Below, piece after piece: positions 1-64,000 of a stretch of DNA of 64,000 bases; the first letter of the stretch is position 1, and every line of letters starts with the position of its first letter. The position numbers and the translations under genes are program-made. Origin of the DNA: Pararhizobium sp. IMCC3301 (GTDB taxonomy: Bacteria > Pseudomonadota > Alphaproteobacteria > Rhizobiales > GCA-2746425); contig NZ_CP132336.1 of the NCBI RefSeq assembly GCF_030758315.1, forward strand, positions 2,199,001 through 2,263,000, given 5' to 3'. The notes below the pieces were generated by a model. The model made no database searches. It saw nothing but the letters and a program-made list of their open reading frames with translations, and was not told the origin of the DNA.

Positions 1-1
1 C

Positions 2-1036
2 AGCGGGCAAAGCGCTTATGAAGTCAAAGACAAGGATGTGATCGAAGCCACACTGCTGGAACTCGATCAATTTGCCGCCGAGATTGCACAAGGGACGCGC
101 CAGCGCTTTGCCATGACGTGCGGTCTGATGCTGCCCCATGCACCCTTCGTCGCCCGAGCCGACGATTTCAAACGCTTCGAGGATCTTGTCGGACTTGCGC
201 ATCCGCGAAGCCCGCAGCCCGGCCATGAACATCCGTGGTTGGCACAATGGCGTGAAAAATGCGGGATTACCGACGTTTCCGAGGCCGAAGAAAAGCGCGC
301 CCGTGCCGCCTATTATGGCTTGGTCGCGTCAATGGATCGGGCGATTGGCAAGGTTCTGGATCGGCTGGAAGCGCTCGGTCTCGCGGACAATACGCTCGTT
401 GTCTATGCCTCCGATCATGGCGAGCAACTGGGTGCCCACGGGATGTGGTGGAAACACACCTTCTACGAAGAGTCCGTCAAGGTTCCGATGATCCTGCGCT
501 GGCCTGGCACGCTGCCGGCAGGCGAACGGCGCCATCAGGTTGTCAATCTCATTGATCTGACCGCAACCATGTTGGAGGCCGCAGGTGCGCCGGCATTGCC
601 CGAATCGGACGGCATCAGTTTTCTTAACGTTGCCCGCTCGGCCGATGCCCCCTGGATCGATTGTGCCTTTTCTGAATATTGCCACGGCTCACGTTTTGAC
701 TGGGGCATTGCCGGCACCAGCCAGAACCGCATGATCCGACAGGGCCGCTACAAATTGATCTACTATCACGGGTTTGTGCCACAGCTCTTTGACCTTGATG
801 AAGATCCTCTCGAAGAATGCGATCTTGCCGGCGATAGCGCCCACGCGAGCATCGTCAAGCAATTGACCGAAGCGGTGTTGCGCGGCTGGGATCCCGACGC
901 TGTTCGTGCGCAAATCGAGGAGACGCTTGATGCCAAGGCGCTTCTGCAGAAATGGGCGCAACAGGTCAATCCCCCCAGCGCTTACATGTGGCAGATGCAA
1001 TCTGACCATAATTGGCTCGATGCCAAACCAGAATGA
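2..1036 (+). CDS. Sulfatase (arylsulfatase/choline-sulfatase type), 5' end outside window
   Basis: Type I sulfatases hydrolyse sulfate esters with a formylglycine made from an active-site Cys or Ser. The reading frame is open from the first bases of the window, so the N-terminus, including the region where the formylglycine motif lies, is missing. The visible part resembles the neighbouring sulfatase: a segment SGQSAYEVKDKDV aligns with SGPGRSAYETYDHAV of the next gene, and both share the metal-site block SDHGE followed by WWK about ten residues later (near base 410-450). The C-terminal subdomain with Gln-Leu-Phe-Asp-Leu (QLFDLDEDP) is typical. The gene ends 22 bases before the next sulfatase starts at 1059, so the pair is probably cotranscribed and arose by duplication. 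The substrate cannot be read from the sequence. Confidence 0.9.
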   Translation, partial: SGQSAYEVKDKDVIEATLLELDQFAAEIAQGTRQRFAMTCGLMLPHAPFVARADDFKRFEDLVGLAHPRSPQPGHEHPWLAQWREKCGITDVSEAEEKRARAAYYGLVASMDRAIGKVLDRLEALGLADNTLVVYASDHGEQLGAHGMWWKHTFYEESVKVPMILRWPGTLPAGERRHQVVNLIDLTATMLEAAGAPALPESDGISFLNVARSADAPWIDCAFSEYCHGSRFDWGIAGTSQNRMIRQGRYKLIYYHGFVPQLFDLDEDPLEECDLAGDSAHASIVKQLTEAVLRGWDPDAVRAQIEETLDAKALLQKWAQQVNPPSAYMWQMQSDHNWLDAKPE

Positions 1037-1058
1037 ACCGCATTCAGTGGACCTAGAA

Positions 1059-2552
1059 ATGACCAAGCCTCAACCTGACATTCTGCTGCTTTATTCCGAC
1101 CAGCACGCTCCCATTGCCGGATGTTATGGCGATGCGATCGTAAAGACGCCAAACCTCGACAAACTGGCGAACAGCGGCACGCTCTTTACGAATTGCTATT
1201 GTCCCTCTCCTATCTGCCTGCCCTCGCGCATGTCGTTTCTCACCGCGCGTGAACCCCATCGCCAGAGTGCCTGGACCAATCGCGACATCCTGCCATCAGG
1301 CATCCCGACTTTTGCGCATTCGCTGGGGGCGGCGGGCTACGATACTGTGTTGGCCGGGCGCATGCACTCAATAGGGCCTGATCAGATGCGCGGTTACAGC
1401 CGCCGGTTGGTTGGCGATCATTCGGCAAATTGGCTGGGTGGTGTGGCACATGATCTTGGACCACTGGCAAAAGCCAATGATCCGTGGCGAGACAGCCTCA
1501 CCGCATCTGGCCCCGGCCGGTCGGCTTATGAAACCTATGATCATGCTGTGACAGAAGCAGCGATTGACCAGTTGGAAGAAATCGGGCGGCGCCGGGCTGA
1601 CGGTGACAGCCGGCCATTTGCACTGACGATCGGCTGGATATTGCCGCACGCACCCTATGTATGTTCGCCCGAATTATTTGAAGCCTACAAGGGCAAGGTG
1701 CCGCCACCCTCGATCGCGCCGCCTGAAGACGAACATCCGCACTATGAATGGTGGCGCAAGGATCGCGGAGTTGCTGACGCCACACCCACTGAAACCATGC
1801 GTGCACGCACTGCCTATTACGGGCTCGTGGAAACGCTGGACACGATGATCGGGCGTGTGCTTTCCGCGCTGAAGCAGGCTGGCCTGTCTGATAACACGCT
1901 TGTCATTTATACGTCTGATCACGGCGAGCATTTGGGCAATCGCGGATTATGGTGGAAATCCACGCTGTACGACGAAGCCGCAAAAGTTCCATTGATCATG
2001 AGCCTGCCAGGCGTCATACCTGCCAATCAGAGCTGCGAGTCCATTGTCAATCTGACCGATGTGACGGCGACGATGCTGGACATCGCGGGTGCCAAAGAAC
2101 TTCCGAACAGCCAGGGCCAGAGTTTTGCTGGCGTGTTTGAAAATCCGGCGATGCCGTGGAGTGACGAGACCTTCTGCGAATATGTCAATGACGGGGTACC
2201 ACCCTGGGCCGGCGGGCGTGAAGTAATCCAACGCATGGTGCGCCTTGGTCGCTATAAATACATCTATCATCACGGTCATCGCGATCAGCTGTTCGATCTG
2301 CAGGACGACCCCCCGGAATTGCGTGACCTGATCGATGATCCGGCTTTTGCAGGCGTAGGGCAACGGCTGCTTGATCGTGTGCTCGCCGGCTGGGACCCAA
2401 ATGCAATTTCCGCCAGTCTTGCTACCAATGGCGCAGATCAGGCAATGCTCGAAGAGTGGGCGAAAGCCACGCGCCCCACAGACCTGCTGCGGTGGGAAAT
2501 GAAGGCCGAGGACAATTGGCTGACCCCATTGTCATATGATCTCAACTCTTAA
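1059..2552 (+). CDS. Sulfatase with C-x-P-S-R formylglycine motif
   Basis: 497 residues, a complete type I sulfatase. The metal-binding start is LLLYSDQHA (Asp14-Gln15); the modification motif CLPSR has Cys53 as the residue converted to formylglycine; the second metal site is SDHGE (Asp287-His288), followed by WWK. An in-frame ATG exists at 1020, overlapping the preceding gene, but ATG 1059 gives the usual short N-terminus before the DILLLYSDQ strand; no strong ribosome site decides between them. The stop overlaps the stop of the convergent antitoxin gene by four bases. A formylglycine-generating enzyme that could activate this protein lies at 57291-58241. No signal peptide is seen, so a cytoplasmic enzyme acting on an imported sulfate ester is likely. 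Choline-sulfatase-like organisation is possible but unproven. Confidence 0.93.
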   Translation: MTKPQPDILLLYSDQHAPIAGCYGDAIVKTPNLDKLANSGTLFTNCYCPSPICLPSRMSFLTAREPHRQSAWTNRDILPSGIPTFAHSLGAAGYDTVLAGRMHSIGPDQMRGYSRRLVGDHSANWLGGVAHDLGPLAKANDPWRDSLTASGPGRSAYETYDHAVTEAAIDQLEEIGRRRADGDSRPFALTIGWILPHAPYVCSPELFEAYKGKVPPPSIAPPEDEHPHYEWWRKDRGVADATPTETMRARTAYYGLVETLDTMIGRVLSALKQAGLSDNTLVIYTSDHGEHLGNRGLWWKSTLYDEAAKVPLIMSLPGVIPANQSCESIVNLTDVTATMLDIAGAKELPNSQGQSFAGVFENPAMPWSDETFCEYVNDGVPPWAGGREVIQRMVRLGRYKYIYHHGHRDQLFDLQDDPPELRDLIDDPAFAGVGQRLLDRVLAGWDPNAISASLATNGADQAMLEEWAKATRPTDLLRWEMKAEDNWLTPLSYDLNS

Positions 2553-2920
2553 ACCAGATCATCAATTGTAAGGCCCAACACACCAGCTATGGCTGACAGC
2601 GTGCTCACACGGCCCTCTTTCTTCCCGGTTTCAATCTCGGACAGGTAGGCTTGGCTGACACCTGCTTTCCCGGCAAGTTCGACAGCTTTAAGACCGCGGT
2701 ATTCACGCCAGACACGAATTGGGTTTTCGCCGTCGATGAGACGGTTTGCGAATTCAAAAGGGATCTGCTCTTCCTCTCCGCTTGCAAGTTTGCGTTCGAT
2801 ATCACGATGTGCCTGCGCATCCTGAATGTCTTCAACAGCGTCTTGAAGCTTTTCAAATTCAACACGAGGCAACACAACCATTTCGCTGCCATCGGGGGCT
2901 CTGATAAATTGTACGTCCAT
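2549..2920 (-). CDS. XRE-family antitoxin of a type II toxin-antitoxin pair
   Basis: 123 residues. The N-terminal half (about 1-60) is a variable, acidic, helical segment; the C-terminal half (about 63-123) is a Cro/C1 helix-turn-helix with the run AELAGKAGVSQAYLSEIE, a clear recognition-helix pattern. It lies eight bases downstream of the RelE-like toxin gene on the same strand, and a good AGGAAAT ribosome site precedes the ATG. Toxin-first order is typical of HigBA-like modules. It presumably neutralises the toxin and represses the shared promoter through the inverted repeat at 3189-3205. The DNA-binding domain being at the C-terminus is usual for one HigA-like class. Confidence 0.88.
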   Translation of the reverse strand: MDVQFIRAPDGSEMVVLPRVEFEKLQDAVEDIQDAQAHRDIERKLASGEEEQIPFEFANRLIDGENPIRVWREYRGLKAVELAGKAGVSQAYLSEIETGKKEGRVSTLSAIAGVLGLTIDDLV

Positions 2921-2928
2921 GATATTTC

Positions 2929-3180
2929 CTAACTGTATGCGCTGCCACGCGGGGCAACTTTCAAAACGGCAACAACCTGCGCATCTTCGTTGAAGATAAC
3001 GCGCCAGTCGCCAACACGCAGGCGAAAGCCCTCAACACCCTGCAGCTTCTTTACATTCGCCGAAAGCTTCTCTGGTGTTTCAGCATAAATCGCGATCTTT
3101 GCCCTGATAGTCCTTAATGTGCTGGCTGGCATTCTGGAGAGCATTTTGATCGCTTGCTTTGTGTAGGTCACCTGCTTCAT
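2929..3180 (-). CDS. RelE/ParE-superfamily toxin
   Basis: 83 residues. The fold signature is the block RLRVGDWRVIF, a strand with the conserved Gly-Asp-(Tyr/Trp)-Arg-Val pattern, followed by a terminal strand and RGSAY, matching the Arg...Tyr ending of RelE/HigB ribosome-dependent mRNA interferases. It is the first gene of a two-gene leftward unit with an XRE antitoxin, so function as the toxin of a type II pair is well supported; whether it cleaves mRNA or targets gyrase (ParE-like) cannot be told. There is no Shine-Dalgarno sequence before the ATG, and the candidate promoter ends almost at the start codon, so the transcript could be leaderless or weakly translated. Confidence 0.88.
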   Translation of the reverse strand: MKQVTYTKQAIKMLSRMPASTLRTIRAKIAIYAETPEKLSANVKKLQGVEGFRLRVGDWRVIFNEDAQVVAVLKVAPRGSAYS

Positions 3181-3188
3181 AGGCCATA

Positions 3189-3205
3189 TATCGCATATTG
3201 CGATA
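3189..3205 (-). promoter_or_regulatory. Operator of the toxin-antitoxin operon
   Basis: A perfect 7-3-7 inverted repeat, TATCGCA-TAT-TGCGATA, sits nine bases upstream of the toxin start codon. On the minus strand it falls between a possible -35 (TTGAAT) and a possible -10 (about ATATAT, 17-base spacing), the standard place for an autoregulatory antitoxin operator. The role is inferred from position. Confidence 0.6.
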
Positions 3206-3447
3206 AAAATTCAACAATAATTATTAGCTAATTGTGATTCGTTTCGTGTCTGACTCTTCAGTCTCACGCGGACACCGTACTCCCTCGCCACAGCCTCACA
3301 ACCTTGGCTGACCTCGTTCCCGTTGTGTGATTTTTTCAAACTGCTGCCCTTATCGCGACCTGCCAGGCCTGTGACCCATGGCAATCGTTGGGCGTCCGAT
3401 TATTCGATCAAATTATTCCGGCTAATTTTACAGCATAGCAACCTCTG

Positions 3448-3466
3448 ATTGATACGCTGTATCAAT
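3448..3466 (+). promoter_or_regulatory. Perfect 8-3-8 palindrome, candidate operator
   Basis: ATTGATAC-GCT-GTATCAAT is a perfect inverted repeat. It overlaps an ATG at 3465 in the frame of the following gene, which argues that translation starts instead at 3483. Its position fits a repressor site covering the promoter or transcription start. No regulator gene adjacent to it is obvious; the XRE antitoxin operator has a different sequence. Confidence 0.45.
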
Positions 3467-3482
3467 GGGAAAGTTGCCAAAC

Positions 3483-3842
3483 ATGCGCAGCAAACGAAGC
3501 AAGCAGACGGGAATATTCGCCGGCGGCATTCGCCTGATAACGCGCGCAATCTTGTTTTTCGTGGCATTCATGACGGTTTTATATGGTCAGGATTTCCTTG
3601 AAAACAGGTATATGCGCGACGTCTTTCGACCGGCTGCGCGCACTGTTGCGGGCATTAGTCCTGCGTTCAACAGCAACTGTCTGATCAAAGGCAATGTCAG
3701 CCTGAATAGCGGGGAACGCATCTATCATGTTCCCGGTCAGTTTTTTTACGACGAGACAGTCATTTCCTGGACCCGCGGTGAACGCTGGTTCTGTTCCGAG
3801 GCGGAAGCCAAGGCTCAGGGCTGGCGAAAAGCGCGCCGCTAG
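3483..3842 (+). CDS. Small membrane-anchored protein with C-terminal sunset/ExoI-like domain
   Basis: 119 residues from ATG 3483, chosen because GGGAAAG lies nine bases upstream and because the in-frame ATG at 3465 is inside a palindrome. A basic N-terminus (MRSKRSKQ) precedes one hydrophobic segment at about residues 17-35, so the protein is probably anchored in the inner membrane with the C-terminus outside. The C-terminal block, about residues 62-115, contains two Cys (66, 104) in the contexts NCLIKGNVS and RWFCSEAEA plus GERIYHVPGQ. I recall this block from the C-termini of thermonuclease-like and ExoI-annotated proteins of rhizobia (sunset domain). No catalytic function is known to me for the domain alone. 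Confidence 0.7.
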   Translation: MRSKRSKQTGIFAGGIRLITRAILFFVAFMTVLYGQDFLENRYMRDVFRPAARTVAGISPAFNSNCLIKGNVSLNSGERIYHVPGQFFYDETVISWTRGERWFCSEAEAKAQGWRKARR

Positions 3843-4009
3843 AGCCCAAAGCCGGTGTGGCTGTATCCGCTCTGTCATAGAAACGGCCACTTTCAACACA
3901 ACGTTTGCGAACGCTCTCCCTTCTGGATTTCTTTGATATTTCAGGCTTCGACAAATCCTGCGCCGCGCGCTTGACTCGGCGGCGGACATTCTTTAGGCAA
4001 TTTGAGTTA

Positions 4010-4027
4010 TGGTATACCTGAATACCA
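4010..4027 (+). promoter_or_regulatory. Candidate GntR/FCD operator upstream of the tct operon
   Basis: TGGTAT-ACCTGA-ATACCA is a perfect 6-6-6 inverted repeat and includes the 8-base palindrome GGTATACC at 4011-4018. The core resembles the TTGGTATACCAA-type sites known for the hexuronate regulators ExuR/UxuR of the same GntR-FCD family. It lies 52 bases before the tctC start, and the operon encodes a GntR-FCD protein at 9207-9938, so autoregulation is the simplest reading. Confidence 0.55.
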
Positions 4028-4078
4028 AAAACCCTTTTTGTCCAAGCGAAAAGGGTCGATACAAACCGGGAGGACACT

Positions 4079-5071
4079 ATGAAACACCACAGCACACACA
4101 CTGCGACAGCGCGCACGCTGAGCTTGATTGCCGGCGCATCCGCGCTGGCCCTGAGCAGCCTGATGCCAGGTGGCCAGGCTGAGGCCCAGGAATATCCGTC
4201 AAAAACCATTGAAGTCATCACCCATGCCGGCAATGGCGGCGGCACGGATGTCACCACCCGCATGATGATGCTGCGGGCGCGGCGTGAGCTGAACGCCGAT
4301 ATGGTTGTCGTCAACAAGCGCGGCGGCGGCGGCGTTGTTGCCATGGATTACTACCTCACCCAGCCGGCAGATGGCTATTCCATTCTGACCTTCACCATCG
4401 GCCATGCCGCCGAACTGGCCAAGAATGAAACCAAAATGACGCTGGATGATATCCGCCCCATCGCCCGCGGCACCGACGATCCCCAGATCCTGATGGTGAA
4501 ATGCGGTGTCTATGCCGATGCCGCTGATTTTGTAGCGCAGCAGAAAGACGAGCCGATCACTTACGGCACGACGCATCTGGGCAATATCGATGATGTATCC
4601 GCCTTCATGTTCACCAAGAAGGGTGGCATGAAAACCCCGAAAATCCTGCCCTTTGACGGCGGCGGCGAACTGGCCACCCAACTGGTTGCCGGTGCGGTCG
4701 ATGCAGCGGTTTTGAACCTTGCCGAAGCCGGCAGTCAGATCGAGTCGGGTGATGTCTGCCCGATTGTCGTGCTGGCCGACAAACGCATGTCGGCGCTGCC
4801 TGACGTGTCCACCGCAAAGGAAATGGACATTCCGGTCAGCTTCTCCACTGTGCGTGGCTTTGTCGTCCACAAGGATACGCCGGATGATGTAGCCGCCAAG
4901 ATTGAAGAGGCGTTGATGAAATCCATGCAGCACAGCGTCTATCAGGGATTTCTGACGTCGGTCGGACTGGATTCCTCTTCTGTTGCCGGTTCCAAGGAAT
5001 GGGGCAATCAGCTGAATACCATGGTTACCGAAATGGCGTCCGCGCTGAAAGAGCTCGGCTTCATCGAGTAA
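4079..5071 (+). CDS. tctC: TTT-family periplasmic solute-binding protein TctC/Bug
   Basis: 330 residues. A signal peptide with basic start, hydrophobic core (LSLIAGASALALSSL) and a likely cleavage after AEA near residue 36 precedes the mature domain starting EYPSKTIEVITHAGNGGGTD, the normal Bug-family N-terminus. It captures a carboxylate in the periplasm and hands it to TctBA. GGGAGG is placed correctly before the ATG. It leads an operon of about 8.4 kb whose enzymes degrade a sugar acid, so the ligand is probably an aldonate rather than citrate. Two cysteines (in MVKCGVYAD and SGDVCPIVV) may form a disulfide. Confidence 0.93.
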   Translation: MKHHSTHTATARTLSLIAGASALALSSLMPGGQAEAQEYPSKTIEVITHAGNGGGTDVTTRMMMLRARRELNADMVVVNKRGGGGVVAMDYYLTQPADGYSILTFTIGHAAELAKNETKMTLDDIRPIARGTDDPQILMVKCGVYADAADFVAQQKDEPITYGTTHLGNIDDVSAFMFTKKGGMKTPKILPFDGGGELATQLVAGAVDAAVLNLAEAGSQIESGDVCPIVVLADKRMSALPDVSTAKEMDIPVSFSTVRGFVVHKDTPDDVAAKIEEALMKSMQHSVYQGFLTSVGLDSSSVAGSKEWGNQLNTMVTEMASALKELGFIE

Positions 5072-5083
5072 ACTTCCATGCAA

Positions 5084-5112
5084 GCCCCCTGTTCCTTATC
5101 GGGTCAGGGGGC
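5084..5112 (+). terminator. Intercistronic hairpin between tctC and tctB
   Basis: GCCCCCTG (5084-5091) and CAGGGGGC (5105-5112) form a perfect 8-base-pair stem with a 13-base loop, 12 bases after the tctC stop. There is no T-run, so it is more likely a partial terminator or mRNA-stabilising structure that raises binding protein over permease expression. It also makes the ATG at 5078 an unlikely start for tctB. Confidence 0.55.
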
Positions 5113-5128
5113 ACATCAGGCGGCCCCC

Positions 5129-5596
5129 ATGAAAAGATCATCTCATCCTGACGGGCTGGCCAGATGGCTGGTTCCGGTCACTATCATCCTCTTCTGCCTC
5201 GTAGCCATCTATGTCACGACGACGTTCAAGAAGATGCCGCCGATCCTCAAACGCGGCATTCAACCGTCCGATTTCCCGCAACTCGTCAGCCTGCTGATCA
5301 TTAGCCTGACCTTGTTGATGGTGTGGAAGGATCCGGTCCGCATCGTCGAGCGCATCACGTCGAAATCATGGATGACTATGCTGCTGATGCTGGTCTTTGT
5401 CGCACTGATCCAGATCGATCTGTTTCTTGCCCTCGGCATATTTGCAGCAGCCCTGACCCTTCTGTGGGGCGAACGCCGCCCCCACCGCATCGCCATTGTC
5501 AGCATAGTGATACCGGCGCTGGTGTTCTTTATGTTTGATCTGGTCTTCAAAATCCGCTTCCCCCACGGATTGCTGACCTCTGTCTGGTACGGGTGA
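5129..5596 (+). CDS. tctB: TTT-family small membrane subunit TctB
   Basis: 155 residues from ATG 5129. The start at 5078 in the same frame would place the intercistronic hairpin inside the coding region, so 5129 is preferred. Four hydrophobic segments are visible: about residues 12-30 (WLVPVTIILFCLVAIYV), 47-62, 80-100 and 115-145, as in TctB/DUF1468 proteins. It forms the small integral-membrane part of the secondary tripartite tricarboxylate transporter. Its TGA overlaps the GTG start of tctA (GTGA), a sign of translational coupling. Confidence 0.88.
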   Translation: MKRSSHPDGLARWLVPVTIILFCLVAIYVTTTFKKMPPILKRGIQPSDFPQLVSLLIISLTLLMVWKDPVRIVERITSKSWMTMLLMLVFVALIQIDLFLALGIFAAALTLLWGERRPHRIAIVSIVIPALVFFMFDLVFKIRFPHGLLTSVWYG

Positions 5597-7104
5597 GCGC
5601 CATGGATGCTTTTTTCAACGGGTTCATGGCCCTCACCGATCCCGGCCTGATTGCGCTGCTGGTCGCGGCAACCTTTGGCGGCGTCATAATCGGCGCACTC
5701 CCCGGCCTCAATGCAACCACCGGCGCGGCACTGCTTCTTCCGTTCACCCTGACCATGCAGCCTGTCGCCGCGATCTCGATCCTGACCGCTATCTACTGCT
5801 CGGCGACGTTCGCCGGTGCCATTACCGCAATTCTGATCAACACACCCGGCACATCGGCCAGTGCGACGACCTGCCTTGACGGCTATCCGATGGCATTGCG
5901 CGGCGAGGCTGGACGCGCCCTTGGCCTTGCCGTGGTCTCCTCAACCTTCGGCGGCGTGTTCAGCGTCATTGTTCTAATGCTGGCTGCACCGATTCTGGCT
6001 CGCGCCGCCTATAATTTTGCACCGCCGGAGTATTTCGCCCTGACCCTGTTTGGCCTGTCAATGCTGGTCAGCGTTGGCGGCGGTTCGCCGATCAAGAATC
6101 TGATCGCCGGCGCTTTTGGCATTCTTCTCGCCACGCTCGGTACCGATCTTCTGACTTCGGTCAAACGCTTCACCTTTGATGTCCCGGAACTCTATGAGGG
6201 GATCGGTTTTGTCCCGGTCATGATCGGGGTTTTCGGGATTTCCGAGCTGTTGTCACAAGCCTCGTCGCTGCATCTGAAGCGCAAACAGATCACCATGAAG
6301 GCGATCAAACTGCCCTCTCGCGAGGATTACCGCCGGGTCTGGAAAACCATTCTGCGTTCCTCAGGAATCGGTACCTTTATCGGAATCCTGCCCGCCGAAG
6401 GCGCTACGGTCGCCTCGATGATCGGTTACAATGAAGCGCGGCGCTGGTCGAAGACGCCGGAAGAATTCGGACATGGCGCCATTGAAGGCATTGCCGGGTC
6501 GGAAGCTGCCAACAATGCCGCTACCGGCGGTGCAATGGTGCCGACCCTGGCGCTTGGCATTCCCGGAAGCCCGACCGCAGCGGTGATCCTTGCCGGATTG
6601 CTGGTCCATGGTCTGCGCCCCGGACCCACCATGTTCACCGAACAGGCCGATTTCGCCTTTGCCATTTTCTGGTCGATGCTGTTCGTCAATCTGCTGTTTC
6701 TCGGCATTGGGCTGTACGGCGCAAAAATCTTTGCCCGCGTCACATTGATCCCGGTTCCGATCCTGTGGCCCACCGTCTTCATCTTTTCGATTGTCGGCGC
6801 TTATGCGCTGGATCAGTCGATGTTCGATGTCTGGATTGCACTGATTTCTGGCATTGTCGGATATTTCATGCGGGTATACGGGTTTTCCGTTGTGCCTCTG
6901 GCCATCGGTCTGATCCTTGGTGGCATGCTTGAGCAGCGCCTTGGCCAGTCGATGGTGATGCTCGACGAGCAGTGGTGGATGATCGCGACCCGGCCGCTGT
7001 CGGCGTTTTTCCTCATTCTCACAGCCTTTGCACTGTTCGGACCGGCGCTGTGGAAATTCATCGTCCGGTCACGGATGAGACTCAGGGAAGGATCTCCATC
7101 ATGA
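5593..7104 (+). CDS. tctA: TTT-family large permease TctA
   Basis: 503 residues, GTG start overlapping the tctB stop. About twelve hydrophobic segments and the family blocks [19 protein letters not shown] (near residue 36) and [20 protein letters not shown] (near residue 300) identify the TctA large subunit, which carries the substrate in symport with a cation. The order tctC-tctB-tctA is canonical. The start codon of the dehydratase gene overlaps its stop (ATGA at 7101-7104), so transport and catabolic genes are coupled. Confidence 0.94.
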
Positions 7105-8276
7105 GCCGTATCAAATCGATCCGTTGCCGGGTTTGGAACTGGACCGGCCCCACCGTTCCGCCGAAGGGCAATTTTTGCACGAATGCCTCCGATCTGCTGT
7201 GGGAGCGCGGCGATGCGATGTCCTCCTTCCGCTTCCATCAATGGCTGACCTGCGAGGTGGAAAGCGAAGACGGCACAATCGGCATCGGCAATGCCGCCCT
7301 TGCGCCCGCATTGGTGAAAAAGGCAATCGACGAGTATTACGCGCCGCTTGTCATCGGTGAGGACCCGTTCGACTACGCTTATATCTGGGAGAAAATGTAC
7401 CGCCGCAGCCACGCCTGGGGCCGCAAGGGCATCGGCATGACCGCCATTTCGGCGATTGATATCGCAATCTGGGACCTGATGGGCAAACAGGTCGGCAAGC
7501 CCGTGTTCAAATTATTGGGCGGGCGCACCAAGGAAAAGATTCCGGTCTATTATTCAAAGCTTTATGCCGATACTATACCCGCCATGCAGGCCGAGGCGGA
7601 AGCCGCCATGAAAAATGGATACACAGCTTATAAATCCCGCTTTGGCTATGGCCCAAAGGATGGCATGCCCGGCATGCGGGAAAATCTGAAACGGGTGGAG
7701 GCACTGCGCGAGGTCATTGGCTACGACAATGATCTGATGCTGGAATGCTATATGGGCTGGAACCTGGATTACACAAGGCGGATGTTGCCGAAGCTTGAAA
7801 AATACCAGCCGCGCTGGCTCGAAGAGCCGGTCATAGCCGACGATGTCGCAGGCTATGCCGAGCTGAATGCCATGGGCATTGTTCCGATTTCAGGCGGCGA
7901 GCATGAATATTCCGTCATCGGCTGCAAGGATCTGATCGACAGGAAAGCCGTCAGCATTCTGCAATATGACACCAACCGGGTTGGCGGTATTACCGCGGCG
8001 CAAAAGATCAACGCCATTGCCGAAGCCTATCAGATCCCGGTTATACCCCATGCCGGCCAGATGCATAATTACCACCTTACCATGGCCAATGCGAATTGCC
8101 CGATCAGCGAATATTTCCCGGTCTTCGACGTGGAAGTCGGCAATGAGCTGTTTTACTATATTTTCGACGGCGACCCGGATGCGGTCGACGGCTATCTGCA
8201 ACTGGATGATGATTTGCCGGGGCTGGGAATTTCCATCACCGACAGGCACCTCAAACATTTCGACATCAACGAATAA
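7101..8276 (+). CDS. Enolase-superfamily sugar-acid dehydratase (L-rhamnonate dehydratase-like)
   Basis: 391 residues from ATG 7101, which overlaps the tctA stop. The mandelate-racemase-type barrel shows acidic ligands in LECYMGW (Glu215), WLEEPV (Glu241/242) and GGEHEY (Glu267), and the general acid/base block [11 protein letters not shown] (His317). By memory this pattern resembles the group annotated as L-rhamnonate dehydratase; the first ligand is Glu where I would expect Asp in the characterised E. coli enzyme. Such enzymes remove water from an aldonate to give a 2-keto-3-deoxy acid. The downstream lyase and semialdehyde dehydrogenase point to a five-carbon aldonate such as L-lyxonate or L-arabinonate; the exact substrate is inference. 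Confidence 0.8.
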
Positions 8277-8293
8277 ACCCACAGGCAATTCTC

Positions 8294-9205
8294 ATGGCAC
8301 AATTTCAAGGTATCTGGCCCGTCGCACCAACACCGTTCCACGCCGATGGCACAGTTGATGTTGAAGGCATGAAGCGCGTTCTGGACTGTATGATCGATCA
8401 GAATTCAGACGGCATCTGCATCCTGGCGAATTTTTCCGAGCAGTTTCTGATCACGGACGAGGAACGCAAGCTTCTCACTCGTGTCTCGCTGGAACATGTT
8501 GCAGGGCGCGTACCGGTGATCGTCACCATCAGTCATTTTGCCACCGATATTGTGGTCGCCCGGGCTGAGGAAGCCAAGACGCTGGGAGCCGCCATCGTGA
8601 TGATGATGCCGCCCTATCATGGCGCCTTGATGCGCGGCACCGCCGAACAGACTTTCCAGCAGTTTGCCCGTGTCGGCGAAGTCGGCATTCCGATCATGGT
8701 GCAGGACGCGCCCTTGTCCGGGGTTGATCTGCCGGTACCACTGCTGGTGAAAATGGCGCAGCAGATCGACATGCTGAAACTGTTCAAGATCGAATGCGCC
8801 CAGGCCGCCGCCAAACTGCGCGCCCTGATCGCCGCCGGCGGCAATGCAATTGAAGGACCTTTTGACGGCGAAGAGGCGATCACCCTGATGGCCGATCTGG
8901 ATGCCGGGGCGACAGGATCGATGACCTCGGCTATGATCCCCGATCAGATCAAACCCGTTATCACCGCCCATGCTGCAGGCGACCGCAGCGCCGCTCTGGC
9001 CCATTATGCGCGGGTCCTGCCTGCGGTGAATTTTGAAAACCGCCAATGCGGGTTTCGTTCAGCCAAGGCTGCAATGGTTGAGGGCGGCGTTATCAAATCC
9101 GATTTCTGCCGCCATCCCATTGCCCCCTTGCACAGCGACACGCGCGCGCAATTGCTCGAGCTGATCCGTCCGCTGGATCCGGTGGTTCTGAACTGGGGCA
9201 AATGA
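8294..9205 (+). CDS. DHDPS/NAL-family lyase, probably 2-keto-3-deoxy-pentonate dehydratase
   Basis: 303 residues. The (beta/alpha)8 aldolase fold starts with GIWPVAPTPFHADG, and the Schiff-base lysine is Lys165 in LFKIE. The segment MVQDAPLSG replaces the Tyr-containing motif found in true dihydrodipicolinate synthase, as I recall for L-2-keto-3-deoxyarabonate dehydratase, and the C-terminal ENRQCGFRSAKAAM fits that group too. Such enzymes turn the 2-keto-3-deoxy pentonate made by the upstream dehydratase into alpha-ketoglutarate semialdehyde, the substrate of the last operon enzyme. Retro-aldol activity giving pyruvate is the alternative. The gene ends one base before the GntR gene begins. 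Confidence 0.82.
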   Translation: MAQFQGIWPVAPTPFHADGTVDVEGMKRVLDCMIDQNSDGICILANFSEQFLITDEERKLLTRVSLEHVAGRVPVIVTISHFATDIVVARAEEAKTLGAAIVMMMPPYHGALMRGTAEQTFQQFARVGEVGIPIMVQDAPLSGVDLPVPLLVKMAQQIDMLKLFKIECAQAAAKLRALIAAGGNAIEGPFDGEEAITLMADLDAGATGSMTSAMIPDQIKPVITAHAAGDRSAALAHYARVLPAVNFENRQCGFRSAKAAMVEGGVIKSDFCRHPIAPLHSDTRAQLLELIRPLDPVVLNWGK

Positions 9206-9206
9206 C

Positions 9207-9938
9207 ATGAGCAAAGTTGTGAACCTGAAAGGACTGATGCAGACGGAAGGCGGCCTGTCGCGCAGTCTCAGCCTTGCAGAAGATGCCGCCCAGACCCTGC
9301 GCAGCATGATCCTTCTGGAAAAGCTGCCGCCCGGCATCAGCCTGCCCGAACGTGAATTGTCAGAAGCGCTCGGCATCAGTCGCACTCCGCTGCGCGAAGC
9401 CATCCGCCTGCTGGCCAATGAAGGCCTGGTGCAGTTCACTGCAGCGCGCCGGCCTTTCGTGGCAAATCCCACGCTTGATGAGATCAACAATTGCCTGCGC
9501 GTTCAGGGCGCTTTGGAAGCCGTCGCCGGAGAACTGGCCTGCGTCCGCGCCAGCGATGGCGAATTGCAGGAGATCGCAAAAATCAATCAAGCCATTGCCG
9601 AGATCAACACCGATGATGGCGATGGCAAACTGGCCGGATTTCAGGCGGACATGCGCTTTCACGAGGCAATTGTGCGGGCCGCAGGAAACCCGCCCCTTGC
9701 AGAGACCCACGCTGCCTACAACGCCCGCCTGTGGCGCGTCCGCTTCCTGTCTTCGCAACGCCGTGCCGGCCGCATAAGCACGCGCCAGGAACATTCAGAT
9801 ATTGTCGCCGCCCTGCTCGCCCGCGACGCAAGAGCTGCCGCCCGCGCACTCAAGGCCCATCTGAAAACTGCAGAAACAAACATTGCCCAGGCGCTCAGCG
9901 AACGCGAATCCGCCCGGATATCCGAAGAACAGGCTTGA
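9207..9938 (+). CDS. GntR-family regulator, FCD subfamily
   Basis: 243 residues. The winged helix (about residues 25-90) shows LPERELSEALGISRTPLREAIRLL, the classical GntR recognition region, and the C-terminal all-helical FCD domain (about 100-230) contains the pattern DMRFHEAIV with a metal/ligand-binding Asp and His. It is embedded between catabolic genes, so it most likely senses the sugar acid or a keto-deoxy intermediate. The GGTATACC-centred repeat at 4010-4027 is its likely operator. Confidence 0.9.
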   Translation: MSKVVNLKGLMQTEGGLSRSLSLAEDAAQTLRSMILLEKLPPGISLPERELSEALGISRTPLREAIRLLANEGLVQFTAARRPFVANPTLDEINNCLRVQGALEAVAGELACVRASDGELQEIAKINQAIAEINTDDGDGKLAGFQADMRFHEAIVRAAGNPPLAETHAAYNARLWRVRFLSSQRRAGRISTRQEHSDIVAALLARDARAAARALKAHLKTAETNIAQALSERESARISEEQA

Positions 9939-9940
9939 AT

Positions 9941-10942
9941 ATGACACGTCCCAGAATTGCAATTATTCCCGGCGATCCCTCCGGCATCGGCCCTGAACTG
10001 ATCGCCAAATTGCTCAACGAGGACGGCGTGCGCGCGGCAGCCGACATTTTGCTGGTCGGGGACGCCCATCTCTGGCAGCGCGGCGCCGAACAGGCCGCAC
10101 TGCCGGTTGAGCTTAATACGCTGAGCGAGGATGACGTGCCGCAATTCACCGGTCTTGCTCATCTCGATCTGCACACCATTGAGCCCGATGCTGTCGAGAT
10201 TGCAAAGATCACCATTGCCGGTGGCACAACCTCACTTCGCTGTCTCGACAAGGCGATGGATCTGGCGGTGGCGGGCCATGTCGACGGCATTCTGTTTGCG
10301 CCATTCAACAAGAGCGCAATGACGGCAGCCGGGCTGAACGCCGACGACGAGCACCGCTATATGGCGCGTTATCTCGGCTTTACCGGCTATCACAGCGAAA
10401 TCAATGTGCTTGATGAACTGATGACGACACGGGTCACCAGCCATATCGGCCTCAAGGACGTCGCTGCCAATATCACTCAGGCCGGCATTATCCGCGCTGT
10501 CAATCTGGCCGCCGAAACCCTGATCAGGGCCGGCAAGACCCGGCCTGCCATTGCTGTCGCAGCGCTTAATCCGCATGCCGGCGACAATGGCAAATTCGGC
10601 CGTGAGGAAATCGATATTCTCGAACCGGCAGTGCGCGCCTGTCAGGCCCGGCAGATGGATGTCACCGGGCCATGGCCATCAGACACGGTGTTTCTCAAAG
10701 CCAGACGCGGCGAGGTCGATGCGGTTGTCACCATGTATCACGATCAGGGACAGATCGCGATCAAGCTGCTGGGCTTTGAACGTGGCGTGACCTTGGCCGG
10801 CGGCCTGCCCTTCCCGATTGCCACACCGGCCCATGGCACTGCCTTTGATATTGCCGGTCAGAACAAGGCCAATATTGGCGCCACCCGCCAGGCCTTTAAC
10901 CTGCTGCTGCGCATGGCCAGCAGACAGCGCGCCGCGCACTGA
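9941..10942 (+). CDS. PdxA-family 4-phospho-hydroxyacid dehydrogenase (PdxA2-like)
   Basis: 333 residues from ATG 9941, two bases after the GntR stop. Family motifs are IIPGDPSGIGPE at residues 8-19 and three putative metal-binding histidines in SHIGLKDV, NPHAGDNGKFG and MYHDQGQ (His267). Unlike biosynthetic PdxA, the position of the usual GHTE motif reads DDEHRYMA, so a catabolic paralogue is more likely. Catabolic PdxA2 proteins oxidise 4-phospho-D-threonate or -D-erythronate together with a DUF1537 kinase, but no such kinase is present here. Its role in this operon is therefore unexplained. Confidence 0.82.
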   Translation: MTRPRIAIIPGDPSGIGPELIAKLLNEDGVRAAADILLVGDAHLWQRGAEQAALPVELNTLSEDDVPQFTGLAHLDLHTIEPDAVEIAKITIAGGTTSLRCLDKAMDLAVAGHVDGILFAPFNKSAMTAAGLNADDEHRYMARYLGFTGYHSEINVLDELMTTRVTSHIGLKDVAANITQAGIIRAVNLAAETLIRAGKTRPAIAVAALNPHAGDNGKFGREEIDILEPAVRACQARQMDVTGPWPSDTVFLKARRGEVDAVVTMYHDQGQIAIKLLGFERGVTLAGGLPFPIATPAHGTAFDIAGQNKANIGATRQAFNLLLRMASRQRAAH

Positions 10943-10983
10943 TTTCAAATTCAAATCCTGGCAACAGGAGCAAAGGACCTATA

Positions 10984-12495
10984 ATGCTACATGGTAAGAA
11001 CCTGATTGATGGCCGCTGGACCGGATCGAACGAAACCGTCGCATCGGCAGATCTCGACGGATTTGCATTTGCCCAGGCCACCACAGACCAGATCAATGAG
11101 GCCTGCACTGCCGCCCGCGCCGCGTTTCGCCCGTTCAGCCGGACGCCAAGGCCGGAGCGCGCCGCTTTTCTGCAAGCCATCGCCGAGGAAATCGATGTGC
11201 TGGGCGATGAAATCACCAAAACCGGTGTTCGTGAGACCGGTCTGCCGGAAGCGCGCTTTGCCGGCGAGCGTGGCCGCACCACGGCTCAGCTGCGCATGTT
11301 TGCCGAGCTGATTTCAAACGATGATTTTCTTGATATCCGCATCGACAAGGAACTGCCGGACCGCCAGCCGCTGCCGCGTCCCGATCTGCGCCTGACCCAC
11401 AGAGCCATTGGTCCCGTCGCGGTGTTCGGTGCATCAAATTTTCCGCTCGCCTTTTCCACGGCAGGGGGCGACACCGCTTCGGCGCTGGCCGCCGGCTGCC
11501 CGGTGATTGTCAAAGGCCATGGCGCTCATGCCGGCGTTGCGGAACTCGTTGCACAGGCGATTGCCAGTGCGATCAAAGCCTGCGGCCTGCCCGCAGCCAC
11601 CTTCCAGTTTCTGCAAGGCGCGGGTCCGCGGGTCGGCATTGAGCTGGTGCAAAACCCCGAAATCCGCGCAGTCGGTTTCACCGGCTCGCTGAAAGCCGGC
11701 CGGGCGCTTTATGATCTGTGTCACAACCGCCCGCAGCCGATCCCGTTCTATGGTGAGCTGGGTTCGGTCAATCCGGTGTTTTGCCTGCCTGGGGCCATGA
11801 CAGCGCGGGCTGCGGAAATCGGCACCGGATGGGCCGGGTCTCTGACCATGGGGGCCGGGCAATTCTGCACCAATCCCGGCGTTCTGATTGCAGTTAAAGA
11901 TACGGCCTTCGGTGCCCTGCAGGCCGCCGCTGCAGAAGCGCTTGAGGCAACCGCTGATCAAAAAATGCTGACCGAGGCAATCGGCTCGGCCTATCATCAG
12001 GGCGTGGCCGGTTTTGCCGCTCAAATGGAAGCGGTCACCGGGATCGATACAGTCCCCGGCAGCGGCGACAACCGCCAGGCCAGCCCGGCCGCTTTTCGCA
12101 TCGATGCAGCAAGCTGGATGGCGAACCCCGCCTTGCAACATGAAGTTTTTGGCGCTGTTGGGATTTTCGTCGAATGCGATGATAGCGAGCAGATGTTGGA
12201 GCTCGCCAATGCGCTTGAAGGCCAGCTGACGATCACATTACAGCTGGATGAGGGCGACGAGGGTCTGGCCGCGCGGATGCTTCCCGTACTTGAAGAAAAG
12301 GCCGGACGCCTGCTCTGCAACGGCTTTCCCACCGGCGTGGAAGTAAGCGCAGCGATGATGCATGGCGGACCTTATCCGGCCAGCACCGATATCCGCGCAA
12401 CTTCGGTCGGATCTTTGGCTATTGTGCGCTGGTTGCGGCCTGTTTCCTTTCAGAACTTCCCGCGATCCCTGCTCCCAGTGGAACTGGCAGGTTAG
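10984..12495 (+). CDS. Alpha-ketoglutarate semialdehyde dehydrogenase (aldehyde dehydrogenase family)
   Basis: 503 residues. Aldehyde dehydrogenase hallmarks are the Rossmann loop GFTGSLKAGRAL, the general base Glu258 in YGELGSVNP and the nucleophile Cys295 in GAGQFCTNPG. The N-terminus LIDGRWTGS and the Gly-Glu-Leu-Gly-Ser-Val-Asn-Pro block are those of NADP-dependent KGSA dehydrogenases, which make 2-oxoglutarate from the product of pentonate or glucarate dehydration. It closes the operon and supports a pathway that delivers the carbon skeleton to the TCA cycle. A ribosome site (AGGAGCAAAGGA) precedes the ATG. Confidence 0.88.
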   Translation: MLHGKNLIDGRWTGSNETVASADLDGFAFAQATTDQINEACTAARAAFRPFSRTPRPERAAFLQAIAEEIDVLGDEITKTGVRETGLPEARFAGERGRTTAQLRMFAELISNDDFLDIRIDKELPDRQPLPRPDLRLTHRAIGPVAVFGASNFPLAFSTAGGDTASALAAGCPVIVKGHGAHAGVAELVAQAIASAIKACGLPAATFQFLQGAGPRVGIELVQNPEIRAVGFTGSLKAGRALYDLCHNRPQPIPFYGELGSVNPVFCLPGAMTARAAEIGTGWAGSLTMGAGQFCTNPGVLIAVKDTAFGALQAAAAEALEATADQKMLTEAIGSAYHQGVAGFAAQMEAVTGIDTVPGSGDNRQASPAAFRIDAASWMANPALQHEVFGAVGIFVECDDSEQMLELANALEGQLTITLQLDEGDEGLAARMLPVLEEKAGRLLCNGFPTGVEVSAAMMHGGPYPASTDIRATSVGSLAIVRWLRPVSFQNFPRSLLPVELAG

Positions 12496-12504
12496 GCCTA
12501 CAAC

Positions 12505-13458
12505 TCAAACACTATCTTGGGTGTCGCGCTTATGTGAGGCGAGAGCCATCAGCCGCCGGTCGCGCCAGCGCGTCCGGTCACGCAATGCATCCCGGCTGAG
12601 CACCTGATTTCGCTCCGCTTCCACGCGGTCGATCAACTCCTCGCTCCACGGCTGCGGGTCCGTGCGTTCGCGGGCAAGCTCCAGATAGAGATCACCAAGC
12701 CGGTGGGCATAATCTGCCACGCCGCCCGGCGCGTTCAGATCGATGGTTTCAAACGGGCCCATGAAGGACCAGCGCAGCCCCAGGCCTTTCGACACGGTTG
12801 CATCGATATCTTCAACCGAGCAGTAGCCTTCATCAAACAGCGCCCAGGCCTCTCTCAGCAGAGCGCCCTGAAGCCGGTTCAGGACAAATCCGTTGACTTC
12901 ACGGTTGATGCGGATCGGGTGTTGCCCAACCTGCTGCATCAGCAGATACGCGGCGTCAACGCTCTGCGCACTGGTCCAGGCTGCCGGAACCAGTTCCACA
13001 AGCGGCACCAGATAGGGCGGGTTTACCGGATGGGCCACAAGACAGCGCGGCGAGATTGACAACCCTTCGGTAAATTGCGACGCCGGAATGCCGGACGACG
13101 AAGAGCCGACAATCGTGTCCGGTCCCAGCAACCCGTCCAACTCGGCATAAAGCGCGCGTTTGACGTCCACCTGTTCCAGCACGGATTCCTGCACATAGCT
13201 GACATCTCGCACCGCCTCGGCCAGTGTCGCTGCCAGGGTAATGCGAGCGCTGACCGCATCAGCATCTTCCAGCAATTCGAAACTGACAAGATCAGCCAGG
13301 ATCGTTTCGAGTTGCCCGGGAAGCTCCTCCATGATCCGCTCACTGTGGTCGAACACGTTGACGCGGCATCCGGCACGGGCAAAGACGATGGCCCAGCCAA
13401 GACCGACAAGACCGGCCCCGACAATTGCAATAGACTTTTCGGCAGCTTCCCCGCTCAT
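12505..13458 (-). CDS. 3-hydroxyacyl-CoA-dehydrogenase-family protein, L-gulonate 3-dehydrogenase/carnitine dehydrogenase-like
   Basis: 317 residues from ATG 13458; an in-frame TTG at 13464 is less likely. The N-terminal NAD domain begins IAIVGAGLVGLGWA (residues 10-23) and the central block has AHPVNPPYLVPLVEL, with the catalytic His of the family, then NREVNGFVLNRLQ opening the helical dimer domain. The single-domain size and the sequence GLGLRWSFMGPFETIDLN are characteristic of lambda-crystallin/L-gulonate 3-dehydrogenase and L-carnitine dehydrogenase proteins, which oxidise a 3-hydroxy acid to a 3-keto acid. It starts just after the MBL gene stop and is the last gene of a leftward unit with a LacI regulator. 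Confidence 0.85.
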   Translation of the reverse strand: MSGEAAEKSIAIVGAGLVGLGWAIVFARAGCRVNVFDHSERIMEELPGQLETILADLVSFELLEDADAVSARITLAATLAEAVRDVSYVQESVLEQVDVKRALYAELDGLLGPDTIVGSSSSGIPASQFTEGLSISPRCLVAHPVNPPYLVPLVELVPAAWTSAQSVDAAYLLMQQVGQHPIRINREVNGFVLNRLQGALLREAWALFDEGYCSVEDIDATVSKGLGLRWSFMGPFETIDLNAPGGVADYAHRLGDLYLELARERTDPQPWSEELIDRVEAERNQVLSRDALRDRTRWRDRRLMALASHKRDTQDSV

Positions 13459-13460
13459 CT

Positions 13461-14348
13461 TCAACTCACAATCGATTTTGCATCATCTGCCAGGCAGATT
13501 TCGCTGATGCGCAGCTTTTCATCGGTGATGCGTGAGGGAAAGCGCTCCGCCAGCCGCTCTTCGTGAATCGGGATCACGCGCTTGTCGTCATAACTGGTCT
13601 GCTTCATCATTTCTTCGGTCGCGAGGATCAAATTCATCTGGCTGCCCAGCGCCAGCCCGACCGGCGTATACATCGTATCAACGCCGACCACCGATCCGTC
13701 ACCGGCCAGATTGTCGAACTGATACACAAGATCGCCGGCCAGAACCCAGACATCTTCCGATGCGGCCAGCCCGTCATTGCGCACCGTCACCCACATTGAT
13801 CCGAAAGTATGGCTGTCGCGGGCGACATGCAGGTCAACGCCGGGCAGTACATTTTCCACCGAACCGTCAACCACAGTCAGCCGACCGGCCGCTGCCAGCC
13901 CGACGCCACGAAGAATATCGCCTGGATCAACAGCAATCATCATCCAGCGCATGCGCTCGGGCAAGGACATCGCCCAGACCCATTTTTCAATCTCGTCGCG
14001 CTGAATGTAGAAGGTCGCATTGGGGAAATCTTCGACATTCCCGAAATGGTCGAAATGCGCATGGGTGATAAATACCGTATCGACATCTTCCGGTGTCAGG
14101 CCGCATTCCGCAAGCACCACCTTTGGCGAGCGCCAGTTTTCAACGCCGAATTTATCGCCCAGATGCTTGCCGAAATCCTTGTCATTATAGCCCACATCTA
14201 CCAGCGCTACATGGTCCTTGCTGCGCAGCAGGACGTAGCAATATGGCAGTTTTACATAGCCTTCATTATGGGCGCCATACAGAACGCCGCTCTTGTGATA
14301 TTCCGGGACATAACAATACTCCAGAACATGAATCGAATAATCGGCCAT
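13461..14348 (-). CDS. MBL-fold hydrolase, AttM/AiiA-like N-acyl-homoserine-lactonase family
   Basis: 295 residues from ATG 14348, supported by GGGAGAAA just upstream. The dinuclear metal motif is THAHFDHFGN (HxHxDH), with later histidines in DSHTFGSM and IPIHEERL and the bridging Asp in VLAGDLVY. This group opens lactone rings; quorum-signal lactonases belong to it, but sugar or hydroxy-acid lactonases do too. Given its place between a LacI regulator and a 3-hydroxyacid dehydrogenase, hydrolysis of a lactone formed by the HpsN-like dehydrogenase is the better guess. Its start overlaps the stop of the upstream unknown gene (TAATG). Confidence 0.87.
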   Translation of the reverse strand: MADYSIHVLEYCYVPEYHKSGVLYGAHNEGYVKLPYCYVLLRSKDHVALVDVGYNDKDFGKHLGDKFGVENWRSPKVVLAECGLTPEDVDTVFITHAHFDHFGNVEDFPNATFYIQRDEIEKWVWAMSLPERMRWMMIAVDPGDILRGVGLAAAGRLTVVDGSVENVLPGVDLHVARDSHTFGSMWVTVRNDGLAASEDVWVLAGDLVYQFDNLAGDGSVVGVDTMYTPVGLALGSQMNLILATEEMMKQTSYDDKRVIPIHEERLAERFPSRITDEKLRISEICLADDAKSIVS

Positions 14349-14935
14349 TAGGTTTCTCCCTGGTTGTGTGTGGGCCGTTGGCTTCTTGCCGATGCGCCGC
14401 ATGTGCAGCAGGCATGGCTGAAATCCACCGGTGTGATGTTGGCGTTCGGCACCGCAGTGCCGACCAGCAATTGCTGAATGGCCTGCAAGCGCTGCAGAAT
14501 TATCATGACATCCTGGCGCCGTTGCGCCGCATCCCTGGTCACCGACAAGGTGTCGGTATCCATTGCCAGTTGCTGCAATTGAGCAGCAAGATGACCCATC
14601 GCCTTGAAGTGCTGATTGGCCTCGGCTGGCGGTTTTATCGCCTGCAGCCGCTCGCTGGCTTCAGCCAGTTGATCGCAAGCCGTTGTCCACATCTGGTGAT
14701 CCAGCGACAGCGCCGGCTGTTTTGCATTCATGGCCAACAGCAAAATTCCGCCGAACTGCGCCACAATGCGGCACAGGGCGGCGTAGATCGGGCTGATCTC
14801 GGCCAGATAGCTGACCACCGCTTCATCGTCATAACCGACGGCAATCAGCACGTCAGGCGAAGACATCTGCGGAACCGCCCAGATATCGCAATGGGCATCA
14901 TGCAGGGGTCCCGGTTTTTGGGCGCTTGCGGTCAT
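14348..14935 (-). CDS. Unknown, mainly helical protein coupled to LacI and MBL genes
   Basis: 195 residues; I do not recognise a family. The sequence is rich in Ala, Gln and Leu, with long helix-like stretches (about residues 45-165, many heptad-like Leu/Ile) and a short C-terminal cysteine cluster HACCTCG near residue 175. There is no signal peptide or clear membrane segment, although CRIVAQFGGILLLAM (about residues 55-69) is hydrophobic. The start codon overlaps the LacI stop (ATGA) and the stop overlaps the MBL start (TAATG), so it is translated from the same message and is very likely a real gene. A sensor, chaperone or helical metal protein are all open possibilities. Confidence 0.7.
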   Translation of the reverse strand: MTASAQKPGPLHDAHCDIWAVPQMSSPDVLIAVGYDDEAVVSYLAEISPIYAALCRIVAQFGGILLLAMNAKQPALSLDHQMWTTACDQLAEASERLQAIKPPAEANQHFKAMGHLAAQLQQLAMDTDTLSVTRDAAQRRQDVMIILQRLQAIQQLLVGTAVPNANITPVDFSHACCTCGASARSQRPTHNQGET

Positions 14936-15993
14936 CCCTCAGAGTGCTCCTCTAAACGGGCGGAACCGCGTATGATCAGCCGGCCGGGAACGAATTGCTC
15001 GTTCGGAGTGGTATCGACGCCGGGCAGAAGCCGCTCGATTTCCGCAATCAGAAGTTCGATCATGGCGTTGACGGGCTGACGTACGGTCGTCAGATTGTGC
15101 GACGGCCAGTTTGCCATCGCAATATCATCAAAGCCGATTACCGAAACGTCTTGCGGCACAGTCAGGCCAAGCTCGCGATGAGCTGCATCCATGGCACCGA
15201 TTGCCAGCAGATCATTGGCGCAGAACACCGCGTCCGGAGTGTCAGGGCCTTCGAATAATTGCTTCATTCCGCGATAGCCGGTCTCATAGGAGAAATCGCC
15301 ACCGGTGATAATCCGGGGTGCGTCCAGCCCGGCGTCCCGGCAGCCTTGCTGAAAGCCGCGCATGCGGTCAACATTGGTGCTGGCATCATCATAGCCGGAA
15401 ATATAGGCCAGCCGGCGGTGGTTGGCCGCTGCAAGGCGCATTGCCACCATATGCCCGCCATTGACGTTATCGCAGCACACCGCACTGGCGTGGCTGCCGG
15501 TCACATAGCGGTTGAACAGAATCACCGGGGTGCGGCCGTCGACGCATGTTTTTACTGTCTCCGATGACATCGTCGCGGCCAGTACAATGACGATATCCGG
15601 ATTGTATTGCTGCAGAACTTTCAATCCGTCATCAATGTCGGTTTCCGCATCCGAGGTGAACAGCATGGTGTGCAGGCCGAATTCGTGCAGACGCCGTGTC
15701 AGCTTCATCACCACTTCGGGATAAAACGGGTTTGTGATGTTTGAGGTCAGCAGCGCGGCGATACGGCTGCGCTGGGTGATCAGGCCGCGCGCGAACAAAT
15801 TGGGTGAATAGCCCATATGCGCCGCCTGCTGCAGCACTTTCTCTCTGGTCTTGTCAGCAATTGTTGAATCATTGCTGAAAGCGCGGGACACGGTGGCAAT
15901 GGAGACGCCCATTTCGCGGGCGATATCCTTGACAGTCACTCGGGGACTGTTTGTCTGCGGCTTGGCAGTCAGAGTCATAACGGGTTCGTTCAT
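14932..15993 (-). CDS. LacI-family transcriptional regulator of the ABC sugar cluster
   Basis: 353 residues. The helix-turn-helix VTVKDIAREMGVSIATVSRAF and the hinge YSPNLFARGL are typical; a periplasmic-binding-like sensor domain follows (about residues 75-345) with FCANDLLAIGAMDAA and VIGFDD. GAGGT precedes the ATG. It sits downstream of the HpsN-like gene and is followed by three overlapping genes. The LacI-type operators at 18834, 22474 and 22495 in front of the transport genes are its likely targets. Confidence 0.93.
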   Translation of the reverse strand: MNEPVMTLTAKPQTNSPRVTVKDIAREMGVSIATVSRAFSNDSTIADKTREKVLQQAAHMGYSPNLFARGLITQRSRIAALLTSNITNPFYPEVVMKLTRRLHEFGLHTMLFTSDAETDIDDGLKVLQQYNPDIVIVLAATMSSETVKTCVDGRTPVILFNRYVTGSHASAVCCDNVNGGHMVAMRLAAANHRRLAYISGYDDASTNVDRMRGFQQGCRDAGLDAPRIITGGDFSYETGYRGMKQLFEGPDTPDAVFCANDLLAIGAMDAAHRELGLTVPQDVSVIGFDDIAMANWPSHNLTTVRQPVNAMIELLIAEIERLLPGVDTTPNEQFVPGRLIIRGSARLEEHSEG

Positions 15994-16055
15994 ATCGGGA
16001 CCTCAAAATCGGCAATATTCAGGGCGCAGACCAATTCATCATCCGCACCCCAAGC

Positions 16056-17375
16056 CTATTTAATGGGTTTTGCCGCCTCTCCATAGCCTACATTCTGGCG
16101 GCCATAGCGCCTGACCCTGACATTGGCCTGTTCGGCATGGCCGACAAAGCCTTCCAGCAGGCAGAGCCGCGAGCAATACGAGCCAATGCTGGCGGCAGCC
16201 TCATCGGTGGTGATCTTCTGATAGGAATGGGTTTTCAGAAACTTGCCGACCCAAAGACCGCCGGTATAGCGCCCCGCCTTTTTGGTCGGCAGGGTGTGAT
16301 TGGTGCCGATCACCTTGTCGCCATTGGCAACATTGGTGCGCACCCCCAGAAACAGCGCGCCATAGGACTGCATATTATCGAGGAACCAGTCATCGCGATC
16401 CGTCATCACCTGAACATGTTCAGAGGCAATATCATTGGCCACATCCAGCATTTCCTCATAGCTGTCGCAGACAATCACCTCGCCATAATCCTGCCAGCTG
16501 ACAGAGGCGGTATCGGCGGTTGGCAGGATCTGCAGCAGCCGCTCGATTTCCGCCAGTGTCTCGTCCGCCAGCTTGCGTGAATTGGTCACCAGAATTGCCG
16601 GGGAATTATAGCCGTGCTCGGCCTGCCCCAGCAGATCGGTAGCGCAGATTTCCGCATCCACCGTCTCATCGGCAATCACCATGGTTTCCGTGGGACCGGC
16701 AAACAGATCAATTCCGACACGGCCGTAAAGCTGCCGCTTGGCTTCAGCGACAAAGGCATTGCCCGGCCCGACCAGCATGTGCACCGGCTCAATGGTTTGC
16801 GTGCCGATGGCCATCGCCCCGACCGCCTGAATACCGCCCATCACATAAATCTCATGGGCCCCGCCCAGATGCATCGCCGCAATCACCGCCGGGTTAGGCT
16901 CGCCCTTGAAAGGCGGCGTGGCGGCAATGATCCGCGGCACACCGGCAACCGATGCCGTCGCCACCGACATATGCGCAGAGGCAACCATCGGAAACTTGCC
17001 GCCCGGCACATAGCAGCCCACCGACTGCACCGGGATGTTCTTGTGTCCCAGAATGACGCCCGGCAGGGTTTCGATCTCGATATCAAGCATTGAATCGCGC
17101 TGCGCCTGGGCAAAATTGCGTACCTGGGCCTGGGCAAATTTGAGATCTTCCATATCGCGTGCACTGACCCGCGCCATCAGCGCTTCGATCTCCGACGGGC
17201 TCAGCTTGAAGGAGGCAGGCGAATAGGAATCAAACTGCTCGCTCATCTCCCGCACCGCCACATCGCCGCGTTGCTCGATATCGCTCAGCGCCGCCTCGAC
17301 CACACTGCGCACCTTGGCATCATCTTGTGATCGTTCAGCGTCGGGTTTGCCCCGTTTCAGATACTCAATTGCCAT
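16056..17375 (-). CDS. Histidinol-dehydrogenase-family enzyme, HpsN-like
   Basis: 439 residues from ATG 17375, preceded by AAAGGAAAA. The family blocks are [43 protein letters not shown] with the zinc-binding Gln/His, SEHVQVMTD with the catalytic Glu-His and THSYQKIT near the end. True HisD would be expected in a his operon; here the gene follows a sugar-type binding protein. HpsN oxidises 2,3-dihydroxypropane-1-sulfonate to sulfolactate in two steps, so this protein probably oxidises a primary alcohol to an acid with NAD. Whether the substrate is a sulfonate or another polyol is not visible. Confidence 0.85.
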
Positions 17376-17456
17376 ATGGTTTTCCTTTACCGGATAATCA
17401 TTTTTGAAAGACTGTGCCCGCCGCCGCATGTTCGGTTGCCGCGGCGGGCATCAGAC

Positions 17457-18698
17457 TTATGGTTGAACGGTCGCCTCGACTTTGGTCAGGGCATACAGAC
17501 CAGCCGGCGCGTCACACGAACGACAGTTGATCCCTGGCTCGTTGGGAGCCATTGCAACCGCGCCTTCCGGCAATGCCTGGATTGTGGCACCTTCTGTCGG
17601 CTTACCGTCAAGCGCAGACACCAGTGACAGTTCCGGCAACAATTCCGGATTGAAGACTTCCGTCACAAACGAGGTTGGCACCTTGTCTTCAGGGAAGACA
17701 TTGCAGCCATTTTCGAGCCGGTCGCCTTCGCAGACAACCACCGCATCGGCCGGTACCCATGGCAGCGGATACTCAATGTTGCGGGAGCCTTCTGCAAGCG
17801 GCTCGCGCACGCCGGTCAGAATCTCCATCATGATTTTGAAGGCAAGGCCGGATTGTGCCGGCGGAGAGCCTGCCGAAACACCGGCAAGACCGATCTTCTG
17901 ATAATCCGGATTTGCAAGCGCCTGACGGAACCCGTTCGAGTTCTCACCGGTCATCGGCACCAGCCGGTTGGGGTTGAGCTGCAGCAGAGCCTGCAGGGCA
18001 CCATATTCACCGGCCTGAGCCCAGATGCCATCGACATCGGGATGTGCGGCAAGTGCTTTGGCGGTTTCCTGCTGTGTGGTCCGGTCATCCCAGAAGCTGA
18101 AATATTCCGCAGCAACTTCAATGTCGGGATACTGATTGAAGATATGCATGGCGCCATTGGTATGGCGATCATCCACCGAATTGCCCGGCACGCCGCGAGA
18201 CAGGAAAATCTTGCCTTTACCGCCGAGTTCATTGACCAGGGCCTGGGCAGAGTTTTCGCCGAAACCGGAGGTGATATAGCTGACATTGTATGCACATGGT
18301 TCGGTGACCGTGGCATCATACATGAAAATCAGGACACCCTGCTCACAACCGCGTTTCACTGCACGGTTCAGTGCGGTCGATGAAATCGGGAAGCTGACAA
18401 TACCGTCAGCGCCATTGGCGATCATGCTTTGATAGTCGGAAATCTGCGCCTGAGGGTCCGTTCCGGAAATCACCTCAACCAGTTCCACAGTTTCATTGTA
18501 GGGCGGCGTTGCAGCCAGCGCCTTCACGATATTGGCGGCCTCACTCTGCCAGGAATTGCCCGAATAGCTGAGCGAGAGATAAATCAGATGTTTGCCATCC
18601 TTGGTTTTGGCCTGCGCCGCATCGGGCAGTGCAAATTGTGTGGTTGCGGCGATGAGAGCTCCGAGAGCTACCACCTTGGTCGTTTTGAGAAATGTCAT
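17457..18698 (-). CDS. ABC sugar transporter periplasmic binding protein (RbsB-like)
   Basis: 413 residues from ATG 18698, which has an ideal GGAGGTAAAGAC upstream. A signal peptide runs to a probable cleavage after AQA near residue 31. The mature part follows the type 1 periplasmic-binding fold: IYLSLSYSGNSWQSE, QISDYQSMIANGADGIVSFP, and a DGIWAQAGEYGAL region. The C-terminal tail contains a CRSC pair. It is transcribed from its own gap with a LacI operator at 18834-18849, separately from the membrane and ATPase genes, consistent with higher expression. Confidence 0.9.
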   Translation of the reverse strand: MTFLKTTKVVALGALIAATTQFALPDAAQAKTKDGKHLIYLSLSYSGNSWQSEAANIVKALAATPPYNETVELVEVISGTDPQAQISDYQSMIANGADGIVSFPISSTALNRAVKRGCEQGVLIFMYDATVTEPCAYNVSYITSGFGENSAQALVNELGGKGKIFLSRGVPGNSVDDRHTNGAMHIFNQYPDIEVAAEYFSFWDDRTTQQETAKALAAHPDVDGIWAQAGEYGALQALLQLNPNRLVPMTGENSNGFRQALANPDYQKIGLAGVSAGSPPAQSGLAFKIMMEILTGVREPLAEGSRNIEYPLPWVPADAVVVCEGDRLENGCNVFPEDKVPTSFVTEVFNPELLPELSLVSALDGKPTEGATIQALPEGAVAMAPNEPGINCRSCDAPAGLYALTKVEATVQP

Positions 18699-18833
18699 GT
18701 CTTTACCTCCACTGTTAAAACTCGGGTTGTCGCCCGTTACGTCTGATAGTCCTGGCAACAAAAGTCACCCGGTGCGGGATGCGCGCTCTGCCCACCCCTT
18801 GCCCAATCGCGATCCAATTCTGTGAGGATCACT

Positions 18834-18849
18834 TTGGAAACGTTTCCAA
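18834..18849. promoter_or_regulatory. Perfect LacI-type operator before the binding-protein gene
   Basis: TTGGAAACGTTTCCAA is a perfect 16-base palindrome with the CG centre typical of LacI-family operators. It lies in the 189-base gap between the permease gene end (18888) and the binding-protein start (18698). Two related sites lie before the ATPase gene. Confidence 0.75.
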
Positions 18850-18887
18850 TGCCTGGCGAAGATCTCTTCAAAACCCTGACAGCGGAA

Positions 18888-19916
18888 TTACTTTTTACGC
18901 CCGAACCACATCTGCATTGCGGTCATCGACTGTTCCCGCAAGGCTACAAGCGCCAGCAGGATGACCCCGCCTTCGATAATTGTTTTCCAGCCTTGCTGAA
19001 TCCCCAGCGCGCTGAGGATCATCGCCAGCGTTGTCAACAGCAGTGCTCCTCCTACCGTGCCTAGAAACGAGCCTTTTCCGCCCAGAATGGAAGACCCGCC
19101 AACAACAACGGCGGCAATTGAGGGCAGCAGATAGGCATCGCCCATGCGCAACGTTGCGCCGTTGGAATAGCCCGCCAGCATCATCCCGGTGAAACCTGCA
19201 CACAGCGCGGAAATCGCATAAGCCGAGATGATCAGCGATTTGCTGGGCAAACCGGCAATATAGGCCGCCAGAGGATTATTGCCGACAGCGTTCAATCTGC
19301 GCCCGAGGCTGGAATAGGATTGCAATACTGTTCCGGCGATAACGAATCCCAGCAGCAGATAGACCGAAGCGGGAATGCCCAGATACTTCGCCTGCATGAA
19401 AGCTGACAGCGCCGGTGCCGGATAACCGCGCGGCGTTCCCTGAGTATAACCCAACGCCAGACTGTAGACGATCAGCCCCACAGCCATGGTCACAATAAAG
19501 GGTGGAATGTGAAAAACCGCGACACCGATACCACTGATCACGCCGACAAGGGCACACAGGAGCAGAACCGCCGGAATCAGATAGAAAAGCCCGCTATCGC
19601 TGCCATTCATCAATGTCGTCGTCAACACACCACCAAGTGTAATCACCGAAGCAATTGACAGATCCAGACCACGCACCAGGATCACCAGTCCCTGGCCAAA
19701 GGCACAGAACACCAGAAACGAACCAAGATAGAGCACGGTTTCAATTTGCGACCAGCCGCCGAAGGACGGGCTGACCAGACGCGAGGCGAAGATCATCGCC
19801 AGGGTCAGAGCGAAAATCGCAATCACTGTGACAGCCTGGCCACTGATACTGCCGGTGGTGCGGCGGTCTTCCTGCTCGTCCAGAGGCGTATGGAGTGCGT
19901 CCTGCGGGTTGCTCAT
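18888..19916 (-). CDS. ABC sugar transporter permease (RbsC-like), second copy
   Basis: 342 residues from ATG 19916, whose ATGA overlaps the stop of the preceding permease gene. Eight to ten hydrophobic segments are visible after a hydrophilic N-terminus of about 25 residues, and the conserved cytoplasmic loop GRRLNAVGNNPLAAYIAGLPSK matches the BPD_transp_2 family. It pairs with the other permease to form the membrane channel. An in-frame extension upstream into the previous gene is an artefact of frame openness. Confidence 0.9.
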   Translation of the reverse strand: MSNPQDALHTPLDEQEDRRTTGSISGQAVTVIAIFALTLAMIFASRLVSPSFGGWSQIETVLYLGSFLVFCAFGQGLVILVRGLDLSIASVITLGGVLTTTLMNGSDSGLFYLIPAVLLLCALVGVISGIGVAVFHIPPFIVTMAVGLIVYSLALGYTQGTPRGYPAPALSAFMQAKYLGIPASVYLLLGFVIAGTVLQSYSSLGRRLNAVGNNPLAAYIAGLPSKSLIISAYAISALCAGFTGMMLAGYSNGATLRMGDAYLLPSIAAVVVGGSSILGGKGSFLGTVGGALLLTTLAMILSALGIQQGWKTIIEGGVILLALVALREQSMTAMQMWFGRKK

Positions 19917-20908
19917 ATCGCGGTGCCTTTTGGCTGCGTCGCACGCTGAACAACAGCCATAAACAGCACCGCCAGAAGCATGATCGATCCTTGAATGACA
20001 CCGGTGTAGAACGACGATACGCCGATCGCGAACAGCATTTTTTGCATCAGCATCAAGGTGGCGGCGCCAAACAGCGAGGCGGTCATGCCGCCCTTGCCGC
20101 CGGCAAATGATGTCCCGCCCAGTGCAACTGCGGCAAAGCTGAGCAGCAGAAACGGCCCACCCGCATTCGGATTTCCGGTCGAGGTCTGCGCTGCCAGCAT
20201 ATATCCCGCCATGCCGTAAAACACGCCGGCCCAGCAAAACGCCGTGAACCGGGTCCGCGCTACATTAATCCCCGAAAGGGCAGCAGCATGTTCATCCTCT
20301 CCCACCGCGAACAGGGCGCGGCCGGTATTGGTTGTGCGAAAAATCGACCAGAACACAATCAGCACCACCGATATCAGCACCGCAACCGGGACCAGACTGA
20401 ACAGCGATGAGGTCAGTTCATAGGCCATGAAATCGGATACAAAGCCACCAGGCGCCTTCAGGATCAAAAGCGCTGCGCCCTGGCAGATAATCATCGTGGC
20501 AAGCGTTGCCGCGATGGACTGAATACGCAGATAGGCGACAAAAAAACCGTTGATCGCACCAACACCCAGCCCGATTGCCACCACCATCGCCAGGCTCAGC
20601 GCCGCCCCGGACGCGCCGTCCAACCCGACCACGGCCACGGTTACATTGGTCAATGAAATGACGCCGGCCACCGACAGATCAAAACCGCCCTGCAGAATGA
20701 CGAATGTCGCACCGGCTGCGGCAAGCATCAGCGGCAGCGAATTGTTGAACAGCGACTCGATTGAATATTGCGACACTGCAGATGGCTGAACATAACCGTA
20801 TACCAGCGCCATCAGCAGATAGATCACGATGATCAGGAAGGCGCTGTCGGCAATTGCCCGCATATTGAAAGCGGGCTGTCCGGCGCTTGGGAGGGAGCGG
20901 CGGAACAT
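19913..20908 (-). CDS. ABC sugar transporter permease (RbsC-like), first copy
   Basis: 331 residues with about nine membrane segments. The blocks NNSLPLMLAAAGATFVILQGGFDLSVAG and GRALFAVGEDEHAAALSGINVAR are diagnostic of the ribose/xylose-type permease family. The start follows directly after the ATPase stop (TGA then ATG), and the end overlaps the next permease. Two different permeases with one fused ATPase is a common arrangement for this transporter class. Confidence 0.91.
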   Translation of the reverse strand: MFRRSLPSAGQPAFNMRAIADSAFLIIVIYLLMALVYGYVQPSAVSQYSIESLFNNSLPLMLAAAGATFVILQGGFDLSVAGVISLTNVTVAVVGLDGASGAALSLAMVVAIGLGVGAINGFFVAYLRIQSIAATLATMIICQGAALLILKAPGGFVSDFMAYELTSSLFSLVPVAVLISVVLIVFWSIFRTTNTGRALFAVGEDEHAAALSGINVARTRFTAFCWAGVFYGMAGYMLAAQTSTGNPNAGGPFLLLSFAAVALGGTSFAGGKGGMTASLFGAATLMLMQKMLFAIGVSSFYTGVIQGSIMLLAVLFMAVVQRATQPKGTAI

Positions 20909-22426
20909 TCAGGCCACCAGTTTCGCGGCGTCGACACGGCCATGGGCGGCTGCCAACAGGGTTTCTTCGGAAATCTCCGAATGCGGCACATTTGCAACAA
21001 TACGGCCGTCATACATCACCAGACAACGCGAACTCAGATTAACCAGTTCAGATAATTCAGATGAGTAAAACAGGATGGCTCCACCGGTGGCGACGAAATC
21101 CCGCATCATGGCATAGATGGCCTGTTTGGTGCCCACATCGACGCCGCGCGCCGGATCGAACAGCACCAGGGTTTTGGACCCCGTCATCAGGGCGCGCGCC
21201 AGAAGGACCTTCTGCTGATTTCCGCCGGACAGGCTGCCCACGGCAAACGACATGTAGCGCTCTGACAGGGACACTTTTCTGGCCGCATCTGTTGCGGCTT
21301 GCTGTTCCAGAGCTGACAGCACCAGCCCGAATCTGGCGGCCTTTTCCAGCTTCGCTAGCGCGATATTGGAAGCGGCGGAAAGCTGCGGGAAAATCCCTTC
21401 CGATTTGCGCTCCTCGGGAACGAAGGCAATCCCCCGGTCGGCAGCCAGCGCCTGTCTGGGAGAGGTAAAGCTGACAGGCTTGCCGTCAACCAGAATCTGC
21501 CCGGCAGAATGTCTGATAACGCCGCCCAATGCGCGGAATAAATCCTGCTGGCCCTGGCCTTCCAGGGCAGCCAGACCGACAATCTCGCCGGTTCGCAGCG
21601 ATAAATTGACCGATTTTGCCTTGCCGGCAACCAGCTCTTTGGTTTCCAGAACCACAGGCGCATCGTCCCGCTGGTGTCGGACCTGACCGAATACACGATC
21701 CGGCTTCTGGCCAACCATCATGGCGAAGATCGCGTCATCGCTGACACCTTTCAGATCGACCGTGTCAATTGTTGCGCCATTGCGCAGAACTGTGGCGCGT
21801 TGGCAGATTTCACGCACTTCACCGAGCCGGTGGGAAATATACATGACCGACACGCCGTTTGCGGTGAGCCGCCTGATCTGGTCAAACAGCCAGGCCGGAT
21901 CGGGCAAGGCAGCGGTCGGCTCATCCAGTATCAGCAATTTCGTCGCATGAGACAAAGCCCGTGCAATTTCGATACGCTGACGTTCCGCCAGCGAAAGATC
22001 CGCCACTGTGGCATCCGGCACGATGTCGCTGACCTGCCATTGGGACAGCATCTTGGCCGCGCGCTTCAAAATGCCGGATTTTGCCTCCGGCCAGAACCGG
22101 CTCCGGGATGCATTCGGCAGCAAAAGATTTTCCCCGACCGTCAGATTCGGAATCAGGCTCAATTCCTGAAACGCCGTTGATACGCCGCTGCGCCGCGCAT
22201 CAACGATTGAACTGGGAGCATAAACATGCCCGGCCAGATGCAGGCGACCGGAATTTGGCCGGACAACACCGGACAGGATCTTCACAAGGGTGGATTTGCC
22301 GGCCCCGTTCTCGCCGAGAATGGCATGCACTTCGCCGGTTCCGATAGACAGGGAAACATCGCTCAAAGCCACGGTCGCGCCATAGCGTTTTGACAGTGAG
22401 TCAACACTTAAGACGCCTTCCTGCAC
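20909..22426 (-). CDS. ABC sugar transporter ATPase with two nucleotide-binding domains (RbsA-like)
   Basis: 505 residues from GTG 22426. This start is chosen because GGGGAGGG lies five bases upstream; a TTG at 22441 would put that site inside the gene. Domain 1 has Walker A GENGAGKST, signature LSLAERQRIEIARAL and Walker B LLILDEPTAAL. Domain 2 has a degenerate Walker A region (GLAALEGQGQQDLFRAL) and a signature LSGGNQQKVLLARAL, as usual for RbsA/MglA proteins. It energises uptake of a sugar or polyol through the two downstream permeases. Confidence 0.92.
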   Translation of the reverse strand: MQEGVLSVDSLSKRYGATVALSDVSLSIGTGEVHAILGENGAGKSTLVKILSGVVRPNSGRLHLAGHVYAPSSIVDARRSGVSTAFQELSLIPNLTVGENLLLPNASRSRFWPEAKSGILKRAAKMLSQWQVSDIVPDATVADLSLAERQRIEIARALSHATKLLILDEPTAALPDPAWLFDQIRRLTANGVSVMYISHRLGEVREICQRATVLRNGATIDTVDLKGVSDDAIFAMMVGQKPDRVFGQVRHQRDDAPVVLETKELVAGKAKSVNLSLRTGEIVGLAALEGQGQQDLFRALGGVIRHSAGQILVDGKPVSFTSPRQALAADRGIAFVPEERKSEGIFPQLSAASNIALAKLEKAARFGLVLSALEQQAATDAARKVSLSERYMSFAVGSLSGGNQQKVLLARALMTGSKTLVLFDPARGVDVGTKQAIYAMMRDFVATGGAILFYSSELSELVNLSSRCLVMYDGRIVANVPHSEISEETLLAAAHGRVDAAKLVA

Positions 22427-22473
22427 GACGGCCCTCCCCAAGGCTTTTTGCTATCTGAAATCATCTCCATCAA

Positions 22474-22489
22474 TTGGAAACGTTTTCAA
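22474..22489. promoter_or_regulatory. LacI-type operator 1 before the ABC ATPase gene
   Basis: TTGGAAACGTTTTCAA differs at a single half-site position from the perfect palindrome at 18834-18849. Its centre is 21 bases, two helical turns, from the centre of the second site at 22495-22510, so two dimers could bind on one face of the DNA. Confidence 0.7.
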
Positions 22490-22494
22490 AAGCT

Positions 22495-22510
22495 TTGTAA
22501 ACGCTTCCAA
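22495..22510. promoter_or_regulatory. LacI-type operator 2 before the ABC ATPase gene
   Basis: TTGTAAACGCTTCCAA keeps the AAACG centre with two symmetry mismatches. It forms a phased pair with the site at 22474-22489. The pair is about 50-85 bases upstream of the ATPase start codon. Confidence 0.6.
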
Positions 22511-22677
22511 TTGTTAGTTTATAAAACCGGTATCCGTCAAATACTTTCCGGTTCTTTGGCCGGATTCGGGAAATTTTCAAGCAAGGGGATATGCTTCGGC
22601 AGGCCTGATTATTTAAGGTTGCGCGCGCTCCGGCAGCGCTTTGCTTTGCGCACAGCTGGCCCGCAACTCGACAAGCC

Positions 22678-24054
22678 TCAGGCGGCCTTAAAGGCGCTCA
22701 AACGCTGGAAGCCGGTTTTCAGAGCAGCCACGCAATCTCCATCAAACGCGGCGCCAACACCCTTGTCGAGAATATCAAATGCCTTGGCAATCGGCATGGC
22801 GGCGCGGTAGGGCCGTTCCGCCGACAGCGCATCAAACACATCAGCGACTGTCAGAATACGCACTTCAAGGCACAATTGCTCCGCCATGAGCCCGTTCGGA
22901 TAACCTTTGCCGTCCAGCCTTTCATGATGGGCACCGGCAATCGGCGCGATATCCCTGAACACGGAGACGCGCTCCAGAATTTTCTCGCTGAGCCGGGGAT
23001 GGCTTCGGATTGCAGTCCATTCGGCATCGCTCAACGTGCCCGGCTTGTCCAGAATCTGATTGCTCACCGCCAGTTTTCCCAGGTCATGCAGCAATGCGGC
23101 CCGGCGCAGCCAGCGGCGGTGATCGGCTGACAGTCCCATTTCCTCGGCAATGATGTCCGAATAAAGCGTAACCCGGTTGCTGTGATCGGCAGTAAATGAG
23201 CTTTTCGCGTCCACCACATCGGAAAACGCCTCGGCAATCTCGTCGAGATAATCCTCATCAACCGGCTGAGCCTGCAGAGCCGGCATCATGGTGAATACGC
23301 GGGTTTCCAGATCGCAACCGCGCAGAACATCCCAGAACGAGGGGTCCGTCTGCGCCGCGAGGAAAGCATCGACCAATGCCGGGCTGAACCATTTTCCGCG
23401 CCGTGATTTCACCTCTGTGACAGCCGCCTGTTGTCCCTGTTCAGTGGCAAAGACGTCGATCACCTGCGCCATCAGCGCAATGTTGGCGATCACCGGAACT
23501 GCATCGCCTGTCAGACCGTTTGGCAAGCCCTTACCGTCCCATCGCTCGTCAAGGCAGCGAATAGCATCCTGTACGGCCTCGGAAAACCGCATCCGCCGGG
23601 CAATATCGGCACCGCGTTCGCAGCGTGTCTCGATCAGCTCCCGTTCCAGTTCACCGCCATTTTGTATGACATTCACCAGGGCACGAATGCGTTCGCTCAG
23701 GCCGGACTCAAGTCCGGTTTTGGAAAACACAAAACGCAAAGCCGCGCTCATACTGCCATCGACGGTTTTGAAGTCGCGTTTGAACGCAATATCATCTGTC
23801 AGATAGAGGTTGCAGACCCGTGCGGCATTGCTGCTGCAGCCAAGATCTTTCAACAACAATGCATAATAAAGATCGCGTAATTCGGCTTCATTCAGGCCAA
23901 GCTGCAATCCGATATTCGACCCGATCCAGCAGCACCGGATACAGTGGCCCTCCGGCTGGCCCTCTGTCATATCAAGCGCAAAAGACAGCGTGCCAAGCAG
24001 TTCAGCAAGATTTACACTTTCAATCGGCTGTTTCCTGTAACCGGTTTTCATCAT
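22678..24054 (-). CDS. Tandem HD/HD-GYP-domain protein, probable cyclic-di-GMP phosphodiesterase
   Basis: 458 residues from ATG 24054 (GTG 24057 and ATG 24051 are close alternatives). The C-terminal half is a complete HD-GYP domain: LHDLGKLAVSNQILDKPGTL near residues 322-341, HHERLDGKGYPNGL near 376-389, and DVFDALSAERPYR. The N-terminal half is a worn copy of the same fold: LLLKDLGCSSN has Lys in place of the metal His, and ERWDGKGLPNGL replaces HHE..DG.GYP. It probably hydrolyses c-di-GMP using only the second domain. No receiver or sensor domain is attached and no cyclase is adjacent. Confidence 0.85.
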   Translation of the reverse strand: MMKTGYRKQPIESVNLAELLGTLSFALDMTEGQPEGHCIRCCWIGSNIGLQLGLNEAELRDLYYALLLKDLGCSSNAARVCNLYLTDDIAFKRDFKTVDGSMSAALRFVFSKTGLESGLSERIRALVNVIQNGGELERELIETRCERGADIARRMRFSEAVQDAIRCLDERWDGKGLPNGLTGDAVPVIANIALMAQVIDVFATEQGQQAAVTEVKSRRGKWFSPALVDAFLAAQTDPSFWDVLRGCDLETRVFTMMPALQAQPVDEDYLDEIAEAFSDVVDAKSSFTADHSNRVTLYSDIIAEEMGLSADHRRWLRRAALLHDLGKLAVSNQILDKPGTLSDAEWTAIRSHPRLSEKILERVSVFRDIAPIAGAHHERLDGKGYPNGLMAEQLCLEVRILTVADVFDALSAERPYRAAMPIAKAFDILDKGVGAAFDGDCVAALKTGFQRLSAFKAA

Positions 24055-24170
24055 CACATTCCGCTTTTGCTGCCCGAGTTTCGTGCCCGAGTTTCTTGCC
24101 CCCGAATGTAAGAGTGAAATTTTAACAAGCGCTTACATATGATGCATCAATTGTCCGGCACGAGACACTA

Positions 24171-24200
24171 GGTCGCACTGCGTAAGGTCGCACTGCGTAC
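24171..24200. repeat. 15-base direct repeat, two copies
   Basis: GGTCGCACTGCGTA occurs twice in immediate succession (24171-24185 and 24186-24200, last base differs). It lies between the HD-GYP start and the ccoS stop. A small hairpin, AGCCG-TTCG-CGGCT at 24201-24214, follows and overlaps the ccoS stop codon; it may act in ending the cco transcript, although no T-run follows. Confidence 0.5.
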
Positions 24201-24212
24201 AGCCGTTCGCGG

Positions 24213-24362
24213 CTAAAGCGGCCGGTCATCATCGTTGAGAATTCGTTCCGCTGCGCCGTCCGGGTCTTCATACTGACCGCTTTTCAGGCTCCACAAAAAG
24301 GCACAAAGGCCAAGCAGGCCTAGGCCGAGCGCAACGGGAATGAGAAAGATCAGCAGGTTCAT
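24213..24362 (-). CDS. ccoS: Cytochrome oxidase maturation protein CcoS
   Basis: 49 residues: one N-terminal membrane helix (LLIFLIPVALGLGLLGLCAFLW) followed by a short acidic tail with LKSGQYEDPDGAAERIL, the conserved CcoS signature. CcoS is needed to insert copper and heme into cbb3 oxidase. The start overlaps the ccoI stop (ATGA), fitting the ccoGHIS order. Confidence 0.92.
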   Translation of the reverse strand: MNLLIFLIPVALGLGLLGLCAFLWSLKSGQYEDPDGAAERILNDDDRPL

Positions 24363-26689
24363 GCCCGCGCCCGTTTCAACCTGGTCCGGGACAAGCTTCC
24401 TACTGCTCCGGAAAACATCGCACCAGTGTCCTTTTCGCGCAGCAGTCGCAAACTGTTGGCCACAACCACGATCGACGAGGCTGACATGGCAATCGCCGCC
24501 ACCAGCGGCGTGACAAAACCTGCCACTGCCAGCGGCACGGCAATGCAATTGTAGAGGATGGCCAGCCCAAAATTCTGCCGCACCAGGCGCGAGCCCCGCC
24601 GCGCGATGCCGATAGCAAAGGGAACAGCTTTCAGACTGTCCCGTGTGAAGACAAAATCCGCCGCCTGGCGGCCAATATCCGAAGCACTGGCCGGAGCCAT
24701 GGAGGCATGCCCGGCAGCCAGGCTGGGCGCATCATTGATCCCGTCCCCGACCATCAGAACCTTGTGTCCGTCCTGTTGCAGGGTAGTGATATGGGTAAAT
24801 TTCGACTGCGGTGTTTCGCCTGATCGAAGCGCATCGATTCCCAGTAGCTGGCCGATACGGGCAACAGGTCCGGGACCATCACCGGACAGTATTTCACTTG
24901 GAACCCCCTGCCGCTTCAAGGCGGAAATCGTCTGCTCCGCATCCGTTCGCACAGTTTCCACAAGAGCAAACCCGGCAGCCGGTGCGCCCGCAACCGCAAA
25001 GGCGATACTCCCGTCGGGTGTCTGACTACCCGGCGCATCGCCCGCGGGCGCATCCTTCGGCGCGGCAATCTCGGCCACCCAGCCCGGACGGCCCAGACGC
25101 ATCAATTCACCTTCGATCCGCGCTTCGACACCAAAACCCGGTATTTCGGCAACGGACTGGCACTCCAGCATCAGTTCTGCCGATAGTAACCCGGCAATGG
25201 CTTTTGAAGCCGGATGCGATGACGCCGCGGCAAGGGTTTTCGCCCGCGCACGGTCCGCTGTCGAAAGCCCGCTAACCGCTGCAATGCTTGCGTCACCCAT
25301 GGTCAGCGTTCCGGTCTTGTCAAAGACCACCCGGTCTATCTCCGCCAGCCGTTCCAGTGCCGATCCATCGCGCATCAAAATACCGTTTTGAAACAGCCGC
25401 GTGGCACCGACAACATGGACCACCGGCACAGCAAGGCCAAGGGCACAGGGACAGGTCACGATCAGCACCGCAATCGCAACGGTCAATGATCTGTGCCAGT
25501 CACCGCCGCTCGCCACCATCCAGCCGATGAAAGCCGCCAGCGCCAGCAGATGCACAGCGGGCGCATAAATCCGCGCCATGCGGTCGGCAATCCGGACAAA
25601 GGCACCGCGTCCGTTCTCAGCAGCCTCCAGCATTTTCATGACTTCTGACAAAAACGACTGATCGGCCTGCTTCGTCACCACCAGATCAATGGACCCGGTC
25701 ACGTTCAGCGTGCCTGCCTCGACACCATCGCCGGTACTGACCGGCACCAGAGCGCTTTCGCCTGTGACCAGCGAACGATCCAGATCACTGCCGCCGCGCA
25801 GAATTGTACCATCTACCGGAATCCGATCGCCTGGAAAGATACGCAACCGCATCTGCGGCATGATGTCTTCTACCGGCGTGTAGACAAGCCCACCATCCGG
25901 CATGATGCGGGAGCCGCCCTTTGCCGACATCCGGCTCAGACTGACTACCGATTTGCGTGCTTTGTCCCGCATCCGCTGATCCAGATAGCGCCCGATCAGC
26001 AGGAAAAACAGCAAAGTCACGGCCGCATCGAAATAGGCATCTGTGCCACCTGTAAACGTCTCATAGAGGCTCATGCCAAGAGCCAGCAGCACGGCCAGCG
26101 AAATCGGCACATCCATGTTCAACCGCCCGCCGCGCAGCGCCGTCAGCGCGGAGCGAAAAAACACCTGTCCGGAATAACCCACCACTGGAATCGCGATCAC
26201 GGCGGAAATCAGGTGAAACAGATCACGCGTCGGCCCATCCGCACCCGACCACACCGAGACCGACAGCAGCATGATATTGCCGGCCGCAAACCCCGCCACC
26301 GCAAGCGCTCTGAGCAAGGCGGAAGACGTCCGTTCATCCTCCTGTTCAGAGACTTCGACCTGGTCAATCGGGGATGCGGAAAAGCCACTGCGGTCCAGAG
26401 TGCTTTCGGCAGCAATGATATCAGCCGCCTGTTCGACCAGCACGGTCAAACGTTTCAAAGTCAGGTTTGCCCGCGCGCTTTTAACACCCGGCACGGACAA
26501 TACTGCCCTTTCGACGGCTGAAATACAGCCGCCGCAATGCATAGCAGGAACAGAGAAAATAAATTTGAAGGTGCCGTCGGGCTGCCTCTGGCCGGCCTCG
26601 ATCAGCGCTGCCTGCAACATCGCCGATTCACCCTGCCCGTCCGCAACCGGCTCAGATTCTGCCAGTGCTTCACTGCCACAACAGCCCAT
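24359..26689 (-). CDS. ccoI: Copper-transporting P-type ATPase CcoI/FixI
   Basis: 776 residues. The N-terminus carries a Cys pair (MGCCGS) and one heavy-metal-associated domain with MHCGGC (Cys52, Cys55). Then come eight predicted membrane segments, the actuator block LVTGESALVPV, the ion-path motif TCPCALGLAVP, the phosphorylation motif DKTGTLT and the hinge GDGINDAPSLA. CcoI-type ATPases supply copper for cbb3 oxidase assembly and are not general copper-efflux pumps, which the neighbouring cco genes confirm. It follows fixH by four bases. Confidence 0.95.
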   Translation of the reverse strand: MGCCGSEALAESEPVADGQGESAMLQAALIEAGQRQPDGTFKFIFSVPAMHCGGCISAVERAVLSVPGVKSARANLTLKRLTVLVEQAADIIAAESTLDRSGFSASPIDQVEVSEQEDERTSSALLRALAVAGFAAGNIMLLSVSVWSGADGPTRDLFHLISAVIAIPVVGYSGQVFFRSALTALRGGRLNMDVPISLAVLLALGMSLYETFTGGTDAYFDAAVTLLFFLLIGRYLDQRMRDKARKSVVSLSRMSAKGGSRIMPDGGLVYTPVEDIMPQMRLRIFPGDRIPVDGTILRGGSDLDRSLVTGESALVPVSTGDGVEAGTLNVTGSIDLVVTKQADQSFLSEVMKMLEAAENGRGAFVRIADRMARIYAPAVHLLALAAFIGWMVASGGDWHRSLTVAIAVLIVTCPCALGLAVPVVHVVGATRLFQNGILMRDGSALERLAEIDRVVFDKTGTLTMGDASIAAVSGLSTADRARAKTLAAASSHPASKAIAGLLSAELMLECQSVAEIPGFGVEARIEGELMRLGRPGWVAEIAAPKDAPAGDAPGSQTPDGSIAFAVAGAPAAGFALVETVRTDAEQTISALKRQGVPSEILSGDGPGPVARIGQLLGIDALRSGETPQSKFTHITTLQQDGHKVLMVGDGINDAPSLAAGHASMAPASASDIGRQAADFVFTRDSLKAVPFAIGIARRGSRLVRQNFGLAILYNCIAVPLAVAGFVTPLVAAIAMSASSIVVVANSLRLLREKDTGAMFSGAVGSLSRTRLKRARA

Positions 26690-26693
26690 TGGC

Positions 26694-27188
26694 TCAGCCC
26701 TTCACCTCAAAACGGAAAATCCGGCTCCATCTCACCGCACCGGCATCGGACACACTAAGGTCTGCCTCCCAGATACCGGCACCCAGCAGGGTTTCAATTT
26801 CGAACCGCCCGCCGCCTGCCTGCCGCAGCTGCAAGCGCCTGTCATCGCCTTCATGCACCGGCCGCCCCAGCTTGACTTCAACTTCAACCGGCTCGATGGC
26901 ACGGCCCGATGCATCCGTCAGAGCGACCGAAAATACGCCGTCCGCATATTCTGGCGCTGCCCGCCAGCCCAGCTCTGCCTGGTGCTGGAACTCGGCAGCT
27001 CTGGAGTTGAATTTCTGACTTTCGACATAGGTATTCGCCACTACCAGCCCGGTCCAGCTGGAACTGGCAGAAAAGGCCAGAAACAAATTGACCGAAATGA
27101 TGGTGCCGAAAAACAGACCCATCACTCCCGCCATATGCCAACCGGTAAATTCTTCCGGCGTAAAAATGCGTTTAAGCAGGGACATCAT
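26694..27188 (-). CDS. ccoH: FixH/CcoH family cbb3 oxidase assembly protein
   Basis: 164 residues (the second ATG, 27185, is equally possible). One membrane helix near residues 18-40 (MAGVMGLFFGTIISVNLFLAF) is followed by a periplasmic domain with SSWTGLVVANTYVESQKFN, the FixH hallmark. The protein is thought to help in assembly of cbb3 oxidase. The ATG overlaps the ccoG stop (ATGA). Confidence 0.9.
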   Translation of the reverse strand: MMSLLKRIFTPEEFTGWHMAGVMGLFFGTIISVNLFLAFSASSSWTGLVVANTYVESQKFNSRAAEFQHQAELGWRAAPEYADGVFSVALTDASGRAIEPVEVEVKLGRPVHEGDDRRLQLRQAGGGRFEIETLLGAGIWEADLSVSDAGAVRWSRIFRFEVKG

Positions 27189-28705
27189 CTGGCCTCCGGC
27201 GCTGCAAAGACGGCGTCATAAACGTCTTTTTCATTGGACTGCCTATCCTCGGCGATCAGCTGGAAACCGGTTGATCCGCCCTCAACCAAATCGGCGGGCT
27301 GTCTGACAAAAACGCGCAGGGCACGCAATTTGTCAGGTTCAATAGGAATTGCAAATGATACACCTTCGGGCTGGTCCAGCCCGGCGATTGTCATGGTTGC
27401 GCCGGGAAGATTCTCCAGCGAGAGATATATCACCCTCGGCTCCTGCAGCATATTCAGGATTTTCACCGTATAGGCGTTGCGGATTGCGCCGTCGCTGAGT
27501 TGCACGAATATTGGGTTCCGGTCGTGCTGGACATTAACACCCAGCCGGTCACGCAGGGTCAGAGCCGTCAACAATCCAACCCCGATCATCGCCCAGAGGA
27601 AAAAATACAAAAGCGTGCGGGGCCGCAGAAAGATCCGCCAGTCAAACCGTCTTATACCAGCGACAAAGCCCTCGCCATCGCGAATCCGGTCAGGATTTAT
27701 GGTGTTGGTGGAAGGCTCCGTCGCAAGCGCCATATTGGTGTTGTAGTCACTCAGCGTGGAATAGGAAATCAACCCTTTTTCGCGTCCCAGCCTGCCCATA
27801 ATATCATCACAGGCATCAATGCACAGAGCGCAGGTTATGCACTCCATTTGCTGCCCGTCGCGAATGTCAATTCCCACCGGACACACTGCAACACAGGCAT
27901 CGCAATCCACACAATCACCCATCGGCTCGCCGGCGGCAGCCGCCTTTTTGCGTCCGTGGGTGCGCGGTTCACCACGCCAGTCATTATAGGTGACAACAAG
28001 AGAATCTTCATCCACCATGGCCGCCTGAATGCGTGGCCACGGGCACATGTAATTGCACACCTGTTCGCGCATCAGACCGCCAAAAACATACGTTGTCGCA
28101 GTCAGTACAGCGATAGTGGCATAGGCGATGAAGGCGGCCTTTCCGGTGACAAGCTCCACCAGCAGGGTGGGCGCATCGGCGAAATAGAAAATCCAGGCTC
28201 CTCCGGTGGCAACGGCAATGGCAAGCCAGATGGTGTGCTTGACGACGCGTTTTCGGATTTTGCCCAGCGTGAAGGGTGCAGCATCAAGCTTCATTCTGGC
28301 GTTGCGGTCACCTTCGATGAACCGATCCACGACCAGAAACAGATCCGTCCACACGGTTTGCGGACACGTATAGCCACACCACGCCCGGCCAACCACCGAC
28401 GTCACCAGAAACAGCCCGACTCCGGCCATCACCAGCATGCCGGCGACAAAATAAAATTCTTGCGGCCAGATCTCGATAAAAAAGAAATAGAAGCGCCGGT
28501 TAGCCACATCCACCAGAACCGCCTGATCGGGCGCATAGCCGCCCCGGTCCCAGCGCAGCCAGGGCGTGACATAGTAGATCGTCAGAGTGACGGCCATGAT
28601 GATCCATTTCAAACGCCGAAAATCTCCCGAAGCGCGCTTCGGGAAAATCTTCTTGCGCGCCGCATAAAGTTCGGGCGGATCTTTCAAAAAATCGACTTTG
28701 TTCAT
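27185..28705 (-). CDS. ccoG: Polyferredoxin-like assembly factor CcoG/FixG
   Basis: 506 residues from ATG 28705; an in-frame ATG lies at 28729. The later start is preferred because GGAAA is suitably placed and because an FNR box centred at 28770.5 would put a class II transcription start near 28729. The protein has five membrane segments, a ferredoxin core with CVDCDACVAVCPVG and CITCALCIDACD for two 4Fe-4S clusters, and a C-terminal immunoglobulin-like domain. CcoG acts as a cupric reductase in cbb3 assembly. The motif WCGYTCPQTVW is also conserved. Confidence 0.94.
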   Translation of the reverse strand: MNKVDFLKDPPELYAARKKIFPKRASGDFRRLKWIIMAVTLTIYYVTPWLRWDRGGYAPDQAVLVDVANRRFYFFFIEIWPQEFYFVAGMLVMAGVGLFLVTSVVGRAWCGYTCPQTVWTDLFLVVDRFIEGDRNARMKLDAAPFTLGKIRKRVVKHTIWLAIAVATGGAWIFYFADAPTLLVELVTGKAAFIAYATIAVLTATTYVFGGLMREQVCNYMCPWPRIQAAMVDEDSLVVTYNDWRGEPRTHGRKKAAAAGEPMGDCVDCDACVAVCPVGIDIRDGQQMECITCALCIDACDDIMGRLGREKGLISYSTLSDYNTNMALATEPSTNTINPDRIRDGEGFVAGIRRFDWRIFLRPRTLLYFFLWAMIGVGLLTALTLRDRLGVNVQHDRNPIFVQLSDGAIRNAYTVKILNMLQEPRVIYLSLENLPGATMTIAGLDQPEGVSFAIPIEPDKLRALRVFVRQPADLVEGGSTGFQLIAEDRQSNEKDVYDAVFAAPEAR

Positions 28706-28763
28706 GTGGTTTCCGGCCTGTGGATTCAATTTTCAACCATGCTGCGGAACAGACCGGGCAACC

Positions 28764-28777
28764 TTGATCCATATCAA
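28764..28777 (-). promoter_or_regulatory. FNR/FixK box upstream of ccoG
   Basis: TTGATCCATATCAA is a perfect TTGAT-N4-ATCAA anaerobox. Its centre lies 41.5 bases upstream of about 28729, which would leave a leader of some 24 bases before the ccoG ATG at 28705. The FNR-type regulator at 34364-35113 is the likely activator. Confidence 0.85.
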
Positions 28778-28887
28778 CCGGCAGGCGGGCAGCCAGCACT
28801 CGAGCCGCTGCCAGCCTGTCCTGAAAAGCGATGTAATCCCGCAGATTTGCAACGGAATTATGACCGCTGTTCAATCCATATCTACGC

Positions 28888-29760
28888 CTATTCGCCGCCG
28901 CCCAGACTGTGAACAAAGATCGCCAGCTGCTTGGTTGTGGTTTCGTTCAACCGGTCGGCCCAGCCGGGCATGACCCCCTGTTGCGGCTCCGATATCTGTG
29001 CCACGATCTGCTTTTGCTCGCCTCCGTAAAGCCAGATCGCGTCACTCAGATCCGGCGCGCCCAGGTCGCGGTTGCCCTTGCCGTCATCGCCGTGACAGGC
29101 AGCGCAGTTATCCGCATAGACACTTTCGCCGCGCAGCGCCGCTTCCGTGTCGCTGTCCTGACCGGACAGCTGGCGCACATACCAGGCAACATCCACAATG
29201 TCGCTGCGCTCGAGAAGATCATCCGATCCGAAGGCCGGCATGTCGGACAGCCGCGTCTCCTCATGCGTCTCGGAACGGATGCCGTGCTGCAGCGTGAGAT
29301 AAATCTGCTCCAGCTCACCGCCCCAGATCCAGTCATCATCCAGCAGATTTGGATAGCCGCCGCCACCGGCAGCACCTGCGCCATGGCATTGCGAGCAATT
29401 CACCTTGAATGCCGAAGCACCGCCGGCGATGGCAAATTGCAGCAATTCAGGATCGGCCTGGATATCCGCCAGATCCATGCTCTGCACCTTGTCACCAAGC
29501 ACTGCGCGCGAGGCCTCGACCCTGGCAATATCCGCGCTCACATCAGCCCGGCTGGACCAGCCCAGCACACCCTTGGTGGCTCCTGAAATGCCAGGCCAGG
29601 CCGGATAGGCAATCGTGTAGCCGATGGAAAACACGATCGTGGCGTAAAACGTCCACAGCCACCACCGCGGCAGCGGATTGTTCAGTTCCTTGATGCCATC
29701 CCAGTCATGGCCAGTGGTCTCGACACCTGTGACCTCGTCAATTTCATTGTGTTCGGCCAT
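28888..29760 (-). CDS. ccoP: cbb3 cytochrome oxidase diheme subunit CcoP
   Basis: 290 residues from ATG 29760 (AGAGGATTAG upstream). An N-terminal membrane helix (about 33-52) anchors two periplasmic cytochrome c domains with heme motifs CSQCH (Cys122, Cys125, His126) and CAACH (Cys219, Cys222, His223). It passes electrons from the bc1 complex to CcoO/CcoN. It is last in ccoNOQP; ccoG follows with its own FNR box. Confidence 0.96.
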   Translation of the reverse strand: MAEHNEIDEVTGVETTGHDWDGIKELNNPLPRWWLWTFYATIVFSIGYTIAYPAWPGISGATKGVLGWSSRADVSADIARVEASRAVLGDKVQSMDLADIQADPELLQFAIAGGASAFKVNCSQCHGAGAAGGGGYPNLLDDDWIWGGELEQIYLTLQHGIRSETHEETRLSDMPAFGSDDLLERSDIVDVAWYVRQLSGQDSDTEAALRGESVYADNCAACHGDDGKGNRDLGAPDLSDAIWLYGGEQKQIVAQISEPQQGVMPGWADRLNETTTKQLAIFVHSLGGGE

Positions 29761-29764
29761 GATT

Positions 29765-29920
29765 CTAATCCTCTTGGAACGGGATGCGGGCCGCATCGTC
29801 ACTGTGTTTCTTGGAGCCGGGCCTGAAGGTCCACACGATTGCGATGATGAAAATCACAAACATGTAGAGCAGGCCCCAGCTGTCGGCGAAGGTGCGCATA
29901 GATTGATAGGTCGATTCCAT
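29765..29920 (-). CDS. ccoQ: cbb3 oxidase small subunit CcoQ
   Basis: 51 residues: a single membrane helix (WGLLYMFVIFIIAIVWTF) followed by RPGSKKHSDDAARIPFQED, the standard CcoQ tail. It stabilises the oxidase complex. Placed between ccoO and ccoP with gaps of 10 and 4 bases. Confidence 0.92.
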   Translation of the reverse strand: MESTYQSMRTFADSWGLLYMFVIFIIAIVWTFRPGSKKHSDDAARIPFQED

Positions 29921-29930
29921 CGCTGTTCTC

Positions 29931-30662
29931 CTAGCGCAGATTCTGTTCAGGCTCGTAGGACGAGAAGTCCACCAACGTGCCCAGCATCTGCAGATAGGCC
30001 ACCAGGGCATCCATCTCGCTCAATTGCTCTGGATTGCCGTCAAAATCAGCGACCACCGCTTTCGGATAGCGTTCCAGCAATCCGTCAAAATCGGCATCCG
30101 GATCGGCCTGATCGCGCAGATCAAACTCTGCGTTTTCAATCATCTCGTCACTATAAGGCACACCCACACGGCGGTTTGCCACCAGATGAGCCTGCGGATT
30201 TTCCACCTTGAGCCGGGTTTCCTGCAAAAACGCGTAGGACGGCATGACCGATTCTGGAACGACCGATTGCGGGTCAATCAGATGCTGCACCTGCCACTCA
30301 TTGGAATAGCGCCCGCCAACCCGTGCAAGGTCGGGACCGGTACGTTTCGAACCCCACTGGAACGGGTGGTCATACATGGATTCTGCCGCCAGCGAGAATT
30401 GCCCGTAGCGTTCCACTTCGTCGCGGAACGGTCGGATCATCTGGCTGTGACAGACATAACAGCCTTCGCGCACATAGATGTTGCGCCCTGCCAGTTCGAG
30501 CGGAGAATAGGGGCGCATGCCATCGACTTTCTCGATGGTGTTTTCCAGATAGAACAGCGGCGCGATCTCAACGATCCCGCCGATAGTCACCACTAGCAAA
30601 GACCCGGCCAGCAACAGCGACGCGTTTCTCTCCAGGATTTTATGTTTACTCAGAAACGACAT
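29931..30662 (-). CDS. ccoO: cbb3 cytochrome oxidase monoheme subunit CcoO
   Basis: 243 residues. One membrane helix near residues 15-38 and one heme c motif CYVCH (Cys68, Cys71, His72) in the block [14 protein letters not shown]. It relays electrons to the catalytic subunit. AGGAGACTGATCA precedes the ATG. Confidence 0.96.
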
Positions 30663-30673
30663 TGATCAGTCTC

Positions 30674-32320
30674 CTATTCGGCCGCGCCGGCAGCACTCAG
30701 CGGACGGGATGGTGCCGAAGAATCAACCAGTGGAACCTCGTCCCGCAATTTGCCTTTGATGGTCATGTAAATATTGTAGGCCATGATCAGCCCGCCGGAC
30801 AGATACAGCAGCCCGCCGATAACCCGCATCACATAGTAGGGATACATCGCAGCCACGGTCTCCGCGAAGGAGTAGACCAGATAGCCCTGGGAATCATATT
30901 CGCGCCACATCAGACCCTGGGTGATCCCGGAAACCCACATCACAGCGGCATAGACAACAATACCCAGAGTCGCCAGCCAGAAATGCCAGTTCACCATGCG
31001 CAGCGAGTACAGCCGGGTCCGGCCCCACAATTTTGGCGCCAGGTAATACAAAGCACCGAAAGTGATCATGCCATTCCAGCCAAGGGCACCTGAATGGACA
31101 TGGCCGATGGTCCAGTCTGTGTAATGCGACAGCGAGTTCACCGCCTTGATCGACATCATAGGACCTTCAAAGGTCGACATGCCGTAAAATGCCAGCGAGA
31201 TAACCATCATCCGCAAAATCGGATCGGTCCGCACCTTGTCCCACGCGCCCGACAGGGTCATCAGGCCGTTGATCATGCCACCCCAGGACGGCATCCAGAG
31301 CATGATCGAAAACACCATGCCAAGGGTCTGTGCCCAGTCCGGCAGCGCGGTGTAGTGCAGATGATGCGGGCCGGCCCAGATATAGAGAAAAATCAGGCCC
31401 CAGAAATGGATGATCGATAACCGGTAGGAATAGATCGGACGGTTGGCCTGTTTGGGCACGAAATAATACATCATGCCGAGAAATCCGGCGGTCAGGAAAA
31501 AGCCGACAGCGTTATGGCCGTACCACCACTGTGTCAGCGCATCCTGCACACCGGAAAAGACCGAGTAGCTCTTCGACCCCAGCAACGAGACCGGCATGGA
31601 AAGCCCGTTCACCACATGCAGCATGGCAACGGTGACGATGAAGGACAGAAAGAACCAGTTTGCTACATAAATATGCGGCTCTTTGCGTTTGACGATAGTT
31701 CCCAGAAACACCGCCAGAAAGGCAACCCAGACAATGGTCAGCCACAAATCAACATACCATTCCGGTTCGGCATACTCCTTCGATTGGGTGATTCCGAGCA
31801 GATAGCCGGTCGCCGCCATGACGATGAACAGCTGGTAGCCCCAGAACACGAACCATGCCAGATCGCCGCCCCAAAGACGGGCGCGCGAGGTGCGCTGCAC
31901 CACATAGAACGCGGAACAGATCAGGGCATTGCCGCCAAAGGCAAAGACCACAGCGGAAGTGTGCAATGGGCGCAGTCGGCCGAAATTGAACCAGGGCTCG
32001 ATATTCAGCACCGGCCAGGCCAGCTGCGAGGCTGCAATAACGCCAACCAGAAATCCGACCAGACCCCAGAAAGAGGTGGCGATCACACCATAACGGATGA
32101 CCTCGTCCATATAGGCGTTCTGGCCGACCTCCCGGCCTGCAAGTCTCTGCCCTGCCGGCGCGAATTGCACGCGCCGCATGAGCACAATTGTTGCCAGCCC
32201 CAGAACGAGAACCAGGACCCACATATGGGCTCTGAAGGGCTCATCCTGCCCCAATCCAGCGCCAATAAAGGCCAGAATAGTTGCCAAACCAACGAAGATG
32301 GCGGGTGTTGCATTGCGCAT
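30674..32320 (-). CDS. ccoN: cbb3 cytochrome oxidase catalytic subunit CcoN
   Basis: 548 residues with about twelve to fourteen membrane helices. The heme and copper ligands are visible in [36 protein letters not shown] and [14 protein letters not shown]. It reduces oxygen to water with high affinity and pumps protons. First gene of the leftward ccoNOQP operon, with an FNR box about 100 bases upstream of the ATG. Confidence 0.97.
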
Positions 32321-32421
32321 ATTTTATACCTCTGACGAAATCAGCTCTCAGATTGCATTATTACCGATCGTTCACAATCCCTGACATGCGAGCTTGCTAG
32401 AAGGCTGTACCGGGTGTCGCA

Positions 32422-32435
32422 TTGATCTGGATCAA
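32422..32435. promoter_or_regulatory. FNR/FixK box between ccoN and hemerythrin-like gene
   Basis: TTGATCTGGATCAA is a perfect anaerobox in the divergent gap. Its centre is 108 bases from the ccoN ATG and 68 bases from the hemerythrin-like ATG, so it could serve either or both directions. Confidence 0.88.
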
Positions 32436-32496
32436 GGCCGGTTTCTTCCAGACCCTTCATTCTGCGCACTGATAATTCACCCGTGGAGCTGGATGC

Positions 32497-32976
32497 ATGC
32501 CGGAAAGAAGGAGTGCGGTCATTCACCCGCTGTCGCGGGAGCAGATTCGCTCGACACTGGACAGGTATTTCAAGAGCCAGCTTGGTGTATGCGCCGCGCT
32601 GGAAGACATCGCCGATTCATTGCCAAATAATTTCAGCCGCAATAATTGTCTTCTCACGGCGCAGCGCATTCGCCAGATCATCCGCAAAGCCCACATTTTT
32701 GAAGAGGACTATCTGTTTCCCCTGCTGCTTGACGAAGCTGGCAACCAGCCCGAGCTGGAACCGGTTCTGGCCAGACTTCGTGCTGAACATTGTGAGGACG
32801 AGAGTTTTGCGGACGAGATTGTCGATGCTCTGGAGGAGCTGGCAACAGTCGGTGTCAGCAATATAGACAAATTGTCTTATATGCTGCGCGGTTTCTTTGA
32901 GGGATTGCGGAGGCACATTGCTTTTGAAAAGGAACATCTTTTGCCGCTTTTGACGCAGAAGGGGACACCGGCATGA
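32497..32976 (+). CDS. Hemerythrin HHE-domain protein
   Basis: 159 residues, a four-helix bundle. The pattern HIFEEDYLFPLL (about 69-80), LRAEHCEDE (about 94-102) and RRHIAFEKEHLLPLL (about 138-152) supplies His and Glu residues for a di-iron site. Proteins of this kind bind oxygen or nitric oxide or repair iron sites; one beside hemN and cco genes under an FNR box suggests a role under low oxygen or nitrosative stress. The last codons overlap the hemN start (ATGA). Confidence 0.8.
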   Translation: MPERRSAVIHPLSREQIRSTLDRYFKSQLGVCAALEDIADSLPNNFSRNNCLLTAQRIRQIIRKAHIFEEDYLFPLLLDEAGNQPELEPVLARLRAEHCEDESFADEIVDALEELATVGVSNIDKLSYMLRGFFEGLRRHIAFEKEHLLPLLTQKGTPA

Positions 32977-34328
32977 TTGATCATAAGGCTGTCCTTGCAG
33001 CCCATCCCGCCTCTGTTCCGCGTTATACCAGCTATCCCACCGCACCGCAGTTCCGCGAGGGCACCGGAGCGGTTCTGATGAACGCCCTGCTGGACGACTT
33101 CCCTGCCCACGAGCCGGTCTCGGTCTATCTCCACATTCCATTTTGCGACCGGCTGTGCTGGTTCTGTGGATGCCACACCAAATACACGCTGAAATACGCC
33201 CCGGTGAAAACCTATCTGGGCTATCTGCGCCGTGAAATAGAGCTATACGCCGCCCGGCTTGCAGTCAGGCCGCATTTGAAGAGCCTGCATCTGGGCGGTG
33301 GGTCACCAAGTCTGCTGAAGCTGCAGGACATGGTGGCGTTGCGCACCAGCCTTGCCGGTGCATTTCAAATCACGCCGGACACGGAAATCAGCATTGAGAT
33401 CGACCCGTCCGACACCAATGATGAACTTTATGACGGGCTGGTTGCACTCGGGGTAACCCGCGCCAGCATCGGCGTGCAGGATTTTGATCCACAGGTCCAG
33501 CAGGCTATCAACCGTCCGCAGAGTTTCGAACAGACCCGGGATGTGGTTCAACGCCTGCGCAAGATCGGCATTACCTCTCTCAACATTGATGCGCTTTACG
33601 GCTTGCCGTTGCAGACCTCTGCCCGGCTGCGCGATACGCTTGAAAAGTGTCGCGATCTTGATCCCGACCGCATGGCACTTTTCGGCTATGCTCACATTCC
33701 CTGGATCAAAAAGCACCAGAAAATGATCCAGGAGGCAGATCTGCCAGGCAGATATGAGCGCTTCGAACAGGCCCGGATGGCATCGAAGTTTCTGCAAAAT
33801 GCCGGATACAGAGCCATTGGCATCGATCATTTTGCCAAGCCGGCCGACGCCCTGTCGAAAGCGGCTGTTGCTGGCACACTGCACCGCAATTTTCAGGGTT
33901 ACACCACAGATAACTGCCGCACCATGCTCGGCTTTGGTGCCTCGTCGATTGGCCGCTCGGATGGCGGTTATGTGCAGAACATAGTTGCCACCGGGCAGTA
34001 TCAGGGGTGCGTGGAACAGGGCCAATTGCCAGTTTTGAAGGGTGCGGCGCTGAGCCTCGATGACAAAATCCGCAGCCATATCATCGAACGGCTGATGTGC
34101 GATTTCAGCATCTGCTTTACCAGCCTTGAAAGCAAGTTTGGCGAAGCCGCACTGCCCTATCGCGACGAAGCCGCGCAACTGGCCGCGCAGGACCGGTTCG
34201 GGCTTTGCAGTTTTTCCGGCAATGCCCTGACCATTCCCCTGTCGGCGCGGGCCTTTGCCCGCATTGTCGCATCAGGTTTTGACGCCTATTACACTCGCGG
34301 TACTGCGCAATATTCGCAGGCCGTCTGA
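32973..34328 (+). CDS. hemN: Oxygen-independent coproporphyrinogen III dehydrogenase HemN
   Basis: 451 residues. The radical-SAM cluster motif is C-x3-C-x2-C (Cys58, Cys62, Cys65) in IPFCDRLCWFCGC, followed by LHLGGGSPSLL, where the family often has GGGTP; the first Thr is Ser here. The N-terminus SVPRYTSYPTAPQF is diagnostic of true HemN rather than HemW. It makes protoporphyrinogen IX without oxygen for the hemes of the oxidase under microaerobic conditions. Cotranscribed with the hemerythrin-like gene. Confidence 0.94.
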   Translation: MIDHKAVLAAHPASVPRYTSYPTAPQFREGTGAVLMNALLDDFPAHEPVSVYLHIPFCDRLCWFCGCHTKYTLKYAPVKTYLGYLRREIELYAARLAVRPHLKSLHLGGGSPSLLKLQDMVALRTSLAGAFQITPDTEISIEIDPSDTNDELYDGLVALGVTRASIGVQDFDPQVQQAINRPQSFEQTRDVVQRLRKIGITSLNIDALYGLPLQTSARLRDTLEKCRDLDPDRMALFGYAHIPWIKKHQKMIQEADLPGRYERFEQARMASKFLQNAGYRAIGIDHFAKPADALSKAAVAGTLHRNFQGYTTDNCRTMLGFGASSIGRSDGGYVQNIVATGQYQGCVEQGQLPVLKGAALSLDDKIRSHIIERLMCDFSICFTSLESKFGEAALPYRDEAAQLAAQDRFGLCSFSGNALTIPLSARAFARIVASGFDAYYTRGTAQYSQAV

Positions 34329-34363
34329 GGCTACCGGCGCGTTGCAGACCGACTGAATGCGAT

Positions 34364-35113
34364 CTATTGCGCCTCGCAGGCATCGTGTAGCGCCTCAAGA
34401 TCGGGCACCAGGATTATCCGGTTGTTGCGGATATCAATCACGCCGGCTTTTCTCAGCTTCGTCATCTGGCGGCTGACGGTTTCGATTGTCAGGCCGAGAA
34501 AATCGGCAATATCGGCACGCTTCAGCGGCAATTCAAACTCGACCTGGCCGCTTTCGTCATCGAGTTCCGGGTCTTTGTGGATGGCGATCATATGCAGGAA
34601 GGTGGCAACTTTTTCGCTTGCGGTCTTGCGGCCCAGCGTCAGCATCAGATCCCTGGCTTCATCCAGTTGCTTCAGGGCCTGCTGGTGCAATCTGTGCTCA
34701 AGCTCGGGCGACTGTTTTACCATATCGTCAAGAACTGTGCGCGGGAACGAGCATAAGTGAACCTGATTCGCCGCCTCGGCATAGGAATCATTCTGCTTGC
34801 GGAAAGGCCGGCCGAGAAAATCCGGCGAAAATTGCAGCCCGACAATCTGCTGGCGGCCATCGGCCATCAATTTTGTCAGTTTGACCACGCCCTTGATCAC
34901 ATTCGAATAATGGTAGGAATCTTCGCCCGAAGCGAGCAATTCACTGTCCGCCACGTGATTTGTTTTTTTGGTGTGTTTGGCCAGACCTGACAGTTGCACT
35001 GGTGTCAACGCACCACAAACCCCACGATGCCGTGCTTCACAGGCACGGCAGAGAACGGGGACGTCTGAATTGTGTATATCTTTCCGGGAATCGTCCGGCA
35101 CATCTGCCTCCAT
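34364..35113 (-). CDS. Oxygen-sensing CRP/FNR-family regulator (FnrN type)
   Basis: 249 residues from ATG 35113, with GGGAGG upstream (a GTG lies two codons earlier). Four cysteines can hold a 4Fe-4S cluster: C-x2-C-x7-C (Cys22, Cys25, Cys33) and a central Cys121 in VHLCSF. The recognition helix LTIETVSRQ (ETVSR at 211-215) is that of FNR proteins binding TTGAT-N4-ATCAA, which is exactly the sequence of the two boxes found here. The gene is convergent with hemN. FixK2-type proteins lack the cysteines, so FnrN/Anr is the better name. Confidence 0.93.
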   Translation of the reverse strand: MEADVPDDSRKDIHNSDVPVLCRACEARHRGVCGALTPVQLSGLAKHTKKTNHVADSELLASGEDSYHYSNVIKGVVKLTKLMADGRQQIVGLQFSPDFLGRPFRKQNDSYAEAANQVHLCSFPRTVLDDMVKQSPELEHRLHQQALKQLDEARDLMLTLGRKTASEKVATFLHMIAIHKDPELDDESGQVEFELPLKRADIADFLGLTIETVSRQMTKLRKAGVIDIRNNRIILVPDLEALHDACEAQ

Positions 35114-35352
35114 TCCCACCTCCCGCTAACCAATCAGCGCAGGCGGGGCGAGTTCTATCTGGAATTTCAAATCGAATCTAAGAATTAAACCTGCCAAACC
35201 AAGAAAAAACAAACACCATCAGTGCTTTTGCCCGTGATTCCTTGCTTCCGGCGCCTTTCAGCCATATTGTTGACGTGCGCAAACCGCCACATTTGCGTTT
35301 CGCTAATGGCGACCGGCCATTGGATCACCAGCAGTATGGCACAGGGCCTTGC

Positions 35353-36042
35353 ATGAATATTCAGGCAATTCAAAGTAATTTCGCGCGACGCACCGCGGCA
35401 GACGATATTTTCGATCAATTGCGCGCTGAAATCGTGTCGTTGCGCCTTGAACCCGGCACCAAAATATCCGAGGTCGAATTTGCCAGTCAGTTTCAGGTGT
35501 CGCGCCAGCCGGTACGTGAAGCATTTATCCGGCTAAGCAAAATGAATTTGCTGCAAATCCGGCCGCAGAAAGCGACCCTTGTCTGCAAAATTTCCGACAG
35601 CGAAATCCTCAATGCACGCTTCCTGCGCCTGGCGGTCGAGCTGGAAGTCATCCGGCAAGCCTGTCACACGGAAGGTAACCCGTTTGAATCTGGCTTTATG
35701 AGTAATCTGGCCGCTCAGGAAAAGGCTCTGCTAGCCGGCGAGGCCGCGCAATTTCATGCCTTGGACTATGATTTTCACAATCTCATCTGCGCCACAGCCG
35801 ATTGCGAATTCGCTTTCGAGACCATTGCCGACAGCAAGGCGCATGTCGACCGGCTTTGCATGATCAGCCTGACTTCCGAACGCGGCATGAATGAGGTCTA
35901 TCAGGACCACCAGCAGATTTATCAGGCGCTGGTGCGCAAGGACATTGCCGAAATGGACCGTCTGACGCGGCTGCACATTTGCCGCCTCGACCAGACCCTT
36001 GCCAATGCCAGACAGCGCCACCCGGAATATTTCGAGGACTGA
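35353..36042 (+). CDS. GntR-family regulator, FCD subfamily
   Basis: 229 residues from ATG 35353. The winged-helix part (about 15-75) has ISEVEFASQFQVSRQPVREAFIRL; the FCD domain follows with DYDFHNLIC carrying the conserved Asp and His. The neighbouring convergent SDR gene may be its target. A short inverted repeat CGCAAA-N8-TTTGCG at 35278-35297 lies upstream and might be a binding site, but this is weak. Confidence 0.88.
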   Translation: MNIQAIQSNFARRTAADDIFDQLRAEIVSLRLEPGTKISEVEFASQFQVSRQPVREAFIRLSKMNLLQIRPQKATLVCKISDSEILNARFLRLAVELEVIRQACHTEGNPFESGFMSNLAAQEKALLAGEAAQFHALDYDFHNLICATADCEFAFETIADSKAHVDRLCMISLTSERGMNEVYQDHQQIYQALVRKDIAEMDRLTRLHICRLDQTLANARQRHPEYFED

Positions 36043-36077
36043 ACCGAGCCCGTCCTGGAAAGAGGCCGTCTGGAGTG

Positions 36078-36148
36078 AACCCGTCTGGGACTGTCCGGCC
36101 CACTGACGGGTTTGCGCATCTTTCGCCGGGACCGACAGCGCAAACCCG
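36078..36148. terminator. Two overlapping hairpins between convergent genes
   Basis: AACCCGTC (36078-36085) can pair with GACGGGTT (36105-36112), while CGGGTTTGCGC (36107-36117) can pair perfectly over 11 bases with GCGCAAACCCG (36138-36148). The middle arm is shared, so only one stem can form at a time. Between the converging GntR and SDR genes a bidirectional terminator is the simplest reading; neither stem has a clear T-run. Confidence 0.4.
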
Positions 36149-36168
36149 ATTGAACCATGAAATTTATA

Positions 36169-36918
36169 TCAGGAAAACAGGATCCCGCCATTGATATCGA
36201 CGCTTGTTCCGGTCATGAATGCAGCCTGATCGGACGACAGGAAAACGGCGAGATTGGCCGTATCCACTGGCAGGCCTTCCCGTTTCAAAGGCGTCCCATC
36301 GGCAACTTTGGCGCGCACTTCGTCCTTGGTGAAAATATTGTGGAAATCCGTGTCAATCATGCCGGGGCAGATTGTGTTGACGCGAATGCGCGGGGCAAAT
36401 TCCTTGGCAAGACCGCGTGTCATGGTCATCACCGCCCCCTTTGATGTGGCATAGGCAACGGCCCCGGGACCGCCGCCATCGCGGCCAGCTTGCGAAGCGA
36501 AAGAGACGATCGAACTTCCATCCGGCATGTGCGGCTCGACCGCTTTCACCATGCGGAACAGCGACGTGGTGTTGAGGTTCATGATGTGATTCCAGTGGTC
36601 GACATCCATTTCAGCAATGGTCTTGCGCGCCACCAGGCCGCCGGTCACATGGATCAGGACATTGATCTGCGGTCCAAAACGCGACTGAGTTTCCGCGACG
36701 AGATGCGCTGGGTCACTGTCCTTGGTCAGATCGCCCTGCAGCGCAAACGCCTCTCCGCCATTGGCGATGATTTCCTCAACCGCAGAGGCGGCGCCATCGC
36801 CACTGGCGTGATAATTGATGGCCACTCTGGCACCTTCCTGCGCAAGACGAAGGGCGCAGGCCCGGCCGATATCCCGGCCTCCACCGGTTACAATTGCAGT
36901 CTTGCCTTCAAGGGTCAT
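36169..36918 (-). CDS. Short-chain dehydrogenase/reductase
   Basis: 249 residues. Rossmann motif TGGGRDIGRA (residues 11-20) and the active site with Ser at SFASQAG and the YATSK pair (Tyr/Lys), then the PGMIDTDFH loop and a C-terminal GTSVDINGGI. The classical SDR fold interconverts an alcohol and a ketone using NAD(P). CCAGGAGATATT precedes the ATG. Convergent with a GntR regulator; substrate unknown. Confidence 0.9.
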   Translation of the reverse strand: MTLEGKTAIVTGGGRDIGRACALRLAQEGARVAINYHASGDGAASAVEEIIANGGEAFALQGDLTKDSDPAHLVAETQSRFGPQINVLIHVTGGLVARKTIAEMDVDHWNHIMNLNTTSLFRMVKAVEPHMPDGSSIVSFASQAGRDGGGPGAVAYATSKGAVMTMTRGLAKEFAPRIRVNTICPGMIDTDFHNIFTKDEVRAKVADGTPLKREGLPVDTANLAVFLSSDQAAFMTGTSVDINGGILFS

Positions 36919-37455
36919 AATATCTCCTGGGGGTTGGCTAAGGGGCAGGCGAAGAAGGTTTTCTTCGCCACTACAGAACGGATTTTGGCATCAGCAACCG
37001 TGGCAACTACAGCACAATTCCAGGCACCAGGATCAGCAACAGCAAAATCAGCAGCATCTGGCTCAAAATGATGTGGGTCGCGTAATAAACACTATTTTTC
37101 TGATCCGTCAAGTAACTTGTATTCTAGTATGGTTATTATGATTTTGCAGGCCGGATTTGCACCACACCCCGAAAACGTTTCAGTCGATTTTGCGCACCTC
37201 AGACAGGCTTCGATCAGCTCCGCAAATCAGAATAGGACATAAATCGCGAGTCCAAAGCCGAATTCTTTTACGCGGCTGTGGGAACCGGTTTGCCGCCGCC
37301 GCGTTAAACTACAGGAATTTCCTACCCATCCAGCAGATTTGGATCATTGGCGGATGTCAGTGCCGCTTTCTCAGGTTCATAAAACAGGGATTTTTTAACA
37401 CAACTTGCGTCCACCGAAAAAACGCCCTGATCTAAATTGCTGAAAGCAGCTGCAA
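36919..37455. other. Long intergenic region with EcfG promoter
   Basis: About 540 bases. It contains a strong hairpin GGCGAAGAA-GGTT-TTCTTCGCC at 36948-36969 upstream of the SDR gene, a CAGCA-rich stretch of low complexity near 36980-37060, a small palindrome CAAGT-A-ACTTG at 37109-37119, and the EcfG-type promoter at 37281-37305. I see no convincing gene. An AT-rich segment at 37085-37145 may hold further promoters. Confidence 0.5.
37281..37305 (+). promoter_or_regulatory. EcfG-type general-stress promoter upstream of the HWE kinase
   Basis: GGAAC (37281-37285), 16 bases, CGTT (37302-37305): a perfect match to the alphaproteobacterial general-stress sigma consensus. A transcript would begin about 10 bases later, leaving a leader of some 140 bases before the kinase ATG. 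Confidence 0.65.
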
Positions 37456-38472
37456 ATGTCTGACACTATTCCACAAAAGTCGAAATCCAATAATATTGAA
37501 AATCTGCTCGAAATGGCGGAAATCGGCGCGTGGGAACTGGACACGGTTACACTACACGCTTGGCGGAACGCGTATCACGATGTAATATTCGGCTATGATG
37601 AAATGCTGCCGGACTGGACGTTCGATCAGTTTTTGAGCCACGTAGTGCCAAGAGACAGAACGCGCGTCGCAGACTTGTTTGAACATGCAGTGACGCAGAA
37701 AATATCGTGGTCGTTTGAGTGCCAGATCATCACCGCTAAAGGGACACAGCGCTTCATCAGCGTGCGCGGTCGCTATCTGGAAAATGGAAGTGGCTCTAAT
37801 CCGATCTTTATCGGACATGTCGTCGATATAAGTCAATCCAAGGAGACGGAAGAACGCCTGCGCGATGTGCTTGGTGAACTTAACCACCGGGTTCGCAATA
37901 CGCTTACTGTCATTCAGTCAATTGCCAAATTGTCATTTCCCGATGGCGCTTCCATTGCCGAGGGACGCAAGGCCTTCACAGGTCGCATCAATGCTCTGGC
38001 TTCCGCCCACACAATCCTGACAGACCATGACTGGGGCGGAGCGTCCCTGAGCGAAGTGGCGCAGGTCTCGCTATCGCCCTATTGCGACATTGACAACACT
38101 CTGTTCGCGACCCGTGGGCCGCAGGTCTGGTTGCCCGCACGGTATGCGGTCAGCCTGACACTGGCGCTCAATGAACTTGCGACCAACGCCATCAGACACG
38201 GCGCGCTCAGCCATCCTGAAGGCCGGGTCGATCTGGAGTGGTCAGCAGAGGGTTCTGAAAAGGGCGACCGGGTAGATCTCATCTGGACTGAGACTGGCGG
38301 TCCGCAAGTAATTGCCTCGGACAGGCAGGGCTTTGGCTCGATCCTCCTGCAACGGGTTTTGCCTTCTGAACTGGATGGCAGCGTCGACATGAGTTTCAAG
38401 CCATCGGGTCTGACCTGTACAATCAGCTTTCGGCTCCCCGAAGAGAGTTCCTTCACAGTAAGCCGCGCCTGA
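37456..38472 (+). CDS. PAS-HWE sensor histidine kinase
   Basis: 338 residues, soluble. An N-terminal PAS domain (about 15-130, with NPIFIGHVVDISQSKE at its end) is followed by the HWE dimerisation box ELNHRVRNTLTVIQS with the phosphorylated His, the N-box LNELATNAIRHGAL, and the WTETGG and GFGSILLQ blocks of the HWE ATP-binding domain. HWE kinases of alphaproteobacteria commonly phosphorylate PhyR-type or single-domain regulators of the general stress response. No response regulator gene is adjacent. The ribosome site is weak. An EcfG-type promoter upstream suggests feedback within the stress response. Confidence 0.88.
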   Translation: MSDTIPQKSKSNNIENLLEMAEIGAWELDTVTLHAWRNAYHDVIFGYDEMLPDWTFDQFLSHVVPRDRTRVADLFEHAVTQKISWSFECQIITAKGTQRFISVRGRYLENGSGSNPIFIGHVVDISQSKETEERLRDVLGELNHRVRNTLTVIQSIAKLSFPDGASIAEGRKAFTGRINALASAHTILTDHDWGGASLSEVAQVSLSPYCDIDNTLFATRGPQVWLPARYAVSLTLALNELATNAIRHGALSHPEGRVDLEWSAEGSEKGDRVDLIWTETGGPQVIASDRQGFGSILLQRVLPSELDGSVDMSFKPSGLTCTISFRLPEESSFTVSRA

Positions 38473-38722
38473 ACTGTCAGGAATACCCCAAAAACGCGGT
38501 CAACCGCGATGCTTGCAATTGCTCGCTCAGCCATTCTGTATAACCGGATTTCAGCGATGATGCGGACCAGAATCTGCTGCAAAACACCAGCCGAATTATG
38601 CAGCTTAAAATATATGATAAATTTCAATACGTTAATAAGGTTGGCCAATCCGGCAGAAAGATTGTTAGGATAGTGGCAGGACCACACGGTTCCCGACTAT
38701 CTTTATGTTCTGGGAGGAACTC

Positions 38723-39745
38723 ATGAAATTTTTCACACTGGCAACAGGCCTTGCCTTTGCCGCGATGACGCATGCGTCCATTTTCACGACAGAAGTCAAT
38801 GCGCAAGAGGACGTCAATTACATCCTGGCGACGGCATCTACAGGTGGCACTTATTATCCGGTCGGTGTTGCCATTGCGACCCTGACAAAGGTCAAACTGC
38901 AACCGAAATTCAAAATCGGCATGGCCGCCATCAACTCGGCCGGGTCGGGAGAAAATGTCCGCCTTCTACGTGAGAACGAAGCACAATTCGCCATTCTTCA
39001 GGGCCTTTACGGCTATTACGCTGCCACCGGCACCGGACCCGTGTCTGCTGATGGTCCACAGGAAAAGCTGCGTTCAGTGTCGATGCTCTGGCAGAATGTC
39101 GAGCAATTCGTCATCGCCGCCGATCTGGCAGAAACCGGCACAATGAGTGACCTGGTTGCCCTCAAGGGAAAACCGATGGCGCTCGGCAGCCGGAATTCTG
39201 GCACCGTTGGTTCAAACGCTGCGCTGCTCAGCGGCCTGGGTGTTGATATTGAAACCGATTACGAACTGGTCGAAGGCGGCTATGGGCCTTCGGCAAATGC
39301 GGTTCAGGATGGCAAGGCGGCTGGCCTAGGCACCCCGGCCGGCGTCCCCACCGGCGCAATTACCCAACTATTTGCCACTGTCGCGGACAAGGTGAAGATG
39401 TTGTCATTCACTGAGGAGCAGGCAAAGGCTGCGGATGGCGGCAAGGATCTGTGGACACCTTACCTCATTCCGGCCGGCACCTATCCCGGGCAGGATTACG
39501 ATGTCAACACCATCGCCCAGCCGAACTTTCTGGCGACCTCTGCGGATGTCGATGAAGAATCCGTCTATCTCATCACCAAGACGATATATGAGAACCTGGC
39601 CTTTCTGAATGCAATCCACCCGGCCACCAAAGCCATGGCTCTGGAAAAGGCAATCGCCGGCCTGCCGCTGCCACTGCATCCCGGCGCAGCGCGTTACTAC
39701 AAGGAAGTCGGCATCGATATTCCTGAAAACCTGATGGCGAAGTAA
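38723..39745 (+). CDS. TAXI-family TRAP transporter solute-binding protein
   Basis: 340 residues from ATG 38723, with GGGAGGAAC upstream. Signal peptide to about residue 30 (cleavage near VNA-QED). The mature start YILATASTGGTYYPVGVAIATL and AINSAGSGENVRLL are TAXI hallmarks; such proteins bind glutamate or other dicarboxylates. A gap of 250 bases precedes the gene and probably contains the promoter. The fused permease gene follows. Confidence 0.92.
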   Translation: MKFFTLATGLAFAAMTHASIFTTEVNAQEDVNYILATASTGGTYYPVGVAIATLTKVKLQPKFKIGMAAINSAGSGENVRLLRENEAQFAILQGLYGYYAATGTGPVSADGPQEKLRSVSMLWQNVEQFVIAADLAETGTMSDLVALKGKPMALGSRNSGTVGSNAALLSGLGVDIETDYELVEGGYGPSANAVQDGKAAGLGTPAGVPTGAITQLFATVADKVKMLSFTEEQAKAADGGKDLWTPYLIPAGTYPGQDYDVNTIAQPNFLATSADVDEESVYLITKTIYENLAFLNAIHPATKAMALEKAIAGLPLPLHPGAARYYKEVGIDIPENLMAK

Positions 39746-39762
39746 CTGCCAGCACTGTTGCT

Positions 39763-39785
39763 CGGGTAAAGGCACGCCTTTCCCG
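39763..39785 (+). terminator. Intercistronic hairpin between TAXI binding protein and permease
   Basis: CGGG-T-AAAGG pairs with CCTTT-CCCG, a nine-base-pair stem with one bulged T and a short CACG-containing loop, 18 bases after the stop codon. Like the tctC-tctB hairpin it probably lowers permease expression relative to the binding protein. Confidence 0.5.
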
Positions 39786-39806
39786 GGACCGCAGCGCTGG
39801 CGCAAG

Positions 39807-41930
39807 ATGAGGCGAATGATGCGCGCCGAAACGCATACCCGGAATGATCTGCCGGCCACCCCGAACCGGGCCGGCAGCAAAGCTCTGCAATGGGCCATAT
39901 CCGGTTTGGCTGTTGCTCTGTCTGTCAGCCATTTATGGATGAATTCGTTCGGCAATGTCTCGACGCTCTGGCAGAACGGCATTCATTTCGGCGGCTTTGC
40001 TGTGCTGTGTGCTCTGGTCTCGCCGATATCGGCACACAGCTGGGCGCGTCACGGACTGGTCAGGGCACTTGATATCGGCTTTGGCCTCGCGGTCGGTCTG
40101 GCAGCGCTCTATCTGGTCTATGCGGAAGATGGCATTTACGATCGCGGCGTCCGTCTGGTGACTATGGACTGGATTGCCGGCACCGTGGTTATTCTCGGTG
40201 CCATCGAATTCACCCGCCGCACCACCGGCTGGATCATTCCGATCCTGATCGTGTTGTCTCTGTCCTATATCAGCTTCTGGGGCGCGCATATTTCCGGCAT
40301 CTTTGCGTTTCGCGGCCTGTCGACCGAAACTCTGATGTTCCGCTCAATCTATGGCGATGATGCCCTGTTCGGCTCGATTGCCCGCATCTCATCCACCTTT
40401 GTCTTCATGTTCATCATTTTTGGCGCCTTCCTGCTGAAATCCGGTGCCGGCGAATTCATCATCGATATTTCCCGCGTTGTGGCCGGACGCACGGTCGGCG
40501 GACCCGGATTTGTCGCGGTACTGGCCAGCGGACTGACCGGAACCATTTCCGGCTCGGCGGTCGCCAATACGGCATCGACCGGGGTGATCACCATTCCTTT
40601 GATGAAACGAGCCGGCTTTGCCCCCAAATTTGCCGCCGGTGTTGAAGCCGCCTCATCCACCGGCGGGCAGTTGATGCCGCCGATCATGGGTGCGGGCGCA
40701 TTCGTCATGGCCGCTGCGACGCAAATTCCTTACACCCATATTGTCGCGATGAGCGCGCTGCCAGCACTACTCTATTTTGCCACGGTAGCCTTTTTTGTCC
40801 GGATAGACGCCAAACGCACCAATGCGGATTTGATCTCCGGAGATGACACACCGGCCCTGCTTGATGTCCTCAAACGCGGAGCCCCGTCCTTCATCATTCC
40901 GGTAGCACTTCTGATCACCTTGCTGGTGCGCGGCTACACGCCGACCTACGCTGCCGGCTACGCCATTCTGGCCTGTATCGCCGCATCATGGCTGACCCCC
41001 CACCGCATGGGCCCGAAAGCAATTTTCGCGGCGCTTGAACTGGGCGCGCGCAACATGATCATGACCGCAATCCTACTGACCGCGGTCGGGCTTATTGTCA
41101 ATGTCATAGCCACCGCCGGCATCGGCAACACTTTCTCGATCATGATATCCAGTTGGGCCGACGGCAATCTGCTGGTGGCTCTGGTGCTGGTGGCGCTGGC
41201 CTCGCTGGTTCTTGGCATGGGTCTGCCGGTCACCGCCGCCTATATCGTGCTGGGCACATTGTCTGCGCCGGCCCTGTATCAGCTCATTCTGCAATCGCAG
41301 ATTACCGATCTTCTGATCGCCGGCCAGGTTCCGCAAACCGCGAAAGCCGTGTTCATGATTGCCGTGCCCGAGCAACTCGCCGCCTTGTCGGCCCCGATGT
41401 CACAACAGGCCGCGGCCGAAATCATGGCATCGCTGCCGCTGGAAACGCTGGTTCTGCTATATGATTTGTTGTTTGATCCATCAATTCTGATGGCAGCCTT
41501 ATTATCGGCCCACATGATTGTGTTCTGGCTCAGCCAGGATTCCAACGTCACGCCACCGGTTTGTCTGGCCGCCTTTACCGCTGCTGCCATTGCCAAATCA
41601 CCACCCATGCAAACCGGATTTTCCGCCTGGAAAATTGCCAAGGGGCTTTATTTGGTGCCGCTGCTGTTTGCTTACACCCCGCTATTGGCAGGGGACTGGG
41701 CCACCATGCTGGAAATCACGATCTTTGCCCTGTTCGGTCTTTGGGCCATTGGTGCCGCCATTGAAGGCCATTGGGAAAATCCGCTCGACCCGGTCATGAG
41801 ACTGGCAATTCTGCTCGTTGGAGCAACGCTGTTGTGGCCACTGCCCACTGTGTGGCACATGGTTGCGCTGGCCGGATTTGCCGGACTGTTCGCTGCCCAT
41901 CTGCGGATGCGAAGACCGGCCATCGCCTGA
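39807..41930 (+). CDS. Fused DctQM-type TRAP permease (TAXI system)
   Basis: 707 residues, about eighteen membrane segments. The first quarter corresponds to the small DctQ subunit and the rest to DctM, with the core VLASGLTGTISGSAVANTAST and STGGQLMPPIMGAGAFVMA blocks. Fused permeases of this form work with TAXI binding proteins in Na+ or H+ symport. ATGs at 39816 and 39819, behind GAGG, are alternative starts. Confidence 0.93.
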   Translation: MRRMMRAETHTRNDLPATPNRAGSKALQWAISGLAVALSVSHLWMNSFGNVSTLWQNGIHFGGFAVLCALVSPISAHSWARHGLVRALDIGFGLAVGLAALYLVYAEDGIYDRGVRLVTMDWIAGTVVILGAIEFTRRTTGWIIPILIVLSLSYISFWGAHISGIFAFRGLSTETLMFRSIYGDDALFGSIARISSTFVFMFIIFGAFLLKSGAGEFIIDISRVVAGRTVGGPGFVAVLASGLTGTISGSAVANTASTGVITIPLMKRAGFAPKFAAGVEAASSTGGQLMPPIMGAGAFVMAAATQIPYTHIVAMSALPALLYFATVAFFVRIDAKRTNADLISGDDTPALLDVLKRGAPSFIIPVALLITLLVRGYTPTYAAGYAILACIAASWLTPHRMGPKAIFAALELGARNMIMTAILLTAVGLIVNVIATAGIGNTFSIMISSWADGNLLVALVLVALASLVLGMGLPVTAAYIVLGTLSAPALYQLILQSQITDLLIAGQVPQTAKAVFMIAVPEQLAALSAPMSQQAAAEIMASLPLETLVLLYDLLFDPSILMAALLSAHMIVFWLSQDSNVTPPVCLAAFTAAAIAKSPPMQTGFSAWKIAKGLYLVPLLFAYTPLLAGDWATMLEITIFALFGLWAIGAAIEGHWENPLDPVMRLAILLVGATLLWPLPTVWHMVALAGFAGLFAAHLRMRRPAIA

Positions 41931-41953
41931 TCACTGACTTCCGGCCGGGCAAC

Positions 41954-42652
41954 TCAGTCATAGGCGTCGCGGCGCTTCAGCCAGGCCATCGACCAGTCCA
42001 GATCTTCCTCCTGCCGCCCCAGCGGCGTCAGGTCGAGAAAATGATAGGCACCATTCAGCATGTCGAGACCGCGGCTATAGGTCGAATAGCTGTGAAACAC
42101 GGTTTCACCGTCGCGAATGAAAACGCTGACCCCAGGAAGCTCGTCAGCAGAAAATGTGCCGGAATAATTATATCCTGTGGCCGACAGGCTCTGATCGCCA
42201 TCATGAAAGCTCACAGCGAAATCAGGGCTGAAGCCTGTGTCCGCTGCCGAAACCCACTTGAAACGCCAGCCAAGACGCGCGCGGTAGGCCAGTAGCTTGT
42301 CCAGTGGCGCATTAGAAACACAAACGAAGGCCGTATCGCGCGCCGCCAGATGGACATCGATCCCTTCAAAACCATCTGCCCAGAAAGAGCAACTGGGACA
42401 CCCTTCATGCCAGTTCGGGCCGAACATAAAGTGGTAGATGATGAGCTGCCGGTGCGGCCCGAACAATTGCCGCAATGTCTCACGGCCCTCTTCGCTCTGA
42501 AAATTGTAGGTTTTCTCAACCTGACAAAGCGGCATCTCGCGCCGCAATGCGCTGAGCTCATCGCGCGCCTTGGTCAAGGCTTTTTCACGTAACAGCAAAG
42601 CCTTGCGGGCCTCCAGCCACTCGTCTCTGGAAACGGGTTTCTGCAAATCCAT
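41954..42652 (-). CDS. DUF899 thioredoxin-like protein
   Basis: 232 residues from ATG 42652 with GGGAGG upstream. The thioredoxin-like fold of the DUF899 family shows SEEGRETLRQLFGPHRQLIIYHFMF and the redox pattern EGCPSCSFWADG (C-P-S-C). The C-terminal block SYSTYSRGLDMLNGAYHFLDL is typical. Catalytic activity is not known to me; members are often regulated by ECF sigma factors. It is divergent from the DGPF/ECF operon. Confidence 0.88.
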   Translation of the reverse strand: MDLQKPVSRDEWLEARKALLLREKALTKARDELSALRREMPLCQVEKTYNFQSEEGRETLRQLFGPHRQLIIYHFMFGPNWHEGCPSCSFWADGFEGIDVHLAARDTAFVCVSNAPLDKLLAYRARLGWRFKWVSAADTGFSPDFAVSFHDGDQSLSATGYNYSGTFSADELPGVSVFIRDGETVFHSYSTYSRGLDMLNGAYHFLDLTPLGRQEEDLDWSMAWLKRRDAYD

Positions 42653-42758
42653 ATTGGCCTCCCGGAGTAAATTCAAGTGATGCGGATTCAGCAATTCTGG
42701 ACAAAAGCGTCGCACAATCGGAGACTGAAGCAAGCTGCAATTTTTATTTTTGCGCGGG

Positions 42759-42785
42759 TGTCGGAATCGGCGCCCGGCAATCGTC
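42759..42785 (+). promoter_or_regulatory. Candidate ECF promoter before the DGPF-sigma operon
   Basis: TGTCGG (42759-42764), 17 bases, CGTC (42782-42785). It resembles the TGTCG(A)/CGTC type elements described for ECF41/ECF42 sigma factors, as I recall them. The same pattern with the same spacing occurs at 44431-44457 before the VOC gene. Confidence 0.6.
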
Positions 42786-42815
42786 CTGGAAGAATTGGCC
42801 AGACGCAGGAGGCGC

Positions 42816-43192
42816 ATGATGGAATACGCAATTCTGATCTACGGAGCGGAAGGAACTTTTGACCGGTTGCCGCCGGAAAAACAGCAGGAAGCCATGCAAA
42901 GCCATTATGAACTGCAGGCCGCATTGCAGGAACGGGGTGCCTATGGAACTGCCAAACTAATGCCCACCACCAGTGCGGTGACCTTGCGGCCGGTTGCCGA
43001 ATTCGGCCAGAAACCCACCCTTATGGACGGTCCGTTTGCCGAAACCAAAGAACGCTTTCTGGCTTTTATGTCGCGCAGTTCGACTCGCTGGAAGAAGCCA
43101 TATCATTTGCTGAAAAAATCACCTCGCCCTATGTCAGCATTGAAATCCGTCCGGTGGCATGGGCTGGCGGCGTGCTTGGAGCGCAGCAGTGA
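42816..43192 (+). pseudogene. DGPF/YCII-family protein with a frameshift
   Basis: Start at ATG 42816 or 42819 (AGGAGG at 42807-42812). The first 84 or so residues are a normal DGPF protein: EYAILIYGAEGTFDRLPP ... PTLMDGPFAETKERFLAF. After the T-run at 43064-43067 the expected continuation (YVAQFDSLEEAISFAEKIT and SPYVSIEIRPVAWAGGV) is found in another frame, ending at TGA 43190-43192. One extra T would restore a full protein of about 125 residues. The restored stop overlaps the sigma factor GTG (GTGA), so the original gene pair was coupled. It may be a real mutation, a sequencing error or a frameshift site. Confidence 0.85.
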
Positions 43193-44427
43193 CACAGCAT
43201 GCCTGGCTGCAGGCCAGATTTGCCGGTATCCGGCCCCAGGCCCTAGCCGCGCTGACCCGCCAGTTCCGCAATATTGACCTGGCCGAGGAAGCGTTTGCCA
43301 ATGCCTGTGTCCGCGCCCTGCAGACCTGGCCGCGCAGTGGCATGCCGAACGATCCCTTGGCCTGGCTGTTGAAAGTCGGCCGCAATGCCGGCATCGACAT
43401 CATTCGCAAAAACCAGCGTCTCTGCGAGCTGACACTTCCCCCGACCGACGCGGAAGACATGGAAAATCTGTATGCCGAGCAGCTCGACAATGACGGGTTG
43501 CGCGACGATGTGCTGCGGCTTTTGTTTATTTGCTGTCATCCCTCTCTGTCGCCCCAGGACCAGCTGGCTGTTGCTCTGAAAACGATTGCCGGCATGTCGG
43601 TCGCACAGATTGCCGGTGCCTTCGTGGTCAGGCCGAAGGCAATGGAACAGCGTCTGACACGGGCCAGGCGCACTATGACCACCGCAGATATTTCTTTTGA
43701 AACACCGGATATGACCGAGCGCGGCAGGCGTCTGAAGACCGTCTGCCTGATGCTCTATCTGCTGTTTAATGAAGGCTGGTCAGCCAGTTCCGGCGAGATT
43801 CAGATCAAGCAGCCACTATGCGAGGAAGCCATACGCCTGACCCGTCTGCTGCTCGAGCTGTTTCCCGGAATCGGCGATCTGATGGGACTTCTGGCACTGT
43901 TTCTGTTTCAGCATTCCCGGCGCGATGCGCGTCTCGATGCGGAGCAAAATCTGGTACCGCTGGACGATCAGGATCGCCGCCTGTGGGACCACTCGATGAT
44001 TGCCGAGGCGCGCGTCTTGTTGGAAAAAGCTCTGCGCCGCGGCCCCTCCGGCCCGTTCCAGCTTCAGGCCGCCATCGCCTCGGTGCATTCCCTTGCGCCG
44101 GCAGCCCAGCACACCGACTGGCACGAACTGGTGCGGCTCTACGGACTGCTTTACGCCATTCAACCCACACCGATCATCCGCCTCAATCAGGCTGTCGCGG
44201 TAGAGAAAATCAAAGGGCCGGAGGCGGCCCTCGCCATGTTGCGACCTCTAGGCGCAGACCTTCAGACCTATCGCTGGTATCACGCGGTCTGCGCCGCCTT
44301 TTTGTTTGATCTGGAGCAATTCGCCGAAGCAAAAGCTGCCTATGAGACGGCTTTGCGCCATAATCCGACGGCAGCGGAGCGCCGCATTCTGAAGGATAAA
44401 ATCATGGCCTGCGAAAAAAATTCCTAA
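43189..44427 (+). CDS. ECF sigma factor with DUF6596/TPR-like extension (ECF42-like)
   Basis: 412 residues from GTG 43189. The sigma2 region includes FRNIDLAEEAFANA and NDPLAWLLKVGRNAGIDIIRK; sigma4 includes QDQLAVALKTIAGMSVAQIAGAF and VRPKAMEQRLTRAR. A long C-terminal extension (about 175-412) with LFNEGW, helical TPR-like repeats and QAAIASVHSLAPAAQHTDW replaces a separate anti-sigma factor. This fits ECF group 42, in which the extension controls activity and the neighbouring gene is a DGPF protein. An in-frame ATG at 43159 lies inside the partner gene and is not the likely start. Confidence 0.9.
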   Translation: MTQHAWLQARFAGIRPQALAALTRQFRNIDLAEEAFANACVRALQTWPRSGMPNDPLAWLLKVGRNAGIDIIRKNQRLCELTLPPTDAEDMENLYAEQLDNDGLRDDVLRLLFICCHPSLSPQDQLAVALKTIAGMSVAQIAGAFVVRPKAMEQRLTRARRTMTTADISFETPDMTERGRRLKTVCLMLYLLFNEGWSASSGEIQIKQPLCEEAIRLTRLLLELFPGIGDLMGLLALFLFQHSRRDARLDAEQNLVPLDDQDRRLWDHSMIAEARVLLEKALRRGPSGPFQLQAAIASVHSLAPAAQHTDWHELVRLYGLLYAIQPTPIIRLNQAVAVEKIKGPEAALAMLRPLGADLQTYRWYHAVCAAFLFDLEQFAEAKAAYETALRHNPTAAERRILKDKIMACEKNS

Positions 44428-44430
44428 GGC

Positions 44431-44457
44431 TGTCGGATTCTCTCGGCCTGATCCGTC
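44431..44457 (+). promoter_or_regulatory. Candidate ECF promoter before the VOC gene
   Basis: TGTCGG (44431-44436), 17 bases, CGTC (44454-44457), 45 bases before the VOC start codon. It matches the element at 42759-42785 in both boxes and in spacing, which makes a shared ECF sigma factor likely. Confidence 0.62.
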
Positions 44458-44502
44458 CTCTGGTCTCTGCGCTGTGCAGATGATCCGCTAAGGGAGAACA
44501 TT

Positions 44503-44889
44503 ATGAGCGAACTGACAATGACAACACCCGGCAATGCCGGCTGGATCGGGCATGCCGGCCCGGACAGCGCTGCTGCCATGAAATTCTACCGCGACACCAT
44601 CGGCTGGACGATCGGCGATCTGCCGATGCAGGATGGCACCAGCTATCCGGCCATCATGATTGGTCAGCAGCCGATCGGCGGCTTTTCCCCGATGCCGCAA
44701 AGCCAAGGCGCGTGGACAATTTTCGTAACCGTTGACGATGTGGATGCCTGTGTTGAGCGGGCCCAGAAAGCCGGCGGCACGATCGTCAGCGAACCGGCCG
44801 ACATGCCCGGCGTTGGCCGCGTCAGCACGATCGCAGATCCGCAGGGCGCGCAAATTGCGCTCATTACCTATGAAAGCATGCAAAAATAG
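44503..44889 (+). CDS. VOC-family (glyoxalase/dioxygenase-like) protein
   Basis: 128 residues, a vicinal-oxygen-chelate fold of two beta-alpha-beta-beta-beta units: GWIGHAGPDSAAAMKFYRD begins the first and WTIFVTVDDVDACVERAQKAGG the second. The pattern MKFYRDTIGWTIGD and DPQGAQIALI is that of the DUF1398/glyoxalase-like group often found next to ECF42 sigma genes. AGGGAGAACATT precedes the ATG. Metal ligands are not clearly complete, so the activity is open. Confidence 0.88.
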   Translation: MSELTMTTPGNAGWIGHAGPDSAAAMKFYRDTIGWTIGDLPMQDGTSYPAIMIGQQPIGGFSPMPQSQGAWTIFVTVDDVDACVERAQKAGGTIVSEPADMPGVGRVSTIADPQGAQIALITYESMQK

Positions 44890-44893
44890 CCGT

Positions 44894-44951
44894 GGCAGGG
44901 GTCGGATGGGATCGTATAGTTGACATAATACAATCCCATCCGACCCCTGCC
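44894..44951. repeat. Large extragenic palindrome, 19-base perfect arms
   Basis: GGCAGGGGTCGGATGGGAT (44894-44912) is followed after 20 bases by its exact reverse complement (44933-44951). Inside, GTAT/ATAC (44914-44917, 44928-44931) extends the stem after one mismatch, leaving a 10-base loop. It fills most of the gap between the VOC and TfoX-domain genes. No T-run follows, so a plain terminator is unlikely. It resembles extragenic palindromes with GGGGTC/GACCCC ends that are moved by Y1-type (RAYT) transposases, but no second copy is in the window. Confidence 0.75.
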
Positions 44952-44978
44952 GAAATTTGATGGAGAATAAACCCGGCC

Positions 44979-45326
44979 ATGGCCTATGATGAAGAATTGA
45001 ACCAACGTTTTCGCCGCGCCGTTGGAGGGATGGCCGGCATTTCCGAAAAACGCATGATGGGCGCGGTGTGCTTTTTCCTTGATGGAAACATGCTGGGCTG
45101 TGCCAGCCGCCAGAAAAGCGGCGAAGGCCGCTTTCTGTTCCGGGTCGGCAAAGACAATCAGGCCGAAGCGCTGCGGCGGCCGGCAGCGCGCATAATGGAT
45201 CAGGGCGGGCGGCCCATGCGTGGCTTTGTCTATGTCGATGAAGGAGCCTGTGATCCGGAGACACTGAAACAATGGATAGGGCTCGCCCTCAGCTTCGTCG
45301 CCACCCTGCCGGCAAAGCCGAAATGA
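44979..45326 (+). CDS. TfoX/Sxy N-terminal-domain protein
   Basis: 115 residues. The domain is recognised by RMMGAVCFFLDGNMLGCAS and the closing GFVYVDEGACDPETLKQWIGLAL. Stand-alone TfoX N-domain proteins are common in alphaproteobacteria and have no proven role in competence. It follows the large palindrome and is convergent with the SMP-30 gene (six bases between the stops). Confidence 0.82.
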   Translation: MAYDEELNQRFRRAVGGMAGISEKRMMGAVCFFLDGNMLGCASRQKSGEGRFLFRVGKDNQAEALRRPAARIMDQGGRPMRGFVYVDEGACDPETLKQWIGLALSFVATLPAKPK

Positions 45327-45332
45327 ATCATT

Positions 45333-46235
45333 TTAAGGCCGCTGCACACCTTCACGGTTGAGGCTGATCATATAGATGCTGGTGGTGGCGGTGATGAAAA
45401 GCTGATGCTTTGCCCGGCCGCCAAAGCAGACATTCGAAACCAGTTCCGGCACCAGAATCTTGCCGATCAACTCGCCGTCGCGATTGATGCAGTGAACTCC
45501 GTCGGCCGCTGACGACCACAGATTGCCATCCCTGTCGAGCCGGAACCCGTCGGCAAAGCCCACCGAAATGGTATGAAACACCTCGCCGCCGCTGAGGCGG
45601 TTGTCAGGCCCCACATCAAACACACGAATATGGCGCTCGGCGCTGTCGTCAAAAATCACTCCTGTATCGGCCACATAAAGCCGGTCTTCATCGGGCGAGA
45701 AGGCCAGCCCGTTCGGGCAGGCAAAATCTGTCAGGACTGCTTCGATCGTACCGGCATCCGGGTCCACCCGGTAGACCTGGCAGGGCAGTTCCTGCTGCGA
45801 TTTTTGGCCCTCATAATTTGTCATGATCCCGTAATGCGGATCGGTGAACCAGATCGTCCCGTCCGATTTGACAACCACATCATTCGGCGAGTTGAGACGC
45901 TTGCCCTCAAAACTGTCGGCAATCACAGTGATGGACCCGTCATGCGCGGTGCGTGTCACCCGCCGCGCCCCGTGTTCGCAGGAAATCAGCCTGCCTTGCC
46001 GGTCCCGCGTATGGCCATTGGCGAAGTTGGAGGGTTCCCGGAACACGCTGGTGCCAAGACCCGGTATCCAGCGCATGATCCGGTTGTTCGGAATATCGGA
46101 AAACAGCAGACAATTGGCATCACCGAACCAGACCGGGCCTTCCACCCAGTCAAACCCGGTCGCGATCTGTTTGAGCGTCGCGTTTCCCATAACAAAACTG
46201 ACGAAGGATTTGTCCAGTACTTCAAAAAACGCCAT
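45333..46235 (-). CDS. SMP-30/gluconolactonase-family lactonase
   Basis: 300 residues, a six-bladed beta-propeller. Blocks FDWVEGPVWFGD, with the metal-binding Glu, RLNSPNDVVVKSDGTIWFTDPHYG with Asn and Asp ligands, and FACPNGLAFSPDEDRLYVADTG are the family hallmarks. It hydrolyses an aldono-lactone to the free acid. Next to idonate/gluconate genes this is probably the lactone-opening step feeding them. Confidence 0.9.
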   Translation of the reverse strand: MAFFEVLDKSFVSFVMGNATLKQIATGFDWVEGPVWFGDANCLLFSDIPNNRIMRWIPGLGTSVFREPSNFANGHTRDRQGRLISCEHGARRVTRTAHDGSITVIADSFEGKRLNSPNDVVVKSDGTIWFTDPHYGIMTNYEGQKSQQELPCQVYRVDPDAGTIEAVLTDFACPNGLAFSPDEDRLYVADTGVIFDDSAERHIRVFDVGPDNRLSGGEVFHTISVGFADGFRLDRDGNLWSSAADGVHCINRDGELIGKILVPELVSNVCFGGRAKHQLFITATTSIYMISLNREGVQRP

Positions 46236-46373
46236 GCGAACCGATCTTTGTTGTTTCTTTCTGCTGCGAAGATGCCATCACTATCAAATCCGTCGCTTCC
46301 AGCAAAATTCTATAGAGCATATTTGACCCGATGCCACAGATCGTATGGCTGAATCTGCAGATCGCTGCCGCGT

Positions 46374-47426
46374 CTATGCGCTTGCTGCAAACTCGATCTG
46401 GGTCTTCATTGATTGCGCCCGGTCGCTCGCGATTTCAAACGCTTCAACCGCCTGCTCAATCGCAAATGTATGTGAGATCAGCGGCTTCACATCAATCTGG
46501 CCGCTTTGCATCAATTGCACTGCTGTGGCGAATTCCTCGTGAAAGCGGAATGAGCCGCGCAGATCAAGCTCTTTCGCCGTCAGCAGCATCATCGGCAGAT
46601 TCATGTCGCCGCCAAGTCCAAGCTGCATGACGACACCGCGTGGTCGCATCGCCGCAATGCCGGCGGCCAGCGCTTGTGCCGCCCCCGAGCATTCGAACAA
46701 TACATCGAAATAGCCCTTGTCGGGATGATAGTCCTCCAGCGCATCTCCAGAGGTTGCAACATTGATGGTCCTGTCGGCCCCGATTGTTTTGGCGTAGGCC
46801 AGAGCCGGATCGGACAGATCGGTGACGACAATTTCAGCAGCACCGGTAGCTCTGGCCGCCAGAATACACAGGGTTCCGATCGGTCCGCTGCCGGTAATCA
46901 GTACCTTTTTTCCCAGCATTTCACCGGCCCGCCGCACCGCATGCAGCGTCACCGACAGCGGCTCGGCGGCAGCGGCTTCACCCGGCGTCAGGCCATTTGC
47001 CTTGACGCATTGGCTGGCCTCGGCAATCAGGCTTTCCTGAAACGCACCCTGGATGTGTGGAAATGGCATGGCGGAGCCGTAAAACCGCATATTGAGACAA
47101 TGATTGCGCAGACCCTGCGCACAATATTTGCAATGGCCGCAGGGGCGCGACGGCGAAATTGCCACCAGATCGCCGACTTCAAAACCGGTGACGCCCTCGC
47201 CGATCTGACTGACAAATCCCGAGACCTCATGGCCCAGCACCATCGGTTCCTTCAGCGTGATCGGCCCGAAACCGCCGTGATTATAATAATGCAGATCGGA
47301 CCCGCAGATGCCTCCGGTCGCCAGTTTGATCTGCACCTGTCCAGCTTCGGGTTTGGCTCCGGGCGCTGATTCGGCGCGGTCTTCGACGCGAAGATCCCTG
47401 GCTTTGTGAATGACAATTGCGCGCAT
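46374..47426 (-). CDS. idnD: Zinc-dependent L-idonate 5-dehydrogenase
   Basis: 350 residues from ATG 47426 (AAGGAAAACAG upstream). A medium-chain dehydrogenase: catalytic zinc ligands in GGICGSDLHYY and LGHEVSG, structural zinc Cys cluster CGHCKYCAQGLRNHC, nucleotide motif ITGSGPIGTL. The first residues MRAIVIHKARDLRVED fit IdnD-type proteins, which oxidise L-idonate to 5-keto-D-gluconate. The next gene on the other strand encodes the matching 5-keto-gluconate reductase; the divergent gap contains a GntR/IdnR-like operator. Other polyol substrates remain possible. Confidence 0.85.
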   Translation of the reverse strand: MRAIVIHKARDLRVEDRAESAPGAKPEAGQVQIKLATGGICGSDLHYYNHGGFGPITLKEPMVLGHEVSGFVSQIGEGVTGFEVGDLVAISPSRPCGHCKYCAQGLRNHCLNMRFYGSAMPFPHIQGAFQESLIAEASQCVKANGLTPGEAAAAEPLSVTLHAVRRAGEMLGKKVLITGSGPIGTLCILAARATGAAEIVVTDLSDPALAYAKTIGADRTINVATSGDALEDYHPDKGYFDVLFECSGAAQALAAGIAAMRPRGVVMQLGLGGDMNLPMMLLTAKELDLRGSFRFHEEFATAVQLMQSGQIDVKPLISHTFAIEQAVEAFEIASDRAQSMKTQIEFAASA

Positions 47427-47630
47427 TGTGTTCTGTTTTCCTTGAAGGGTTGGGATCTCAACCTGATGGACAGGGATTCCGCTGTGCTGCAACCATGATG
47501 CGGCTGCAGCCACGCATTGTCCAGCCTCGGAAAATCTGTGAGACATGGGTCAGAAAGCTTTGTTCACCCTGAGGTCTGAAAAACATCGCTGGCGTATTCA
47601 TGTGCATTTTCCGCATTGAGACTCTTGAAG

Positions 47631-47646
47631 ATGTTATCGGTACCAT
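47631..47646. promoter_or_regulatory. LacI/GntR-type operator before the gluconate 5-dehydrogenase gene
   Basis: ATGTTATCGGTACCAT is an imperfect 16-base palindrome (six of eight pairs) that resembles the ATGTTACC-GTAACAT sites of E. coli GntR/IdnR. It is 45 bases before the start codon. The site at 50293-50308 before the local LacI-family gene shares the TG-TATCG-TA-CA core. Confidence 0.6.
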
Positions 47647-47690
47647 ATACAAAAGTCTAAAATTCTGTCGAGATAAAAAGGATCTGTGGC

Positions 47691-48464
47691 GTGAGCGATG
47701 CGATGAAGCTGTTTGATCTGTCCGGGCGCACTGCCCTGGTGACGGGGTCTTCCCAGGGAATCGGCTTCGCATTGGCAAAAGGACTAGCCGAAGCGGGGGC
47801 CAATATTATTATCAATGGCCGCGACCCTAGCCGGATTGCCGACGCTGCGTCCCGGCTGGAGACAATCGGACCCAATGTCCACCAGCTCGCCTTTGATGCG
47901 ACCGATCACGCCGCCGCCAAATCCGCCGTTGATGGTTTTGAATCCGAAACCGGCCCGATTGATATTCTCGTCAACAATGCCGGCATGCAGCACCGCACGC
48001 CGCTGGAAGATTTTCCGCCTGAAGCATTCGAACGTCTGCTCCACACCAATATTTCCACGGTCTTCAATGTGGGCCAGGCCGTTGCCAAACACATGATCAA
48101 ACGCGGCTCCGGCAAGATCATCAACATTGCCTCTGTCCAGACCATGCTGGCCCGGCCCGGCATTGCGCCCTACACGGCGACAAAGGGCGCGGTCGGCAAT
48201 CTGACCAAGGGCATGGCCACCGACTGGGCCGGACGCGGGCTTCAGATCAATGCCATCGCGCCGGGTTATTTTGACACGCCGCTGAATGCGGCGCTGGTGG
48301 CCGATCCTGATTTCAGCGCATGGCTGGAAAAACGCACGCCTGCCGGGCGCTGGGGCAATGTCGAGGAGCTGGTCGGGGCCTGTATTTTCCTCAGTTCCGC
48401 TGCCTCCAGTTTCGTCAATGGTCATACCCTTTATGTCGATGGAGGCATCACTGCCTCGCTCTGA
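47691..48464 (+). CDS. idnO: Gluconate 5-dehydrogenase (SDR)
   Basis: 257 residues, GTG start with AAGGA eight bases upstream. Rossmann motif TGSSQGIGFALA (residues 18-29), NNAGMQHRTPLEDF, catalytic Ser in IASVQTM and Tyr-Lys in PYTATKGAVGNLTKGMA, then APGYFDTPLN. The motifs MQHR and MLARPGIAPYTATK are characteristic of IdnO-type 5-keto-D-gluconate 5-reductases, which make D-gluconate. The gluconokinase gene follows 16 bases later. Confidence 0.9.
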   Translation: MSDAMKLFDLSGRTALVTGSSQGIGFALAKGLAEAGANIIINGRDPSRIADAASRLETIGPNVHQLAFDATDHAAAKSAVDGFESETGPIDILVNNAGMQHRTPLEDFPPEAFERLLHTNISTVFNVGQAVAKHMIKRGSGKIINIASVQTMLARPGIAPYTATKGAVGNLTKGMATDWAGRGLQINAIAPGYFDTPLNAALVADPDFSAWLEKRTPAGRWGNVEELVGACIFLSSAASSFVNGHTLYVDGGITASL

Positions 48465-48480
48465 CACCTCCGCACCCGCC

Positions 48481-49005
48481 ATGGCGCGCCTGTTTGTTGT
48501 GATGGGTGTTGCCGGTTGCGGAAAATCCTCCATTGGCGAAGCGCTGGCGGAAAAACTCGGCGGTTTATACCTTGATGGCGACACTTATCATCCGGCGCAA
48601 AACGTCGCCAAGATGAGCCGGGGCGAGCCGCTGACCGACGACGACCGCTGGCCATGGCTGGAGCGTTTTGGCCGGGAAATGCACAACCGCGACGGCATTG
48701 TGGTCGGGGGCTGCTCGGCACTGAAACGGGCCTATAGGGAGTGCATTACCAAAGCGGCGGGCGAGAGAACCTGCTTTGTTTATCTCTCCGGCAGCCGGGA
48801 CTTGATCCGGGCACGGATGGATGCACGCACCGGACATTTCATGCCGCTCAGCCTGCTCGACAGCCAGTTTGCAACATTGGAGCCGCCAGGCACCGATGAA
48901 GACGCGGTGACTGTGGAAATTGATGCGCCGGTTGACGCCATTGTCGCCCGCGCAATGGCCGCCCTTAAAGCGAGTGGCGATGAAAGGGACTTCAATGACA
49001 AATAA
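48481..49005 (+). CDS. gntK: Gluconokinase
   Basis: 174 residues from ATG 48481, the usual size of GntK. P-loop GVAGCGKS (residues 9-16), then LDGDTYHPAQNVAKMSRGEPLTDDDRWPWL, the gluconate-binding and lid sequence of the family, and SALKRAYRE. It phosphorylates D-gluconate to 6-phosphogluconate. No ribosome site is evident; translation may be coupled to the SDR. An ATG at 48439 in frame is inside the SDR gene and less likely. The next gene overlaps its end by 11 bases. Confidence 0.92.
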   Translation: MARLFVVMGVAGCGKSSIGEALAEKLGGLYLDGDTYHPAQNVAKMSRGEPLTDDDRWPWLERFGREMHNRDGIVVGGCSALKRAYRECITKAAGERTCFVYLSGSRDLIRARMDARTGHFMPLSLLDSQFATLEPPGTDEDAVTVEIDAPVDAIVARAMAALKASGDERDFNDK

Positions 49006-49870
49006 GGTGGCACTGATTGGTGCCGGCGTAATGGGCAGTGCCATCGGCACGCGGCTGCTGGAAACCGGCAATCAGCTCAGCGTATACGATCTTGACCGGG
49101 ACAGGATTGCCGCCCTGGTAGCGAAGGGGGCAAACGCCGCGCCCACGGCTGCCGCGGCGGCACAGGCCTCGGACTTTGTCATTCTCAGCCTGAATTCCCC
49201 GAAAATCGTGCGCAGTGCCGTGTTCGGCACCGAAGGTGTTGCAGCTGGCGCGCGCGCCGGCACGTTGATCATCGACATGTCTTCGATTGATCCCGAATCC
49301 ACCAAAATCCTGGCTGGCGATGCGGCGGAGCGAGCGCTTGGCTGGCTCGACTGCCCCCTGTCCGGTGGCGCACCAAAGGCGATTGCTGGCGAATTGACCG
49401 TCATGGCTGGCGGAAATTCAGATGATTTTGAACGCTCAAAGACGGTGATGGAGCATTTATGCGCCAATTTCACCCTGATGGGGCCCAGCGGTGCCGGCCA
49501 GACCACGAAGCTGATCAATCAGGTGCTGTGCGCGCTGAATTTTGTTGCCGTTGCCGAGGCAACACAACTGGCGCTTGATGCCGGTGTGGATGCCGTCCGA
49601 ATTCCCGGAGCCATCGCCGGTGGCCGTGCTGACAGCGCCATTCTGCAGGAGTATATGGCGAAAATGGCACTCAAGGATTACACCCCGTCCGGCAGCATCA
49701 GCAATATGGTCAAGGATTTGAACGGCGTTCAGGATCTTGCCCGGCTGACCGGCACCCCGATGCCACTGACAGCGGTCTGCGCCGAAATTCACCGTTTGCT
49801 GGTTTCGGCCGGTCATGGCAGCGCCGACAATGCTGCTTTGATGAAATATTTCGAAGGCCCCGGCGCCTGA
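48995..49870 (+). CDS. Beta-hydroxyacid dehydrogenase (3-hydroxyisobutyrate dehydrogenase family)
   Basis: 291 residues from ATG 48995, preceded by AAAGGGA. NAD motif VALIGAGVMGSAIG (residues 5-18), DCPLSGGAPKAIAGELTVMAGG as substrate-binding loop and GAGQTTKLINQVL with the catalytic Lys. The family oxidises or reduces 3-hydroxy acids such as 2-hydroxy-3-oxopropionate, L-threonate or 6-phosphogluconate relatives. It overlaps the gluconokinase gene, so a role with a gluconate-derived or related acid is likely. The substrate cannot be fixed. Confidence 0.87.
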   Translation: MTNKVALIGAGVMGSAIGTRLLETGNQLSVYDLDRDRIAALVAKGANAAPTAAAAAQASDFVILSLNSPKIVRSAVFGTEGVAAGARAGTLIIDMSSIDPESTKILAGDAAERALGWLDCPLSGGAPKAIAGELTVMAGGNSDDFERSKTVMEHLCANFTLMGPSGAGQTTKLINQVLCALNFVAVAEATQLALDAGVDAVRIPGAIAGGRADSAILQEYMAKMALKDYTPSGSISNMVKDLNGVQDLARLTGTPMPLTAVCAEIHRLLVSAGHGSADNAALMKYFEGPGA

Positions 49871-49915
49871 TACACACTTGTTATGCCGCCAATGAAATCT
49901 GGAAGGAAATCGCCG

Positions 49916-50254
49916 ATGTTGACCCGATACGCCCTGTTCGAAGGCACTGTGAAAGAAGGCCAGACCCCGGCATTCAGATCCTTTGTCAACGAAAATCTTG
50001 TGCCGCTCTGGACGACATTCGACGGCGCTGTGGAAGTGCGCGTGATGTTTGGCGAGGAGCGTGATGAAGGCGCGCCCGAGTTCCCGTTGATCCTTGCCAT
50101 CAGCTACCCGGACAAGGCCGCCATGGAACGGGCACTGTCCTGCGAGGCCCGCTTCAAATCCCGCGAAGTCACCGGCATTCTAGTGGAGCGCTATTTTGAC
50201 GGGCGCATCCACCACCACGTCACATCGGCAAGTGAGTTTCCGGTCAAAGTCTGA
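49916..50254 (+). CDS. Small dimeric alpha/beta-barrel-like protein
   Basis: 112 residues from ATG 49916, chosen because GGAAGGAAAT lies just upstream; an ATG at 49883 is in frame. The ferredoxin-like pattern LTRYALFEGTVKEGQTPAFRSFVNENLVPLW ... PLILAISYPDKAAMERAL resembles the EthD/ABM group of dimeric barrels, some of which act as lactone or oxygenase enzymes or heme binders. It is cotranscribed with aldonate genes; the role is unknown. Confidence 0.7.
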   Translation: MLTRYALFEGTVKEGQTPAFRSFVNENLVPLWTTFDGAVEVRVMFGEERDEGAPEFPLILAISYPDKAAMERALSCEARFKSREVTGILVERYFDGRIHHHVTSASEFPVKV

Positions 50255-50292
50255 TCGGGCGCGCCATTGGTGAGCGCGCGGAACCGTGCTAT

Positions 50293-50308
50293 TTGATATC
50301 GATAACAA
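50293..50308. promoter_or_regulatory. LacI/GntR-type operator before the LacI-family gene
   Basis: TTGATATCGATAACAA is a palindrome with seven of eight pairs. It lies 26 bases before the regulator start codon, so autoregulation is likely. Its core TGATATCGATAACA is close to TGTTATCGGTACCA at 47632-47645. Confidence 0.62.
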
Positions 50309-50333
50309 TCGCTAACCCTCCGAACTCAACTCA

Positions 50334-51365
50334 ATGGCTCCAAATACAAAACAACCGACCATGATGGATGTGGCCCGCCGCGCTGGCGTGTCACCCATGA
50401 CTGTCTCGCGGGCCCTGAAGCCAAACACATCTGTCAGCACCGCAACCCGTGAGAAAATCCGCAAGGCAGCTGACGAACTCGGCTATGTGCTGGACAGCAC
50501 CGCCGCCGGACTGTCATCGCGCCGCACCGGTTTCATTGCAGTCACCATTCCTTCGATCAACAATGCCAATTTTGCCGATACGCTGCGCGGCCTGACCCAG
50601 GCTTTGCGCAACACCAGCCTGCAGGTTCTGCTTGGTTATACCGATTATGATATCGAGGAGGAGGAACGGCTGGTCGAACAGTTTTTGCGCCGCCGGCCGG
50701 AAGCCATAATTGTCACCGGCGAAGCACACACCGAGCGGTGCCGGCGCATGCTGGAAAAATGTGGTGTCCCGGTGGTGGAAATGTGGGATCTGCCAAAACA
50801 GCCGATCGGCCAGGTTGTCGGGTTTTCCAATGCTGAAGCGGCGCGGCTGATGGTCGATCATTTCTATCAGCAGGGGTATCGCAAAATCGGCTATATTGGC
50901 GGCCATCCTTCACGTGATACCAGAGGTCAGGACCGACGCCGCGGTTTCGTAACTGCGATGCGGAATTACGGCCTGACCGACGAGCGCATCAGCGCAGCGG
51001 AATTACCGCCCATCACCATGCGCGATGGCGCCAGTGCAATGCGTTCTTTGCTGCAGCTCTGGCCCGACACCGAGGCGGTCTTGTGTGTCTCCGATCTGTC
51101 AGCCTTTGGTGCGATGACAGAGTGCCAGCGCCGCGGCCTGACCATCCCTGATGACATTGCGATTGGCGGTTTTGGTGCCTACGATCTGTCTGCACAGGCC
51201 TTTCCGCCAATTTCCACAATTGACGTCAGCGCCACCGGCATCGGCACAATCGCGGCACAGGTGATCCTCAATCTGCTGTCCATAGAACCGGATGCCACTG
51301 CGCAAACCATTCACCACATTGAGCCAAAACTGCTGATCAGAGACAGTTCGCTGCGGCGCAGATAA
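50334..51365 (+). CDS. LacI-family regulator of the gluconate/idonate genes (GntR-like)
   Basis: 343 residues. HTH PTMMDVARRAGVSPMTVSRAL and hinge YVLDSTAAGLSSRRTG, then a ligand-binding domain with VVGFSNAEAARLMVDHFYQQGYRKIGYIGG and AIGGFG. The sequence PTMMDVARRAGVSPMTVSRALKP and DLPKQPIG-type region is close to gluconate-utilisation repressors. The operators at 47631 and 50293 probably form its regulon. Independent of the LacI protein at 14932-15993, whose operators have a different core. Confidence 0.92.
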   Translation: MAPNTKQPTMMDVARRAGVSPMTVSRALKPNTSVSTATREKIRKAADELGYVLDSTAAGLSSRRTGFIAVTIPSINNANFADTLRGLTQALRNTSLQVLLGYTDYDIEEEERLVEQFLRRRPEAIIVTGEAHTERCRRMLEKCGVPVVEMWDLPKQPIGQVVGFSNAEAARLMVDHFYQQGYRKIGYIGGHPSRDTRGQDRRRGFVTAMRNYGLTDERISAAELPPITMRDGASAMRSLLQLWPDTEAVLCVSDLSAFGAMTECQRRGLTIPDDIAIGGFGAYDLSAQAFPPISTIDVSATGIGTIAAQVILNLLSIEPDATAQTIHHIEPKLLIRDSSLRRR

Positions 51366-51473
51366 CCACGCTCGCACATACATAAGGCAGGAACGGCCTT
51401 GCGGTCATCGCAAAGCCGGACCACACTCCGCCAACCGACTTCCCCAATATCCAACGCGGTATATATTCTGCCA

Positions 51474-52712
51474 ATGACCGGTCTGCTTCTTCTGGCACTG
51501 TTCACCATTGCGTTTTCCATGCTGGCGAAACGTCTCGCCACCACCATGGTGACAGCACCGATGCTGTTCATGGCCTTCGGCTATGTGCTGTCGACAACCG
51601 GTACCATGCCGCAGGCCGGGGCAGAGGAAGTGCTGCACATTGTTGCGGAAATCGCGCTGATCGTTCTGCTGTTTCTCGATGCCGCCCAGATCAACCTGAC
51701 GACCTTGCGCCAGCATCATATCTGGCCGCAGCGCATGTTGATCGCAGGGCTGCCGCTGTCGCTTGTGATCGGCACGCTGGCGGCATGGCCGTTTCTGCCG
51801 GGCTGGCCGCTTCTGGGTGTCGCTCTGGTAGCGGCCATTCTGACGCCAACCGATGCAGCGCTGGGCCAAGCTGTGGTCACCAACCCGGTGGTTCCCGAAC
51901 GCGCGCGCCGGGCTCTTTCGGTAGAAAGCGGCCTGAATGACGGGCTGGCCCTGCCCGCAATTTTGCTGTTTGCCAGCCTTGCCATGAGCGTTGCCGACCA
52001 GAGCAGCACCGAATGGCTGGTATTTGGCGCCAAACAACTGATATTCGGACCATTGATCGGTGCCTTTGCCGGTCTGGTCGGCGGCAGGCTGCTGATCTGG
52101 GCCAAGGACCATGACACCACGTCTGAAACATTTGAGGGCATCGGCGCACTGGCGCTGGCCGGGTCTGCCTATATGGGCGCAACCGCGATTGACGGAAACG
52201 GCTTTATCGCCGCCTTTGTCGCCGGACTGGCCTTCGGCCATGTTGTCAAGGGCCGCTGCAAATTCGTCTATGAATTTACCGAAAGTGAAGGCCAGCTGCT
52301 TTCATGGAGCGCCTTCTTTCTGCTCGGGCTGGCCCTGGTACCGGAGGCGATCAACGCTTTGACATGGCCGGTATTCGCCTTGATCATGGTCAGTCTGTTT
52401 GTGGTGCGACCGCTGGCAGTGTATCTTTCGCTGATCGGGACGGACGCCGGACCCGGCACCCGTCTGTTTTTTGGCTGGTTCGGTCCCAGAGGTCTTGCCA
52501 CTGCACTTTTTGCGCTGCTGGTTGTGCCCGATATCGATCCGAACCTGTCGGGTCCTGTTCTTAATATAGCCATCAACGCGGTCTGGATCAGCGCCGTACT
52601 GCACGGTTTGAGCGCAGCGCCGGGCGCTGCTCTCTATGCCCGTCTGGCGAGCCATCAGCCGCATTCTGTTCACCACAGAGCACCCAAAAACCCGCCATCA
52701 GACCCAAGTTGA
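51474..52712 (+). CDS. CPA1-type sodium/proton antiporter
   Basis: 412 residues from ATG 51474; the longer frame begins with TTG at 51399. About twelve membrane segments. The ion-binding region has LTPTDAALGQAVVTN and SVESGLNDGLALPAILLF, with Asp residues expected for monovalent cation exchange, and FFGWFGPRGLATALFALLV near the C-terminus. It exports Na+ or K+ against protons and would help in salt or pH stress. Not obviously part of the preceding aldonate unit. Confidence 0.88.
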   Translation: MTGLLLLALFTIAFSMLAKRLATTMVTAPMLFMAFGYVLSTTGTMPQAGAEEVLHIVAEIALIVLLFLDAAQINLTTLRQHHIWPQRMLIAGLPLSLVIGTLAAWPFLPGWPLLGVALVAAILTPTDAALGQAVVTNPVVPERARRALSVESGLNDGLALPAILLFASLAMSVADQSSTEWLVFGAKQLIFGPLIGAFAGLVGGRLLIWAKDHDTTSETFEGIGALALAGSAYMGATAIDGNGFIAAFVAGLAFGHVVKGRCKFVYEFTESEGQLLSWSAFFLLGLALVPEAINALTWPVFALIMVSLFVVRPLAVYLSLIGTDAGPGTRLFFGWFGPRGLATALFALLVVPDIDPNLSGPVLNIAINAVWISAVLHGLSAAPGAALYARLASHQPHSVHHRAPKNPPSDPS

Positions 52713-52801
52713 AACAGCTCCTCAGCAACCGCAGCTTCTGCCCTGACTGACAATCACAACTATTCTGTCTATTGACATGCGACGTGATCCAACAGGATCA
52801 T

Positions 52802-52827
52802 GGAACCTTAGCTCTTGCTGCCTCGTT
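52802..52827 (+). promoter_or_regulatory. EcfG-type general-stress promoter before the DUF1328 gene
   Basis: GGAAC (52802-52806), 17 bases, CGTT (52824-52827). The predicted start is about 25 bases before the ATG at 52860. Identical boxes and spacing to the promoter at 53460-53485. Confidence 0.72.
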
Positions 52828-52859
52828 ATTGTCCGGCAACTCATTGTAAGGAAATAATC

Positions 52860-53021
52860 ATGATAAAATGGATTCTTATTTTGCTGGTGGTGGCTGCCAT
52901 CGCCGGCCTGTTGGGGTTTGGACGTCTTTCGGGTGCGGCACTGACTGGCGCAAAGATACTGATCGGGATCGTCCTCATTCTGTTCCTGCTTGCAATCTTC
53001 GGTCTGGTAGCCCTGGCCTGA
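52860..53021 (+). CDS. DUF1328 small membrane protein (YtjA-like)
   Basis: 53 residues from ATG 52860, with AAGGAAATAATC upstream. Two hydrophobic helices, about 3-19 (KWILILLVVAAIAGLLGF) and 30-52 (AKILIGIVLILFLLAIFGLV), separated by GRLSGAALTG. DUF1328 proteins are common, uncharacterised and often stress-induced. An EcfG-type promoter precedes the gene. Confidence 0.88.
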   Translation: MIKWILILLVVAAIAGLLGFGRLSGAALTGAKILIGIVLILFLLAIFGLVALA

Positions 53022-53524
53022 CATAAGCTGAAAGTCTTGCGGCGACGGTCGGCCAAAACGACCGGCGGGAAGCAGATGGCTGCCTCCCGTCGCCGCTGCA
53101 GGATTCTCGCGGCTGGCTGTCGTCATCGACACCGCCGCAGAGCAGCATCTCCGAAAAAATTGACTGCCGATCGATCCGGACCTGCCGATCAATTTTGCCA
53201 CGAAAAGGCGCTCCATTATGACCCTGGTCAGGCCGCGGTGACGTCGAAGCATGCGTGTCGCCGGATACGCTCAATGGGATCGCGCCCGGCCCGTCTTTCC
53301 GGTTTCTGGCAAGCGAAAATCCCTGTTACATGACCGGACCGATATCGCATTTCAATGGCGGTGAACCGGTCTCCGGTTAGGGCAACTGTCAGACCCGGTG
53401 ACAGGCATCGCCACAGCTCAAATGCACCGGTATTTGCCGGGAAATTTCAGGAAAACTTTGGAACCCTCGCACCTTCGAAACCGTTATTAGGACGTGACCA
53501 ACTTCAAATCCTAAAGGAGTAGAC
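53022..53524. other. 500-base gap with hairpins and an EcfG promoter
   Basis: No convincing gene. Near the right end are two perfect inverted repeats, AACCGG-TCT-CCGGTT (53364-53378) and CTGTCA-N7-TGACAG (53386-53404), then the EcfG-type promoter at 53460-53485. The left part (53030-53330) has short open frames in several phases with no recognisable protein. Confidence 0.5.
53460..53485 (+). promoter_or_regulatory. EcfG-type general-stress promoter before the PRC-barrel gene
   Basis: GGAAC (53460-53464), 17 bases, CGTT (53482-53485), about 40 bases before the ATG. Perfect consensus match. Confidence 0.75.
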
Positions 53525-53893
53525 ATGTCTGATATAAACATAGCAGCCAGCAATATTCCCGCCTCAAAAGTGAGGGGTACCAAGGTTTATAACCTCCAGG
53601 ATGAGCATCTGGGCGAGATCGACGATATCGTCCTGTCGAAGTACAGTGGCGAAGCGCAATTTGCAATTATGTCATTCGGCGGTTTTCTCGGTATCGGCGA
53701 AGAATACCACCCGGTTCCGTGGAAGAGTTTGAAATATGATATCGACAAGGGTGGCTATCGCGTCGACATCGACCGGGAGCGCCTCGAAGATGCGCCGCGT
53801 TATGGAGTCAACAGAGAACCCGACTGGAACGATACGGCCTATGGCGGTCGTCTCACTGATTACTGGGGAATACCACCGGTCGGCTATATCTGA
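53525..53893 (+). CDS. PRC-barrel domain protein
   Basis: 122 residues, AAAGGAG before the ATG. The PRC-barrel lies at about residues 10-90: GTKVYNLQDEHLGEIDDIVLSKYSGEAQFAIMSFGGFLGIGEEYHPVPWKSL in parts, ending in the C-terminal tail GRLTDYWGIPPVGYI. Such stand-alone PRC-barrel proteins are frequent in rhizobia-like bacteria and often belong to the general stress response, which the promoter supports. The molecular role is unknown. Confidence 0.9.
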   Translation: MSDINIAASNIPASKVRGTKVYNLQDEHLGEIDDIVLSKYSGEAQFAIMSFGGFLGIGEEYHPVPWKSLKYDIDKGGYRVDIDRERLEDAPRYGVNREPDWNDTAYGGRLTDYWGIPPVGYI

Positions 53894-54039
53894 TAGTGCG
53901 ATCATTCCGGGAACCAGCAGTTAGTTATGTGGCCGGGCATTGATGATGCCCGGCCACATTTATATCGAACAAAGATCGGCGCAATCCGCTTTTTAGCGAT
54001 TTGCACGGACCCCTCAAATACACATAAAAAGCAAACGAA

Positions 54040-54288
54040 CTACAGCGTCGCAGCACCGCTGTCTTCGATAGAATCCGGGTGATGGTTCAGTTTATCCAGC
54101 GCTTTTTCAATATCCTGCAGTTCATCCCCGATGTCATCGTCAGTCACCATACTGCTCTCCGTCGCCGCGCGCATTTCCTCGCGCACGTCCTGATACATTC
54201 TCTCCAAACGGCGGACTTTATCATCAACCGACAGGCTGGCATCACTCATGATCACTTCGATCTTCGCTTTCACGTCCTGACTGGGCAT
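54040..54288 (-). CDS. Small acidic coiled-coil-like protein of unknown function
   Basis: 82 residues from ATG 54288, chosen because GGAG lies six bases upstream; ATG 54300 is the alternative. The sequence is hydrophilic and helical with a heptad-like stretch (DDKVRRLERMYQDVREEMRA, about 22-41) and an acidic C-terminus (DDDIGDELQDIEKALDKL). No family is recognised. It stands in the stress-gene region but I see no EcfG box before it. Confidence 0.65.
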   Translation of the reverse strand: MPSQDVKAKIEVIMSDASLSVDDKVRRLERMYQDVREEMRAATESSMVTDDDIGDELQDIEKALDKLNHHPDSIEDSGAATL

Positions 54289-54485
54289 AGGAATCTCCAT
54301 TTTCTTTTGCAATTCGGTTGGGCTGCGATTTGCTGGCGCTTCTCACGATGATGCTTCATTCACTGCAGCATAGGGCACCTCGCCAGCCACTGACGGGTTT
54401 TTCTGCCCGTCTACGGGTCAATGCGGACAACCCGTCATTGGTTCCGTTCACACACCTCCGGCCACGGCGCGGGCTCGTTGGACCT

Positions 54486-54519
54486 GCATGCTGGACGCAC
54501 TGGCATGCTGGACGCACTG
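54486..54519. repeat. 17-base tandem repeat, two copies
   Basis: GCATGCTGGACGCACTG at 54486-54502 is repeated immediately at 54503-54519, in the gap between the small acidic protein and the DedA gene. Probably a slippage product; no function seen. Confidence 0.6.
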
Positions 54520-54546
54520 GCAGAGAATTTTCAATTGAGAGCGGCC

Positions 54547-55149
54547 TCAATCGCACTTCGCCTTGCCGGTTGCGACCCGGTAGATGTAGATGGCAATGAT
54601 CACGCCGATCACCAGATTTGACAACGGATTGAGCCAGTCTGCCACCAGCTCATATTGCTGGCCAAGCAGATAGCCGCCGCCGCTCAGTACCGCGACCCAG
54701 ATCACAGTGCCGGCCAGGGTGAACAACAAAAACGCGCCGATGTTCATCCGCGCAAAGCCCGCAGGAACCGAAACCAGCGTGCGAACCGCAGGGACCATGC
54801 GGCCGAAAAACACTGCCCGGTTTTGATGGCGCGCGAACCAGCTGATGGTTTTATCCAGATCGCTTTCTGATAATGTCAGCCAGCGCCCGTAGCGGCGGAT
54901 GAAGCGCCTCAGACGTCGATTGCCGATGCGCATGGCCGCCCAGTACCAGGCATAGGCTCCGGCCAGCGAACCCAGACTTCCGGCCAGAACCACACCGAGT
55001 GCATTCAGACGCCCCTGCTGCACCAGAAACCCGGCCATCGGCATCACCACTTCAGAAGGAATCGGCGGAAACACATTTTCCAGAAACATCAATGCCGCAA
55101 CTCCAAGATAGCCGGAGTTTTCCAGCAAGGCTGTTATCCAGTCAAACAT
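54547..55149 (-). CDS. DedA-family membrane protein
   Basis: 200 residues from ATG 55149 with AGAAGGATATGG upstream. The conserved core FLENVFPPIPSEVVMPMAGFL near residues 22-42 and FARHQNRAVFFGRMVPAVRTLVSVPAG near 108-134 identify DedA; four to five hydrophobic segments. DedA proteins are thought to be lipid carrier flippases or transporters needed for envelope integrity. A weak EcfG-like element lies about 145 bases upstream. Confidence 0.92.
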   Translation of the reverse strand: MFDWITALLENSGYLGVAALMFLENVFPPIPSEVVMPMAGFLVQQGRLNALGVVLAGSLGSLAGAYAWYWAAMRIGNRRLRRFIRRYGRWLTLSESDLDKTISWFARHQNRAVFFGRMVPAVRTLVSVPAGFARMNIGAFLLFTLAGTVIWVAVLSGGGYLLGQQYELVADWLNPLSNLVIGVIIAIYIYRVATGKAKCD

Positions 55150-55293
55150 TCCATATCCTTCTAAACAGGGTGACAAACGATCATTCCGCTACGCCTTGCT
55201 GAGAACTAACCGGATTGCAGTGCAGCCCGTCTCTGGTTTTGCATTTCCAGAATTTCAACTGCGGCAACCGACAGGCAAATAGCCTCTTTGACC

Positions 55294-55318
55294 AACCGGG
55301 CAAGAGTATCTGGGTTCC
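55294..55318 (-). promoter_or_regulatory. Weak EcfG-like promoter toward dedA
   Basis: On the minus strand GGAAC, 16 bases, GGTT. The -10 differs by one base from the consensus CGTT and the distance to the gene is 145 bases, so this is tentative. Confidence 0.3.
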
Positions 55319-55439
55319 AGCACGGCATAAACTTCTTTATCTTGCTGCACGGATGCCGGTTTTTTCACGCGCAACGCGGATACCTTTTTACAGCACGGGC
55401 AGGAGCAGATTTGACAATTTTTCATGTTCGCGGAATTTT

Positions 55440-55464
55440 GGAACTTCTCAAGGTCCACCGGGTT
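55440..55464 (+). promoter_or_regulatory. Weak EcfG-like promoter toward the DJ-1 remnant and host-attachment gene
   Basis: GGAAC (55440-55444), 16 bases, GGTT (55461-55464). One mismatch in the -10 element. It lies 41 bases before the ATG at 55506. Confidence 0.35.
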
Positions 55465-55505
55465 GAGCCCATTCAATTAGAAGAAAGGATCAGACGATAC
55501 CAAAA

Positions 55506-55670
55506 ATGAATCAATCAAAAATCCTGATCATGTGCACTCTCTGCTTTGAACAATCAGAGCTTGAAGTTCCGTTGAACAAACTGAGAGACGCTGAGGCTAC
55601 TGTTCATGTGGCGACGCCGGACGGTAATTTCATCACCAAAGAAGGCGAACACGAACGTCACGCCGCTTGA
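55506..55670 (+). pseudogene. Truncated DJ-1/PfpI-family protein
   Basis: 54 residues from ATG 55506. It begins KILIMCTLCFEQSELEVPLNKLRDAEATVHVATPDG in pieces, the first beta-alpha-beta unit of DJ-1/PfpI proteins, then breaks off at GEHERHAA with a TGA. A normal member has about 180 residues and a nucleophilic Cys near residue 100, which is absent. No continuation in other frames is visible before the next gene at 55773, so the rest has been deleted. It was found by reading the gap and is shorter than the usual gene size. Confidence 0.7.
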
Positions 55671-55772
55671 TATTGAAACGGGTGGGTCGGCGGCTTTTTG
55701 TGCCTGACTGCTGAACAACGCAGTCCGGCCCATGTCAGATCGGACCCGCTGATCACTGGTAAGGAGATTCTT

Positions 55773-56222
55773 ATGAGCCATTTTGACATACCGCACAAAG
55801 CCTGGGTCGTCGTTGCCGACGGAGAGAAGGCGCTGTTTCTGTACAATGAGGGCGACGAGGTCTATCCCCATCTCAAAGTGTTCCGCGAGGAACATCAGGA
55901 TAATCCACCCAATCGGGAACAGGCAGCCAACCGCCCCGGCCGGCTCAATGATGGACCAGGTCCGCATCGCAGTGCTGTGGAGGACACCGACTGGCACAAA
56001 TTGGAGAAAACCAGATTTGCCCATGAATTGTCGGATATTCTCTACCGGCAGGCGCACAAACACCGCTTCGATCATTTGATCATTGTCGCACCGCCCGCCA
56101 CGCTTGGCGACCTTCGCAATGAGCTTCATCAGGAAGTCACTGAAAAAATCATCGGCGAGGTTGATAAAACGCTGACCAACCATCCGATCGCCGAGATCGA
56201 ATCCATTCTAGCGGGCCACTGA
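55773..56222 (+). CDS. Host-attachment / baeRF-like protein
   Basis: 149 residues from ATG 55773 with AAGGAGATT upstream. The first strand KAWVVVADGEKALFLYNEGD, the polar linker with NRPGRLNDGPGPHRSAVEDTDWHKLEKTRFAHELSDILYR and the IIVAPPATLGDLRNELH block are those of the family named for plant attachment in Agrobacterium, related to archaeal/bacterial release-factor-like domains. Its biochemical role is unknown. Confidence 0.85.
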   Translation: MSHFDIPHKAWVVVADGEKALFLYNEGDEVYPHLKVFREEHQDNPPNREQAANRPGRLNDGPGPHRSAVEDTDWHKLEKTRFAHELSDILYRQAHKHRFDHLIIVAPPATLGDLRNELHQEVTEKIIGEVDKTLTNHPIAEIESILAGH

Positions 56223-56572
56223 CATCCAACATCCGCACTGCATCCAAGCCGTGTCTGGCCTGAAAAACGTTGCAGCGGGCAGAATTTTTGACCAAGTCCG
56301 CAATTTTTCACCGCTGTTTCCAGACACGGTTTTGTCACGGGACTACACACAATGGTGAGGCTGATTGGCATTTCCGTGAGCTGGGAAATCGGCATCCGCA
56401 GAACTCCGCCATTGTGCCAAAGCGCTCTCACGGCGCTGTGAATGTTCAGTCTGAGCGAACGGATTGTCCCTGTTTAAATTGCAAATACAGTTCCCTAAAT
56501 CATCGTCATCGAGAGGCATTCACCACTCGCAACAAACCAAATTAACGAAAACCAATAACAAGGAATAAGAAA
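56223..56572. other. Gap before the secreted-peptide genes, with long-range inverted repeat
   Basis: About 350 bases without a recognisable gene. CCGTGTCTGG (56249-56258) and CCAGACACGG (56330-56339) are perfect inverted repeats flanking 71 bases, which contain two ATTTTT blocks in similar contexts. The promoter of the peptide genes should lie in the right part; I see no EcfG box. Confidence 0.45.
56249..56339. repeat. Inverted repeat with 10-base arms, 91 bases overall
   Basis: Arms CCGTGTCTGG and CCAGACACGG are exact complements. The element could be a long hairpin, a small mobile remnant or a chance pairing. No flanking target duplication is evident. Confidence 0.4.
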
Positions 56573-56734
56573 ATGACTTTTCGTAAAATCGCAGCTCCTA
56601 TCCTGATCCTCAGTTCAATCGTTCTTGGCGCTTCTGCTGCCAGTGCCGGTGTTTACAACCCGGCCAATGACAGCTCGCCTGATGCCATGACCCCCGGCTT
56701 TACCGGCCTGGCTCTGGACCTGTCCGGCAAATAA
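56573..56734 (+). CDS. Secreted 53-residue peptide, copy 1
   Basis: 53 residues. A clear signal peptide (MTFRKIAAPILILSSIVLGASAASA, pattern basic-hydrophobic-Ala-x-Ala) with likely cleavage after residue 25 leaves a 28-residue mature peptide starting GVYNPANDSSPDAMTPG and ending LDLSGK. AAGGAATAAG precedes the ATG. No family is recognised. Copy 2, 131 bases downstream, encodes the same protein except for one residue. A perfect palindrome GATCAGCTGATC (56739-56750) follows the stop. Confidence 0.75.
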   Translation: MTFRKIAAPILILSSIVLGASAASAGVYNPANDSSPDAMTPGFTGLALDLSGK

Positions 56735-56865
56735 GCTGGATCAGCTGATCCCTTCCCCGAACCGGATGCCGATGGCTCTCGCCAGCTTTCCTCCCAAAGT
56801 TGATGAAGCCAGCGGCACCCGGTTCAAACCAGATTAAATGTCGACCAAAAACAAGGAATAAAACA

Positions 56866-57027
56866 ATGACATTCTCAAAGATCGCAGCACCTATCCTGAT
56901 CCTCAGTTCAATCGTTCTTGGCGCTTCTGCTGCCAGTGCCGGTGTTTACAACCCGGCCAATGACAGCTCGCCAGATGCCATGACCCCCGGCTTTACCGGC
57001 CTGGCCCTGGATCTGTCCGGCAAATAA
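56866..57027 (+). CDS. Secreted 53-residue peptide, copy 2
   Basis: 53 residues from ATG 56866, within a longer frame that opens at 56800. It differs from copy 1 only at residue 4 (Ser for Arg); nucleotide differences are a few third-codon changes plus the first codons, showing selection or very recent duplication. The ribosome-site block ACAAGGAATAA is also duplicated. A hairpin CGCAACA-N7-TGTTGCG at 57038-57058 follows the stop and may end the transcript. Confidence 0.78.
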   Translation: MTFSKIAAPILILSSIVLGASAASAGVYNPANDSSPDAMTPGFTGLALDLSGK

Positions 57028-57037
57028 GCCGGAACAG

Positions 57038-57058
57038 CGCAACAGCACGCTTGTTGCG
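57038..57058 (+). terminator. Hairpin after the second peptide gene
   Basis: CGCAACA and TGTTGCG form a 7-base-pair stem with a 7-base loop, 11 bases after the stop. No T-run follows, so termination is tentative. Confidence 0.35.
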
Positions 57059-57290
57059 GCAAGGATCTCGCCGCCTTTACATTGTTCGCCCCTAGAGTTT
57101 GCTCTTGGGCCGGGCGGCGGGATCCGAGCACCAAAACTGAATACGCAGCTGAGCAATCAGACGGACCAAGCCGCCAAGAACAATAATAATAATCGCGACA
57201 TGCCAGAGCTGACCAGAGCTGATGCTCCACCTTTCAAAGCCCTCCGACCCTGTCGGCGGGCTTTCCTGTTTTGGTGACCCACGATCGGGT

Positions 57291-58241
57291 TTATCCGGGA
57301 TAAACCAGTCTGAAGCCCTGATGCGGGGATGTACTGTCAGGAGAGTTTCCGTTTCTGGCGGCAATGCGATAGCGAAAGCAATAGCTGACGTGGCACATAA
57401 ATGAGCCGCCTTTGGAAATCTTGTACCCGGCCATTGCACGCTCCCGCGCTCTGGCACTTTTGCGTAAAGACCGCAGCCTGTACGGATTGCGGGTCCATTC
57501 CCAGACATTCCCGCACATATTGTAGAGCCCGAAATCATTTGGCGCAAAGGACTGCGCCGGAGCGGTTCTTAAATAGCCGTCAGCGCCGCTATTGGTTTCC
57601 GGAAAGCGCCCCTGCCAGATATTGCAGGGTTGGAACGCATCATCATCCGGCGCCCGGTTGCCCCAGGGATATTCAACATTGTCACGCCCGCCGCGCGCCG
57701 CATGTTCCCACTGCGCCTCGGATGGCAATTCACCCTGGGCCCAATGGGCAAAGGCGTTGGCATCATTCCAGGAGACCTGAACGACCGGATGATCGGGATG
57801 CCAGGCCTGCTCGGTTTCCGGTCCGTTGATACGCCGCCAGTCCGCGCCATCCACACGCCGCCACCATGGCGTTCGCAAAACACCCTGAGTCTGTGTGATG
57901 TCTTCCGGCACATCCGTGTAAAATACGAAAGACCAACCGAAACGCTCGGCCTCGGTCACATAGCCGGTTGCATCAACAAATTGTCTGAACCTTTGATTAG
58001 TGACAGTCGTCGCATCAATTTGAAACGCCTTCACAGTGACACTGCGTGGCGGGCCTTCTTCATCCTCAGCGATGACGATCTTGTCGGTGCCGATTTGCGC
58101 CATACCGCCTTCAATTGAGATCCGTGGCGGCGGTGCCGTTTCAAACACCGATAGATCATGAGAGCTTGCAACCGGAGCTGGGGACGTTCCGCTGCGGTGC
58201 GGGCAGCAACTGCCAGCGCTGTCATCTGAATGATCCGGCAC
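57291..58241 (-). CDS. Formylglycine-generating enzyme (sulfatase-modifying factor)
   Basis: 316 residues from GTG 58241; the frame is open to an ATG at 58307. The GTG is preferred because the SCCPHRS cysteine segment then lies near the N-terminus, as in related proteins. The FGE fold is complete: GTDKIVIAEDEEGPPRSVTVKAF, NMCGNVWEWT and the copper-binding active-site pair in SFMCHVSYCFRYRIAARNGNSPDS (split motif, Cys283 and Cys288). Thus it is a true FGE and not only a C-type lectin-like relative. It oxidises the Cys of CxPSR in sulfatases; the sulfatase at 1059-2552 carries such a motif. Confidence 0.9.
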   Translation of the reverse strand: MPDHSDDSAGSCCPHRSGTSPAPVASSHDLSVFETAPPPRISIEGGMAQIGTDKIVIAEDEEGPPRSVTVKAFQIDATTVTNQRFRQFVDATGYVTEAERFGWSFVFYTDVPEDITQTQGVLRTPWWRRVDGADWRRINGPETEQAWHPDHPVVQVSWNDANAFAHWAQGELPSEAQWEHAARGGRDNVEYPWGNRAPDDDAFQPCNIWQGRFPETNSGADGYLRTAPAQSFAPNDFGLYNMCGNVWEWTRNPYRLRSLRKSARARERAMAGYKISKGGSFMCHVSYCFRYRIAARNGNSPDSTSPHQGFRLVYPG

Positions 58242-58392
58242 GACGTTGATGATCCTGTTTCTCAAGCACGTTAGTATGTGTAGCCGGCAGTATCCTGGAA
58301 CCGCCATCCATAAGATAGAATGCAGATTGGTGGCAAGTCTTGTCGCGCTCGCCGCTGGAGCTTTTCCTGACTACACTCAATCGGGAAACGGT

Positions 58393-59715
58393 CTAATACA
58401 ACAACCGCACCAGCGCCAGAGTGATCAGCGGAAACGCCAGCAGAATTCCGACCCGGATAATATCGCTCAGCACAAACGGCAGCACGCCGCGATAGGTGGC
58501 GGACATTGGCGTCGTCTTGTCCATCGAATTGATCACAAACAGATTCATCCCAACTGGTGGCGTGATCAGCCCGACTTCTACGACGATCAGCACCAGGATA
58601 CCGAACCAGAGCGCGAACTCCTCGGTGCTCATGCCGAAATCAAGACCCGACACAATTGGGAAAAAAATCGGCACTGTTAGCAGAATCATCGACAGGGAAT
58701 CCATGACACAGCCAAACAGCAGATAGAGAATCAGAATTCCAAACAGAACCGTCCAGGCGCTGATGCCCTGATCCAGCACATACAGCGCCAATTCCTGCGG
58801 CAGTTGCGACAGTGCCAGAAATCCGTTGAAAACGGCGGCGCCCAGAATGATGAAGAAAATCATTCCGGTTGATGACGCTGTGGCGAGGATCGCCCGCCTC
58901 AGGCTGGCAAATGTCAATCCCCGGTTGAACAGGGCAATCAGTCCGGTGCCGAATGCCCCGATTGCGGCCGCTTCTGTTGGCGTAAAAATACCCAAATAAA
59001 TTCCGCCTACCACAGCCAGGAAAACCAGCAATGCCGGCCACACCGGCACCAATGCGCGGAACCGCGCGCCATAGGCCATTCTTGCGCGCACGCCGCCAGA
59101 TTGCGGATCAACCCGGACATAAATTGCGATGGTGATCATATATCCCAAAGCCGCCAGCAGGCCGGGAAGCAGCGCAGCGACAAACAGTTTGGCAATGTTC
59201 TGCTCGGTCAGAATCGCATAAATCACCAGAATCACCGATGGCGGAATGAGAATTCCCAAAGTGCCACCCGCAGCCAGCGCACCGGTCGACAAGGCCGGCG
59301 AGTAGCCATAGCGCTTCAGTTCCGGCAGCGCCACCTGCCCCATTGTGGCGGCAGTGGCAAGCGAAGAGCCGCAAATCGCTCCGAACCCGGCACAGGCTCC
59401 GACTGCTGCCATCGCAACACCGCCCTTGCGGTGGCCAAGCCAGGCTTCAGCGGCCTTGAACAGCGCCGTCGACAGGCCCCCTAATGTGGCAAACTGGCCC
59501 ATCAGCAGAAACAGCGGAATGATCGACAACGAATAGCTGGAGAAGGTGCCGTAGGTCTGGTTTTTCAGTTGCGCAAATCCCATCAGGGTTGTGCCGTTGA
59601 TGGCGTAGCTGCCGCCCAGCCCGACCAGCAGCATCGACAATCCGATCGGCACTCTGAGAAAAATCAGGCCAAGCAGAACGGGAAACGACCACAGCCCGAT
59701 TTCAACATCGCTCAC
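58393..59715 (-). CDS. dctM: TRAP transporter large permease DctM
   Basis: 440 residues from GTG 59715, which overlaps the dctQ stop (GTGA). About twelve membrane segments and the blocks GLSMLLVGLGGSYAI, CAGFGAICGSSLATAATMGQVALPELKRYGY and GGTLGILIPPSVILVIYAILTEQ are diagnostic. It carries an organic acid in with Na+. The monooxygenase gene in the operon suggests an aromatic acid. Confidence 0.94.
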   Translation of the reverse strand: MSDVEIGLWSFPVLLGLIFLRVPIGLSMLLVGLGGSYAINGTTLMGFAQLKNQTYGTFSSYSLSIIPLFLLMGQFATLGGLSTALFKAAEAWLGHRKGGVAMAAVGACAGFGAICGSSLATAATMGQVALPELKRYGYSPALSTGALAAGGTLGILIPPSVILVIYAILTEQNIAKLFVAALLPGLLAALGYMITIAIYVRVDPQSGGVRARMAYGARFRALVPVWPALLVFLAVVGGIYLGIFTPTEAAAIGAFGTGLIALFNRGLTFASLRRAILATASSTGMIFFIILGAAVFNGFLALSQLPQELALYVLDQGISAWTVLFGILILYLLFGCVMDSLSMILLTVPIFFPIVSGLDFGMSTEEFALWFGILVLIVVEVGLITPPVGMNLFVINSMDKTTPMSATYRGVLPFVLSDIIRVGILLAFPLITLALVRLLY

Positions 59716-60224
59716 GCCGCTGCCTCCGGCCGGAACAGGCTTGTGATGCTGCGCCACAGACAGAACCCTGCCACCAGCACAAACACCAGCGCCCCCGACA
59801 GCGCCGCCGCATAGGCCCACCAGATCGGAAATTGCAGAATGAAAGTGGTTTCGCCGTAAAGCGTCTTGTCCACCGTGCCCAGATAGTGCTGGCGGAACAG
59901 CAGCACCGCCACCGCGAGCATCAGCAGATCAATCACCACATCCAGAAAGCGGTTGAAGCCAGTGGGCAGGAACTGGGTCAAAATTTCCACACTGGCATGG
60001 CCGCGATTGAGCTGGCACCATGGCAGGAAGGCAAATACCGCAAACGCCACGCCCGCTTCGACCAGTTCAAAATCGCCCGGCAACGGCCCAAGACCAAGCG
60101 GGATCAGAGCCCGGCCGCTGACACTGGCGACGGTCAGCAATGTCAACACAATCAGCACCGCACCCCCAAGCAAAGCAAACAGGAGGCTCAAAGCATAGAC
60201 CGCACGGTTCAGGACTGCATACAT
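59712..60224 (-). CDS. dctQ: TRAP transporter small permease DctQ
   Basis: 170 residues with four membrane helices (about 10-32, 48-65, 87-108, 130-155). The loop FLPWCQLNRGHASVEILTQFLP is the conserved DctQ motif. It lies nine bases downstream of the monooxygenase gene and overlaps dctM. Confidence 0.9.
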   Translation of the reverse strand: MYAVLNRAVYALSLLFALLGGAVLIVLTLLTVASVSGRALIPLGLGPLPGDFELVEAGVAFAVFAFLPWCQLNRGHASVEILTQFLPTGFNRFLDVVIDLLMLAVAVLLFRQHYLGTVDKTLYGETTFILQFPIWWAYAAALSGALVFVLVAGFCLWRSITSLFRPEAAA

Positions 60225-60233
60225 TACTGTGCA

Positions 60234-61514
60234 TCACTTCTGATAGGAATGAGCCGCCAGTGCGGGGTCGATGATGGGCGGCCTGGCGTTCAATGCGTCA
60301 ATACTCAGGCCCGTCAGGGATTTGTAATGCGAGGCATGATCTTGCAACTCCTCCCGGGAAATAACAAGCTTGGGATCAACCTTCTCGCCGCCACTGCGCT
60401 GCTCGACAAGTTGCATGATCTGATCCGGGCCATTGCCGCGATTGGCAACAACAATGGCGTTGGTTGGTGGCCGCCGCAGTGTTTCATAATGCGCCAGAGC
60501 CGCGCCGGTGCGGCCATTCTGCTTCAGACTGAGCCCCAATATGCGGGCATCAATGATGGCCTGCGAAGCCCCGTTCGAGCCGATCGGATACATCGCATGG
60601 GCTGCATCTCCGATCAGCGTCGCCCGGCCGAAACTCCATTGTGGCAGGGGATCGCGGTCAACCATCGGATATTCAAGAACCTCCCGGGATTTTCCGATCA
60701 GTTGCGGAACATCCAGCCAGTCAAACTGCCAGGACTCAAATGCCGGCAGAAAATCGTCCGGATTGCCGGCCCGGTTCCAGTCTTCCTTGCGCCAGGACCG
60801 GTCCGGCGCGAATTTCAATTCGGCAATCCAGTTGATCATCGCCGCACCGCTGGCCGGATTCGGCGTGCTGATCGGATAGCTGACAAATTTCTGAAATTCA
60901 TGGCCGATCATTGCCATCGTCGTGCCGTCGAGGAACGGCCTGGCAACGCTGGTGCCACGCCACAGCACGGCACCGCCCCAGATCGGCGCTCCTTCTTCGG
61001 GATAGAACTGGCGGCGTAATGCTGAATGGATTCCGTCTGCGCCGATCAGCACGCTGCCCTTTTCGCACCGCACCACACCACCCGCAGATTGGAACACGGC
61101 ACAGACATCGGCTGCATCAGTTTTGCATTCAACCAGCGCGGCATCGGTCACAATAGCGTCAGCACCCAACCGGTCCGCTGCAATCCTGTAAAGCAGGCTT
61201 TGCAACTCGCCCCGGTGGATCGAATATTGCGGCCAGTTATTGCCCGCATGCAGACCGCGCAGCTCCGACCAGATCGGCTGGCCGTATTTTGTGAAATAGG
61301 CCACCTGACTGGTGCGCAGTCCCAGTTTTTCCAGCTCGGCTTGCAGACCAAGATCAAACAGTTCACGCACGCAATTGGGTTGCAGATTGATGCCGACACC
61401 AAGCGGTTGCAATGATTTAGACCGTTCAAATATGCGGGCCGGCAATCCAAGCTGGTGGCAGGTCAGGGCAAGGGTCAGACCGGCAATACCGGCGCCTGCA
61501 ATAAGGATCGTCAT
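60234..61514 (-). CDS. FAD-dependent aromatic monooxygenase (salicylate hydroxylase-like)
   Basis: 426 residues. FAD motifs: GAGIAGLTLALTCHQ (residues 7-21), the DG motif in VLIGADGIHSALR near residue 158 and the GD motif ATLIGDAAHAMYPIGSNGASQ near residue 300. Such class A flavoprotein hydroxylases use NAD(P)H and oxygen to hydroxylate an aromatic ring. Its position between the TRAP binding protein and the TRAP permeases is unusual and implies that the transported ligand is its substrate. Confidence 0.88.
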   Translation of the reverse strand: MTILIAGAGIAGLTLALTCHQLGLPARIFERSKSLQPLGVGINLQPNCVRELFDLGLQAELEKLGLRTSQVAYFTKYGQPIWSELRGLHAGNNWPQYSIHRGELQSLLYRIAADRLGADAIVTDAALVECKTDAADVCAVFQSAGGVVRCEKGSVLIGADGIHSALRRQFYPEEGAPIWGGAVLWRGTSVARPFLDGTTMAMIGHEFQKFVSYPISTPNPASGAAMINWIAELKFAPDRSWRKEDWNRAGNPDDFLPAFESWQFDWLDVPQLIGKSREVLEYPMVDRDPLPQWSFGRATLIGDAAHAMYPIGSNGASQAIIDARILGLSLKQNGRTGAALAHYETLRRPPTNAIVVANRGNGPDQIMQLVEQRSGGEKVDPKLVISREELQDHASHYKSLTGLSIDALNARPPIIDPALAAHSYQK

Positions 61515-61574
61515 GACAGCGCGCTACAGGCCTGACACCACGGCCGCTGCTGCGACCGCAATGTCCAATGCCAG

Positions 61575-62627
61575 CTACATCGAGTTCTTGTCGATCAGAT
61601 CCCTGGCCTTGTCGAGCAGCGCTTGCCCGTCAATGCCTTTGGCATCCATTTCGGCAATCCAGCGCGTCACCACCGGAGCGGCGACCGCCTGCCATTCGGC
61701 CAGAGCATCGCCTTCAATGACAACGATTTCATTGTCGGATTCTTCGGCAATTTTCCGGCCCGGCACATCATATTCCTGCATGGTACGGCCCGCCAGAGCG
61801 GAGAATTCCAGACCGGAATTGTCATCCAGAATTTTGCGCAAATCATCCGGCAAGGCCGCGTAACGCTGTTGGTTCATCGCCAGCACAAAAGTGGCTGTAT
61901 AAAGCGCGCGATCACCTCCGATTTCCGTATGGGTGTTGACCAATTCGGCAATTTTCAGCGCCGGTGTCACTTCCCAGGGAATCACGGTTCCGTCGATGAC
62001 GCCTTTTGACAGGGCCTCCGGAATGGCCGGTACCGGCATGCCGACTGGCGTCGCTCCGGCCTCGCTCAGCATGTCGTTGATGACCCGTGTCGGTCCACGC
62101 AGTTTCTTGCCGTTCATATCGGCCAGGCTGCGCACACCTTTGCCTTTGGCGTGAATCACGCCGGGGCCGTGAACCCAGGCACCGAGGATCTTGAAATCCT
62201 TGAAATCGGCATCCTTCATTTCATCTTCATATAGCTGCCAGTAGGCGCGCGAAACCGCCTCGGCATTGGTCATCATGAAGGGCAGCTCGAACACTTCAGC
62301 GCGCGGAAACCGGCCCGGCGAATAACCCGGCAGCGTCCAGACAATATCCACCACTCCGTCGCGGGCCTGATCGATCAGCTGAGGCGGCGTGCCGCCCAGC
62401 GCCATGGCTGAAAAAATATCAATCTTGATGCGTCCGCCAGAGGCTTTTTCCACCCGTTCTGCCCAGGGGAACAAAATCTGCTTCGGCACATTCGCCTGGG
62501 GCGGCAGAAACTGATGCAGGCGCAACGTGACTTCCTGCGCAAAGCCCGCAGATGACGCGGCTGCAAGTCCTGTCACGGCAAGCGCGGCAGCACCTAAAGT
62601 GTTGATAAGAAATCGGCGGTTCAGCAT
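61575..62627 (-). CDS. dctP: TRAP transporter solute-binding protein DctP
   Basis: 350 residues. A Tat-like or Sec signal (MLNRRFLINTLGAAALAVTGLAAASSAGFAQ, RR near the start) with cleavage after FAQ near residue 31. Mature block VTLRLHQFLPPQANVPKQILFPWAERVEKASGGRIKI in parts and the ligand Arg region MNGKKLRGPTRVINDML are typical of DctP. GAGGAGGACAATT precedes the ATG. First gene of the four-gene leftward operon. Confidence 0.93.
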   Translation of the reverse strand: MLNRRFLINTLGAAALAVTGLAAASSAGFAQEVTLRLHQFLPPQANVPKQILFPWAERVEKASGGRIKIDIFSAMALGGTPPQLIDQARDGVVDIVWTLPGYSPGRFPRAEVFELPFMMTNAEAVSRAYWQLYEDEMKDADFKDFKILGAWVHGPGVIHAKGKGVRSLADMNGKKLRGPTRVINDMLSEAGATPVGMPVPAIPEALSKGVIDGTVIPWEVTPALKIAELVNTHTEIGGDRALYTATFVLAMNQQRYAALPDDLRKILDDNSGLEFSALAGRTMQEYDVPGRKIAEESDNEIVVIEGDALAEWQAVAAPVVTRWIAEMDAKGIDGQALLDKARDLIDKNSM

Positions 62628-62851
62628 AATTGTCCTCCTCTTTGAATTGTGTTTTTGGCCGCCAATCGTGCGACCGGCTCCTCTGGCCTGGCGTGCAGTC
62701 CGGCTTCAAATCTGCTATTCAGCTTACACCGTCACGCGGTGAATAACAGAGCCCAAAAATCAGCAGCATGACAAGTGTTTTTGTAACCATCCAGTGCTGT
62801 GATGATCCGGCGATGGGACTGCGGCTTCTGATCGTCGCGCCAAAGCTCCGC

Positions 62852-63319
62852 TCACAGGGGCAGGCCGCCACCCTCTTTGATGGTATCCAGAACAATCGAC
62901 GTTTTGACATTTTGCACCGCATCATGGGGCAACAGATAATCATTGACGAAACTGGACAGGCCTTTCAGATCCCTGGTCACAACCTTCAGCATGTAGTCCA
63001 TTTCACCCGTCAGAGCGTGCGCTTCCATGACTTCCGGCAGACGCATGATCAACTCGGCAAATTGTTTGGCACTGTCCCGGTTGTGAGTCGCCAATGTCAC
63101 GGAAATCAGATTGATCAGCCCGAAACCAAGCCGTTCCCGGTCCAGCACGGCATGATAGGATTTAATCCAGCCGGCTTCCTCCAGCCTGACGCGGCGCCGG
63201 GCGCATTGTGACGCTGACAGATTTATCCGCTCGGACAGCTCGGCATTGGTAAGCCGGCCATCCTGCTGCAGCGCTGCCAGAAGCTTTCGGTCAAATTTAT
63301 CTATGCCTGTTTCCTGCAT
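62852..63319 (-). CDS. Lrp/AsnC-family regulator
   Basis: 155 residues from ATG 63319 (GGGAAA upstream). Winged helix: DKFDRKLLAALQQDGRLTNAELSERINLSASQCARRRVRLEEAGWI; effector (RAM) domain follows with EVMEAHALTGEMDYMLKVV. Divergent from hpd with a 118-base AT-rich gap, an arrangement often seen where an Lrp-type protein controls tyrosine/homogentisate catabolism. Confidence 0.92.
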   Translation of the reverse strand: MQETGIDKFDRKLLAALQQDGRLTNAELSERINLSASQCARRRVRLEEAGWIKSYHAVLDRERLGFGLINLISVTLATHNRDSAKQFAELIMRLPEVMEAHALTGEMDYMLKVVTRDLKGLSSFVNDYLLPHDAVQNVKTSIVLDTIKEGGGLPL

Positions 63320-63437
63320 AATTTCCCAATATCTGCGTGTATTTTCCGTTAATCTAGTTTTTTTCGGCATATATTACAATATAAACGCATGTATATTGCG
63401 TTATTATTGCATTTAGTATTCACGACAGGGGATTAAA
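63320..63437. promoter_or_regulatory. Divergent Lrp/hpd control region
   Basis: AT-rich, with a run GCATATATTACAATATAA (63368-63385) and CGCATGTATATTGCG (63387-63401), imperfect palindromes of the kind Lrp proteins bind. No exact consensus can be assigned. Confidence 0.4.
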
Positions 63438-64000
63438 ATGGGACCGTTTCCACATGATACGATCGCCGAGATCAGCACGGAAAATCCGGCTGGCACGGAC
63501 GGCTTTGAATTTGTCGAGTTCGCCCATGAGAACCCGGTTGTGCTGGAAGAGCTGTTTTCCAGAATGGGCTATTCCAGAGTTGCAAAGCACAAGACCAGGG
63601 CGATCACATTGTGGCGCCAGGGAGATATCAACTATCTTGTCAATGGCGAACCAGCCTCTTTTGGCCGCCGCTTTGTCGAAAAACACGGACCCTGTGCGCC
63701 GTCTATGGCATGGCGGGTGGTGGATGCCGGCCATGCCCTGCAGCATGCGCTGGCAAATGGGGCACAGGAATATCTGGGCGACGACAAGGTTCTCGATGCA
63801 CCGGCCATTATCGGCATTGGCGGGTCATTGCTTTATTTCATCGATACTTATGGTGACAAAGGCTCGGTCTATGACGCGGAATTTAAATGGACTGCTGCGC
63901 GCGACCCCAAGCCGGACGGCGTTGGCTTTTATTATCTCGACCATCTCACCCACAATGTGTTTCGCGGCAATATGGACAAATGGTGGGATTTCTACCGCAC
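63438..64000 (+). CDS. hpd: 4-hydroxyphenylpyruvate dioxygenase, 3' end outside window
   Basis: About 188 residues are present, running off the window. The N-terminus GTDGFEFVEFAHENPVVLEELFSRMGYSRVAKHK in parts and the iron-ligand region YYLDHLTHNVFRGNMDKWWDFY, with the first His of the facial triad, are those of HPPD, which converts 4-hydroxyphenylpyruvate to homogentisate. ATG at 63438. Divergent from an Lrp-type regulator. Confidence 0.93.
   Translation, partial: MGPFPHDTIAEISTENPAGTDGFEFVEFAHENPVVLEELFSRMGYSRVAKHKTRAITLWRQGDINYLVNGEPASFGRRFVEKHGPCAPSMAWRVVDAGHALQHALANGAQEYLGDDKVLDAPAIIGIGGSLLYFIDTYGDKGSVYDAEFKWTAARDPKPDGVGFYYLDHLTHNVFRGNMDKWWDFYR

What the first reader, a model, noticed from the sequence alone, without database searches (positions are those of the whole stretch)
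56573..57027. Tandem genes for a 53-residue secreted peptide of unknown family
Two adjacent genes encode proteins with 52 of 53 residues identical, each with a clear signal peptide and a predicted 28-residue mature peptide (GVYNPANDSSPDAMTPG...). The codons differ mainly at third positions, so the protein is under constraint or the duplication is recent; even the ribosome-site block is duplicated. I recognise no family. They could be export signals, surface peptides or envelope-stress factors.
Basis: seen in the sequence. Interest (0 to 1): 0.7.

Follow-up and report, generated by a model that had tools for sequence, protein, structure and literature searches.

The report
Repeated exported-peptide genes with RNA hairpins
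A little-known genus of alphaproteobacteria carries several very similar genes for one tiny exported peptide, set in short arrays separated by RNA hairpins; the peptide has barely changed during evolution, but what it does is unknown.

Summary
In detail: two 53-codon genes (56573-56734, 56866-57027), 52/53 identical, signal peptide plus 28-residue mature part. They are one array of a larger family. The same genome holds six copies at three loci and a longer protein with three repeats of the motif. All five held genus genomes carry 4-10 copies, 34 read in all; samples of 392, 384 and 397 genomes outside the genus gave only short, chance-like matches. The mature core is almost frozen while synonymous sites saturate (15 synonymous, 0 non-synonymous changes in 23 codons between two genomes). 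Whole units of about 1 kb (control region, genes, hairpin spacers, terminator) recur at unrelated loci, 90-96% alike within G001 and G003 but about 84% between them, and arrays group by genome: concerted evolution, though one G000 array is only about 81% like its sisters. In 16 of 19 spacers a stable hairpin exposes CCUCCC, an anti-Shine-Dalgarno sequence, as in cuckoo/CcsR small RNAs, whose full definition is not met. Best reading: an exported peptide made from co-evolving arrays, possibly also yielding hairpin RNAs. Both functions are inferred.

The parts
56311..56572 (+). Conserved control/5' region of the array; holds TGTGAATGTTCA-N8-GAACGGATTGT at 56437-56467
   Evidence: Homology with the second G000 array begins at 56311; between arrays of G001 and G003 it begins about 265-300 nt before the first ATG. 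The element occurs at only 3 places in the genome with up to 3 mismatches allowed, all of them arrays, 0 for the reversed control. That it is a promoter is inferred; the simple sigma-70 scan found nothing on this strand.
56573..56734 (+). Peptide gene 1 (53 aa, R4)
56735..56865 (+). Spacer with stable hairpin (56759-56825) exposing CCUCCC as its loop at 56790-56795
   Evidence: -46.8 kcal/mol for the spacer, z -5.45, 0 of 200 shuffles as good; loop fully unpaired; found by covariance model R1, built from G001-G003 hairpins, at E 9.2e-6
56866..57027 (+). Peptide gene 2 (53 aa, S4)
57028..57150 (+). 3' region after the last gene with a strong hairpin GGAUCUCGCCGCC...GGGCGGCGGGAUCC
   Evidence: -56.3 kcal/mol, z -3.99; similar stems follow the last gene of other arrays of G000-G003
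57236..57274 (+). Probable terminator AAAGCCC...GGGCTTTCCTGTTTT closing the unit
   Evidence: A like stem with a T-rich tail is seen in the six array ends printed (G000 two, G001 two, G002 one, G003 one); homology with the second G000 array ends at 57274. G004 ends were not examined for it. The simple terminator scan did not flag it.

Best explanation
The two genes are one array of a genus-specific family of transcription units of about 1 kb. A unit has its own control region, one to three genes for the same small exported peptide, a stable hairpin, mostly with a C-rich loop, after each gene, and (seen in G000-G003) a terminator. Shown from sequence: the family and its copies, purifying selection on the mature peptide, hairpins kept in place while stem sequences differ, units more alike within than between genomes. 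Inferred: the peptide is exported by the Sec route and its mature 28 residues act outside the cytoplasm through a specific contact (a partner, or self-assembly), since nearly every core residue is fixed and copies are kept alike. Inferred with less confidence: the hairpins either protect the mRNA or are released as anti-Shine-Dalgarno small RNAs of the cuckoo/CcsR type. The first two rivals below are the two versions of this last step.
For: 34 short copies in 5 of 5 genus genomes. 24 of 34 share one 23-residue core; 5 more (all G000) differ by Y>F and K>L, 4 by one or two residues, 1 has Ns. Mature core, G000_3563 against G004_C83_732: 15 synonymous differences at 16.3 sites, 0 non-synonymous at 52.7; signal peptide dN 0.33 in the same comparison. 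Units homologous from about -265/-300 to +655 or more, 95-96% within G003, 90-96% within G001, about 84% between them, flanks unrelated at most loci. A tree of 11 array heads groups by genome. Hairpin z-scores -2.8 to -6.4 for the 8 spacer/3' segments folded; CCUCCC fully unpaired in 16 of 19 spacers; 13 of 13 stem pairs kept between two G004 spacers, 4 of them changed, one on both sides. In the last 22 nt before the ATG, AAGGA is present in 32 of 34 copies and GGAGG in 0 of 34.
Against: No transcript, protein or phenotype data. G000_3563 is only about 81% identical to the other two G000 arrays, so homogenisation is incomplete there; G002 and G003 differ by only about 9-11%, so 84% is not a general between-genome figure. 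Covariation in the 7-sequence alignment is weak (1 pair of 19 changed on both sides; 35 of 500 shuffles reach the score), and two same-genome spacer comparisons lose 4 of 39 and 3 of 29 predicted pairs. G003_4144 has CCCCAACC in place of CCUCCC, and two G004 spacers lack the intact motif (one has an N). Hairpins with CCUCC loops also occur by chance: 7 in the 64-kb window, both strands, this one included. Codon adaptation is not exceptional against 53-codon segments. AlphaFold gives the mature part low confidence (mean pLDDT 66 overall, blocks 66, 60, 52, 47 after residue 20), so a folded or polymeric form is not supported.
Confidence: 0.7

Rival explanations
1. Peptide only (first version of the best explanation): the arrays exist to make one exported peptide, and the hairpins merely stabilise the mRNA or separate the genes; the C-rich loop has no target.
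For: Hairpins of this type are found only at the arrays: all model R1 matches with E below 0.01 in the genus lie there, sense or antisense. Hairpins after the last gene of G001-G003 arrays have other C-rich loops (CCCCUAA). One array has lost CCUCCC.
Against: A stabiliser needs no fixed loop, yet CCUCCC is kept in 16 of 19 spacers, including two of G004 where the stem sequence is largely different.
Confidence: 0.5
2. Dual-output arrays (second version): one transcript gives both the exported peptide and several anti-Shine-Dalgarno hairpin RNAs, like the R. sphaeroides ccaF1-CcsR1-4 locus but with an exported peptide in place of a DUF1127 protein.
For: Repeated hairpins, variable stems, mostly constant aSD loop, multi-copy arrays with small ORFs; published sRNAs share this design (PMC3927594, PMC10253847, PMC7143759; passages read). 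The arrays' own ribosome sites lack GGAGG (0 of 34).
Against: None of 34 downstream stretches holds the full CCUCCUCCC motif; 7 hold CUCCUCCC. No Rfam match over cut-off in 55600-57500. DUF1127 genes of the genus lie elsewhere. No expression data.
Confidence: 0.35
3. The units are a mobile or repeat element (MITE-like) carrying passenger ORFs.
For: About 1 kb repeated at unrelated sites with fairly sharp edges. An ORF that I recognise by eye as an IS66-type transposase remnant lies about 4.5 kb from the second G000 array (L006:10499-10846).
Against: Two positions (beside the TRAP transporter genes and beside hisG) are shared between genomes, and selection on the peptide is strong. No terminal inverted repeats were noticed by eye in the ends printed; neither a terminal-repeat search nor a transposase search was run.
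Confidence: 0.08
4. The peptide is a secretion-monitor or leader peptide that controls downstream genes by ribosome stalling.
For: Short, signal-bearing ORFs followed by RNA structure.
Against: What follows an ORF is another copy of itself or, after the last one, genes that differ among arrays; a terminator-like stem closes the six units examined.
Confidence: 0.05

Closest known systems
Cuckoo RNA / alpha-r14 (NfeR1) / SmelA075-SmelA099 and CcsR1-4 small RNAs of Alphaproteobacteria
   Same: Several hairpins in a row, variable stems, anti-Shine-Dalgarno loop, multi-copy; CcsR1-4 are co-transcribed with a small-protein gene (PMC3927594, PMC7143759, PMC10253847; passages read)
   Different: Here the hairpins alternate with peptide genes, the partner is an exported peptide and not a DUF1127 protein, the full CCUCCUCCC is absent in all 34 stretches, and no small RNA has been shown. 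The paper that defines the cuckoo family (PMC4615179) and the CcaF1 paper (PMC8034643) were not held
Multi-copy small exported proteins of unknown function in rhizobia (DUF680; recalled, not tested by alignment)
   Same: Short, signal peptide, many copies per genome (from memory)
   Different: No Pfam model matched at E up to 5; I did not check that DUF680 is in that copy of Pfam
Multi-copy rRNA operons (as a pattern of evolution; general knowledge)
   Same: Whole transcription units kept alike within a genome
   Different: Protein-coding, about 1 kb, 3-4 units per genome as far as seen, found here in one genus

Membership tests
Cuckoo / CcsR-type sRNA locus (CIN1) | Repeated hairpins with anti-SD motif unpaired in the loop | tested here: met
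   CCUCCC fully unpaired in 16 of 19 spacers between genes
Cuckoo / CcsR-type sRNA locus (CIN1) | Full loop motif CCUCCUCCC | tested here: not met
   0 of 34 downstream stretches; 7 of 34 have the 8-mer CUCCUCCC
Cuckoo / CcsR-type sRNA locus (CIN1) | Neighbouring DUF1127 gene | tested here: not met
   17 DUF1127 loci in the 5 genus genomes, none within about 25 kb of an array on the same contig; 6 of these 17 loci (about 3.1 kb each) have any CCUCC-loop hairpin, about the rate of the window (7 in 64 kb)
Cuckoo / CcsR-type sRNA locus (CIN1) | Processed, abundant small RNAs acting on ribosome sites | not testable with these tools
   No transcript data
Any Pfam or NCBIfam protein family | Score over the curated cut-off | tested here: not met
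   0 families at E up to 5 for the short peptide and the three-repeat protein
PHROGs phage protein family | Significant profile match | tested here: not met
   Short peptide: best E 0.057, unknown function; three-repeat proteins of G000 and G001: none
Sec-exported peptide | N-terminal basic stretch, hydrophobic core, A-x-A cleavage site | tested here: inconclusive
   Read by eye from the aligned sequences; AlphaFold helix 3-25 fits a signal peptide; no predictor run

The most novel reading that the evidence does not exclude
A single co-evolving gene cassette that releases two products from one transcript: an extracytoplasmic peptide whose core is frozen across a genus, and anti-Shine-Dalgarno hairpin RNAs that retune translation in the same cell, so that an exported signal and an internal RNA response are expressed in fixed ratio.
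Probability: 0.25. Interest if true: 0.8.

Novelty: new variant of a known kind. Interest (0 to 1): 0.58.

Why it matters
A 23-residue core that stays fixed while synonymous sites saturate must do something exact, yet it matches no described family and was found in one genus only. The arrays give a compact test case for two open questions: what multi-copy micro-exoproteins of Alphaproteobacteria do, and whether anti-Shine-Dalgarno hairpin arrays can be coupled to an exported peptide rather than to a DUF1127 protein. Concerted evolution of whole protein-coding transcription units of this size in a bacterium is also uncommon outside rRNA operons (general knowledge, not searched in depth).

Tried and rejected
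Distant homologues: weak hits in G044 and G083 (E 0.002-0.003, 37-39% over 38 residues) share only a TPGFTG-like stretch, without the NPAND core and without a recognisable signal peptide in the aligned part; rejected. Partial matches of 10-14 residues in G015, G203, G558, G602 and G1052, one in G002 (C14, 11 residues) and PDB 21vl_E (E 0.04, 13 residues) were taken as chance. Viral contigs and plasmids: no relative. Rfam: two snoRNA matches far below cut-off on the other strand; rejected. High expression from codon usage: the six short copies and the long protein of G000 rank 40-47 of 48 against whole window ORFs, but the short copies lie below the 95th percentile of 53-codon segments, so no claim is made. 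Simple promoter/terminator scan: nothing on the + strand. An ECF-type element (GAAAC-N16-CGTT) before the three-repeat protein was seen by eye in two genomes; no control was run; a lead only. The AU tests gave very large likelihood differences for a 440-column alignment; I do not rely on those p values. Papers: no paper in the held library has IMCC20636 or SPDAMTPG; one search for concerted evolution of small secreted multicopy peptides listed one unrelated paper (listing only). Passages of PMC12559287 (Caulobacter sponge RNA) were read and not used.

Full report
The pair and its relatives. The window holds two 53-aa ORFs at 56573-56734 and 56866-57027 within a 195-nt direct repeat of 92% identity. 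The window is C1:2199001-2263000 of a 4.58-Mb single-contig genome, G000. That genome has three array loci: the window (2 genes), C1:1257 kb (3 genes) and C1:3563 kb (1 gene). The last lies near a 139-aa exported protein (150 aa from an upstream TTG) with three diverged repeats of the motif, roughly G-[VT]-F-N-x-A-[NT]-[DE]-x-[SA]-P-D-A-x-T-P-G-x-T-G-x-A, between groEL and hisG. groEL and the his genes I name by eye from their translations; groES is confirmed by Pfam. Searching G000 and 100 relatives with the protein gave 7 genomes with matches: the five genus members G000-G004 and two weak hits, rejected. G001 has the contig length of CP018226.1 (Rhizobiales bacterium IMCC20636), G002 a contig length of JANSWZ010000005 and G004 one of NVXB01000052 (NORP22), so I take them to be those records (inference).

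Distribution. A 24-position profile of the core (A1) was run on 397 genomes of the order, 385 of the class and 398 of the phylum; the samples overlap. The order sample held the five genus members, all matched at E below 1e-15; the class and phylum samples held G000 of the genus. Outside the genus, in 392, 384 and 397 genomes, only matches to 10-14 positions at E 0.0004-0.005 appeared: 2, 2 and 1 genomes (limits 0.01, 0.01 and 0.001), which I take as chance. Whether other genera of the same family exist among the held genomes cannot be read from the capped lists. Plasmid and viral collections gave nothing. Pfam and NCBIfam gave nothing at E up to 5.

Selection. In all, 34 short copies were read: G001 10, G003 7, G004 7, G000 6, G002 4 (G002 and G004 are drafts, with copies at contig ends). 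The 23-residue core VYNPANDSSPDAMTPGYTGLAKD is identical in 24; five G000 copies have F and L for Y and K; four others differ at one or two residues and one has Ns. By the Nei-Gojobori count, G000_3563 against G004_C83_732 has 15 synonymous differences at 16.3 sites and 0 non-synonymous at 52.7 in the mature core, while the signal peptide has dN 0.33. I chose nine representatives out of the copies without N; all 36 comparisons are and the largest mature dN is 0.107.

The unit. Arrays inside G003 are homologous from about 280-300 nt before the first ATG to about 600-660 nt after it in two-gene arrays, 95-96% identical, non-coding parts included; inside G001 the pieces are 90-96% identical over a like stretch (95.8% over 942 nt for 257/263 kb, 92.3% over 1,156 nt for 1413/3586 kb). 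Between G001 and G003 the figure is about 84%, between G002 and G003 about 89-91%. In G000 the window array and the 1257-kb array are about 95% identical, but the single-gene array at 3563 kb is only about 81% identical to them, so it has largely escaped homogenisation. Units end in a GC stem with a T-rich tail, printed for six arrays of four genomes. A block TGTGAATGTTCA-N8-GAACGGATTGT lies before the first gene; in G000 it has exactly three sites with up to three mismatches allowed, all at arrays, and none for the reversed control. Two positions are shared among genomes: beside hisG in all five, and beside the TRAP transporter gene dctM in G000 (with an FGE-sulfatase-type gene between), G001, G002 and G003 (dctM and FGE tested by Pfam in the window only). 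Even so, a tree of 11 of 14 array heads groups arrays by genome; the G003 group and the pair of G000 arrays are starred, the G001 group has 86/92 and the G000 triple 84/74. Holding the hisG-side or the TRAP-side arrays together was rejected (p values not to be taken literally). This fits gene conversion among units. In G001 the first genes of the arrays share one signal-peptide version and the later genes others, so conversion seems to respect position in the array.

The hairpins. The spacer after gene 1 in the window folds at -46.8 kcal/mol (z -5.45), with CCUCCC as the six-base loop. Nine other segments were folded in that call: the seven other spacer or 3' segments had z -2.8 to -6.4, and the two 5' segments of the window 0.59 and -0.90, so the 5' region shows no unusual structure. 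CCUCCC is fully unpaired in 16 of 19 spacers between genes (the G002_C18 spacer is counted as internal because the next gene starts at the contig end). The exceptions are G003_4144 (CCCCAACC), G004_C83_732 (a different spacer that contains the control block) and G004_C83_1052 (an N in the loop). Stems differ strongly between G000, G001-G003 and G004, while fold and loop stay. A formal count on seven G001-G003 hairpins gave 100% of cells paired but only one of 19 pairs changed on both sides, and 35 of 500 shuffles reach the covariation score. Two G004 hairpins keep 13 of 13 pairs with four changed; against this, the G000 window spacer compared with the second 1257-kb spacer breaks 4 of 39 predicted pairs, and two G003_203 spacers break 3 of 29. 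Covariance model R1 finds the hairpins at arrays of G000-G003, none in G004, and elsewhere in the genus only two weak matches at E 0.28 and 0.39. A simple search for CCUCC-loop hairpins finds 7 in the window on both strands, of which the array hairpin is the most stable.

What it is like. Published alphaproteobacterial sRNAs have several hairpins with variable stems and CCUCCUCCC in every loop (SmelA075, SmelA099; PMC3927594, passages), occur in several copies (alpha-r14/NfeR1, PMC7143759, passages), and in R. sphaeroides are cut by RNase E from a transcript that also encodes the small DUF1127 protein CcaF1 (PMC10253847, passages). The arrays resemble these in layout, but two defining features were tested and not met: the full nine-base motif (0 of 34) and a DUF1127 neighbour. 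I therefore do not file them as cuckoo RNAs. The peptide's own ribosome sites (AAGGA in 32 of 34, GGAGG in none) would be poor targets of a CCUCCC loop, as one would want if the RNA acted on other mRNAs; this is suggestive only.

Function of the peptide. The mature part is short, turn-rich (N-P, S-P-D, T-P-G), without cysteine or histidine, and predicted without confidence by AlphaFold (mean pLDDT 66). Near-complete fixation of core residues plus similar copies favours a specific contact (a receptor, an envelope partner, or self-assembly) over a space-filling role. The three-repeat protein, found in G000, G001 and G003 and not matched in G002 and G004, suggests the motif is a module that works in one or several copies. 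No direct evidence picks among these.

Noticed in passing
L007:5920-6372 (-), G000 C1:3563.9-3564.4 kb: A longer exported protein with three diverged copies of the peptide motif and two cysteines, between groEL and hisG (named by eye); related proteins in G001 (L043:5963-6385) and G003 (L044:8984-9406). GAAAC-N16-CGTT seen by eye upstream in G000 and G001 resembles an ECF sigma promoter; G003 has CGTG.
   Followed up: partly
L041:5268-5603: In NORP22 (G004) a gene beside an array starts with a like signal peptide (MTFSKIAASVLILGSVAFGISSANA) but has an unrelated continuation, perhaps a frameshift or a new mature part.
   Followed up: no
L052:14975-15123 (-) and L052:5875: In G004 C83 the control block lies between gene 1 and gene 2 of the array; gene 1 and the separate copy at L052:5875 share a different upstream sequence (CCCCTAGGTGTATCACCGAATA).
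   Followed up: no
window 57291-58307 (-): An FGE-sulfatase (formylglycine-generating type) gene sits next to the array in G000 between it and dctM; a sulfatase gene lies about 2-4 kb from the second array (L006:1602-3062) (Pfam).
   Followed up: partly
L006 about 5798-5821 (-): In the first spacer of the three-gene array the loop itself is duplicated (CTCTCCTCCCAAAGCTCTCCTCCCAAAG), giving two CCUCCC in one loop.
   Followed up: partly
L006:10499-10846 (-): An ORF that looks by eye like a remnant of an IS66-type transposase, about 4.5 kb from the second G000 array; not tested.
   Followed up: no
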